A program made the translations under genes and the position numbers. 34,827 nucleotides of DNA from a virus, in the IMG/VR virus record IMGVR_UViG_3300006874_000050, positions 1-34,827 of that record; one strand, written 5' to 3'. Positions 1-34,827 of this stretch are shown here, in pieces; within the stretch, counting starts at the first letter, position 1; the number at the start of each line of letters is the position of its first letter. The notes under the pieces were generated by a model. The model was not told the DNA's origin. It searched no databases and worked only from the letters and a program-made list of their open reading frames with translations.

Positions 1-1532
1 CCGATAGTTTCAATTTTATTTTTGGTAATATCTATAATTTGACTGCCACCTATACCCATTTTCTCTTCAAGTGCGGCTAATTGGGTAATATTATTTTTGT
101 ATAATGACGTGTACTGACTATAAGATTTCTTAATTTCTGTTAGCCAAATACCATCCATAGAGCTCGGGCTGAGTCCAGTATTATTACATACAGGACATCT
201 AGATATCGGTGGTAATTGAGTTATTGTCGGATTTTTACCTTTTCTATAGCTAACTGGAGTATATAAATGAATGTTGTTTGAATCATGTTTAACAGATATA
301 ATTCCATTATTATATGTAGCTGTTATATTGTTCAAAACATTATAATCAGCCCCGGTTGAACCTAAACATACAGGACACACGGCAAATTGACCAGCTTGGG
401 TTTGCTGTTGTGATGTTAGTTTTAAATATGGAGAATCCGTTAGAGCTTCAGCTCTCCTTCGTTCAAATAATTGTTTAATATCAGCTATACCCCCAACAAT
501 ATTATGCCATTCTTCATAAGCAGATAAATTGAATGTACCTATTTTAAGATATGAATCTCCTGTGATAATATTATCATGATCTCTTCCGGTATAAACATTA
601 CGAAAACCACGAACTGTATCATATTGATCTTCAAGAACTAATTTTTGATCATTATGTGGGGAAAATTCAACATTTGTTTTCAATGCAAACTCTTTAAATC
701 CTCCACTATAGCCAGAAATTTTAATTGACTCGCGATAATCTGAATTAATAAACTCAACCGTTCCACCTTTTTGATTGATAACAAATTTATTCTTATAATA
801 ATCTAAATCTTGATTACCTACTTCAGTACTAGATAAACTTACGTTCTCATATGGTCCTGGATAATCATACCCCTCAGCACCACCATAAATTCCTTCCCAA
901 TCAGTCCTACCATAACTTGCAGCAAAATAAACCGGAAATAACGGATTACCATCATGGAAAAATACCCAAACATGTGCCCCGACATCTGGAATTGCAAAAG
1001 ATCCTTTTGCTTTATTGGAATAGACACTTGGGGAATATTCATAGGTAAACAAATTTACGTTATTTACATTTGTTTGTAATGGGTCGTTAAAGGCATCATT
1101 AACTCGAAACCGATACTTTTCATATATATTACCTTCTTTCTCTCCAATGCTCTCCAAGTTTTGTTGACTTGAGGTTATAGTTGTATCAATTTCACTACTA
1201 CCCTGTTGTGCTCCGTTAGCTCCGAAGTAGCTACTATCAGATATCGACGCATGGTCATCATGTGCATTGAATCTACCAGAAGACATTTCACCGGTAATAG
1301 GAGAGGCACACATACTCCATGGAAGAATATCTTTAAGATCCTCATATATATCATTGAGGTCACTATGAATATTACTGCCTAGGAATTTAAATCTTTTATC
1401 TTTAGGTATTTCATTCCAATTCTTATAAACTGTTGGTGATATATGAGGGACAAAAATTTTAACACGACCTCTTCCTTGAGGATCGTTGTTTTGTATTACT
1501 ATACCTAAATAATTTCCGTAATATTTTTTCAT
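1..1532 (-). CDS. gp5-like baseplate hub / tail spike protein, 3' end cut by window edge
   Basis: The frame stays open from ATG at 1532 to the left edge (510 codons seen), so the C-terminus is missing. The N-terminus (NNDPQGRGRVKIFVP, about residues 15-29) and a second segment (PDVGAHVWVFFHDGNP, about residues 183-198) match the OB-fold style of T4 gp5 and VgrG-type spike proteins, which sit at the tip of the contractile tail below the tube. A repetitive beta-rich stretch follows (about 250-340). Two CPVC motifs, CPVCLGSTG near residue 385 and CPVCNNTG near residue 445, could together bind one zinc ion; I do not know this from T4 gp5. I see no recognisable lysozyme domain in the visible part. 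The start codon overlaps the stop of the upstream gene by one base (TAATG), so the two are translationally coupled. Assignment to the hub/spike family is fairly secure; the exact T4 gene equivalence is inference. Confidence 0.72.
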   Translation of the reverse strand, partial: MKKYYGNYLGIVIQNNDPQGRGRVKIFVPHISPTVYKNWNEIPKDKRFKFLGSNIHSDLNDIYEDLKDILPWSMCASPITGEMSSGRFNAHDDHASISDSSYFGANGAQQGSSEIDTTITSSQQNLESIGEKEGNIYEKYRFRVNDAFNDPLQTNVNNVNLFTYEYSPSVYSNKAKGSFAIPDVGAHVWVFFHDGNPLFPVYFAASYGRTDWEGIYGGAEGYDYPGPYENVSLSSTEVGNQDLDYYKNKFVINQKGGTVEFINSDYRESIKISGYSGGFKEFALKTNVEFSPHNDQKLVLEDQYDTVRGFRNVYTGRDHDNIITGDSYLKIGTFNLSAYEEWHNIVGGIADIKQLFERRRAEALTDSPYLKLTSQQQTQAGQFAVCPVCLGSTGADYNVLNNITATYNNGIISVKHDSNNIHLYTPVSYRKGKNPTITQLPPISRCPVCNNTGLSPSSMDGIWLTEIKKSYSQYTSLYKNNITQLAALEEKMGIGGSQIIDITKNKIETI

Positions 1533-2794
1533 TATAATTTTAGTTTATCCTTGAGTTGAGTCACAAAATACGGTAATTTCGGTCCATATGGTTTTTTCTC
1601 CCCTTCAATAAAATATCGTATTACTCCTCTATCTGCACCGATATACGAGGATTCGTTAACAAATTTTGAATCTAATGTATCCGAAAATTTTGCATCTAAT
1701 GTATCCGAATATCTGTTTTCAACAAACCGGCTGATACTGGTGTATTTAGCGCGTAATATAAATGTTGTCGATGAATAGTAATATCCTGTTGTATTATCTA
1801 TACTATAACCTGTATTATACGCATTAAATTCAACAATTAAATACCCGGAAGGTAAACTATCTATAACGTTCAGTTTTTCTTCATATATTGTTGTATCGTA
1901 ATTTGCAATTTCTGGATTTTTATCTTTCGTTGAAACAATATCATACAAATATTTTATACTATTATCGTTTATGTTTTTAACTGCAAATAATAATAATTCA
2001 TCACCTTCTTTTTCTGTACTAATTACCGATAACCCTACATTTTTTAACTTCTGTTTAATTTCCGGAGTTAAAGGCTCCGAAAATGGGGTTTCATAAATTC
2101 GGAGATTATAAAAAGTCCATGGTATTGGTCGAGCTTTTTCTACTTCAGTTATAATAGGTACATCAACCTGCTTCGATTTGTTTGCTGGTGGTTGTGTCCG
2201 TTGTTCTACATTATTATTAGCTTGATCTGCTAATGCTTCTTGACTTTGTTTTGTTCCAGAATCAATCTTTTCAGTTATAATTTCTGGTTGTGTTTGTGCT
2301 TGAACCCGTTCTCTTGATGTGAAATTTACATTAGCTTCTTCACACCCTAAAAACTTTTTTAATGATAATCCTCCAGTTTCAACTTGATCTAAATTGTTCT
2401 GTTTCTTCCTCTTAAACACGTTTTTAATACCGTCAATTGTATCAGTAAATGTGGTTTTAATATTTTCAAAAGCTGTTGTAAATGAACCACCTACGTTACT
2501 TGAACTAAATTGGTCGATAGTAGGTATACCATAAGATACAGTAAATATACCAGCTAAATCTTTTACTTTTTGAGTAATACATTCTCTTATTCCAGGAGTG
2601 TTTTTATCTACACCTTCAGCAATCTTTTGATCTTTGATTTTACTTGGTAATGGTTGATTATCTGAGTCAACCAAATTTTTTGAATTTAATGATTCAACAT
2701 TAGCCAATTCATCAGTAGGTTTTGGTACCGAAAGCGTATTAACCGATTCTGATGGTAATTTAGATTTTATTAGATCTTTTGTGTTAATAGCCAC
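1532..2794 (-). CDS. unknown protein, probably baseplate or tail structural
   Basis: 420 residues. I do not recognise the family. The only upstream start before an in-frame stop is GTG at 2794, and no internal ATG lies near the N-terminus, so GTG is taken as the start. The N-terminal third is polar and low in structure. Residues about 165-215 are rich in Gln, Glu and Pro and look like a flexible linker. The C-terminal half is beta-rich with many Tyr and Asp, and contains a short tandem repeat (YSDTLDAKFSDTLDSKF). Coupling to the downstream gp5-like gene by TAATG suggests it is part of the baseplate or central spike. A CTTAAATA late-like box lies six bases before the GTG. There is no clear Shine-Dalgarno sequence. 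Confidence 0.7.
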   Translation of the reverse strand: MAINTKDLIKSKLPSESVNTLSVPKPTDELANVESLNSKNLVDSDNQPLPSKIKDQKIAEGVDKNTPGIRECITQKVKDLAGIFTVSYGIPTIDQFSSSNVGGSFTTAFENIKTTFTDTIDGIKNVFKRKKQNNLDQVETGGLSLKKFLGCEEANVNFTSRERVQAQTQPEIITEKIDSGTKQSQEALADQANNNVEQRTQPPANKSKQVDVPIITEVEKARPIPWTFYNLRIYETPFSEPLTPEIKQKLKNVGLSVISTEKEGDELLLFAVKNINDNSIKYLYDIVSTKDKNPEIANYDTTIYEEKLNVIDSLPSGYLIVEFNAYNTGYSIDNTTGYYYSSTTFILRAKYTSISRFVENRYSDTLDAKFSDTLDSKFVNESSYIGADRGVIRYFIEGEKKPYGPKLPYFVTQLKDKLKL

Positions 2795-2800
2795 AATAAT

Positions 2801-2808
2801 TATTTAAG
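2801..2808 (-). promoter_or_regulatory. candidate late promoter box (CTTAAATA)
   Basis: Minus-strand CTTAAATA, six bases before the GTG at 2794. It matches the last six bases of the T4 late consensus TATAAATA and has spacing like the other boxes in this window. The region is AT-rich, so chance is possible. Confidence 0.35.
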
Positions 2809-2816
2809 AACGACTA

Positions 2817-2844
2817 TTGACAATTAAAGTTATTTTACTATAAT
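2817..2844 (+). promoter_or_regulatory. sigma70-type early promoter (TTGACA - 16 bp - TATAAT)
   Basis: TTGACA at 2817-2822 and TATAAT at 2839-2844 are both perfect consensus hexamers, separated by 16 bases. This is the only strong host-type promoter I see, and it drives the only plus-strand operon. A start point about seven bases after the -10 box falls near 2851, only about three bases before the ATG at 2854, so the first gene would be almost leaderless. Confidence 0.8.
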
Positions 2845-2853
2845 AATTATTAT

Positions 2854-3609
2854 ATGAGATTGTGCGTAATATCTGATTTACATACTCGATTTGAAGTTGC
2901 TGAATTAATCATCGATTCAGAATATAATAATGTGGATAAATTTGTGTTCCTTGGAGATTATTTTGATGATTATGATGACACGGTTGAAAATAATATAATG
3001 ACCGCACAGTTCTTAAAACGTCTACTTCATGATGAAAAATTTGTATTCTTAATCGGTAATCATGATCTCCATTACATCTTCGATGTCGATTCAGTTAAAT
3101 GTAAAGATAGTTTTACGCAAGAAAAGTTTACTGAAATTAACAAAATTTTAACAAAAGAAGACTGGAGCCACTTACAATGGGCATACATGTCGGATAATTG
3201 GTTGTTATCTCACGCTGGTATTGATACTGGAACAACAGAACCATTTCAAATTAATGATTATTACGATAAACTCAATGCAGAAGTTGAGAAAGAAATATTT
3301 CATGGCCAAACATCTGAATATTTAAAATATCCGGATGGCCTTATTTGGTTTAAAGATATTGGAAACAACACAGCTCATGCTATAAATTCGGATCATAAAC
3401 CTTTTAATCAAATATTTGGTCATACAGTTTTATATGATTGGTCAAACAAAACATATGCAACTCATTCAGTTTACAACATTGATACCCACAACCAACACTA
3501 TGCAATTGCAGATACTGAAACGAATCATGTTGAAATTCGTCGGACAGGTTACTATCATAGATATCATAGAAACGAAATCGAATGGTTACGCAAGACAAAT
3601 CAAATCTAA
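2854..3609 (+). CDS. calcineurin-like metallophosphatase
   Basis: 251 residues. The two-metal phosphoesterase signature is complete in order: DLH (Asp8, His10), GDYFD (34-38), GNHD (68-71), a later SHAG with His120, and FGHT with His190. This is the pattern of PPP/ApaH-like phosphatases that hydrolyse phosphate mono- or diesters with bound Mn, Fe or Zn. The Arg-Gly that usually follows GDxxD in protein phosphatases is absent (FDDYD instead), so I do not assign a protein substrate. The start is fixed because the first metal motif begins at residue 8. There is no Shine-Dalgarno sequence, and the consensus promoter ends ten bases before ATG. It overlaps the next gene by 28 bases. Together with a kinase-like gene and QueF it forms an early operon. 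Confidence 0.85.
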   Translation: MRLCVISDLHTRFEVAELIIDSEYNNVDKFVFLGDYFDDYDDTVENNIMTAQFLKRLLHDEKFVFLIGNHDLHYIFDVDSVKCKDSFTQEKFTEINKILTKEDWSHLQWAYMSDNWLLSHAGIDTGTTEPFQINDYYDKLNAEVEKEIFHGQTSEYLKYPDGLIWFKDIGNNTAHAINSDHKPFNQIFGHTVLYDWSNKTYATHSVYNIDTHNQHYAIADTETNHVEIRRTGYYHRYHRNEIEWLRKTNQI

Positions 3610-4142
3610 AATATGTGAGTTTTTCGGGTCCTAGTTGTTCCGGAAAAACTACATTAATTGAACATATATCCATTAATCCAAATTTTAATGATTGGTATAT
3701 TGTACCATCTCATACCCGACAATTAAAATCTGAAGGGTTTAAGATAAATTTGGATGGAGATGATAAAACTCAAATTAAAGTTCTCGATATACATCATATG
3801 AACTATTTGAATTATCAATGCGAAAATAGATCTTATATTTCGGATCGTTGTATTTTAGATGGATTGGTTTACACTGAATGGCTCAATTATAGGAGAAAAG
3901 TTTCAACGAACGTTGTAAATTATGCGAAGGCAATATTCGATGCAATCAGTGAAAAAATTACTACAATTTTTTATTGTAACCCGGTGCCATGGAAAGACGA
4001 TGGTGATCGAAAACTATCTTTAGAGGATCATATTTGGATATGTGACAAATTTCAATCATATGCATCTAAATTACCGAATGTTGTAAATCTTGAAGGCTCA
4101 ATTGAAAAAAGATTGACTATAATTGATAATCATTTAAAATAA
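3582..4142 (+). CDS. P-loop kinase, NadR / AAA_28-like
   Basis: 186 residues. A Walker A motif GPSCSGKT (residues 16-23) is followed by SDRCILDGLVY (about 87-97). This resembles the DR-x(3)-D element of NadR-like and AAA_28 nucleotide or nucleoside kinases. It probably transfers phosphate from ATP to a small nucleoside or nicotinamide-riboside-type substrate; the substrate cannot be read from the sequence. The ATG at 3582 overlaps the phosphatase gene by 28 bases. A GTG at about 3615 would also leave the P-loop intact and is a possible alternative start. The gene is followed after four bases by QueF, so the three are co-transcribed. Confidence 0.75.
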   Translation: MVTQDKSNLKYVSFSGPSCSGKTTLIEHISINPNFNDWYIVPSHTRQLKSEGFKINLDGDDKTQIKVLDIHHMNYLNYQCENRSYISDRCILDGLVYTEWLNYRRKVSTNVVNYAKAIFDAISEKITTIFYCNPVPWKDDGDRKLSLEDHIWICDKFQSYASKLPNVVNLEGSIEKRLTIIDNHLK

Positions 4143-4146
4143 AACT

Positions 4147-5073
4147 ATGGATAAAATTGATAATTCAAACATCTCAAAACATCTAGGACAAAAAAGCGAT
4201 TATAAATCGACATATGATCCAAATTTATTGGTTCGTGAACCGAGACAAAATAATCGAACATATCTAGATATCGAACCAGAAAATTTACCATTCCTAGGAT
4301 ATGACGTATGGAATGGATACGAAATATCAGCATTAACTAATACAGGGAAGCCTGTTAGTGCAATTGCAAAGGTAGTATATCCATGTACAAGTGAATTTAT
4401 TGTTGAATCTAAATCAATGAAGTTGTATTGGAATAGTTTCAACATGACACATTTAGGAGAAACATCTCATGATGTAGTTGAAAAAATTGAAAGAATTGCA
4501 TCCCGGGATTTATCTGAGTTACTTAAAACCGACGTGCAAGTTAAGTTATTCGGTGCAAATCAAGTACCAGAACTACCTCAATGTGAAATGATTTATCATG
4601 GTTCAGGTAAAAATTCTCTAATTAATCTTGAAGATAACTGCCCGGATGATCTGCAATTTGATGTATATACAGAAACTCCAACATTATTAGAACCAACTAA
4701 TACAATCAACTCGAGTCAAATTGTAAGTAGGTTTTATCACTCATCCTTGTTGAAATCTAATTGTCGTGTAACTTCTCAACCCGACTGGGGAGATGTTTTC
4801 ATATATATGAAAGGTAATCACTTACCGACAAAAGAAAGTTTATTGAAATATATTGTATCATTTCGAAATGAGAATCATTTCCATGAAGAGATTTGTGAAT
4901 GTATTTACAAAAGACTTTGGAGTCGTTTCTCTCCCATTGAGTTGGCCGTGACATGTTTATATGTACGTCGTGGTGGTTGGGACATTAATCCGCATAGATG
5001 CTCGCATGAGCATTTAATGAATATCTCATTGTTTGATGTGAATGAGATGTTTGTTAAAATGTCTAGACAATAA
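4147..5073 (+). CDS. queF: NADPH-dependent 7-cyano-7-deazaguanine reductase (QueF), long form
   Basis: 308 residues, close to the roughly 280-residue two-lobed QueF of Escherichia coli. Family landmarks are all present: ESKS plus LYWNSFN (87-98), LLKSNCRVTSQPDWG with the nucleophile Cys206 and the general acid Asp213, FHEE (His246, Glu247, matching the substrate-binding His/Glu) and RRGGWDINP (274-282). QueF reduces the nitrile preQ0 to the aminomethyl compound preQ1, forming a thioimide on the cysteine. In bacteria this feeds queuosine in tRNA. In some phages 7-deazaguanine genes make modified DNA bases. No preQ0-synthesis gene (folE, queD, queE, queC) and no DNA transglycosylase is in this window, so the end product is not known here. 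It is the last gene of the early operon and ends just before a hairpin terminator. Confidence 0.95.
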   Translation: MDKIDNSNISKHLGQKSDYKSTYDPNLLVREPRQNNRTYLDIEPENLPFLGYDVWNGYEISALTNTGKPVSAIAKVVYPCTSEFIVESKSMKLYWNSFNMTHLGETSHDVVEKIERIASRDLSELLKTDVQVKLFGANQVPELPQCEMIYHGSGKNSLINLEDNCPDDLQFDVYTETPTLLEPTNTINSSQIVSRFYHSSLLKSNCRVTSQPDWGDVFIYMKGNHLPTKESLLKYIVSFRNENHFHEEICECIYKRLWSRFSPIELAVTCLYVRRGGWDINPHRCSHEHLMNISLFDVNEMFVKMSRQ

Positions 5074-5077
5074 AAAA

Positions 5078-5097
5078 GGGCGAGCATATGCTCGCCC
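5078..5097. terminator. shared bidirectional hairpin terminator
   Basis: A perfect 20-base palindrome folding as an 8-bp GC-rich stem (GGGCGAGC/GCTCGCCC) with an ATAT loop. On the minus strand it is followed by six T, an excellent intrinsic terminator for the 5119-5550 gene. On the plus strand it is followed by TGCAATTTT, a weaker terminator for the queF operon. It sits exactly between the two convergent units. Confidence 0.85.
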
Positions 5098-5108
5098 TGC
5101 AATTTTCT

Positions 5109-5143
5109 GTTAAGATTGTTATTTATATCCTAACAATCTTAAC
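5109..5143 (-). other. 12-bp hairpin across the 3' end of the 5119-5550 gene
   Basis: GTTAAGATTGTT at 5109-5120 and its exact complement at 5132-5143 enclose an 11-base loop. The stem covers the last codons and the stop codon of the minus-strand gene. No T-run follows, so it is unlikely to be a terminator; it may protect the mRNA end or reflect selection on 3' structure. Confidence 0.6.
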
Positions 5144-5550
5144 CGTCTATAATTTGCTCCGACGGCTAATCCAAGTCCAGATAACGAAGGTGTTCCTGAC
5201 GGGATGGTATATTTAACACTATATCCATTTTTAGTAACTGTATAAATTACAGTACCGGAAGGGAATCTGCAACGGATTGTTGTATTAGTTCCATCAGGTG
5301 ATGTTAACGTCAATGCAGATAATTCATGAAGGGTTGTTAACGTATCAAAAAGAACACCAACCACATTTTCCCCATTTTGTGTACCAGCAGAATCCAGAAC
5401 AACCGTATTTACTTCAACTGTCGTGCCTGATAAAGGGGATGCAGCTGAATATGTTGATAATTGTGTAGCTGATAAGCTATAATTATCCGGTCCAGGAGGT
5501 GGTGTGAAATTACTATTGTCATATACTCCATTATTGTATGATGTTGCCAT
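5119..5550 (-). CDS. unknown small protein next to capsid gene, possible decoration protein
   Basis: 143 residues, family not recognised. It has a Pro-rich N-terminal segment (FTPPPGPDN, about 15-23) followed by Ser/Thr-rich beta-type sequence, with no signal peptide, membrane segment or catalytic motif. It has its own CATAAATA box five bases before ATG, lies directly after the major capsid terminator, and is followed by two hairpins, so it appears to be a monocistronic late transcript. Its size, beta-rich composition and position after gp23 would fit a capsid decoration or outer head protein, but this is inference from context only. Confidence 0.7.
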   Translation of the reverse strand: MATSYNNGVYDNSNFTPPPGPDNYSLSATQLSTYSAASPLSGTTVEVNTVVLDSAGTQNGENVVGVLFDTLTTLHELSALTLTSPDGTNTTIRCRFPSGTVIYTVTKNGYSVKYTIPSGTPSLSGLGLAVGANYRRLRLLGYK

Positions 5551-5555
5551 ATTAT

Positions 5556-5563
5556 TATTTATG
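5556..5563 (-). promoter_or_regulatory. late promoter box CATAAATA
   Basis: One base from the T4 late consensus TATAAATA, with exactly five bases before the ATG at 5550. With T4 geometry (box at -13 to -6) the transcript would start on the A of ATG. Confidence 0.6.
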
Positions 5564-5650
5564 CCCTGCTAACAAAATTTCGGAGCTAGATGCTTGATTA
5601 GTTCTAGAAAAATGGTGTATGTTTAATTGTTTCATATATAGTATATAAAC

Positions 5651-5681
5651 AAAAAAAAGTTACACTCTTTCGAATGTAACT
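5651..5681 (-). terminator. intrinsic terminator of the major capsid gene
   Basis: On the minus strand AGTTACATTC, loop GAAA, GAGTGTAACT forms a 10-bp stem (one G-T pair) with a stable C(GAAA)G tetraloop, followed by eight T. It lies 32 bases after the capsid stop codon and separates gp23 from the 143-residue gene. Confidence 0.9.
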
Positions 5682-5712
5682 CTGTAAGTTGTTAATTTCT
5701 AACGATTTACGA

Positions 5713-7224
5713 TTAGAAATACACTGCTTGTGATCCTGGAGTGAATGCTTCACCCAAGTTCTTCACAATAATCACGTGGTAATAAAGGTTAGCACCAAAG
5801 ATATTATCCACAACACCATACCGCGTAAGCAAGCCAACACGAGGTGAGAAGTCGTTAGGACCGATTGTCCGCTGAACCATCACAGGGATGTACGGGCAAT
5901 AGATAATACCGGTATCATAGAACTCAGGACCCTTATAACCAAGCAATGCATATTCAACACGGGTTGTACGAGCTCCAGCAGGTGAATAACTACCTTGATC
6001 AGGTTGAGAAATATACCCAGCGTTCTGTTCGTACTGAGCTTCGGTACGGGTATCGCGATAGACGTTAAAACGACCACCAAGATTACCGACTTTAGCAACA
6101 CCGACTGGTTGTGTATTCACATTACCTTGAACGGGTACCCACTGGAATTCAGGGAGCATTTCAAGGATAGCTGCAACACGAGGAGTACAAACTACAAAGT
6201 TAGCAGCACCACGTCTATTGCGGATTGCAATACGATTAGCTTCGATGATCAAGCGTTGGTAGAAGTCTCTATTACGTTCAACTAACCAGCGACCATCGGC
6301 TGACTGAGGAGACCAAAGTGAATAACCATTACCAGAGCCATTATTAAGAGCAACCTGGACCATGCGCATAAGCATTTCACGGTCAATTTCAGCTTGCAAC
6401 TCATAAGACATTGCATTGGTTAATTCAGTATCAATATCGATACCGTTCATGTTCTTCAAGTCCTGCTCGAGTTCAACAGACCAACGAGCTGCTAATCTAC
6501 GAGTACCAGCTTCAACAGCTGTTTTCTCAAAACTAACAACAACTTGAGGAATCTTACCAGTCAATTCAAAGTTAGCAAGTAATCTTGCAACACCTTGATC
6601 TTGATCAACGTAAGCGAAATCACTTCCAGCTCCTAAACCAGACAATTTGCTAGATGAAGTACCGGTAAACCGGGTATCTAACATTTGATAGCCTAATTCT
6701 TTACCATCCTGGTCAAAACCAGTGCCAGTAGTTGCGTTAGTAACTCCGGTTGCGGTAGGCTGACCATCAATACCATTACCAAGAGCATCTTGTTCGTATT
6801 TGTAACGGAGAGCAAATGCTAATCCGACAGGTCCGCTCATAGGTTGGACACCAACGATTTCGTTAGTAATCAACTCAGGGAACGTTCTACGAATCATAGG
6901 GATAAGAATCTTCGGCAAGCGGAAGTCACCGGTTGCGTAGGTATCACCTTGACTATAGGAGTTAGGGATTTGGTTGCCATATTGGCCAATGTTAACAGAA
7001 CCGTTACTCATAACAGAACCGAATCCGCCGGAAATGTTACTTGCTTCGTTCAAACACCATTGTTCTTGATTTTCCAAGAGCATGGCCGTATTAAGACGCA
7101 TATGATCGTCTTCGAGTGGTTTTACGTTATCAGATTTGTAATCCAAAACAGGATTCCATTTTTCCAACAACGCTTTAGCCCTATTCTGATCGATATAGGC
7201 TTGAGTTGGTCTAATAGTATTCAT
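5713..7224 (-). CDS. 23: major capsid protein, T4 gp23-like
   Basis: 503 residues, near the 521 of T4 gp23. The segment LPKILIPMIRRTFPELI followed by NEIVGVQPMSGP (about residues 105-135) is the family hallmark. The protein forms the hexamers of the head shell. T4 gp23 is trimmed by the gp21 protease after an L-x-E site near residue 65; here CLNE/ASN gives a matching site at Glu60/Ala61, so a mature form of about 443 residues is likely. It has a visibly higher GC content than its neighbours, as expected for a highly expressed gene. Upstream is a small hairpin (7248-7265) and a degenerate late box, TATAGAAA at 7230-7237, again five bases before ATG. There is no Shine-Dalgarno sequence. A strong terminator follows. 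Confidence 0.96.
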   Translation of the reverse strand: MNTIRPTQAYIDQNRAKALLEKWNPVLDYKSDNVKPLEDDHMRLNTAMLLENQEQWCLNEASNISGGFGSVMSNGSVNIGQYGNQIPNSYSQGDTYATGDFRLPKILIPMIRRTFPELITNEIVGVQPMSGPVGLAFALRYKYEQDALGNGIDGQPTATGVTNATTGTGFDQDGKELGYQMLDTRFTGTSSSKLSGLGAGSDFAYVDQDQGVARLLANFELTGKIPQVVVSFEKTAVEAGTRRLAARWSVELEQDLKNMNGIDIDTELTNAMSYELQAEIDREMLMRMVQVALNNGSGNGYSLWSPQSADGRWLVERNRDFYQRLIIEANRIAIRNRRGAANFVVCTPRVAAILEMLPEFQWVPVQGNVNTQPVGVAKVGNLGGRFNVYRDTRTEAQYEQNAGYISQPDQGSYSPAGARTTRVEYALLGYKGPEFYDTGIIYCPYIPVMVQRTIGPNDFSPRVGLLTRYGVVDNIFGANLYYHVIIVKNLGEAFTPGSQAVYF

Positions 7225-7247
7225 ATTTTTTTCTATACGGGTTTAAT

Positions 7248-7265
7248 AGCACTCTGTCGAGCGCT
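7248..7265 (-). other. hairpin upstream of the capsid gene
   Basis: AGCGCTC / GAGTGCT (one G-T pair) around loop GACA on the minus strand, 24 bases before the capsid ATG and without a T-run. It could be a processing or stability element at the gp22-gp23 boundary; its role is not known. Confidence 0.45.
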
Positions 7266-7302
7266 GAAATTAAGTATGTAATTCGGTGAAGTAGCCGTAA
7301 TT

Positions 7303-8178
7303 TTAGTACTTAGTAAGTTCGCTCAAATAAGCGTCTAAAGCACCATTACTTTTCCCAGAATTTTGTTGTCTAGATTCAGTAATTACTGTAGCTGGACGAT
7401 CAATATTTCTGGTAGTATTTTGCTTTTTAGCTTGTTCATGCAGAACTTCAAGATGTTCTTCGTGATTTTTATCGAACATCTTCAACGTGTAATCAAAATT
7501 CTCGGAGATAAATTTAGCTGATTTACCTTTGAGAACTCTCTTACAAAACGCAACTTTATCATCAGATAATCCAGAACATTTGTTCTCAAGAGTTAACTGT
7601 GCTTTCAGTTTATTGTTTTCTTTACTTAATGTTGAAACTCGTGCTTCAATTTCATTAAGCTTTTGGGTAGACTCGTCAATTTGCGCTTTACCGTCAAGAA
7701 TAGCATCTTTGATACTTTCTTTCTGTAATGCTGCGTCTACTGCTAGTACTTTTCTCATTTCGGAGAGCATAGTTGCAGCTCTCTTGTTTTTTACGGCCTC
7801 GTTGATATTTTCTTGTGGAATCAATTTTTCGAGGTAGAGATCAAGAAACTTGCTAACTTTGTTAACAAGATCTTCTTTAAATTCGGTTGCTTCTGTGGTA
7901 AGTGCTTTACTATATTTCTTAACCACTTTGATCATTTTTTCAGCGTGGTTCTTATCAACAGCTTCTAACACTTTGTCTAATTTTTTGCTATGATCAATGT
8001 CGATAGCTTCAAGTAAATGCTCCAGCTTTGTGGCATATTCGTCGTCTTGCTTGACTAATGCAGCTTCAACATGCAGCTTCACTTTCTTGTTGAATGCTTC
8101 TTCAATTTGCTGCAATGTGTCCTCCGTGAGGATGTCTTGAGCTTTTTCTTGGATTAATTTGCTGATATTTTTGTCCAT
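7303..8178 (-). CDS. 22: prohead scaffold / core protein, gp22-like
   Basis: 291 residues, highly charged and almost entirely helical, with long coiled-coil stretches rich in Lys and Glu (for example KLDKVLEAVDKNHAEKM near residues 60-80). It sits between the prohead protease and the major capsid protein, exactly where T4 places gp22, and length and composition fit. The scaffold fills the prohead and is later degraded by gp21. Candidate L/I-x-E sites are present (ILTE at residues 16-19). The purine-rich AAGAAGGGA before ATG is set rather far back for a Shine-Dalgarno sequence. Sequence conservation in this family is low, so the call rests mostly on position and composition. Confidence 0.82.
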   Translation of the reverse strand: MDKNISKLIQEKAQDILTEDTLQQIEEAFNKKVKLHVEAALVKQDDEYATKLEHLLEAIDIDHSKKLDKVLEAVDKNHAEKMIKVVKKYSKALTTEATEFKEDLVNKVSKFLDLYLEKLIPQENINEAVKNKRAATMLSEMRKVLAVDAALQKESIKDAILDGKAQIDESTQKLNEIEARVSTLSKENNKLKAQLTLENKCSGLSDDKVAFCKRVLKGKSAKFISENFDYTLKMFDKNHEEHLEVLHEQAKKQNTTRNIDRPATVITESRQQNSGKSNGALDAYLSELTKY

Positions 8179-8179
8179 A

Positions 8180-8326
8180 TTAAAAAAGTCCCTTCTTTGA
8201 AGCTTTTACAATGTTTCGTTTGATTTTAGCTTCAACAACAGCTTTTAATGCTCTGTGAGCAGTTTTGTAATCACCCTCAAGGATGTTTGCTATTAATTTT
8301 TTAACCTGTTTACGCTGTTGTGTCAT
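8180..8326 (-). CDS. 48-residue basic protein between gp21 and gp22, possible prohead core peptide
   Basis: An open frame from ATG at 8326 to TAA at 8180 encodes 48 residues, starting MTQQRKQVKK and ending KASKKGLF. It is strongly basic (many Lys and Arg), helical and contains no Cys. Its stop is followed one base later by the scaffold ATG, so the two genes are tightly linked. T4 has small core proteins (gp67, gp68) in the same head cluster, though before gp21. A similar internal-head role is plausible but not shown. A CATAAATA box lies 13 bases upstream of ATG. The close packing and good fill of the gap support a real gene. Confidence 0.7.
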   Translation of the reverse strand: MTQQRKQVKKLIANILEGDYKTAHRALKAVVEAKIKRNIVKASKKGLF

Positions 8327-8339
8327 AAGATTATATATC

Positions 8340-8347
8340 TATTTATG
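8340..8347 (-). promoter_or_regulatory. late promoter box CATAAATA
   Basis: Same octamer as upstream of the 5550 and 11818 starts, 13 bases before the ATG at 8326. It would drive the 48-residue gene, the scaffold and possibly the capsid gene. Confidence 0.5.
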
Positions 8348-8351
8348 CTCT

Positions 8352-9017
8352 TTAGCTAATTTTATCTAAAAATTCGAAAATTTGTTCTCTTAAATAGTCG
8401 TTCATCTCTTTTCTAGGTAGTTTCTTAAGACTAGTCTCAAAAGTTTCATACGCCTCTTCAAACTTTCCGTCTTCAGATAATACAAATTGTTTGGATTCTA
8501 ATATCCCGTTAACAAATGCTTTTGGACATGATGGATCCGATACACAGTCAACAGCAACTAACTTCATTTCACTTACCCGGTTTATTCCGTTACTTTCTTC
8601 TGTCAATTGACCTAATGCACGTGAACTCATCCCAACCTTAACCCCATCGTTAACTAAACTTCGTACAATTTGACCGCATGGAGTTGATAATACTTTGGAT
8701 TTTCCGTAGTACATGTTACCTTCACACCATAATTCAGTAACCATGTGACATGCACGCTCTAAATCAACCTCAGCAGATGTTGGGTGATTTAACTCCCCCA
8801 TACTTCTGTTCTCTTTCACCATATCCTTCATGTATCGCTTGATTTCGCGTTCTAATTCATCTTTCGGATAATAGCGCTTGTTACGGTTAACATCTTCAGC
8901 CATCATATATGGGCCTTTAATGTATAGTGTCTGCCCAGCTCCTTCTTTTTTCTCTTCGAAAATATATTCAAAAGAATCTTTTGGTGCTGGCTGTTCGACT
9001 AGTAATCTGTAAGACAT
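8352..9017 (-). CDS. 21: prohead maturation protease, T4 gp21-like (peptidase S80)
   Basis: 221 residues, close to T4 gp21. The N-terminal half carries GPYMMAEDVNRNKRYYP (35-51), typical of this family. GELNHP with His78 and VGMSSRALG with Ser131 are the catalytic His and Ser elements, and VDCVSDPSCPKAFV follows about 30 residues later. The enzyme is built into the prohead, activates itself and cuts scaffold and capsid proteins at L/I-x-E sites before DNA packaging. Gene order protease, small protein, scaffold, capsid confirms the assignment. The start follows a perfect TATAAATA box by nine bases, and no Shine-Dalgarno sequence is seen. Confidence 0.95.
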   Translation of the reverse strand: MSYRLLVEQPAPKDSFEYIFEEKKEGAGQTLYIKGPYMMAEDVNRNKRYYPKDELEREIKRYMKDMVKENRSMGELNHPTSAEVDLERACHMVTELWCEGNMYYGKSKVLSTPCGQIVRSLVNDGVKVGMSSRALGQLTEESNGINRVSEMKLVAVDCVSDPSCPKAFVNGILESKQFVLSEDGKFEEAYETFETSLKKLPRKEMNDYLREQIFEFLDKIS

Positions 9018-9026
9018 CTTATTTAT

Positions 9027-9034
9027 TATTTATA
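9027..9034 (-). promoter_or_regulatory. late promoter box TATAAATA (perfect)
   Basis: An exact match to the T4 late consensus on the minus strand, nine bases before the protease ATG at 9017. The predicted leader is only about four bases. Confidence 0.7.
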
Positions 9035-9063
9035 GCTAGGTGAACTTTTTTTTGATTTTTGTG

Positions 9064-9681
9064 CTATTCCTTGATGTAAAAAGCATCTCCCCACGTCTGA
9101 CCAGCCCACGATGTCTCTACTCTCCGAAACCCGTGTGTGCCGAGATATGCGTCTAGCTCGTTAACTGTTGCACAGTTCTCATATAATTCATCCCGATTTA
9201 CTTCTGCAATAATGTATTTGATGTTCTTAAGGGTTTTCTTTGCTCCTATAAATACATTCAGTTCAAATCCTTGTACGTCTATGTTAATTAAATTGAAAAC
9301 ATCGGTGGGTTTGTATTTATCTAATGGATGAAATTCAATTTCAACCTCTTCGTCAAAAACAATACCGGGATATTGCTTCGCGTGAACTACAGGTTTCATT
9401 AATGAATTACTTTGACCTAAATTATCTTTACTCTTGTAATATGTGGTACGACCTTCAAATGGCCCTAATGCCTTGTTTATACATATAACACGCGTGTCGT
9501 CTTTAACTTTTTCTTTTAAAATTTTAAAACTATCAGAATCTGGCTCAAAAAATAAAATGTGGTTAATTTCATCATATTTTTTGTATATGTCGTATTCACT
9601 ACCGTGGTGACCACCAATGTGTATTACACCTGTCACGTGCATGTTGTATTTGTTAACTAGATTATCGTAATTTAATAGCAT
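9064..9681 (-). CDS. FkbM-family SAM-dependent methyltransferase
   Basis: 205 residues. A SAM-binding loop VIHIGGHHGSE (19-29), an acidic end of the second strand FFEPDSDSF (44-52) and the FkbM signature LINIDVQGFELNVFIGA (131-147) are present in order. FkbM enzymes O-methylate sugars or other small hydroxyl compounds; the acceptor here is unknown. It begins one base after the stop of the head-completion gene, with an AGGA seven bases before ATG, and ends 47 bases before the prohead protease start. It is unusual to find such an enzyme inside a head-assembly cluster. Similar domains occur twice more in the window (in the 19118 gene and at 25800). Confidence 0.88.
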   Translation of the reverse strand: MLLNYDNLVNKYNMHVTGVIHIGGHHGSEYDIYKKYDEINHILFFEPDSDSFKILKEKVKDDTRVICINKALGPFEGRTTYYKSKDNLGQSNSLMKPVVHAKQYPGIVFDEEVEIEFHPLDKYKPTDVFNLINIDVQGFELNVFIGAKKTLKNIKYIIAEVNRDELYENCATVNELDAYLGTHGFRRVETSWAGQTWGDAFYIKE

Positions 9682-9682
9682 C

Positions 9683-10120
9683 TTAACATCCTAACTCTTT
9701 TTCTGTGAGTATCTTGAATTCAATACCCTTCTTGGATGCCCACTTCTCTGCAGCATCCCATTTAGCTCTATTTATTACATATGTCCGCTGTTCATAGAGC
9801 ATGGTCTTCCTTCTTTTGTATTTTTTTTGCACTGGAGGGGATACTTGTGATGATGGCTTTATCTCTATTAAATATGTCTTAATCCCTGTTTTTTCTTTAA
9901 TTGTTATTAAACCGTCAACGAAATATCGATGGATCCGATTGTCTAATGGGCTAGTATATGGTATTACAACACTTTCACTATTCCAAGCTAATATATTAGG
10001 GTTATTGTCACACCATTTGAAAAACTTAAGCTCCCACCCTGATCGGTAGACAGGATATGTTTTACCACGATATTTGTTGTGATTTTGTGGTCGATATACG
10101 CCTTGTCTAAAAGTTGTCAT
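9683..10120 (-). CDS. 4: head completion protein, T4 gp4 (gp50/65)-like, PD-(D/E)XK-type fold
   Basis: 145 residues from ATG at 10120, near the 150 of T4 gp4. YRSGWELKFFKWCDNNP (25-41), VVIPYTSPLDNRIHRYFVD (51-69) and YLIEIKP (83-89) match the T4-like head completion family. They also resemble a TnsA-type nuclease core with Glu30, Asp69 and Glu86-x-Lys88. In T4 this protein acts after DNA packaging, when the filled head is prepared for tail joining. An upstream ATG at 10177 would add 19 residues that overlap the previous gene. The 10120 start keeps the conserved N-terminus, leaves only a 14-base overlap and has GAGAAG upstream, so I prefer it. Confidence 0.85.
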   Translation of the reverse strand: MTTFRQGVYRPQNHNKYRGKTYPVYRSGWELKFFKWCDNNPNILAWNSESVVIPYTSPLDNRIHRYFVDGLITIKEKTGIKTYLIEIKPSSQVSPPVQKKYKRRKTMLYEQRTYVINRAKWDAAEKWASKKGIEFKILTEKELGC

Positions 10121-10751
10121 CTGGATCTTCTCTATTTGGATCTTCTGGTTGTTCAAAATCGCGACTACCAAATGCATTAGATAAACTCTTACCGATAACT
10201 TGACTCACTTCGCTTAATGCATTAACTCTATACCAGTCTTTAGGGTCATTACTAGTTCTATAAAAAATTACATGTTCTGGTTCATGGAAATGATTACCTT
10301 CATTATATGAAAAATAATCAACGGCCCCGTCATCAATTAATCTTCTCATAATCGAATCTGCATTTTCTTTAGGCATACCAACATCATCAATTAAACTATC
10401 ATATATTGACTGTAAATTGTGCGTTACTATAATTACATCATCTCCACCTGTGTAGGATAATACCACATCTGTAGTAGATGATAATGCTATAGCTTCATTC
10501 GCGGTTCTCGTACCATCCGGTTCATATACTTCAACGTATTCAAACCGATTAGATTCATCTGTATCTTCATCATATTGACCTTCTAGAAGTTTATCTAAAC
10601 CGAATGTTAACAGTTCCGGTACTTGTTGAGCTTGAACCGTTGTTATTTTTGCTTGACTCATAGCTCTATCATCATATGATATAAAAATATAAGCTTTGTT
10701 TGTAACAGATTTTAAAAATGCTTCGAATATTAATTTATTGTCTTTATTCAT
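10107..10751 (-). CDS. unknown protein in head/neck cluster
   Basis: 214 residues, not recognised. It begins MNKDNKLIFEAF, a short N-terminal pattern I have seen on phage virion-associated proteins, and ends in a very acidic tail (QPEDPNREDPDDNF). The middle is an ordinary mixed alpha/beta sequence without catalytic motifs. It lies between the probable neck protein and the head-completion gene and overlaps the latter by 14 bases, so a role in head completion or head-tail joining is possible. There is no promoter of its own; it is probably transcribed with the 11818 gene. Confidence 0.72.
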   Translation of the reverse strand: MNKDNKLIFEAFLKSVTNKAYIFISYDDRAMSQAKITTVQAQQVPELLTFGLDKLLEGQYDEDTDESNRFEYVEVYEPDGTRTANEAIALSSTTDVVLSYTGGDDVIIVTHNLQSIYDSLIDDVGMPKENADSIMRRLIDDGAVDYFSYNEGNHFHEPEHVIFYRTSNDPKDWYRVNALSEVSQVIGKSLSNAFGSRDFEQPEDPNREDPDDNF

Positions 10752-10774
10752 AATAGTTTTACTAACTAAAATTA

Positions 10775-11818
10775 CTAGCCGATGACAAATGATATAGGGT
10801 AATTATCTCCCATACCTGGTGATGCTCCAGTAAATAATTGTTCTTCGAGTTTTTCTTTTTCTTGTCGACCTTCTTCAAGTAAATCGTAATTGAGCATACC
10901 ACCTCCAAATAGTTGCACGTTACTATACTTACTTCTTACACGACCAACGGTAATTTTGGATAACGCAAGAGCATATTGGTAAACCCATTGTTCTTTAACA
11001 ACCCATGCAATAGGCTTTTCAACATAACACTCTAATATTCCCCAAAATGTTTCGTCTTTTGGCTCCGGATACATTTGCATGTATTGTGTGCGATCATTGA
11101 AATTAATTGCTCTACGGAGAGCTAACATCTTTTCTCTCGTGTCTAACCAATTTTTGAGTACATACCAACTAACCAAGTCAAATCCATAGTTACCCATTGA
11201 ATATGAAAAATATGTTTGTTGAGCTAATGTTTGTTCAATTGTAAATAATGTGTTAACACCATCCGATGAACCCATTTCAAATCCTCGAACATCTATTACT
11301 TTTCTATATTCATCTAATAGATAATCATATGATTGGTTGAGAGCTAATTGATCTGGTTTTAGTTGATTACCAACTTGAAAAATATACGGATTGGCAGCTT
11401 CACCTACAACCATTTTCCCAATACTATATAGCGGAGCAAATTGAGATCCTTGATTATCTTCGTATCTAAAATTAAAATTCGGGTTTAACTTTTCAGCTTC
11501 TGTTGTGATTGTTTCAGAATTTGCTCCTTTGTTTGCCGAAAATAATACATCTAATCGAATACCTTTGCCACGCTCATATAAATCAGAATTGAAAATTAAG
11601 TATTCATTTGTATATCCAGCATATTTGGTGAATAATTCAATCGCAATACTTATGTTTTCAAATAGTTGATCTTGGTGAATTTCAACGTTAATTAATGGCG
11701 CTCCTAATGCCCGGGAAATACGCTCACCTAATCGATTATATCCGTCGATTACGTTGTTTAAATTCGTTGAATAAAATGCACTTACAGGTGTTACTGCAGA
11801 GCAATCGATAACTGCCAT
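10775..11818 (-). CDS. probable neck / head-tail connector protein, gp13-like
   Basis: 347 residues. The C-terminal part has a conserved helix region ending EQWVYQYALALSKITVGRVR (about 272-291), then a short loop VQLFGGGMLNYDLL, a charged helix EEGRQEKEKLEEQLF and a terminal FVIG. This is the arrangement I recall for T4-type gp13 neck proteins (a W-x-K-x-YA-x-AL helix, a PGG-type loop, a helical end and a terminal G). gp13 closes the packaged head and prepares it for tail attachment. Length is near T4 gp13 (309). The position next to gp4-like and gp21-like genes fits. CATAAATA stands five bases before ATG. Identification is by motif memory, so moderate. Confidence 0.62.
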   Translation of the reverse strand: MAVIDCSAVTPVSAFYSTNLNNVIDGYNRLGERISRALGAPLINVEIHQDQLFENISIAIELFTKYAGYTNEYLIFNSDLYERGKGIRLDVLFSANKGANSETITTEAEKLNPNFNFRYEDNQGSQFAPLYSIGKMVVGEAANPYIFQVGNQLKPDQLALNQSYDYLLDEYRKVIDVRGFEMGSSDGVNTLFTIEQTLAQQTYFSYSMGNYGFDLVSWYVLKNWLDTREKMLALRRAINFNDRTQYMQMYPEPKDETFWGILECYVEKPIAWVVKEQWVYQYALALSKITVGRVRSKYSNVQLFGGGMLNYDLLEEGRQEKEKLEEQLFTGASPGMGDNYPISFVIG

Positions 11819-11823
11819 ATAGT

Positions 11824-11831
11824 TATTTATG
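11824..11831 (-). promoter_or_regulatory. late promoter box CATAAATA
   Basis: Five bases before the ATG at 11818. The box overlaps the stop codon of the upstream 11827-12690 gene. T4 geometry would place the first transcribed base on the A of ATG. Confidence 0.6.
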
Positions 11832-12690
11832 CAAATGATTCAATAGTAATTGTGATCCCGTGTGTTTCACCAGAAATCGGTACAAATGGTGATATCGGCA
11901 ATCGTAATATCTTCTTGTTTGCTCCGTCAACACTTATAGATAGTAAGTTGAACTTCGTCTTTGTTGCTGTGTCTCCACTAGTTAACCCAACCGGGGCATA
12001 CGATCTGTTGTTTAATAATGGTTGGAATGGATATAAAATTGTAGCGGTTTTATCTATTTGTCCTTGAGATGTATACCGAATAATACCTGTTCCTTGAATT
12101 TTGGTGTTGTTGTTTCCGTCCCAATAAATGTAAATTTTAAAATCTCCAGCTGGCTCTAAACTGTTAGATGTATCTGCTCGTTCGTGAATATAACTTACAA
12201 TCGTTTTTCTATAATTTGTGTATTCTGTATCAAATAGCACTTCCCAACTATCTGATGATGTTACCCCTGCATGTGTTGTTTTATGGACCCGAACATCGCT
12301 AATTAATCGATTTTTATCAGATCTTATGGGTGTATATCGATCGAAATACCCAGGAATATATGTCGTATCAATATATCCGGAATATAAATCTAATTGTTCA
12401 CTTACTATATTATTATTGAGAGTTATATTGCTAATAATACCATATTCATTAAATGATAATGATTCAATATCAGCTATATTTGTTTGTTTGACTGATGTAT
12501 CTATGTTATTAAAATTGACATATTTACCTGTTAGATCTAAAGGTAATAATCCAGAATAATTTTTTAAATAATCTGCAAATTCCTTTAATTGAACTTTATG
12601 ATTGTCAATATCAGGTATTGCATTCACCAATAAATCATTTGTTGATATATCAGATGCCGTCGCTAATTGTTGTATATTTTTCCTAGGCAT
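11827..12690 (-). CDS. tail/fibre-associated virion protein, paralogue of the 12690-13658 gene
   Basis: 287 residues, no named family recognised. The first 90 residues parallel those of the neighbouring 322-residue protein: a K-x-I-x-QL start, DL, an F-x-x-(Y/F)LK segment (YLKNYSGLLPLDL here, FLKDQSNLFPIDF there) and NIADI(E/K)(S/A)L(S/K)F(N/D)(E/A)YG. The rest is beta-rich and divergent. This pattern (common N-terminal attachment part, variable C-terminus) is typical of fibre or baseplate-attached proteins. The start overlaps the stop of its paralogue by one base (TAATG). No enzymatic motif is seen. Confidence 0.72.
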   Translation of the reverse strand: MPRKNIQQLATASDISTNDLLVNAIPDIDNHKVQLKEFADYLKNYSGLLPLDLTGKYVNFNNIDTSVKQTNIADIESLSFNEYGIISNITLNNNIVSEQLDLYSGYIDTTYIPGYFDRYTPIRSDKNRLISDVRVHKTTHAGVTSSDSWEVLFDTEYTNYRKTIVSYIHERADTSNSLEPAGDFKIYIYWDGNNNTKIQGTGIIRYTSQGQIDKTATILYPFQPLLNNRSYAPVGLTSGDTATKTKFNLLSISVDGANKKILRLPISPFVPISGETHGITITIESFA

Positions 12691-13658
12691 TATGTGTAAT
12701 TATTAATAATTAAACTTATTGGTGCACAACCATTTTGATAAAATCCACCGTAAATTGGAGTTGGAATAGGTAAGCCTGTAATTTGTTTATTGGTGTAGTC
12801 AATAATTAATTTCGGTGGAGCGATATAATCGTTATTGGTTACAATGCCGGTAATTATTGTAGTATCGGATAATTCACCAGACATATAAAATGTGAAGTTT
12901 TTATTTGTGTAAGATGCGAGTATACCATTACCAATTACAGTAGCATTTACCCAATCAATTTCAAGATGTATTTTACTAAGACCTTGTATTTGTACATCAC
13001 GCATATAAACACCACCAACTGTTATATCTATTTCTGTCTTTTTAAATCTACCATAAGTCTTTGAAAACAAATATGTCCAATCGTAATCGTTTTCTTGACG
13101 ATCATTATAATTTATCTGTTGATAATACGGGGTGGTATAATTTTCATGTTTCGGATAGTAATAACTTTCAGCTGAAAAATAACCTGCATTGTCAATACCA
13201 GTTGTTTCAGAAATACCATTACCAGTTAGTGTGGTTGGTTGTGCAGTTGTTGTATCTGATGTAATAGCTGTTTTATACCATGTTCCGGCTGTACCAGAAG
13301 CTATTAATATTTCATCTGCAGATCCTATTTCTGTATTATTTGTGAAATCATAAACTCTACCATATGCATCAAATTTAAGAGCTTTTATATCTGCAATATT
13401 AACAGTTTGATTCTTAATTTTATCTGCAATAGGGATTTGTTCATCATTAATAAACGCGTCTGTTTTGATATAATTTTCTGAAAAATCAATAGGGAATAAA
13501 TTTGATTGATCTTTTAAAAATGATACAAATTCACTAGTCTGAATCGATTTATTAATCAAATCTGGAGTTTCTTCAGATACATCAACTAATGTATATAAAT
13601 CACCTGAAGCAATTTGACTCGCTAAAATTGGATCTAATTGTGATATTTTCTTAGACAT
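12690..13658 (-). CDS. tail/fibre-associated virion protein, paralogue of the 11827-12690 gene
   Basis: 322 residues, sharing its N-terminal ~105 residues in outline with the downstream gene (see there), then a beta-rich region with several Tyr-rich segments (about 150-300). Probably a tail or baseplate appendage protein that arose by tandem duplication with its neighbour. A CTTAAATA box (13666-13673) lies seven bases before ATG and overlaps the stop of the upstream gene. Coupled to the downstream paralogue by TAATG. Confidence 0.72.
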   Translation of the reverse strand: MSKKISQLDPILASQIASGDLYTLVDVSEETPDLINKSIQTSEFVSFLKDQSNLFPIDFSENYIKTDAFINDEQIPIADKIKNQTVNIADIKALKFDAYGRVYDFTNNTEIGSADEILIASGTAGTWYKTAITSDTTTAQPTTLTGNGISETTGIDNAGYFSAESYYYPKHENYTTPYYQQINYNDRQENDYDWTYLFSKTYGRFKKTEIDITVGGVYMRDVQIQGLSKIHLEIDWVNATVIGNGILASYTNKNFTFYMSGELSDTTIITGIVTNNDYIAPPKLIIDYTNKQITGLPIPTPIYGGFYQNGCAPISLIINNYT

Positions 13659-13665
13659 CTTATTT

Positions 13666-13673
13666 TATTTAAG
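13666..13673 (-). promoter_or_regulatory. candidate late promoter box (CTTAAATA)
   Basis: Seven bases before the ATG at 13658, the same octamer as before the 2794 start. AT-rich context lowers certainty. Confidence 0.35.
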
Positions 13674-15798
13674 TTAATGGAACGTTTTCTAATAAAATCA
13701 CGTCATCTAATATAGGGTCTTCGTCTTTTTCTAATAAAAAGAATGCATATGAGTCTCCTGGATATGTTTCTAACATTAATGCATTTTCGTTCCCTCCTAA
13801 ATTAACAGTCCGTTTTGCTGGATATGTGATGACCGGCTTATATAGTTCAATTAATTGTGATTGTAAATTATATACTTCTCCTAAACACCTGTTTACAACT
13901 CCTCGGGAAAATATTTCATTTGATCCGATGTAATTGTTTAATGTTGGTTTGTAATTTGTTATTGATAAATCATCCCCATCGTAATACGTAACACCTGTAA
14001 ATGTTAATAACCCGTCATACCCCATTATTGTGTTAATCTTCCGATAAATGAAATTTCTTAATTGAAGTGTGTTCTGCAGAATTTTATGAAACGCTCCGTT
14101 ATATGCAAAATCAGATGCATATGCATTTGGATTTAAATGAATCTCTTCCTTACTATATATGTTGAAATCATAGTCGGTTAGTAAATTAAAGAAGTTTTCA
14201 TCCTCATTACATACTATAAATGTACCTCGTTCGTTGATCTTATTGTAAATGTAAATTAAATCTTTTCCAGATGATACGTTTATTAAATTGAGAAACTTAT
14301 AATTGATTTGTCCTATATTTGTGTCAGATAAATCAAATTTACCTATATAGGTATTGCTATCTGTAAAATATTTGTAGATGTTTGTTTTGGTTAAAATGTA
14401 ATAGTTATTATTCTCTGTTGATATAATTAGATCCAAAAATATTTCAGCTACATTTGATCTTTCTAGAGTAATTGTATCGAGCAGATTTAACTCTAAATCA
14501 AATATAAATAACACCCCAGTTTGTGTTAACCAGTAAAATTTATCATCAAAAATTTTAATAGCTATTGGTGGGTTGGAGACATAAGTTGCATATTTTCTTA
14601 TATTGTTAACAAACCCTAAATTTTCATCGTAAACTTTAATCGATTGATTACCTTGGTCTAAAACATATAGATTACCGTTGTAAAAATCAATAATTTTTGG
14701 TTTGTTAAATGAATAGTTATCCCTAACACCGCCTTCTCCTCCTATTATTTCTGTTTCGAAAAATCTGTTGTATCGATGACTGTCGTCCCTCGTGAATCCG
14801 GAAATGTTTAATTTAACAACATTGTTCCTTCCTTCATCTGATACATATAAACTATTGTTGTAATAAGCTGATCCGTTTATTTTTATGAAATTAAGATCAT
14901 TGTTGGTTCCGTATTTATCGGTATACCCAGCAAATATAAAATCTCCAGTCGTGAAATTACCACTTAATGTTTGGATACGTGTCTCCGAACATGCATAAAT
15001 TGTATTATATCCGGATAATTCTGCTGGTCCAATCGAAATGTTATTTAAATCATCAAAATTTGATGGATTTGGTTTAATATTGGATGTTGCTGAAGTATGT
15101 ATTTCAAATGTAGTTGTTAGTGTTCCTTGACTTACATCAACATACATTTCATTTCCGAATGTATAACTATAACTTAACGGATTTTTGTTCCCAAAAAATG
15201 TTGCTCCCTCTGCAGGAGATTGAACTGTAAATGTAATTACACCAGAACCGTCAATTGAATAAGTTGTTGTAAACCCTAATTCATCTAAAATACGTTGGAC
15301 TTCTAATACAGATAATGAATCTTCGGATAATTCCGTTGAAATATCAATATAATATGTAGTACCTACAGGTAAATATTCTACACCAGGATTTGTTAGTCCG
15401 TTATAGGTAAAAACAAAATTGTAGTTGTTACCATTTCCATCTGTTATGTTAAAATATGGTATTGTTGTTTGAATAACTCCACCGGTATCAGTTTGTACAC
15501 CACTAACGAAAAATTTACCTTTAAATGTTATGTTTAGATATGATCTACTAGAAATAGCGGTTGACAACCAACCAACATAATTTGCTGGTAAATTTGGATT
15601 TGCAAATTTAGATAATGAATACAAATACATTAAGTTCGATTGTAATTTATCTAAACTGGTATTGATATTACTATTGTTTGCAATCTCGTTAACTCCTATT
15701 TCAATATCAGATTTAACGTACGGTAAAATCATAGAAGAACTTAAACTTCTATTAAATGAATATTCATACCTTTCAAATTCTGTTGAAATATTAACCAT
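13669..15798 (-). CDS. large virion protein with beta-propeller-like repeats
   Basis: 709 residues. A central region (about 300-560) has repeated strand patterns like NHL propeller blades: AYYNNSLYVSDEGRNNVVKLN and, about 50 residues later, NGNLYVLDQGNQSIKVYDENL, then further Tyr-rich blades (TNIYKYF, KDLIYIYNK). The N-terminal 290 residues are beta-rich; the C-terminal 150 are helical, then extended. No catalytic motif. Probably a baseplate-, fibre- or spike-associated structural protein with a ligand-binding propeller. It overlaps the upstream gene by eight bases and is followed after ten bases by the 322-residue gene, so all belong to one late operon. The domain call is by eye. Confidence 0.75.
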   Translation of the reverse strand: MVNISTEFERYEYSFNRSLSSSMILPYVKSDIEIGVNEIANNSNINTSLDKLQSNLMYLYSLSKFANPNLPANYVGWLSTAISSRSYLNITFKGKFFVSGVQTDTGGVIQTTIPYFNITDGNGNNYNFVFTYNGLTNPGVEYLPVGTTYYIDISTELSEDSLSVLEVQRILDELGFTTTYSIDGSGVITFTVQSPAEGATFFGNKNPLSYSYTFGNEMYVDVSQGTLTTTFEIHTSATSNIKPNPSNFDDLNNISIGPAELSGYNTIYACSETRIQTLSGNFTTGDFIFAGYTDKYGTNNDLNFIKINGSAYYNNSLYVSDEGRNNVVKLNISGFTRDDSHRYNRFFETEIIGGEGGVRDNYSFNKPKIIDFYNGNLYVLDQGNQSIKVYDENLGFVNNIRKYATYVSNPPIAIKIFDDKFYWLTQTGVLFIFDLELNLLDTITLERSNVAEIFLDLIISTENNNYYILTKTNIYKYFTDSNTYIGKFDLSDTNIGQINYKFLNLINVSSGKDLIYIYNKINERGTFIVCNEDENFFNLLTDYDFNIYSKEEIHLNPNAYASDFAYNGAFHKILQNTLQLRNFIYRKINTIMGYDGLLTFTGVTYYDGDDLSITNYKPTLNNYIGSNEIFSRGVVNRCLGEVYNLQSQLIELYKPVITYPAKRTVNLGGNENALMLETYPGDSYAFFLLEKDEDPILDDVILLENVPLT

Positions 15799-18700
15799 TA
15801 TCTTTTTCCCAAACTATGTTGTTAAGTTTTGTGTTTGCAGGCAATACCTTATTTATATTAGCGTAAATATCCGTAGATATGTTTTCTTGTAATGCTAATT
15901 CTGTAATACCTGTATCTTGTATGCTTATATTTAACAAATTACTCTTGCGACCTGGTAGTTTGTTCATGTAAAATTTATCAATAGTTTCAACGTAACTCCG
16001 CTTCCCAGTAGGGATTTCAAATAACAAATTTTCAATCTTATATTTAGTGCGAATTAGATTTGCAATATCATATAAATACAACGGCTCGTTATACATATAT
16101 AAATTCTTCATCTTAAATTTACCGTAATTGTAGTAATTAGTATCTTTTAAATTATCGTTCAATTTGTTACTACCATAACTCGCTTCGGTCCCTACATATA
16201 ACGAATTATCAAATATTGTTCCAAAACTATATTTACCTGGATCGAAAAGATAATAACTCACATTTTTACCATCAACATATAAATTGAAAACACCAACTGT
16301 TGTATCAAATGTTATTGTGAAATTGTGATATCCTGGAGATAAATTTGATAGCGGGTATGTTAATGTACCTGTTTCATAAGTTTGAACATCGTAAATATTT
16401 GGTAATTTGACTTTAACATCAATTGTATTTGCTGTACCATAATTGTTGATAATGTAGTTATGGTTGTTGATATTATTAATGTTTGAATAATCTACTGCAT
16501 TCCCGGTCGTTCCAGAGATTGTTGTTATAGGGTTTGTTAAATCTGTCTTACATCTAATGTATGCTGGAATACCTAATACATTGTTTGAACTTAAACTATA
16601 AATCGATAAATAGTTCGTGATATATTCATCTCCATAGAATTCATTAATGAGATCAATGGATCTACCTATCGTACGTGTGAACCCTGTAAGTGATGATAAT
16701 TCAACAACACTGAAATTATCCAATGAATCTATTGTTGCAATTTTATCTCCTTGAACTAAACAATAACAATTACCAACGGGATCAAAAACATAATCTTGTA
16801 TTTCACCGATTGCTTTTATTCCGAAGTTTTGATTTGTTATATTGTAATAATACAATTCAGGAGACGTATAGAAATATATCTCATCACCGTAAACTTTAAC
16901 ATTTGATCCGGATAAAAGATAAACGGATGAATCTTTTACAGCAATACCTTTAAAACTATCAACTCCTACCTTAATTGTTGAATAGTTCAAATCAGCACTT
17001 GACTCGAGCTCAAATGAATCTGGATTTAATCTATACCAATTTTCGTTAATTAAAATAAATGTGTAGTTATTGAATGAATAAAAATTAATATCATCTGCTG
17101 TAACTAACTCACTTATGTATTTCTTATCTAATGCAGTTCCAATATAAGAATATTTGGTGACATAACCTTTGTTATCAAATACAATAAAATAACTATTCGG
17201 TTCAAATTGTTGAATTCCAATAATGGTATTTTCTGTGTAAATGTCTCTAATAAATGTTCCGTGAGTATTATACAATGTAATCTTGTTATCGTTATAAACT
17301 ACCGAATAAGGAGTGATTTGTCGAGTGTTGAATACTCCAAACCCTTTGTTTGTATAATTACCTAAAATTTGAGATCCAAATGGTTTTAACCAATTATCAG
17401 TCGATATATCAAATGAAATACTAAAATTATCAAATTGTGAAACTGAATCTAATGGTGTATCTAATACTTTTGCAAAATGATCGTAATTAAACACTATTTC
17501 ATTTGTATACACTTTTCGATCATATGTTGTTGTAAAATAGTAATCGAAATTATCGACAATCAATTTAGATGACAACCCATCGACAAAACTTTTACAATTG
17601 TTATTACCAATATGGTGATATGCATATAATGCACCTTTTTCAAACACCAAATTACTTGTTACATCATAGATATCATATGCAATATTATCGTTTCCAGTCG
17701 AACTACTAATTTCAGCAAAATTAGTAGTTAATCCAACAGATGGGTTAACCAATGCTTGGTAGTAGCTAATATTTGCTGGATTGTAATATCGGTCAACCCA
17801 TACTCCGGAACTATTAATATCTGGACCGCCAGATAACCATGTGCATAAAAATGATCCGGTTTGTGTGTCGCTCACATTCCCGAAATGAGTGTCGTACTTA
17901 CCGTTTTGTAAACGTTTAAAAATTTTATCCGAATAATAAGGTGTATCACTTGCTATTGCTCCAGATACAACCAACGAGGTATCATTAACATTTAATTTTT
18001 CATAAGGATATATATCAAAAGGTATATGGAAATATGTTAACGTATCGGCATTAAGTTGTTTGGTTAATGTATAACTAGCAAACCCTAATTGAATATTTGC
18101 ATTACCTGTTTCTTGATTTACACCTGTATATAAGCTTTCGTAGTATCTATGTTTAAACGCAGGTTGATTAACAAACACATTACCTTGAGATTGAGTATTA
18201 TACACAGTTTTTTGTGTTTTAAGACTTAAAATATTGACATCAAAACTATTTGAGATATACGGATTAATGTTATAATACTGTGTATTGTACAAAAAGTTAG
18301 TTTTAACCCCACTAGTGCTTTTATTCGTATCTACAATTAATTTAGTTGTATCTAAACTTTCCGTATACACGTAATTAGATGTTGAAAGTTTATTTGATAT
18401 TGTTGATGCATTAATGCGGACCTTAAAAATTTGTGTTGGTAAACACGGCGATAATTGCTGAGTTGTAGATATATTTGATAATGCTAATGTTAATGAGTTA
18501 AAATTACATGTTAAATATGTCGTTTTATCGTAAATTTTTTTCGTGAAAATAATGTTATCGTTAACTACATCGTAATAATACTGAAATGTGTTTATATCAT
18601 TATCAGATATTACATCTGTCCCTGTTAATAATATAACTTGACTATTTATATAATCATATGAGATATAACGAGTTAACTCATTTTCGGTATGTTTAATCTT

Positions 18701-19093
18701 ACAATTTTTATCATCCAAGAAATTAATTTCAAAGTATGTTGTATTAGAATTAAGTTCATCGACAAACGTCAAGGTTGAATACGGGTATGGATCATTTGAA
18801 ACAGCATTAAGGTACACGGTATTAACTTGCAAGTAAGTAGTGAACGTATAATTTGCTGGTATTGATAAATTATTAAGATACAAAAAGCTATTATAATCAA
18901 CATCATCGGATAGATAAAAAGAGCTATAATTATTAATTGAAGTATCTCTAATAGAAGACAAACAATCATCAAGGGTAAAATTCAATCCATGGTATGTAGA
19001 GCGTGCAGATTTGGTTAGAACGACATTATCGTCTAATCCATAATTTGCACTTAAACTTAAAGTATTGGAACTATTTAAGGTTTTAACTTCCAT
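15791..19093 (-). CDS. very large virion protein with propeller-like middle and C-terminal LamG-like domain
   Basis: 1100 residues. Residues about 840-1025 look like a concanavalin/laminin-G fold: YHNFTITFDTTVGVFNLYVDGKNV, with the characteristic strand, turn and YVDG, then SLYVGTEAS and KMKNLYMYNEPLY. LamG-type domains bind carbohydrate, so attachment to surface glycans is likely. Residues about 600-790 show propeller-like strands (YFIVFDNKGYVTKYS, SSVYLLSGSNVKVYG). The N-terminal 550 residues are Asn/Tyr-rich and beta-type. ATTAAATA lies six bases before ATG, within a small inverted repeat. Probably a tail or baseplate receptor-binding component. It is followed by the 709-residue gene with an eight-base overlap. 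Confidence 0.78.
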   Translation of the reverse strand: MEVKTLNSSNTLSLSANYGLDDNVVLTKSARSTYHGLNFTLDDCLSSIRDTSINNYSSFYLSDDVDYNSFLYLNNLSIPANYTFTTYLQVNTVYLNAVSNDPYPYSTLTFVDELNSNTTYFEINFLDDKNCKIKHTENELTRYISYDYINSQVILLTGTDVISDNDINTFQYYYDVVNDNIIFTKKIYDKTTYLTCNFNSLTLALSNISTTQQLSPCLPTQIFKVRINASTISNKLSTSNYVYTESLDTTKLIVDTNKSTSGVKTNFLYNTQYYNINPYISNSFDVNILSLKTQKTVYNTQSQGNVFVNQPAFKHRYYESLYTGVNQETGNANIQLGFASYTLTKQLNADTLTYFHIPFDIYPYEKLNVNDTSLVVSGAIASDTPYYSDKIFKRLQNGKYDTHFGNVSDTQTGSFLCTWLSGGPDINSSGVWVDRYYNPANISYYQALVNPSVGLTTNFAEISSSTGNDNIAYDIYDVTSNLVFEKGALYAYHHIGNNNCKSFVDGLSSKLIVDNFDYYFTTTYDRKVYTNEIVFNYDHFAKVLDTPLDSVSQFDNFSISFDISTDNWLKPFGSQILGNYTNKGFGVFNTRQITPYSVVYNDNKITLYNTHGTFIRDIYTENTIIGIQQFEPNSYFIVFDNKGYVTKYSYIGTALDKKYISELVTADDINFYSFNNYTFILINENWYRLNPDSFELESSADLNYSTIKVGVDSFKGIAVKDSSVYLLSGSNVKVYGDEIYFYTSPELYYYNITNQNFGIKAIGEIQDYVFDPVGNCYCLVQGDKIATIDSLDNFSVVELSSLTGFTRTIGRSIDLINEFYGDEYITNYLSIYSLSSNNVLGIPAYIRCKTDLTNPITTISGTTGNAVDYSNINNINNHNYIINNYGTANTIDVKVKLPNIYDVQTYETGTLTYPLSNLSPGYHNFTITFDTTVGVFNLYVDGKNVSYYLFDPGKYSFGTIFDNSLYVGTEASYGSNKLNDNLKDTNYYNYGKFKMKNLYMYNEPLYLYDIANLIRTKYKIENLLFEIPTGKRSYVETIDKFYMNKLPGRKSNLLNISIQDTGITELALQENISTDIYANINKVLPANTKLNNIVWEKDNG

Positions 19094-19116
19094 TGATATT
19101 ATTTAATACGGAAGTT
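19085..19116 (-). promoter_or_regulatory. late-like box ATTAAATA inside a 7-bp inverted repeat around the start codon
   Basis: AACTTCC (19110-19116 on the minus strand) and GGAAGTT (19085-19091) pair across an 18-base loop. The loop holds the box (19100-19107), and the start codon ATG (19091-19093) lies at its end. This is a weaker version of the arrangement at 24585 and 27938. Confidence 0.45.
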
Positions 19117-19117
19117 T

Positions 19118-21697
19118 TTAATTCTCTCTTCTTTCTGATGCATCATAATAAACAAATCGATCATGATAACACGGTGTTGCTAATAATATAGCTGGATACA
19201 ATTCTCCAGCTACTGTTTGTTGATACATATACGACATCCACGTTTGTTCAAAAGGGTGTTGCCATTTCTCCGTTAAAAACATCTTAACATTACCTTCCCT
19301 TGAAACTAATTGCGGCCAATTACAATAAAAAATTTCTCCGTCAGCATATGCTAACCCATCAAAATTGTATATATTATTATACTTAACCAATGGTGCATTT
19401 GGATCTAAACCAGATGCTGGTAAGTGTTTTTTCTCCGGCCAATATCGTTCACGAACATCTTGAGGAACATTATACCATGCCCATTGTGTTTTATTATCAC
19501 CGAAAAATTCTGAAAAACAAAATTTCAAGAAATTAAATCCATGTTTTTCCATAATCATATGAGTTTTATAAAACAAATCTGGAACATATGTAGTAAAACC
19601 AGATTTACATAAACCTTGAAATGATGTGTGGATGTACATATCATCTTCTAAAAAGATATAATAATCACCATCAGTCTTATCAAAATGTTCAGCTACCCAC
19701 TGTCTTCCACCACAAATACCTATGTTATCTTTTTTATGATGTTCAAATCCATATAAATCGAAAATTGCTTCGTAGTCTTCTGTTGTGGATAAATCTGTTG
19801 AGTTATTCAAAACAACTTTAGTACATTTATCAAACCACTCAGTTTCACTCCAATTTTCACATAATTTCAAAAATTGTTCTGGAGAATTATATGTTATAAC
19901 ATACAAATATGTTTTTAATTCATCAACTGGTCTTGTTTTTCTAGTTGTAATTAATTCAACTGTATCGTTTTTAAGATTTTCGAAAAAACAATCAAATAAA
20001 CCGTCATCACGAATCATTGTTCTATCGATTAAATCTTCATGCTTATAGGTTAATATTGTGAAAATACTTTCTTCGGTCCCCATTTGATTTTCCTCTAATG
20101 TAGACTTTAAGTATGCGTAATATAACTCGTTAACTTTTGAAATGTATTTTTTGTGTCCGCCAAATACCCCTGCTCTTGCAACTCTTGTAGTTTTATCAAC
20201 ATTACAATATTGCCTTAAACTTTCATGATCAAATCCATGAATTTCGTAGTTTTCATATGGAAAACAAACAAATAAAAATTTCTGTAAATACCTGTGGATC
20301 TTGTTAATAACCTTATCGTGAGTAAAATATCCTTGGTGAACTGTATTAGTAATACCACCGTCAACCCAAAGAAAATAATCTGTATTGAATGGATTGGATA
20401 TGCATGCATCATTTAACATGAACATTTTAGACATTACCATCGGATTGTAAAGTTCTAATCCGGCTTGAGTACTTTCAGCGAGCCAGGATGCTTTATTGTA
20501 CCAATCCGGATTAGAACGAATTGCTTGCACTTTATCGTAAAATTCAAACCATGTTTTAAATTCATCAACCTCTTTTATTATTACGGATGTGTTTTCTGGA
20601 TCCCTTCGCTCCCAAATAAAACTTTCGTATTTCTTCTCTATGAAAATTATCATCGGAGAATCTGTCTCTAATAACTCAGCAAAGCGATCAAGGTAATGTT
20701 TAAATGGACGTTTAAAACTATCGGAGAGCGTGTCTCTCTTTAAATCCCATATACCTGTCACTATTGTCGTCTTTGACTTAAGTGGCACTTCATTAATAAT
20801 AGGCAAATCTTTATCAAAACGATCTCCATCTTCTATATTTTCTGGCACATCAACATAATTACCGTTTATGTCAATTCTGTATCCGTTACCTTCAATACAT
20901 TCTCCTAATTTAATGACTTCTTTCCATCGCCGGTTCTTTTTGAATTTTTCAATTTCAGAAGAATGAAATGCCATTATATCGCATCCTTCTTGATTTGTTA
21001 ATAGATATCCTGCCGCAATTAATCTGTCAAATAATTCAATGAGCTTGTCTAATTCATTGTTGAATAATTCGAATTTTATTACCTTCGGTAAATATTTTTC
21101 AACATTAAATCCTTTAAATACCTCATAATCAAACCCTTCTGTGTCAATTGTACAAAAATCAATACTAACTATTCCATGTTTTTCTAACAAACTATCTACT
21201 GTAACTACAGGTATCTCAATAAGTTCGCCGTATATGTCAAGTAAATTTTTTGTTTCAGGGTCAGATTCAAAACCATTTTTAGGTGGGACAAATGATCCCA
21301 TACCAATAATTGGTTCAGGGAGATTATTTTTATGAATTATATCCCATGGGATGTAACACATTGTATCGGTTCTAGGAGCATCAGAAACTGCAACATTTTC
21401 AATAATACAATCCGGATGTAATTCCGTTGAAACAAATTTACTCAACGCTTTAAATGCATCCGGGATTGGCTCAATATACATACCAACCCATCGATATGCA
21501 TTCATATAAGCTGAGATAGTATCGTGAAATGTACCATCACATGCACCTACAGATAAATTGAACATTCGTTCACCAGAACGACCGTAATGGTGTAAGATTA
21601 TATCGTAAATTCTTTCAACCTGCCAGGTATTGTATTCACAACTTACTCTCCCACCAAAATCCTCTCCAATGATATGATTGTTAACGTTAATATCCAT
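19118..21697 (-). CDS. three-domain enzyme: FkbM methyltransferase + HtrL/YibB-like glycosyltransferase + GT-A glycosyltransferase
   Basis: 859 residues. Residues about 40-250: FkbM-type methyltransferase, with SVGACDG (49-55) as the SAM loop, YIEPIPDAF (74-82) and IDFCTIDTEGFDYEVFKGF (179-197). Residues about 308-580: an HtrL/YibB (WlaTC-like) transferase pattern, TIVTGIWDLKRD (311-322), YNPMVMSKMFML (417-428) and NPFNTDYFLWVDGGI (435-449). Residues about 595-859: a GT-A type transferase with YVITYNSPEQF (599-609), GICGGRQW (660-667) and the metal-binding FLEDDMYI (682-689). One polypeptide could thus add two sugars and a methyl group, perhaps building or capping a glycan. It overlaps the upstream gene by 11 bases. 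Acceptor and sugars are unknown. The methyltransferase and last domain are clear; the middle assignment is good but by eye. Confidence 0.85.
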   Translation of the reverse strand: MDINVNNHIIGEDFGGRVSCEYNTWQVERIYDIILHHYGRSGERMFNLSVGACDGTFHDTISAYMNAYRWVGMYIEPIPDAFKALSKFVSTELHPDCIIENVAVSDAPRTDTMCYIPWDIIHKNNLPEPIIGMGSFVPPKNGFESDPETKNLLDIYGELIEIPVVTVDSLLEKHGIVSIDFCTIDTEGFDYEVFKGFNVEKYLPKVIKFELFNNELDKLIELFDRLIAAGYLLTNQEGCDIMAFHSSEIEKFKKNRRWKEVIKLGECIEGNGYRIDINGNYVDVPENIEDGDRFDKDLPIINEVPLKSKTTIVTGIWDLKRDTLSDSFKRPFKHYLDRFAELLETDSPMIIFIEKKYESFIWERRDPENTSVIIKEVDEFKTWFEFYDKVQAIRSNPDWYNKASWLAESTQAGLELYNPMVMSKMFMLNDACISNPFNTDYFLWVDGGITNTVHQGYFTHDKVINKIHRYLQKFLFVCFPYENYEIHGFDHESLRQYCNVDKTTRVARAGVFGGHKKYISKVNELYYAYLKSTLEENQMGTEESIFTILTYKHEDLIDRTMIRDDGLFDCFFENLKNDTVELITTRKTRPVDELKTYLYVITYNSPEQFLKLCENWSETEWFDKCTKVVLNNSTDLSTTEDYEAIFDLYGFEHHKKDNIGICGGRQWVAEHFDKTDGDYYIFLEDDMYIHTSFQGLCKSGFTTYVPDLFYKTHMIMEKHGFNFLKFCFSEFFGDNKTQWAWYNVPQDVRERYWPEKKHLPASGLDPNAPLVKYNNIYNFDGLAYADGEIFYCNWPQLVSREGNVKMFLTEKWQHPFEQTWMSYMYQQTVAGELYPAILLATPCYHDRFVYYDASERREN

Positions 21698-23042
21698 AGG
21701 TATTATTTTCTACCTCAACCTTCGAATTTGGTAATGATATTGGTTCTGGACCAATACGTTCTAACCACCCTTTTGATTCACTATGTGGTAATACACACCA
21801 TGATGCTGGTTTTTTATCACTACAAAACTTTAAAAAGAAACTTGCATTGTCTTTAGCTAGTTCTTCTTCAATTTGAAACCTATTTAAATCTTGTCTAAAT
21901 ATTTCCGCTCCTGTATTATCATGTGCTGTACAACACCAGAAATTACAATCTGCATGATCAGGTGTTGTAATACGAGCTTTATCTATCCAAATATCAACAC
22001 ACCAGTTTCTACCAAAATCGTTAACCCAATCTTCTTTCGTTGGATATATATCTGGATTATCAACATAATTTGGTGTTGGTGGTTCTTTTAGTTCTGGCCA
22101 AGTATAACTCAATACACCCCTCCGATCAAATTTAATACCGGAGTATCGTTCATACTCTTCGAGTGTTCGTTCTGTACCAAATCCGAATGGACCGAAATCT
22201 AAATTTTCTCTATCAGTTTCATCCATGTTAAATAACATCCGGTTTTTATAGTGACTTGCGTTATTAACAGTGGACCACCCATATTTACTACCTGTTGCTG
22301 GATCATGATCATCCCAATGTTTATCGCGACCTTTCCGGGTATATTCATGCCAACAAACTACTTTATGGGGATGAAATAAATCATACCCGTGAGTATAAGC
22401 TCGTGCAGCAATACTAATTTCTTCTCCATGAAAATAATACTCTGGATCGTGTCTTACTTCATGACAAAATTGACCAACTGTAAATGCAAAATGAGCTGAA
22501 TAGAATCTAGAACGCATTGGCTCAACCCGGGATTTCCAATTCGGCATTGTTGCTGGAATAAAAAAGATCGCTCCTTCCGGGATAAATCGATCAAATTCCA
22601 TAAACCACGGCACGTTAACTCTCCCGTCGGGATCGTTCCACGGTTCATATGATGGTAAATATGCAGTAAGTAATGGTTTTTTATATCCTTTTTTCTGCAA
22701 TTGTTTAACCATATCTATTAAAATGGTATCCCAACCTTTTACAAATCTGTGATGTGAATCGATTTGTAATGTATACTCTTCCCCATCATATTCATTTTGA
22801 ACTAAATGTCGAGCCCAACACACACCTTTTGATTCCATCCAATCAACATGTATAATTTTGAATCTTGGATCATTTTCATATTGAGATGTATCATCAAAAT
22901 CATCAGCTGGATTTGATTGTTTGCAAATACCAAACCGTAAGTTTTCTGGTTTGTTAGCTTTATCTAAACAATCCTCGAGTGTTTTGAGTAATTCGGGGTC
23001 ACGATACGAAGCGATTTGTATAAAAATAGTTTCTTCTTTCAT
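21687..23042 (-). CDS. GlcNAc-type glycosyltransferase (PF11397-like), copy 2
   Basis: 451 residues. IFIQIASYRDPELLKTLEDCL (first half at residues 6-16), LRFGICKQ (35-42), GVCWARHLVQ (73-82), QIDSHHRF with its acidic metal/substrate motif (93-100) and a long block containing FHGEEISIAARAYTHGYD about residue 215 are the signature of the family that includes the Skp1 GlcNAc-transferase of Dictyostelium. It is clearly a paralogue of the next gene upstream, with most blocks identical. AGGA lies shortly before ATG as a Shine-Dalgarno sequence. The C-terminal ~170 residues after the catalytic region are shared with the paralogue and may bind the acceptor. It is followed by the three-domain enzyme with an 11-base overlap. 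Confidence 0.85.
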   Translation of the reverse strand: MKEETIFIQIASYRDPELLKTLEDCLDKANKPENLRFGICKQSNPADDFDDTSQYENDPRFKIIHVDWMESKGVCWARHLVQNEYDGEEYTLQIDSHHRFVKGWDTILIDMVKQLQKKGYKKPLLTAYLPSYEPWNDPDGRVNVPWFMEFDRFIPEGAIFFIPATMPNWKSRVEPMRSRFYSAHFAFTVGQFCHEVRHDPEYYFHGEEISIAARAYTHGYDLFHPHKVVCWHEYTRKGRDKHWDDHDPATGSKYGWSTVNNASHYKNRMLFNMDETDRENLDFGPFGFGTERTLEEYERYSGIKFDRRGVLSYTWPELKEPPTPNYVDNPDIYPTKEDWVNDFGRNWCVDIWIDKARITTPDHADCNFWCCTAHDNTGAEIFRQDLNRFQIEEELAKDNASFFLKFCSDKKPASWCVLPHSESKGWLERIGPEPISLPNSKVEVENNTYGY

Positions 23043-23072
23043 TGCATCCTGGTATAATGATTTAATTCGTGT

Positions 23073-24602
23073 TTATATGAGATCAACAGATTTAACAATC
23101 TTATCTAACCATCCCTTATTTTTCAAATATGGTATGACCGTGTAACTAACAGGTTTTACGTCAGATGTTAACGACATTGGAAATCTTGCAGCAAACATGT
23201 CTTGCCGTTCATCGTAAATTTCTTTAATCTTGTCAATTTGTAAATCTTCACGCTTTAATTCATTACCGTTTTCATCATGTACCCCTACATACCAAAATTC
23301 TGTATCTTCATATGTTGGTGGTAGTTCAGCCCAGGGTATGAAAAAATCTACACACCAGTTTTTAACCCATTTAATTTCTTTATTAAAATATGGGTATTCT
23401 GGTACAATGTGATCACGGCATTCTGTTGAGATTGAACGTGTTTTGAAATTTATACCAGCATATCGTTCATATTCCGCAAGAGAGCGAACTTTACCAAAAC
23501 CGTATTCATCACCAAAATTTATTTGATTCGGATCTTCTCCATCCATACCAAATAAAATCCGATTACGTTTATGACACATATCATTAACTTCATACCAATC
23601 GTGTTCCCTACCTTGTTCCTTATTATTGTCATCCCAATGATGTGGTCTACCCTTTCTGGTATATTCATGATAGCATACAATTTTATGTGGATGAAATAGA
23701 TCGTATCCGTGAGTGTATGCTCTTACAGCAATACTAATTTCTTCGCCATGGAAATAATAATTTGGATCGTGTGGGACTTCTTTACACATTTTTCCAGTTG
23801 TAAAACAAAAATGAGCTGAATAAAACCTACTTGCAATTGGTTCTTGTTGTTCTTGTTTTGACATGGATGTTGGTAAGAAGAAAATTGCACCTTCTGGAAT
23901 AAATCTATCAAATACCATCTTCCACGGATCAACCTCAAACCCGTTTTCATATGTGTAATTAGTTGTTCCATCCGTCCCTTCTAACCATGGCTTATAGCTC
24001 GTTACATATCCAGTAAATAATGGTTTTTCAAATCCTTTATCTTGCATGTAATAATACATACTCTTAAGTTCTGAGTCCCAATGCTTTACAAACCTATGAT
24101 GTGAATCAATTGCTAATGTAAATTCTTCTTCGCAATATAAATGTTGGATTGTGTGTCTTGCCCAACATGTTCCATGACTAATATTATTCGGGACATCGAT
24201 AATACGAAATGCTGGATCAGTTTGATAATTATACATTTCCTTATCAAAATCATCATCTTGATTATGTTGCCAACAAATCCCAAAAGTTAAATTTTCTGGA
24301 TTATCAGCATTATCAATAATACTCTTAATTGTTTTAACTAATTCAGGATCCCGATATGCAGCAATTTGTATAAAAATCTTTTGGTTCCCTTTACGGGATT
24401 GATCGATTATTTCATGATAATTTGTACCGACTAAATCACGAAATTGTTTTTGTTTAGCTGTGGGTGTATCAATAATCGGGGTTGATTGATTATTCGGTAA
24501 GGGGGTATCTGGGGGAGATTTTCGTTTTGGTTCGGTTGAAATTCGACTGAAATCTAGTTGAGAATTGATCTTATTTTTACGAATGATTTTAATACCTGGC
24601 AT
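23073..24602 (-). CDS. GlcNAc-type glycosyltransferase (PF11397-like), copy 1, with N-terminal extension
   Basis: 509 residues from ATG at 24602. An upstream GTG at 24620 would add six residues, but ATG sits in the loop of a striking hairpin after a TATAATAT box and is preferred. The first ~70 residues are basic and Pro-rich (KRKSPPDTPLPNN). The catalytic part then repeats the family blocks of its paralogue: IFIQIAAYRDPELVKTI, GICWQ, GTCWARHTIQHL, AIDSHHRF and FHGEEISIAVRAYTHGYDLF. Probably cytoplasmic, transferring a sugar (GlcNAc in characterised relatives) from a nucleotide donor. Tandem duplication with the 451-residue gene suggests two related acceptor specificities. The start-site hairpin suggests stage-specific translation. 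Confidence 0.85.
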   Translation of the reverse strand: MPGIKIIRKNKINSQLDFSRISTEPKRKSPPDTPLPNNQSTPIIDTPTAKQKQFRDLVGTNYHEIIDQSRKGNQKIFIQIAAYRDPELVKTIKSIIDNADNPENLTFGICWQHNQDDDFDKEMYNYQTDPAFRIIDVPNNISHGTCWARHTIQHLYCEEEFTLAIDSHHRFVKHWDSELKSMYYYMQDKGFEKPLFTGYVTSYKPWLEGTDGTTNYTYENGFEVDPWKMVFDRFIPEGAIFFLPTSMSKQEQQEPIASRFYSAHFCFTTGKMCKEVPHDPNYYFHGEEISIAVRAYTHGYDLFHPHKIVCYHEYTRKGRPHHWDDNNKEQGREHDWYEVNDMCHKRNRILFGMDGEDPNQINFGDEYGFGKVRSLAEYERYAGINFKTRSISTECRDHIVPEYPYFNKEIKWVKNWCVDFFIPWAELPPTYEDTEFWYVGVHDENGNELKREDLQIDKIKEIYDERQDMFAARFPMSLTSDVKPVSYTVIPYLKNKGWLDKIVKSVDLI

Positions 24603-24634
24603 ATTATATATTATATACACCAGGTATTAAAATC
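24585..24634 (-). promoter_or_regulatory. 15-bp perfect inverted repeat with promoter box and start codon in its loop
   Basis: On the minus strand GATTTTAATACCTGG (24634-24620) and its exact complement (24599-24585) enclose a 20-base loop. The loop contains TATAATAT (24615-24608) and ends with the ATG at 24602. The downstream arm encodes residues 2-6 of the glycosyltransferase. A transcript from the internal box would start at or near ATG and lack the upstream arm; a read-through transcript would carry the full hairpin. Confidence 0.75.
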
Positions 24635-24639
24635 AACCA

Positions 24640-25464
24640 CTAAACCGTGTACTTAAAATAATCGTAAAACCAACCGTAAAAGTTAGCAACCCATTGAGCG
24701 GCATCACGACCTAATACTTGATTGAAATCATTTGATTGAACTTCAACCTTATTTCGGATAGTATGATCTCCATAGATTCCATACACTTCATCATCTTCTT
24801 TTGTAATTTGTTGCACGTTATTAAAATCATGATTATAATTTGGTACCTCTAAATAATCATAAATTCTTTTCAATTGTTGAGCTGGATATGCTGTTAGATC
24901 TTCATACTTAACAAATAACATATCTTTATCATTACCTTCTTTGATAATTTGTTTTAATCGTTCAAAAGCGAGACCAACTGGTTGAGATTGTACCCAAATA
25001 TCAATACGTTGTTCTGTTGTAATACCTTGCATATTATTATCATTAACAACAGGAGATGATGTATGAGCTGATTGTCTATGGATTTTTTCCATAGAACTGA
25101 TAATAGCTCTAGGGTCCCGGACCATACAAATAATTTTCGGTTCTGGTTGAAAAAATTTAATGAAATTTTGATAATATCCCCATCCGCGTGATTTATCAAT
25201 CACGTATGGTTTGTTTGTAATGTTTTTATAAAACCCTTCAAATCCGCCTTTACAGAATCCACGGAAACCATCTTCCATTGTTTGCTGGTCTTGAGCTTGG
25301 AATTCAGGCGAATTGGTATAATTATGTCTTGCTGCATATAACAATTCAAGTACACCTGATGTTGGGGTAACATAAAAATCCGGGTTTTGACCAATTATGT
25401 TTTGCAATAATGTAGAGCCTGATCTAGGCAATGAACTCTGATAAAATATCTTTTGTGTTTCCAT
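24640..25464 (-). CDS. sulfotransferase (PAPS-dependent)
   Basis: 274 residues. The 5'-phosphosulfate loop SSLPRSGSTLL (10-20) and the 3'-phosphate element VRDPRAIISSM (115-125, with Arg116 and Ser123/Ser124) define the family. It transfers sulfate from PAPS to a hydroxyl group, probably on a sugar, given its neighbours. It depends on host PAPS, since no PAPS synthesis gene is seen here. ATG at 25464 has a strong AAGAGGA six bases upstream, but this lies inside the downstream arm of an 11-bp hairpin that also acts as terminator for the preceding gene. It ends six bases before the inverted repeat of the next gene. Sulfotransferases are uncommon in phages; some marine phages carry them. Confidence 0.9.
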   Translation of the reverse strand: METQKIFYQSSLPRSGSTLLQNIIGQNPDFYVTPTSGVLELLYAARHNYTNSPEFQAQDQQTMEDGFRGFCKGGFEGFYKNITNKPYVIDKSRGWGYYQNFIKFFQPEPKIICMVRDPRAIISSMEKIHRQSAHTSSPVVNDNNMQGITTEQRIDIWVQSQPVGLAFERLKQIIKEGNDKDMLFVKYEDLTAYPAQQLKRIYDYLEVPNYNHDFNNVQQITKEDDEVYGIYGDHTIRNKVEVQSNDFNQVLGRDAAQWVANFYGWFYDYFKYTV

Positions 25465-25468
25465 AAAA

Positions 25469-25495
25469 AATCCTCTTAATTAATTTAAGAGGATT
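25469..25495 (-). terminator. terminator-like hairpin that also holds the sulfotransferase ribosome binding site
   Basis: AATCCTCTTAA (25495-25485 on the minus strand), a 5-base loop and TTAAGAGGATT (25479-25469) form an 11-bp stem followed by a run of T reaching the ATG at 25464. It can end transcription of the 86-residue gene. The downstream arm contains AAGAGGA, the Shine-Dalgarno sequence of the sulfotransferase, so folding would also hide this site. Confidence 0.8.
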
Positions 25496-25518
25496 CTGAT
25501 AATTTCAAGATGGTTTAA

Positions 25519-25779
25519 TTAAGAATTTGCAGCAACATATGCTTCACCATCTGTAATAGCTGCGGTGAGATCGTCTTCTTCAGTCCCAATTAATGCTTCA
25601 ACAAACCAATCTTTTTCAATCATAATGTTAAGATGACCAACATTACGTTCAACGGTTGAAACTCGGTCTGCTAAACTTTCATTAACCATTCCGGTACCCG
25701 CAACAATACCGTTGATTAAGTTAACTGAATCAAATGCAGCAAGAACTGCGCCTCTAGGATTTTCTGGTATATCTGCCAT
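25519..25779 (-). CDS. small 86-residue protein, probably late and virion-associated
   Basis: 86 residues, family not recognised. Acidic and helical, without Cys, signal peptide or membrane segment; begins MADIPENPRGAV and has a heptad-like middle (SLADRVSTVERNVGHLNIMI, about 35-54). It has a perfect TATAAATA box five bases before ATG and a terminator-like hairpin directly after it, so it seems to be a separate late transcript inside the glycan cassette. This expression pattern resembles that of the 143-residue gene after the capsid and would suit an abundant small structural protein. Confidence 0.7.
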   Translation of the reverse strand: MADIPENPRGAVLAAFDSVNLINGIVAGTGMVNESLADRVSTVERNVGHLNIMIEKDWFVEALIGTEEDDLTAAITDGEAYVAANS

Positions 25780-25784
25780 AATAA

Positions 25785-25792
25785 TATTTATA
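25785..25792 (-). promoter_or_regulatory. late promoter box TATAAATA (perfect)
   Basis: An exact late consensus with five bases to the ATG at 25779, predicting transcription from the A of the start codon. There is no Shine-Dalgarno sequence. Confidence 0.65.
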
Positions 25793-25799
25793 TATTTAT

Positions 25800-26387
25800 T
25801 TATTGTTTTTCAAATAAAAAGTCAATTTGAAATATTCCGTTCTCATTGTATTTATACTCAAATATTGTATTTGTTTTGAAATTTAGTTGGTTCATTAAAT
25901 TAAATGTTCCATCAATTAATGGTGCTCCTTGATTATATACAGTTAATGATGTTTCAATCAAAATATATTTACATCTATTAACTGTTTCGAGACCACCCAT
26001 TAAAATATTTAATTCAGATCCTTGAGTGTCTAATTTAATGAGATCGATCGGTCCTTGGATATAATTACAATCATCAAGTCTTTTAGTTACAACCACTTGC
26101 CTTATTGGATCTTTATAAAACTCTGTATTTTCTTTATACATTGATGCTCCGGTTCCAATTAGATTATCGGGTTGGATAAAAAAATTTACAAACCCTCTCG
26201 TATGAGATAATGTTGCAATATCATATGGAATACCAGTTTTTTCTAGATATGGAGCACAATGAGCATTTGCTTCAACCATGAAACAATTACAATCTGGTAT
26301 AAGTTTTTTAACTTCAGTACTAAACTCACCGATATTTGCTCCAATATCTAGAACAGATTTGATGTTTAAATCTTGTAATAATTTCAT
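25800..26387 (-). CDS. FkbM-family SAM-dependent methyltransferase
   Basis: 195 residues from ATG at 26387, whose ATGA overlaps the stop of the upstream glycosyltransferase; this coupling decides the start. ATGs at 26438 or 26411 would add 17 or 8 residues inside the upstream gene. Motifs: SVLDIGANIGEFS (11-23, SAM loop), FMVEANAHC (36-44) and DLIKLDTQGSELNILMGG (115-132), the FkbM signature. Likely O-methylation of a sugar made by the neighbouring transferases. Part of a tight three-gene block (27963-25800) whose genes overlap by four bases each. Confidence 0.88.
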   Translation of the reverse strand: MKLLQDLNIKSVLDIGANIGEFSTEVKKLIPDCNCFMVEANAHCAPYLEKTGIPYDIATLSHTRGFVNFFIQPDNLIGTGASMYKENTEFYKDPIRQVVVTKRLDDCNYIQGPIDLIKLDTQGSELNILMGGLETVNRCKYILIETSLTVYNQGAPLIDGTFNLMNQLNFKTNTIFEYKYNENGIFQIDFLFEKQ

Positions 26388-27292
26388 ATCGATCTTAAAA
26401 ATTCTTCCCATTCCGTTATACGTGCATCCCAATTCCATCGAGGCTCGTATATTGATCTTTGTGTAGATAATTGAGAATCAAGTTCACCGTTACGTACTTT
26501 AGTGATCTCATCATCGAAAATTTCGGAGAATAACGCGACATGTTGTTCAAAGTCTCCTACATAGTTGTACATACGAGCCCAACCTTCTGTTGTCTCCGGT
26601 AAAGCTCCCAAGGAAGAACAAACAACCCTTAAACCACACGATAATGCTTCGATCACACTAATACAAGATGTTTCTTCGAACGAAGATGGATAAGCTAACA
26701 TATCAAAATCCTGTAATTCATTTCGAAGAGTTTCGTTTGAAATATTACCTCTATAAATCACACCTTTTGTGTTCTTACATTTATCATATAACTCATTGTA
26801 ATATTCTTTTTGTTGAGCATGAAAATCCTTCCCGTAAATTTCGGTTCCAGAAAAAACGTGTAGTTCAGCTTTATCTGGTGCGAGTTTATTCCATGCTTCA
26901 ACTAATACATCTAACCCTCTCCAAGGTGTTGATGTATAACAAACTCGAACAACATCATCTGTTGATTTAGTCCGTTCGTCAACACCAATACATGCGTTTT
27001 TGATTACTTTGATTTTATTTGCTGGAATTGGAAATAATTTCTTAAACATCTCAGCTTGCCAATAACTTACAAACACGAAGTGATCAATTTGATTTACATT
27101 ATTCGGGTCTGTCAAGAAATTTACTGCTTGTTGATCGTATGATAATTGATTCCAATATACCGTTTTTTTCGAGGTATCTGCATACGTTGGATAGTTAAAT
27201 ATTGAAATATTATCAAATTTACCATCTAATCGTTTTTGGAGCTCATTATACATAAGCTCTGTACCTCCCATGGGTTTTACAAATTCGTTCAT
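26384..27292 (-). CDS. GT4-type glycosyltransferase (GT-B fold)
   Basis: 302 residues, somewhat short for the family; the N-terminal lobe appears reduced. GGTEL (9-13) gives the usual N-terminal loop. VCYTSTPWRGLDVLVEAW (about 117-134) marks the start of the donor-binding lobe. SSFEETSCISVIEALSCGL (about 208-226) carries the E-x7-E nucleotide-sugar motif. It would transfer a sugar from a nucleotide donor with retention of configuration. ATGA overlaps on both sides show co-translation with the upstream GT-A enzyme and the downstream FkbM enzyme. Confidence 0.88.
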   Translation of the reverse strand: MNEFVKPMGGTELMYNELQKRLDGKFDNISIFNYPTYADTSKKTVYWNQLSYDQQAVNFLTDPNNVNQIDHFVFVSYWQAEMFKKLFPIPANKIKVIKNACIGVDERTKSTDDVVRVCYTSTPWRGLDVLVEAWNKLAPDKAELHVFSGTEIYGKDFHAQQKEYYNELYDKCKNTKGVIYRGNISNETLRNELQDFDMLAYPSSFEETSCISVIEALSCGLRVVCSSLGALPETTEGWARMYNYVGDFEQHVALFSEIFDDEITKVRNGELDSQLSTQRSIYEPRWNWDARITEWEEFLRSI

Positions 27293-27963
27293 AATTTATA
27301 TTTGTTTACTTTTAAATAGTTGTAAATATTACCTTGATATTTTTTAGGTCCGATATGATTGATTGTAATTGTTGGGTCCATCCAGATTTTATGTTCATCG
27401 TTCAACGCTTTCCATTTATTACACATTGTATAATCTTCACTAATCAATATATCGTCCTTGATTATGACATCAAATATCATTCGATCTACTCCAGGTTTAT
27501 TTTCATGTTTATATGGTGCGGATGATTGATATAATTGTTTAAATGCATTTCTGGATACTTTCAAAAACCCAGTTCCAATACCATCAACTTCAATTAGATC
27601 TCTTCTTGAGTTATATGTGATATTTTGATTAGTAATTTTGCATGTATATCCTTCATTCACATCATCTTTTTTAACTAAAGCAGCTCCTACAACATCTTCA
27701 GGATACTGTAAGAATTTAAATATCCATTGCGGATCCCATTCAACATCTGAATCAATGAAAAATATATCATCGTAATTTTCTTCCATTGCGATAGTTACTA
27801 GAGAATTTCTAGCTCTTTGAACTAGGCTATCGAAGCTTGTATAGACTGCAGTAATATGGGTATCGAAATTAGGAGCGATCCGGATAGTGTTAACTAATGA
27901 ATTAACATACCAAACATCTAATCTACCATCATGAGATGGTGTTCCTATAAGAACTTTCCTCAT
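27289..27963 (-). CDS. GT-A fold glycosyltransferase
   Basis: 224 residues. KVLIGTPSHDGRLDVWY at the N-terminus, LVQRARNSLVTIAM (about 47-60) and IFFIDSDVEWDP with its DxD-type motif (about 67-78) are typical of small GT-A transferases that bind a nucleotide sugar with Mn. VGAALVKK and a HIGPKKYQ near the C-terminus fit the same fold. First gene of the overlapping GT-A, GT4, FkbM block. Its start codon lies in the loop of a 13-bp inverted repeat together with a TATAATAT box; no Shine-Dalgarno sequence is visible. It begins 35 bases after the giant fibre gene ends. Confidence 0.83.
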   Translation of the reverse strand: MRKVLIGTPSHDGRLDVWYVNSLVNTIRIAPNFDTHITAVYTSFDSLVQRARNSLVTIAMEENYDDIFFIDSDVEWDPQWIFKFLQYPEDVVGAALVKKDDVNEGYTCKITNQNITYNSRRDLIEVDGIGTGFLKVSRNAFKQLYQSSAPYKHENKPGVDRMIFDVIIKDDILISEDYTMCNKWKALNDEHKIWMDPTITINHIGPKKYQGNIYNYLKVNKYKL

Positions 27964-27985
27964 ATATTAATATTATAGGAACACC
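27938..27985 (-). promoter_or_regulatory. 13-bp perfect inverted repeat with promoter box and start codon in its loop
   Basis: On the minus strand GGTGTTCCTATAA (27985-27973) and TTATAGGAACACC (27950-27938) pair across 22 bases that contain the ATG at 27963. TATAATAT (27977-27970) lies six bases before ATG and straddles the upstream arm. The downstream arm encodes residues 5-9. A read-through transcript can fold; one begun at the box would lack the upstream arm. Confidence 0.72.
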
Positions 27986-27997
27986 TCAATAAATCAA

Positions 27998-30900
27998 TTA
28001 CATATTTTCTAATTTATTAATTCGATCTTTAAGTAATGCATTATCGTTTTCTAATACTTCAACTCGGTCAACTAATTGATTCACTGCTTTTACTAATGGA
28101 GCGATTAATTCTTCATAAGTTAATCGATATGCATCTTTTTCTTTATCATGGCCTAAACCATCGAATTCAATACCTAATTGATCGATAGATTCTTTAACAT
28201 CTTGAGCAATAAAACCGTAGTGGCATTTATCAGACTTCAGCGAACCGTCTTTATCACCATAAATGTATGAACATTTATCAACATAAAGATCACGATGATC
28301 TGATTTGTAACTTACAGGTTTTAATTTTCTGATGAAACTAATACCGTATGTATCAGGTAATTCAGATATATCTGTTTTATCTCTGCAATCAGAAACTGTT
28401 GCCCAAGCAGCATATACACAATTACAAACATTATTTGATGCATTACCCCACACTGTATGACCATCTGTTAATGATGTTTGAGCTCCACAACCAATTGCAA
28501 TAATATCGCTCTGGGTAGTAATATTACAACCAGCATTCACACCAACAGTTGTATTATTTACACCAGTAGAGTTGTTGAAAAGAGATTGATATCCAACAGA
28601 TGTATTAGAATTACCGGTTGTGTTACAGTACAGGGAATTCACCCCATAAGCTGTATTATTTACCCCGGTTGTGTTGGAATAGAGAGCTTGTACCCCAACA
28701 GCTGTATTATAATTACCGGTTGTGTTGGAATTGAGAGAATTCAACCCGACAGCTGTATTACTTACACCGGTTGTATTGCTCCGGAGAGAATCCAACCCGA
28801 CAGCTGTATTACTTACACCTGTTGTATTGGAAAAGAGAGCTTGTGCCCCAACAGCTATATTATAATTACCGGTTGTGTTGGAATAGAGAGAAAACATCCC
28901 ATGAGCTGTATTATAAGTACCGGTTGTGTTGGAATAGAGAGCTTGTGCCCCAACAGCTGTATTATAAGTACCGGTTGTGTTGGAATAGAGAGAAAACATC
29001 CCATGAGCTGTATTATAAGTACCGGTTGTGTTGGAATAGAGAGATACATACCCACTAGCGGTATTACATCCACCGGTTGTGTTGAAATAGAGAGATCTAT
29101 ATCCGTGAGCTGTATTATTTACCCCGGTTGTATTGGAAAAGAGAGATCTAACTCCACTAGCAACATTACGACAACCGGTTGTATTACCATATAAAGATTG
29201 ATGCCCGACCGTTGTGTTGTCACTACCAGTTGTATTACTCCTTAACGATTCTTGACCAACAGCTGTATTCGAATTACCCGTTGTATTACTATATAAAGAT
29301 TGAAATCCAAACGCTGCATTATAACAACCAATTGTGTTTGATCTTAATGCTGCATACCCACTTGCTGTATTACAATCACCGGTTGTATTACATTGTAATG
29401 AACGCATACCGGATGCTGTATTAAAATTACCGGTTGTATTACTATATAATGCAACATAACCGCTAGCTGTATTGTAACAACCAGTTGTATTAGCCGGTAA
29501 TGCACAATAACCTAAACCGGTATTACATTGACCGGTTGTATTGCTTCTCATTGCGGCATAACCAACTGCTGTATTCCAAGCACCGGTTGTGTTAGCACAT
29601 AATGTATGCATACCAACTGCAGTATTTCTTACACCCTCTGTATTCAATAAGAGAGATCCATATCCAACAGCTGTATTATAAATACCTGTTGTGTTTGCGC
29701 GAAGGGTTGCGTATCCTAAACCTGTATTACCATCCCCAGTAGTGTTTAAGCAAAGTGATTCATAACCGACAGCAGTGTTACCACTCACTGTATTACACTT
29801 AAGAGCATTACGACCAACCGCAACATTATCAATGCTATTTGTATTTACAAAAAGTGCGCACGTACCAATAGCTACATTATTAATACCAGTTTTATTGCAA
29901 TACAATGCTTGGTATCCACTAGCCGTATTATTTGATCCGGATGTATTAAATTGTAATGCACCAACACCAAATGATGTATTATTTGAACCGGTAGTGTTAT
30001 TACGAAGAGCTCCTTTTCCACTCGCTGTGTTACGTGAACCGGTCGTGTTATAACGCATCGACGTATAACCACTTGCTGTATTATCTCCACCGGTGGTGTT
30101 GGAATAGAGAGATGAATGCCCAACAGCCGTATTATATGTACCGGTAGTATTAGCATACAATGAATTTGAACCAACAGCTGTATTGGAAGTTCCAGTAGTA
30201 TTATTTCGTAGAGATGAATAACCTAAACTTGAGTTCCCTGATCCAGTGGTGTTTGCAAATCCAGAAAACGATCCAACAGCTGTATTAGTATTACCTATTG
30301 TATTACATTTTAATGAATTATATCCGTATGCTGTGATAAAACACCCGGTTGTATTTGCGCATGCGCTATACAATCCCGACGCTGTATTATAATCACCAGT
30401 TGTATTAGAGTAAAGAGATTGATAACCAATTGCTGTATTAAATCTCCCGACCGTGTTAGATAAAAGGGATTGATGACCAACAGCTGTACTCCAAATACCG
30501 GTTGTGTTGTTGAAAAGAGAACTTACACCAACAGCTACGTTATTATCCCCTACAGTATTGTTATACAATGAATTCGAACCGATAGCTATATTATTTGCTC
30601 CTGTTGTATTACAATATAATGATTGAAACCCTAAACCAACATTATTAGAACCAGTAGTATTATACCGCATTGAATATAATCCCATTGATACATTATTTGA
30701 TCCAGTTGTATTACAGTGTTGTGAAAACAATCCTGTAGCTATATTGCTTGTTCCGGTTGTATTGCTAAACAATGCTTCACGACCAATTGCAACAATACTA
30801 TCAACGGTAGTATTAAATGCTGCTTTATAACCACTAGCTGTATTATCATTCCCGGTTTGATTACAATATAGTGCGCATGCACCGCTTACGGTGTTTCGGA

Positions 30901-33900
30901 TACCGGTTGTGTTATTAAATGCTGCTTTATATCCGCTTGCACTATTTGAATTACCGGTTGTGTTGGAATAGAGAGACCACATCCCACTAGCTGTATTATT
31001 AACACCGGTTGTGTTATTATAGAGAGATTGATATCCAATAGCTGTATTATCATTACCAGTTGTGTTGGAAAAGAGAGAATACATCCCTTGAGCTGTATTA
31101 CAATCACCGGTTGTGTTGGAAAAGAGAGAACACATCCCTTGAGCTGTATTATTTGAACCGGTTGTGTTGGAAAAGAGAGATGCATACCCAACAGCTGTAT
31201 TATTTACCCCGGTTGTGTTGGAAAAGAGAGAATACATCCCTTGAGCTGTATTATAAGAACCGGTTGTGTTGGAAAAGAGAGATTGATACCCAACAGCTGT
31301 ATTATTTACACCGGTCGTGTTTGAACGGAGAGAATACATCCCTTGAGCTGTATTATAAGAACCGGTTGTGTTGGAAAAGAGAGATTGATACCCAACAGTT
31401 GTATTATTTACACCGGTCGTGTTAGCAAAAAGAGCACACGTCCCTTGAGCTGTATTATAAGAACCGGTGGTGTTATACCGGAGAGAATACATCCCACTAG
31501 CTGTATTATAATTACCGGTTGTGTTATCAAAAAGAGATCTATAACCAATACTAGTATTATAAGAACCGGAGGTGTTGGTATATAATGATTGATGACCAAC
31601 AGCTGTGTTAGGTTTACCGGTTGTATTATTTCTTAATGCTTCATTACCAATACCTGTATTACAACTTGTATTATTTTCACCTAACGCTCCATACCCAAAC
31701 GCAGCATTTTCATTACCGCTAATATTATATTGTAATGCATATGCACCAACAGCTGTATTTCGTATTGCAATTGTTGATTTTTCTCCAGCTAAAACACCCA
31801 CTGCAACGTTATCGGTACCTGTGGTAATATTACTCAATGCATAATAACCGTTTGCAACATTATTATAACCAGTAGTATTACAAATCATTGAATAATAGCC
31901 ACTTGCTGTATTGTAATAACCACCGATATTTGATCTTAATGCAGATCTACCAATAGCTGTGTTACGCGTACCGGTTGTATTTGAACATAAAGCGGTCATC
32001 CCAATAGCTACGTTAGATCTACCGGTTGTGTTATTATATAACGCTGCAAATCCAACAGCCACCCCATCTTGACCGGTTGTATTTAAAAATAATGCCTGAG
32101 CTCCAATAGCTGTATTATAATTACCAGTTGTATTACAATAGAGAGAAAAAGTACCGGTAGCTGTATTATTTGAACCGGTGGTATTTGAACAAAGCGATTC
32201 ATAACCGTGAGCTGTATTATAATTCCCACTTATATTAGTCAAAAGTGCGTTTACTCCAACAGCTGTATTTCTTATACCTATGGTATTAGCACATAGAGCT
32301 GAATAACCAACAGCTGTATTAAGAGTTCCAGTAGTGTTAAACCGGAGAGAATACATCCCATGAGCTGTATTATAATTACCAGTTGTGTTGGAAAAGAGAG
32401 AATACATCCCATGAGCTGTATTATAATTACCAGTTGTGTTGGAAAAGAGAGAACACATACCATAGGCTGTGTTAGCTCCACCAATTGTGTTATTATATAG
32501 AGAATATACCCCACTAGCAGTATTACACGAACCGGTTGTGTTAGAGCGAAGAGCTGCCGTACCACTACCAGTATTACACGCTCCGGTAGTATTACTACAG
32601 ACCGAATTCAAACCTATAGCTGTGTTACGTGTACCGGTTGTATTATCGTTGAGGGATTGATATCCAACAGCTGTATTATAATTACCAGTTGTATTATTAC
32701 GAAGGGTATTCATCCCGTAGGCTGTATTAGACTCACCAGTTGTATTATTTCGAAGTGAATATGTGCCACTAGCTGTGTTGTTAGTTGCAGTTGTATTGCA
32801 AAATAAAGCTCGATATCCAGTTGCTGTATTGTTACCACCTGTTGTATTTGTATATAACGATTGATAACCAATAGCAATGTTTTGTATCCCCGTTATGTTA
32901 CCACGAAGAGCTTGAGACCCAGTAGCTACATTAAAACACCCGGTTGTATTATCAAATAAAGACTCATACCCAACAGCTGTGTTTTGTACTCCAGTTGTGT
33001 TATTATATAATGCTCTACTACCGTGTGCTGTATTACATGAACCGGTTGTGTTAGATCTTAATGCTGTATAACCACTTGCTGTATTACCAGTTCCGGTTGT
33101 ATTTAATAATGCTGCAGAATAACCGAATGCGGTGTTACATGATGCAGTGTTGTCCCGAAGAGCATACATACCAGATGCTGTGTTTTTTATCCCCGTTACA
33201 TTACTCGATAATGTTTTAGAACCAACCGCGGTGTTACCACTCACTGTATTACACTTAAGAGCATCACGACCAACCGCAACATTATCAATGCTAGTTGTAT
33301 TTGCAAAAAGTGCACACGTACCAATAGCTACATTATTAATACCAGTTGTATTGCAATACAATGCTTGGTACCCACTAGCCGTATTATTTGATCCGGTTGT
33401 ATTAAATTGTAATACACTCATTCCGGTAGCTGTATTATTATAACCAGTCGTATTACACCGAAGAGAATTATACCCAACAGCAGTATTAAAATTACCAATA
33501 GTATTAGAACATAGAGCTGCATAACCAACAGCTGCATTATTTACACCGGTTGTGTTAGTTAATAGAGCTGCATACCCGACAGCTGTATTATAATTACCGG
33601 TTGTGTTATACTGAAGAGAGACATACCCAACCGCTGTGTTATTTAAACCAGTGGTGTTACAACGGAGAGATGCATATCCATAAGCTGTATTATAACTTCC
33701 GGCAGTGTTTGAACGGAGAGAATACATACCACTAGCAGTATTCTGGGTTCCGGATGTATTTGAAAAGAGTGATTGCAACCCAACAGCCGTATTATTTGTC
33801 CCGACTGTATTATTATAGAGAGACCGGTCTCCAACAGCTGTATTATTAATACCTGTGGTATTAAACTGGATAGTTGAATATCCGACTGCTGTATTATTTA

Positions 33901-34210
33901 CCCCAGTAGTGTTAGAACAGAGAGATCGATAACCAACAGCTGTATTACTTCCACCGGTTGTATTACTATTGATTGCATTAACCCCTAGCGCCGTATTAGT
34001 TACCACGTCTCCAGCACCACAGCTAACCGTTAACCCGTTGATGCAACCGTTTTTATCGACTATAATCTTACCTCCGGTTGTTGCGGATAACATTAAAAGA
34101 CGTGAATCAGCCGCGGAATTCGTGTCTGTTACGTCCATCCTAACTGCATCGTACGTGGATAATGCATCATTCCACGTGTCCGTCATCTCATATACTGGTA
34201 TCTTTGCCAT
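27998..34210 (-). CDS. giant repetitive tail fibre / adhesin with C-terminal S74 chaperone
   Basis: 2070 residues. Residues 1-82 form a non-repetitive head, probably the attachment part. Residues 83-1913 are 108 tandem units of 17 residues (five have 16), consensus NTTGxYNTAVGYxSLxS. This resembles the left-handed beta-roll repeats of YadA/Hep_Hag adhesins and many phage fibres, so a long trimeric stalk is expected. Residues 1940-2070 are a peptidase S74 intramolecular chaperone: SDCRDK carries the catalytic Ser1940 and Lys1945, followed by FIRKLKPVSYK, YGFIAQDV and a C-terminal coiled coil (LVDRVEVLENDNALLKDRI). Self-cleavage before Ser1940 would release the last 131 residues after trimer folding. 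GAGAG lies eight bases before ATG, and a TATAAATA box plus related repeats lie further upstream. Likely the main receptor-binding or surface-adhesion fibre. Confidence 0.93.
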   Translation of the reverse strand: MAKIPVYEMTDTWNDALSTYDAVRMDVTDTNSAADSRLLMLSATTGGKIIVDKNGCINGLTVSCGAGDVVTNTALGVNAINSNTTGGSNTAVGYRSLCSNTTGVNNTAVGYSTIQFNTTGINNTAVGDRSLYNNTVGTNNTAVGLQSLFSNTSGTQNTASGMYSLRSNTAGSYNTAYGYASLRCNTTGLNNTAVGYVSLQYNTTGNYNTAVGYAALLTNTTGVNNAAVGYAALCSNTIGNFNTAVGYNSLRCNTTGYNNTATGMSVLQFNTTGSNNTASGYQALYCNTTGINNVAIGTCALFANTTSIDNVAVGRDALKCNTVSGNTAVGSKTLSSNVTGIKNTASGMYALRDNTASCNTAFGYSAALLNTTGTGNTASGYTALRSNTTGSCNTAHGSRALYNNTTGVQNTAVGYESLFDNTTGCFNVATGSQALRGNITGIQNIAIGYQSLYTNTTGGNNTATGYRALFCNTTATNNTASGTYSLRNNTTGESNTAYGMNTLRNNTTGNYNTAVGYQSLNDNTTGTRNTAIGLNSVCSNTTGACNTGSGTAALRSNTTGSCNTASGVYSLYNNTIGGANTAYGMCSLFSNTTGNYNTAHGMYSLFSNTTGNYNTAHGMYSLRFNTTGTLNTAVGYSALCANTIGIRNTAVGVNALLTNISGNYNTAHGYESLCSNTTGSNNTATGTFSLYCNTTGNYNTAIGAQALFLNTTGQDGVAVGFAALYNNTTGRSNVAIGMTALCSNTTGTRNTAIGRSALRSNIGGYYNTASGYYSMICNTTGYNNVANGYYALSNITTGTDNVAVGVLAGEKSTIAIRNTAVGAYALQYNISGNENAAFGYGALGENNTSCNTGIGNEALRNNTTGKPNTAVGHQSLYTNTSGSYNTSIGYRSLFDNTTGNYNTASGMYSLRYNTTGSYNTAQGTCALFANTTGVNNTTVGYQSLFSNTTGSYNTAQGMYSLRSNTTGVNNTAVGYQSLFSNTTGSYNTAQGMYSLFSNTTGVNNTAVGYASLFSNTTGSNNTAQGMCSLFSNTTGDCNTAQGMYSLFSNTTGNDNTAIGYQSLYNNTTGVNNTASGMWSLYSNTTGNSNSASGYKAAFNNTTGIRNTVSGACALYCNQTGNDNTASGYKAAFNTTVDSIVAIGREALFSNTTGTSNIATGLFSQHCNTTGSNNVSMGLYSMRYNTTGSNNVGLGFQSLYCNTTGANNIAIGSNSLYNNTVGDNNVAVGVSSLFNNTTGIWSTAVGHQSLLSNTVGRFNTAIGYQSLYSNTTGDYNTASGLYSACANTTGCFITAYGYNSLKCNTIGNTNTAVGSFSGFANTTGSGNSSLGYSSLRNNTTGTSNTAVGSNSLYANTTGTYNTAVGHSSLYSNTTGGDNTASGYTSMRYNTTGSRNTASGKGALRNNTTGSNNTSFGVGALQFNTSGSNNTASGYQALYCNKTGINNVAIGTCALFVNTNSIDNVAVGRNALKCNTVSGNTAVGYESLCLNTTGDGNTGLGYATLRANTTGIYNTAVGYGSLLLNTEGVRNTAVGMHTLCANTTGAWNTAVGYAAMRSNTTGQCNTGLGYCALPANTTGCYNTASGYVALYSNTTGNFNTASGMRSLQCNTTGDCNTASGYAALRSNTIGCYNAAFGFQSLYSNTTGNSNTAVGQESLRSNTTGSDNTTVGHQSLYGNTTGCRNVASGVRSLFSNTTGVNNTAHGYRSLYFNTTGGCNTASGYVSLYSNTTGTYNTAHGMFSLYSNTTGTYNTAVGAQALYSNTTGTYNTAHGMFSLYSNTTGNYNIAVGAQALFSNTTGVSNTAVGLDSLRSNTTGVSNTAVGLNSLNSNTTGNYNTAVGVQALYSNTTGVNNTAYGVNSLYCNTTGNSNTSVGYQSLFNNSTGVNNTTVGVNAGCNITTQSDIIAIGCGAQTSLTDGHTVWGNASNNVCNCVYAAWATVSDCRDKTDISELPDTYGISFIRKLKPVSYKSDHRDLYVDKCSYIYGDKDGSLKSDKCHYGFIAQDVKESIDQLGIEFDGLGHDKEKDAYRLTYEELIAPLVKAVNQLVDRVEVLENDNALLKDRINKLENM
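29775..29958 (-). repeat. dispersed duplicate block A of the fibre gene (partner 33231-33414)
   Basis: These 184 bases match 33231-33414 with seven mismatches by my count, 3,456 bp away. They cover repeat units 80-83, corresponding to units 12-15, including a distinctive 16-residue unit (NTVSGNTAVG). Confidence 0.85.
33231..33414 (-). repeat. dispersed duplicate block B of the fibre gene (partner 29775-29958)
   Basis: Partner of block A. Because both share an irregular unit order and an odd-length unit, they derive from one block copied by recombination or gene conversion, not from independent drift of the consensus. Confidence 0.85.
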
Positions 34211-34237
34211 TTTTGTTCTCTCTTATATGTTGCTAGT

Positions 34238-34271
34238 ATTTATTATATTTATTATATTTATTATATTTATA
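34238..34271 (-). promoter_or_regulatory. late promoter TATAAATA followed by 9-bp tandem AATAAATA-type repeats
   Basis: TATAAATA (34271-34264) is a perfect late box 53 bases before the fibre ATG. Downstream of it the 9-base unit TATAATAAA is repeated about three times, giving further near-boxes. The fibre gene has a leader and a Shine-Dalgarno-like GAGAG, unlike most genes here. Confidence 0.6.
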
Positions 34272-34284
34272 TTATCTCCATGTA

Positions 34285-34827
34285 TTATACCGGGGTTTTT
34301 GTTGGTGTTGGTGTTGGTGTTGTATAATTACTCGGTGTTATTGATATTGTTGATGTTCTAGTTGGTGTTTGTGTACTAGATGGTGTTTGTGATTTAGTTT
34401 GTGTTTGAGTCGGTGTTCTCGTTGGTGTTGGTGTCTGAGTTGGTGTTGGTGTCTGTGTTGATGTTTGAGTTGGAGTTTGTGTTCTAGTCCTTGTTGCTCC
34501 AGGTGTTCTTGATACTGTTCTTGATGCTGTTTGTGTTGGTGTTTGTGTAGGTGTTGGTGTTTGTGTAGGTGTTTGTGTTGATGTTCTTGTTTGAGTCCTT
34601 GTCTGTGTTTGTGTTTGAGTCTGTGTTGGTGTCTGGGTCGGTGTCTGCGTTGGTGTTGGTGTCTGAGTTTGAGTTGGTGTCTGGGTCGGTGTCTGCGTTG
34701 GTGTTGGTGTCTGTGTTGATGTTGGTGTCTGTGTTGGTGTCTGAGTTGATGTTTGAGTTTGAGTAGCTGTCTGTGTTTGAGTTTGTGTTTGGGTTTGTGT
34801 TCTTGTTCTTGTTTGTGTCCTTGTCTG
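34285..34827 (-). CDS. C-terminal end of a Thr/Pro/Gln-rich protein, 5' part outside the window
   Basis: The minus-strand frame is open from the right edge to TAA at 34287-34285, giving 180 codons with no start in the window. Nearly every second residue is Thr, alternating with Gln, Pro, Arg or Ser (TQTPTQTPTPTQTST-like), and the end reads TPTPTPTKTPV. No folded domain can be expected in this part. It looks like an extended, mucin-like tail or linker. Regular (x-Thr)n segments of this kind occur on phage fibre and surface proteins, and Thr-rich stretches are typical O-glycosylation targets, which is notable beside a glycosyltransferase cassette. The absence of stops in a strongly biased repeat could be incidental, but the position just upstream of the fibre and the same strand support a gene. 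Confidence 0.68.
   Translation of the reverse strand, partial: QTRTQTRTRTQTQTQTQTQTATQTQTSTQTPTQTPTSTQTPTPTQTPTQTPTQTQTPTPTQTPTQTPTQTQTQTQTRTQTRTSTQTPTQTPTPTQTPTQTASRTVSRTPGATRTRTQTPTQTSTQTPTPTQTPTPTRTPTQTQTKSQTPSSTQTPTRTSTISITPSNYTTPTPTPTKTPV

Follow-up and report, generated by a model that had tools for sequence, protein, structure and literature searches.

The window analysed here, that is, the whole stretch of 34,827 nucleotides, is a 34.8-kb record of an uncultured virus, and matches to the families of the major head protein, protease, scaffold, neck and head-closure proteins identify it as a T4-like virus with a contractile tail. The gene under study, GT1 (23073-24602, minus strand, 509 aa), encodes a glycosyltransferase of the PF11397 GlcNAc family (phrog_24687). 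The gene upstream of it, on the same strand, encodes a sulfotransferase (PF13469; 24640-25464, 274 aa), and no terminator-like site was found between the two. Further up, a short glycosyltransferase-like gene with a weak Anp1 match (27289-27963, minus strand, 224 aa) sits directly downstream of a gene for a 2070-aa tail-fibre-like protein (27998-34210). The latter contains many repeats of about 21 residues (TGxNNTAxGxxSLxxNTTG), and its C-terminal part resembles, by eye, S74-type chaperone domains. For the 1100-aa gene, no relatives were found. Two other structures of the window are worth recording. A 13-bp inverted repeat at 5109-5143, where convergent genes meet, is probably a two-way terminator. 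At 25469-25495, an 11-bp hairpin with a T-run carries in its 3' arm AAGAGGA, the Shine-Dalgarno site of the sulfotransferase (start 25464); this hairpin is terminator-like and would also mask the sulfotransferase start in read-through RNA.

Across the start of GT1, the minus strand reads TAG TGGT TGATTTTAATACCTGG TGTATATAATATATAATATG CCAGGTATTAAAATCA. The upstream arm TGATTTTAATACCTGG (24620-24635, minus strand) and the downstream arm CCAGGTATTAAAATCA (24584-24599, minus strand) are perfectly complementary over 16 bp and separated by the 20-base loop TGTATATAATATATAATATG (24600-24619, minus strand), which contains both a -10 box and the start codon. The upstream arm begins four bases after the sulfotransferase stop codon (24640-24642) and is untranslated, while the downstream arm forms codons 2-6 of GT1 (Pro-Gly-Ile-Lys-Ile, plus one base). 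Within the loop, TATAATAT (24615-24608) is followed by five bases and then by the ATG (24602-24600), at the closing end of the loop; an additional GTG in the GT1 reading frame is found at 24620. A previous inspection of the letters alone (the sequence-only reading) had given the same arm placement and the same loop, and had rightly called the repeat perfect, with a length of 15 bp that has to be corrected to 16. It is the longest inverted repeat in the window and exceeds chance: arms of at least 16 bp around a loop of 10-30 bases occurred in 0 of 400 dinucleotide shuffles of the window, and any arms of at least 13 bp in 12 of 400. No Rfam match at gathering score was obtained in the window.

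The box in the loop was compared with two promoter classes of the virus group. The early-type class, so labelled from resemblance and strand and not from timing, was trained on 28 genes with the layout TTGATA-N16/17-TATAAT, all lying on the strand that does not carry gp23; in 24 of them, the distance from the -10 element to the ATG is exactly 6 nt. GT1 has a -35 element TTGATT (24631-24636, minus strand), mostly within the upstream arm, and a -10 element TATAAT (24610-24615, minus strand) in the loop, which gives TTGATT-N15-TATAAT-N7-ATG. Its early-type score is 9.8 (p = 0.0005) and its late-box score -4.6 (p = 0.22). To judge from its motifs, the box is thus the -10 element of an early-type -35/-10 promoter and not a T4 late promoter, as the sequence-only reading had implied. 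The RNA of GT1 is predicted to start at 24603-24602, i.e., at the ATG or one base before it, according to the usual distance from a sigma70 -10 element and to the T4 late-box rule (PMC2988020). Early-type starts in the window are those at 2854 (plus strand), 4147 (plus strand), 24602 and 27963. The last two, on the virion-gene strand, come immediately after other genes, and a repeat encloses each of these starts. Gene 2854 is preceded, in the divergent gap at 2795-2853, by a perfect TTGACA-N16-TATAAT whose -10 element is nine bases ahead of the ATG. A general scan for the sigma70 consensus gave 53 matches against 52 expected, no commoner than in shuffles; in DNA this rich in A+T it is uninformative, and weight can be given only to conservation and to a constant spacing from the start. 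On the gp23 strand, most TTGA matches are coding motifs within gp23 (the MSGPVGLAFA series) and were discarded.

Folding of the GT1 stretch from the -35 element through codon 8 gave -26.2 kcal/mol (z = -8.3), and none of 200 shuffles was equally stable. The accessibility of the start was assessed as the energy needed to open positions -5 to +12, and also a wider window, at 1145 gene starts drawn from the window together with about 100 loci in its relatives. Freeing this region in the GT1 read-through RNA costs 21.5 kcal/mol, the highest value among all the starts (mean 5.4, 99th percentile 14.8 kcal/mol), against 0.5 kcal/mol in an RNA beginning at the ATG. As far as folding can tell, the start of GT1 is masked in read-through RNA and the masking depends on the upstream arm, in agreement with the earlier proposal that read-through RNA would be shut and RNA begun at the box free. 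What the hairpin encloses is the AUG region alone; no Shine-Dalgarno site precedes GT1. Such hairpins are not a general trait: over all genes of the group, those enclosing start codons were not enriched (observed equals permuted), and a weak 7-bp repeat at the 19093 start was rejected as what chance yields.

The second start-enclosing hairpin, not mentioned in the sequence-only reading of the GT1 start, belongs to the short glycosyltransferase-like gene at 27289-27963. Its upstream arm GGTGTTCCTATAA (27973-27985, minus strand) and downstream arm TTATAGGAACACC (27938-27950, minus strand; codons 5-9) pair perfectly over 13 bp, with the start codon at 27963 in a loop of 22 nt. A -35 element TTGATT (27992-27997, minus strand) follows directly after the tail-fibre stop, 28 nt ahead of the ATG (early-type score 5.8, p = 0.0075), and the -10 box extends across the point where the upstream arm ends. 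Opening this start costs 12.0 kcal/mol for positions -18 to +15 (85th percentile) and only 1.1 kcal/mol for -5 to +12, and the leaderless RNA retains some structure of its own. With the start itself open within the 22-nt loop and a leaderless RNA that is partly structured, a gate at this gene would be looser. No further orthologues of the gene were found in viral contigs; the only matches obtained were distant ones in phages.

The MPGIKI N-terminus of GT1 is common to four orthologues: those of the window, G001 (L003/L004), G004 and L205/L293. In G001, a helix of 8 pairs with one bulge is formed by TATTC-TGG and CCAGGAATA (z = -3.4, a stability that none of 200 shuffles reached). Compared with the window, it shows compensatory exchanges of two pairs, both at third positions of codons and both synonymous (GGT ATT versus GGA ATA). 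In G004 and L205/L293, the promoter is present and no upstream arm matches codons 2-6. Compensatory changes of the arms, for which the sequence-only reading had proposed to compare related phages, are found in the bulged helix of G001. In the other two orthologues the coding arm is kept and its partner is missing, so the outcome which that reading had named as refuting, one arm changing without the other, is in part observed. Across the sequences compared, the promoter is conserved while the hairpin, kept in one orthologue and absent from two others, appears lineage-specific. Templated mutation may have contributed to the perfect match of its arms. Between the -35 and -10 elements before the MPGIKI start of L293 (L205), there is a self-complementary TCCCCGGGGA, whose high G+C content is unusual for this AT-rich DNA. 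The MPGIKI start pattern was matched in 11 contigs, in which the known orthologues were the only real genes.

TTGAWN-N16-TAAAAT (or TAAATT/TAAATG) is found 27-29 nt before the ATG or GTG in nine of ten glycosyltransferase homologues, with differing spacers; the tenth, G016, lacks the -35 element. The early-type score reached p < 0.02 in seven of the nine homologues with the promoter, the other two being G035 (0.06) and G007 (0.18). G007, a more distant homologue, has a different hairpin with the start codon in the stem (z = -2.7). Ten homologous starts, window excluded, are more structured (mean z = -1.16) than late-box starts (-0.06; p = 0.011), with an excess that is not significant against early-type starts (p = 0.16). 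Two further sets of 80 glycosyltransferase homologues lay mostly in other contexts and added only L205 and L207 as useful starts. Several homologues (L096-L100, L207, L214 and L234) have GTG at the predicted leaderless start, which calls for caution, since AUG is the start codon for which leaderless translation is best documented.

The position of the promoter at GT1 agrees with a more general arrangement of the group, as observed in the window and in loci L005-L084 and L105-L124. In the relatives, the late box nATAAATA ends 5-7 nt before the ATG in 182 genes, against about 5 expected, and an unselected count of first ATGs has the same mode (78 at a gap of 5, 29 at 6 and 18 at 7). The same count gave gaps of 12-35 nt in T4 and of 15-47 nt in the cyanophages S-SM2 and Syn9. 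The T4 late box begins at -13 (PMC2988020) and therefore extends from there to -6; with a gap of 5, +1 would fall on the A of the ATG. Shine-Dalgarno-like sites precede 4% of the late-box genes, compared with 6% in shuffled sequences, 71% in T4 and about 30% in S-SM2 and Syn9. Early- and late-type promoters adjacent to the start, together with the near absence of Shine-Dalgarno sites, indicate that leaderless messages are likely the rule across this virus group, unlike in T4. The earlier suggestion of a leaderless GT1 RNA is thus borne out as a prediction from promoter spacing and from the missing Shine-Dalgarno site, although it is not peculiar to GT1, since the spacing is group-wide. No prior report of such leaderless gating or of the group-wide spacing was found in the literature searched, the coverage of which was incomplete.

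These features can be accommodated in a cis-acting gate that couples promoter choice to the translation of a leaderless GT1 message, a reading that we hold tentatively and at slightly less than an even chance. The host-sigma70-like, early-type promoter of GT1 (TTGATT-N15-TATAAT) would place the RNA start at the ATG, and this RNA, free of the upstream arm, would have an open start and be translated. RNA entering from the sulfotransferase gene or, further up, from the virion and tail-fibre genes would instead carry the upstream arm, fold into the 16-bp hairpin, bury the start region and remain untranslated. The purpose might be to prevent expression of the glycosyltransferase from late virion transcripts. 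For this gate, the repeat, the energies, the promoter class, the spacing and the partial conservation were computed, and from them we infer the RNA ends, the read-through, the silence, the timing and the purpose. A wider scenario, in which this large group brought its promoters of both types, early and late, up to the start codon, adopted leaderlessness as a rule and uses hairpins to silence late read-through into early-type genes on the virion-gene strand, seems to us rather unlikely.

The closest known precedent is in T4, where read-through RNA of e, soc, 49 and I-TevI folds over the start and RNA from an inner promoter, being without the 5' strand, stays open (PMC3014915). The GT1 start region is likewise sequestered, by folding, in upstream-initiated RNA, and its promoter is set so that the predicted RNA begins after the 5' strand of that helix. 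The sequence-only reading had adopted the T4 logic, in which early read-through is shut off and translation is confined to late RNA that a late promoter within the hairpin supplies. This anatomy, a T4-like genome and the use of late boxes at other genes speak in its favor, yet the GT1 box is not nATAAATA (-4.6, p = 0.22), a conserved -35 element is present, and late-box genes of the group show no enrichment of a TTGA -35 element (3% versus 9% in other genes). What stands of that proposal is the masked start and the inner promoter; its promoter class does not hold and its timing probably does not either, and we regard it as unlikely. Because the promoter of GT1 is early-type and the upstream genes belong to the virion block, the silenced RNA would be late read-through, the opposite timing to that of T4 gene e. 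GT1 also differs from e and soc in having an early-type -35/-10 promoter and not TATAAATA, in lacking a Shine-Dalgarno site, in an RNA predicted to be leaderless and in its product, a glycosyltransferase. In comparison with the late promoters of T4 and cyanophages (TATAAATA / NATAAATA; PMC2988020, PMC2984593), the group shares the box at many genes of the virion-gene strand but with the 5-7 nt gap noted above, and the GT1 box is of another class.

Other explanations dispense with promoter choice. The four bases from stop codon to arm and the missing Shine-Dalgarno site would suit translational coupling, in which the ribosome terminating the sulfotransferase melts the upstream arm, enables the GT1 start and so links both proteins; nevertheless, such a ribosome would cover just about half of the 16-bp arm, the arm of the second case lies 12 bases past its stop, and the conserved promoter supplies GT1 with its own RNA, which leaves coupling as improbable as the T4 order of events. 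It is a shade less probable that the repeat is functionless, a product of template switching (quasi-palindrome correction) in an AT-rich spacer. Its perfect arms suggest a recent origin, it is missing in two of three orthologues, and changes that produced the match are not confined to the spacer but include two synonymous sites of the coding arm; against this stand the second start-enclosing repeat of the window, the partial helix of G001 with compensatory changes and the excess structure of the homologous starts. Least probable is a 3' end stabiliser or weak terminator of the upstream RNA with no role at the start codon, for although both hairpins directly follow the stop codon of a same-strand gene, neither stem has a coding-strand U-run, no terminator-like site was called there, and both enclose the start codon and promoter of the next gene. 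Intrinsic terminators combine a G+C-rich stem with a U-run, and the GT1 hairpin differs from them in this respect. PeSL cassettes of T4-type phages have a promoter beside a stem-loop in a short intergenic gap; GT1 resembles them in this combination and differs in that its stem encloses the promoter and the start codon, without a terminator tail.

Leaderless messages are known from bacteria and from phages. The lambda cI mRNA from PRM is leaderless, and the predicted GT1 RNA is similar to the leaderless mRNAs of bacteria and phages in starting at the start codon and having no ribosome-binding site. To our knowledge, however, the phage cases are single genes, while in the T4-related group studied here the spacing of both promoter types, early and late, is suited to leaderlessness. 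If the gate is real, promoter choice would be coupled to translation by one sequence element, without a protein or a ribosome-binding site, and the read-through switch of T4 would operate in the opposite temporal direction. The promoter spacing of 5-7 nt throughout a T4-related group would point to a complex lytic virus with mostly leaderless messages, which would bear on how translation starts in its hosts.
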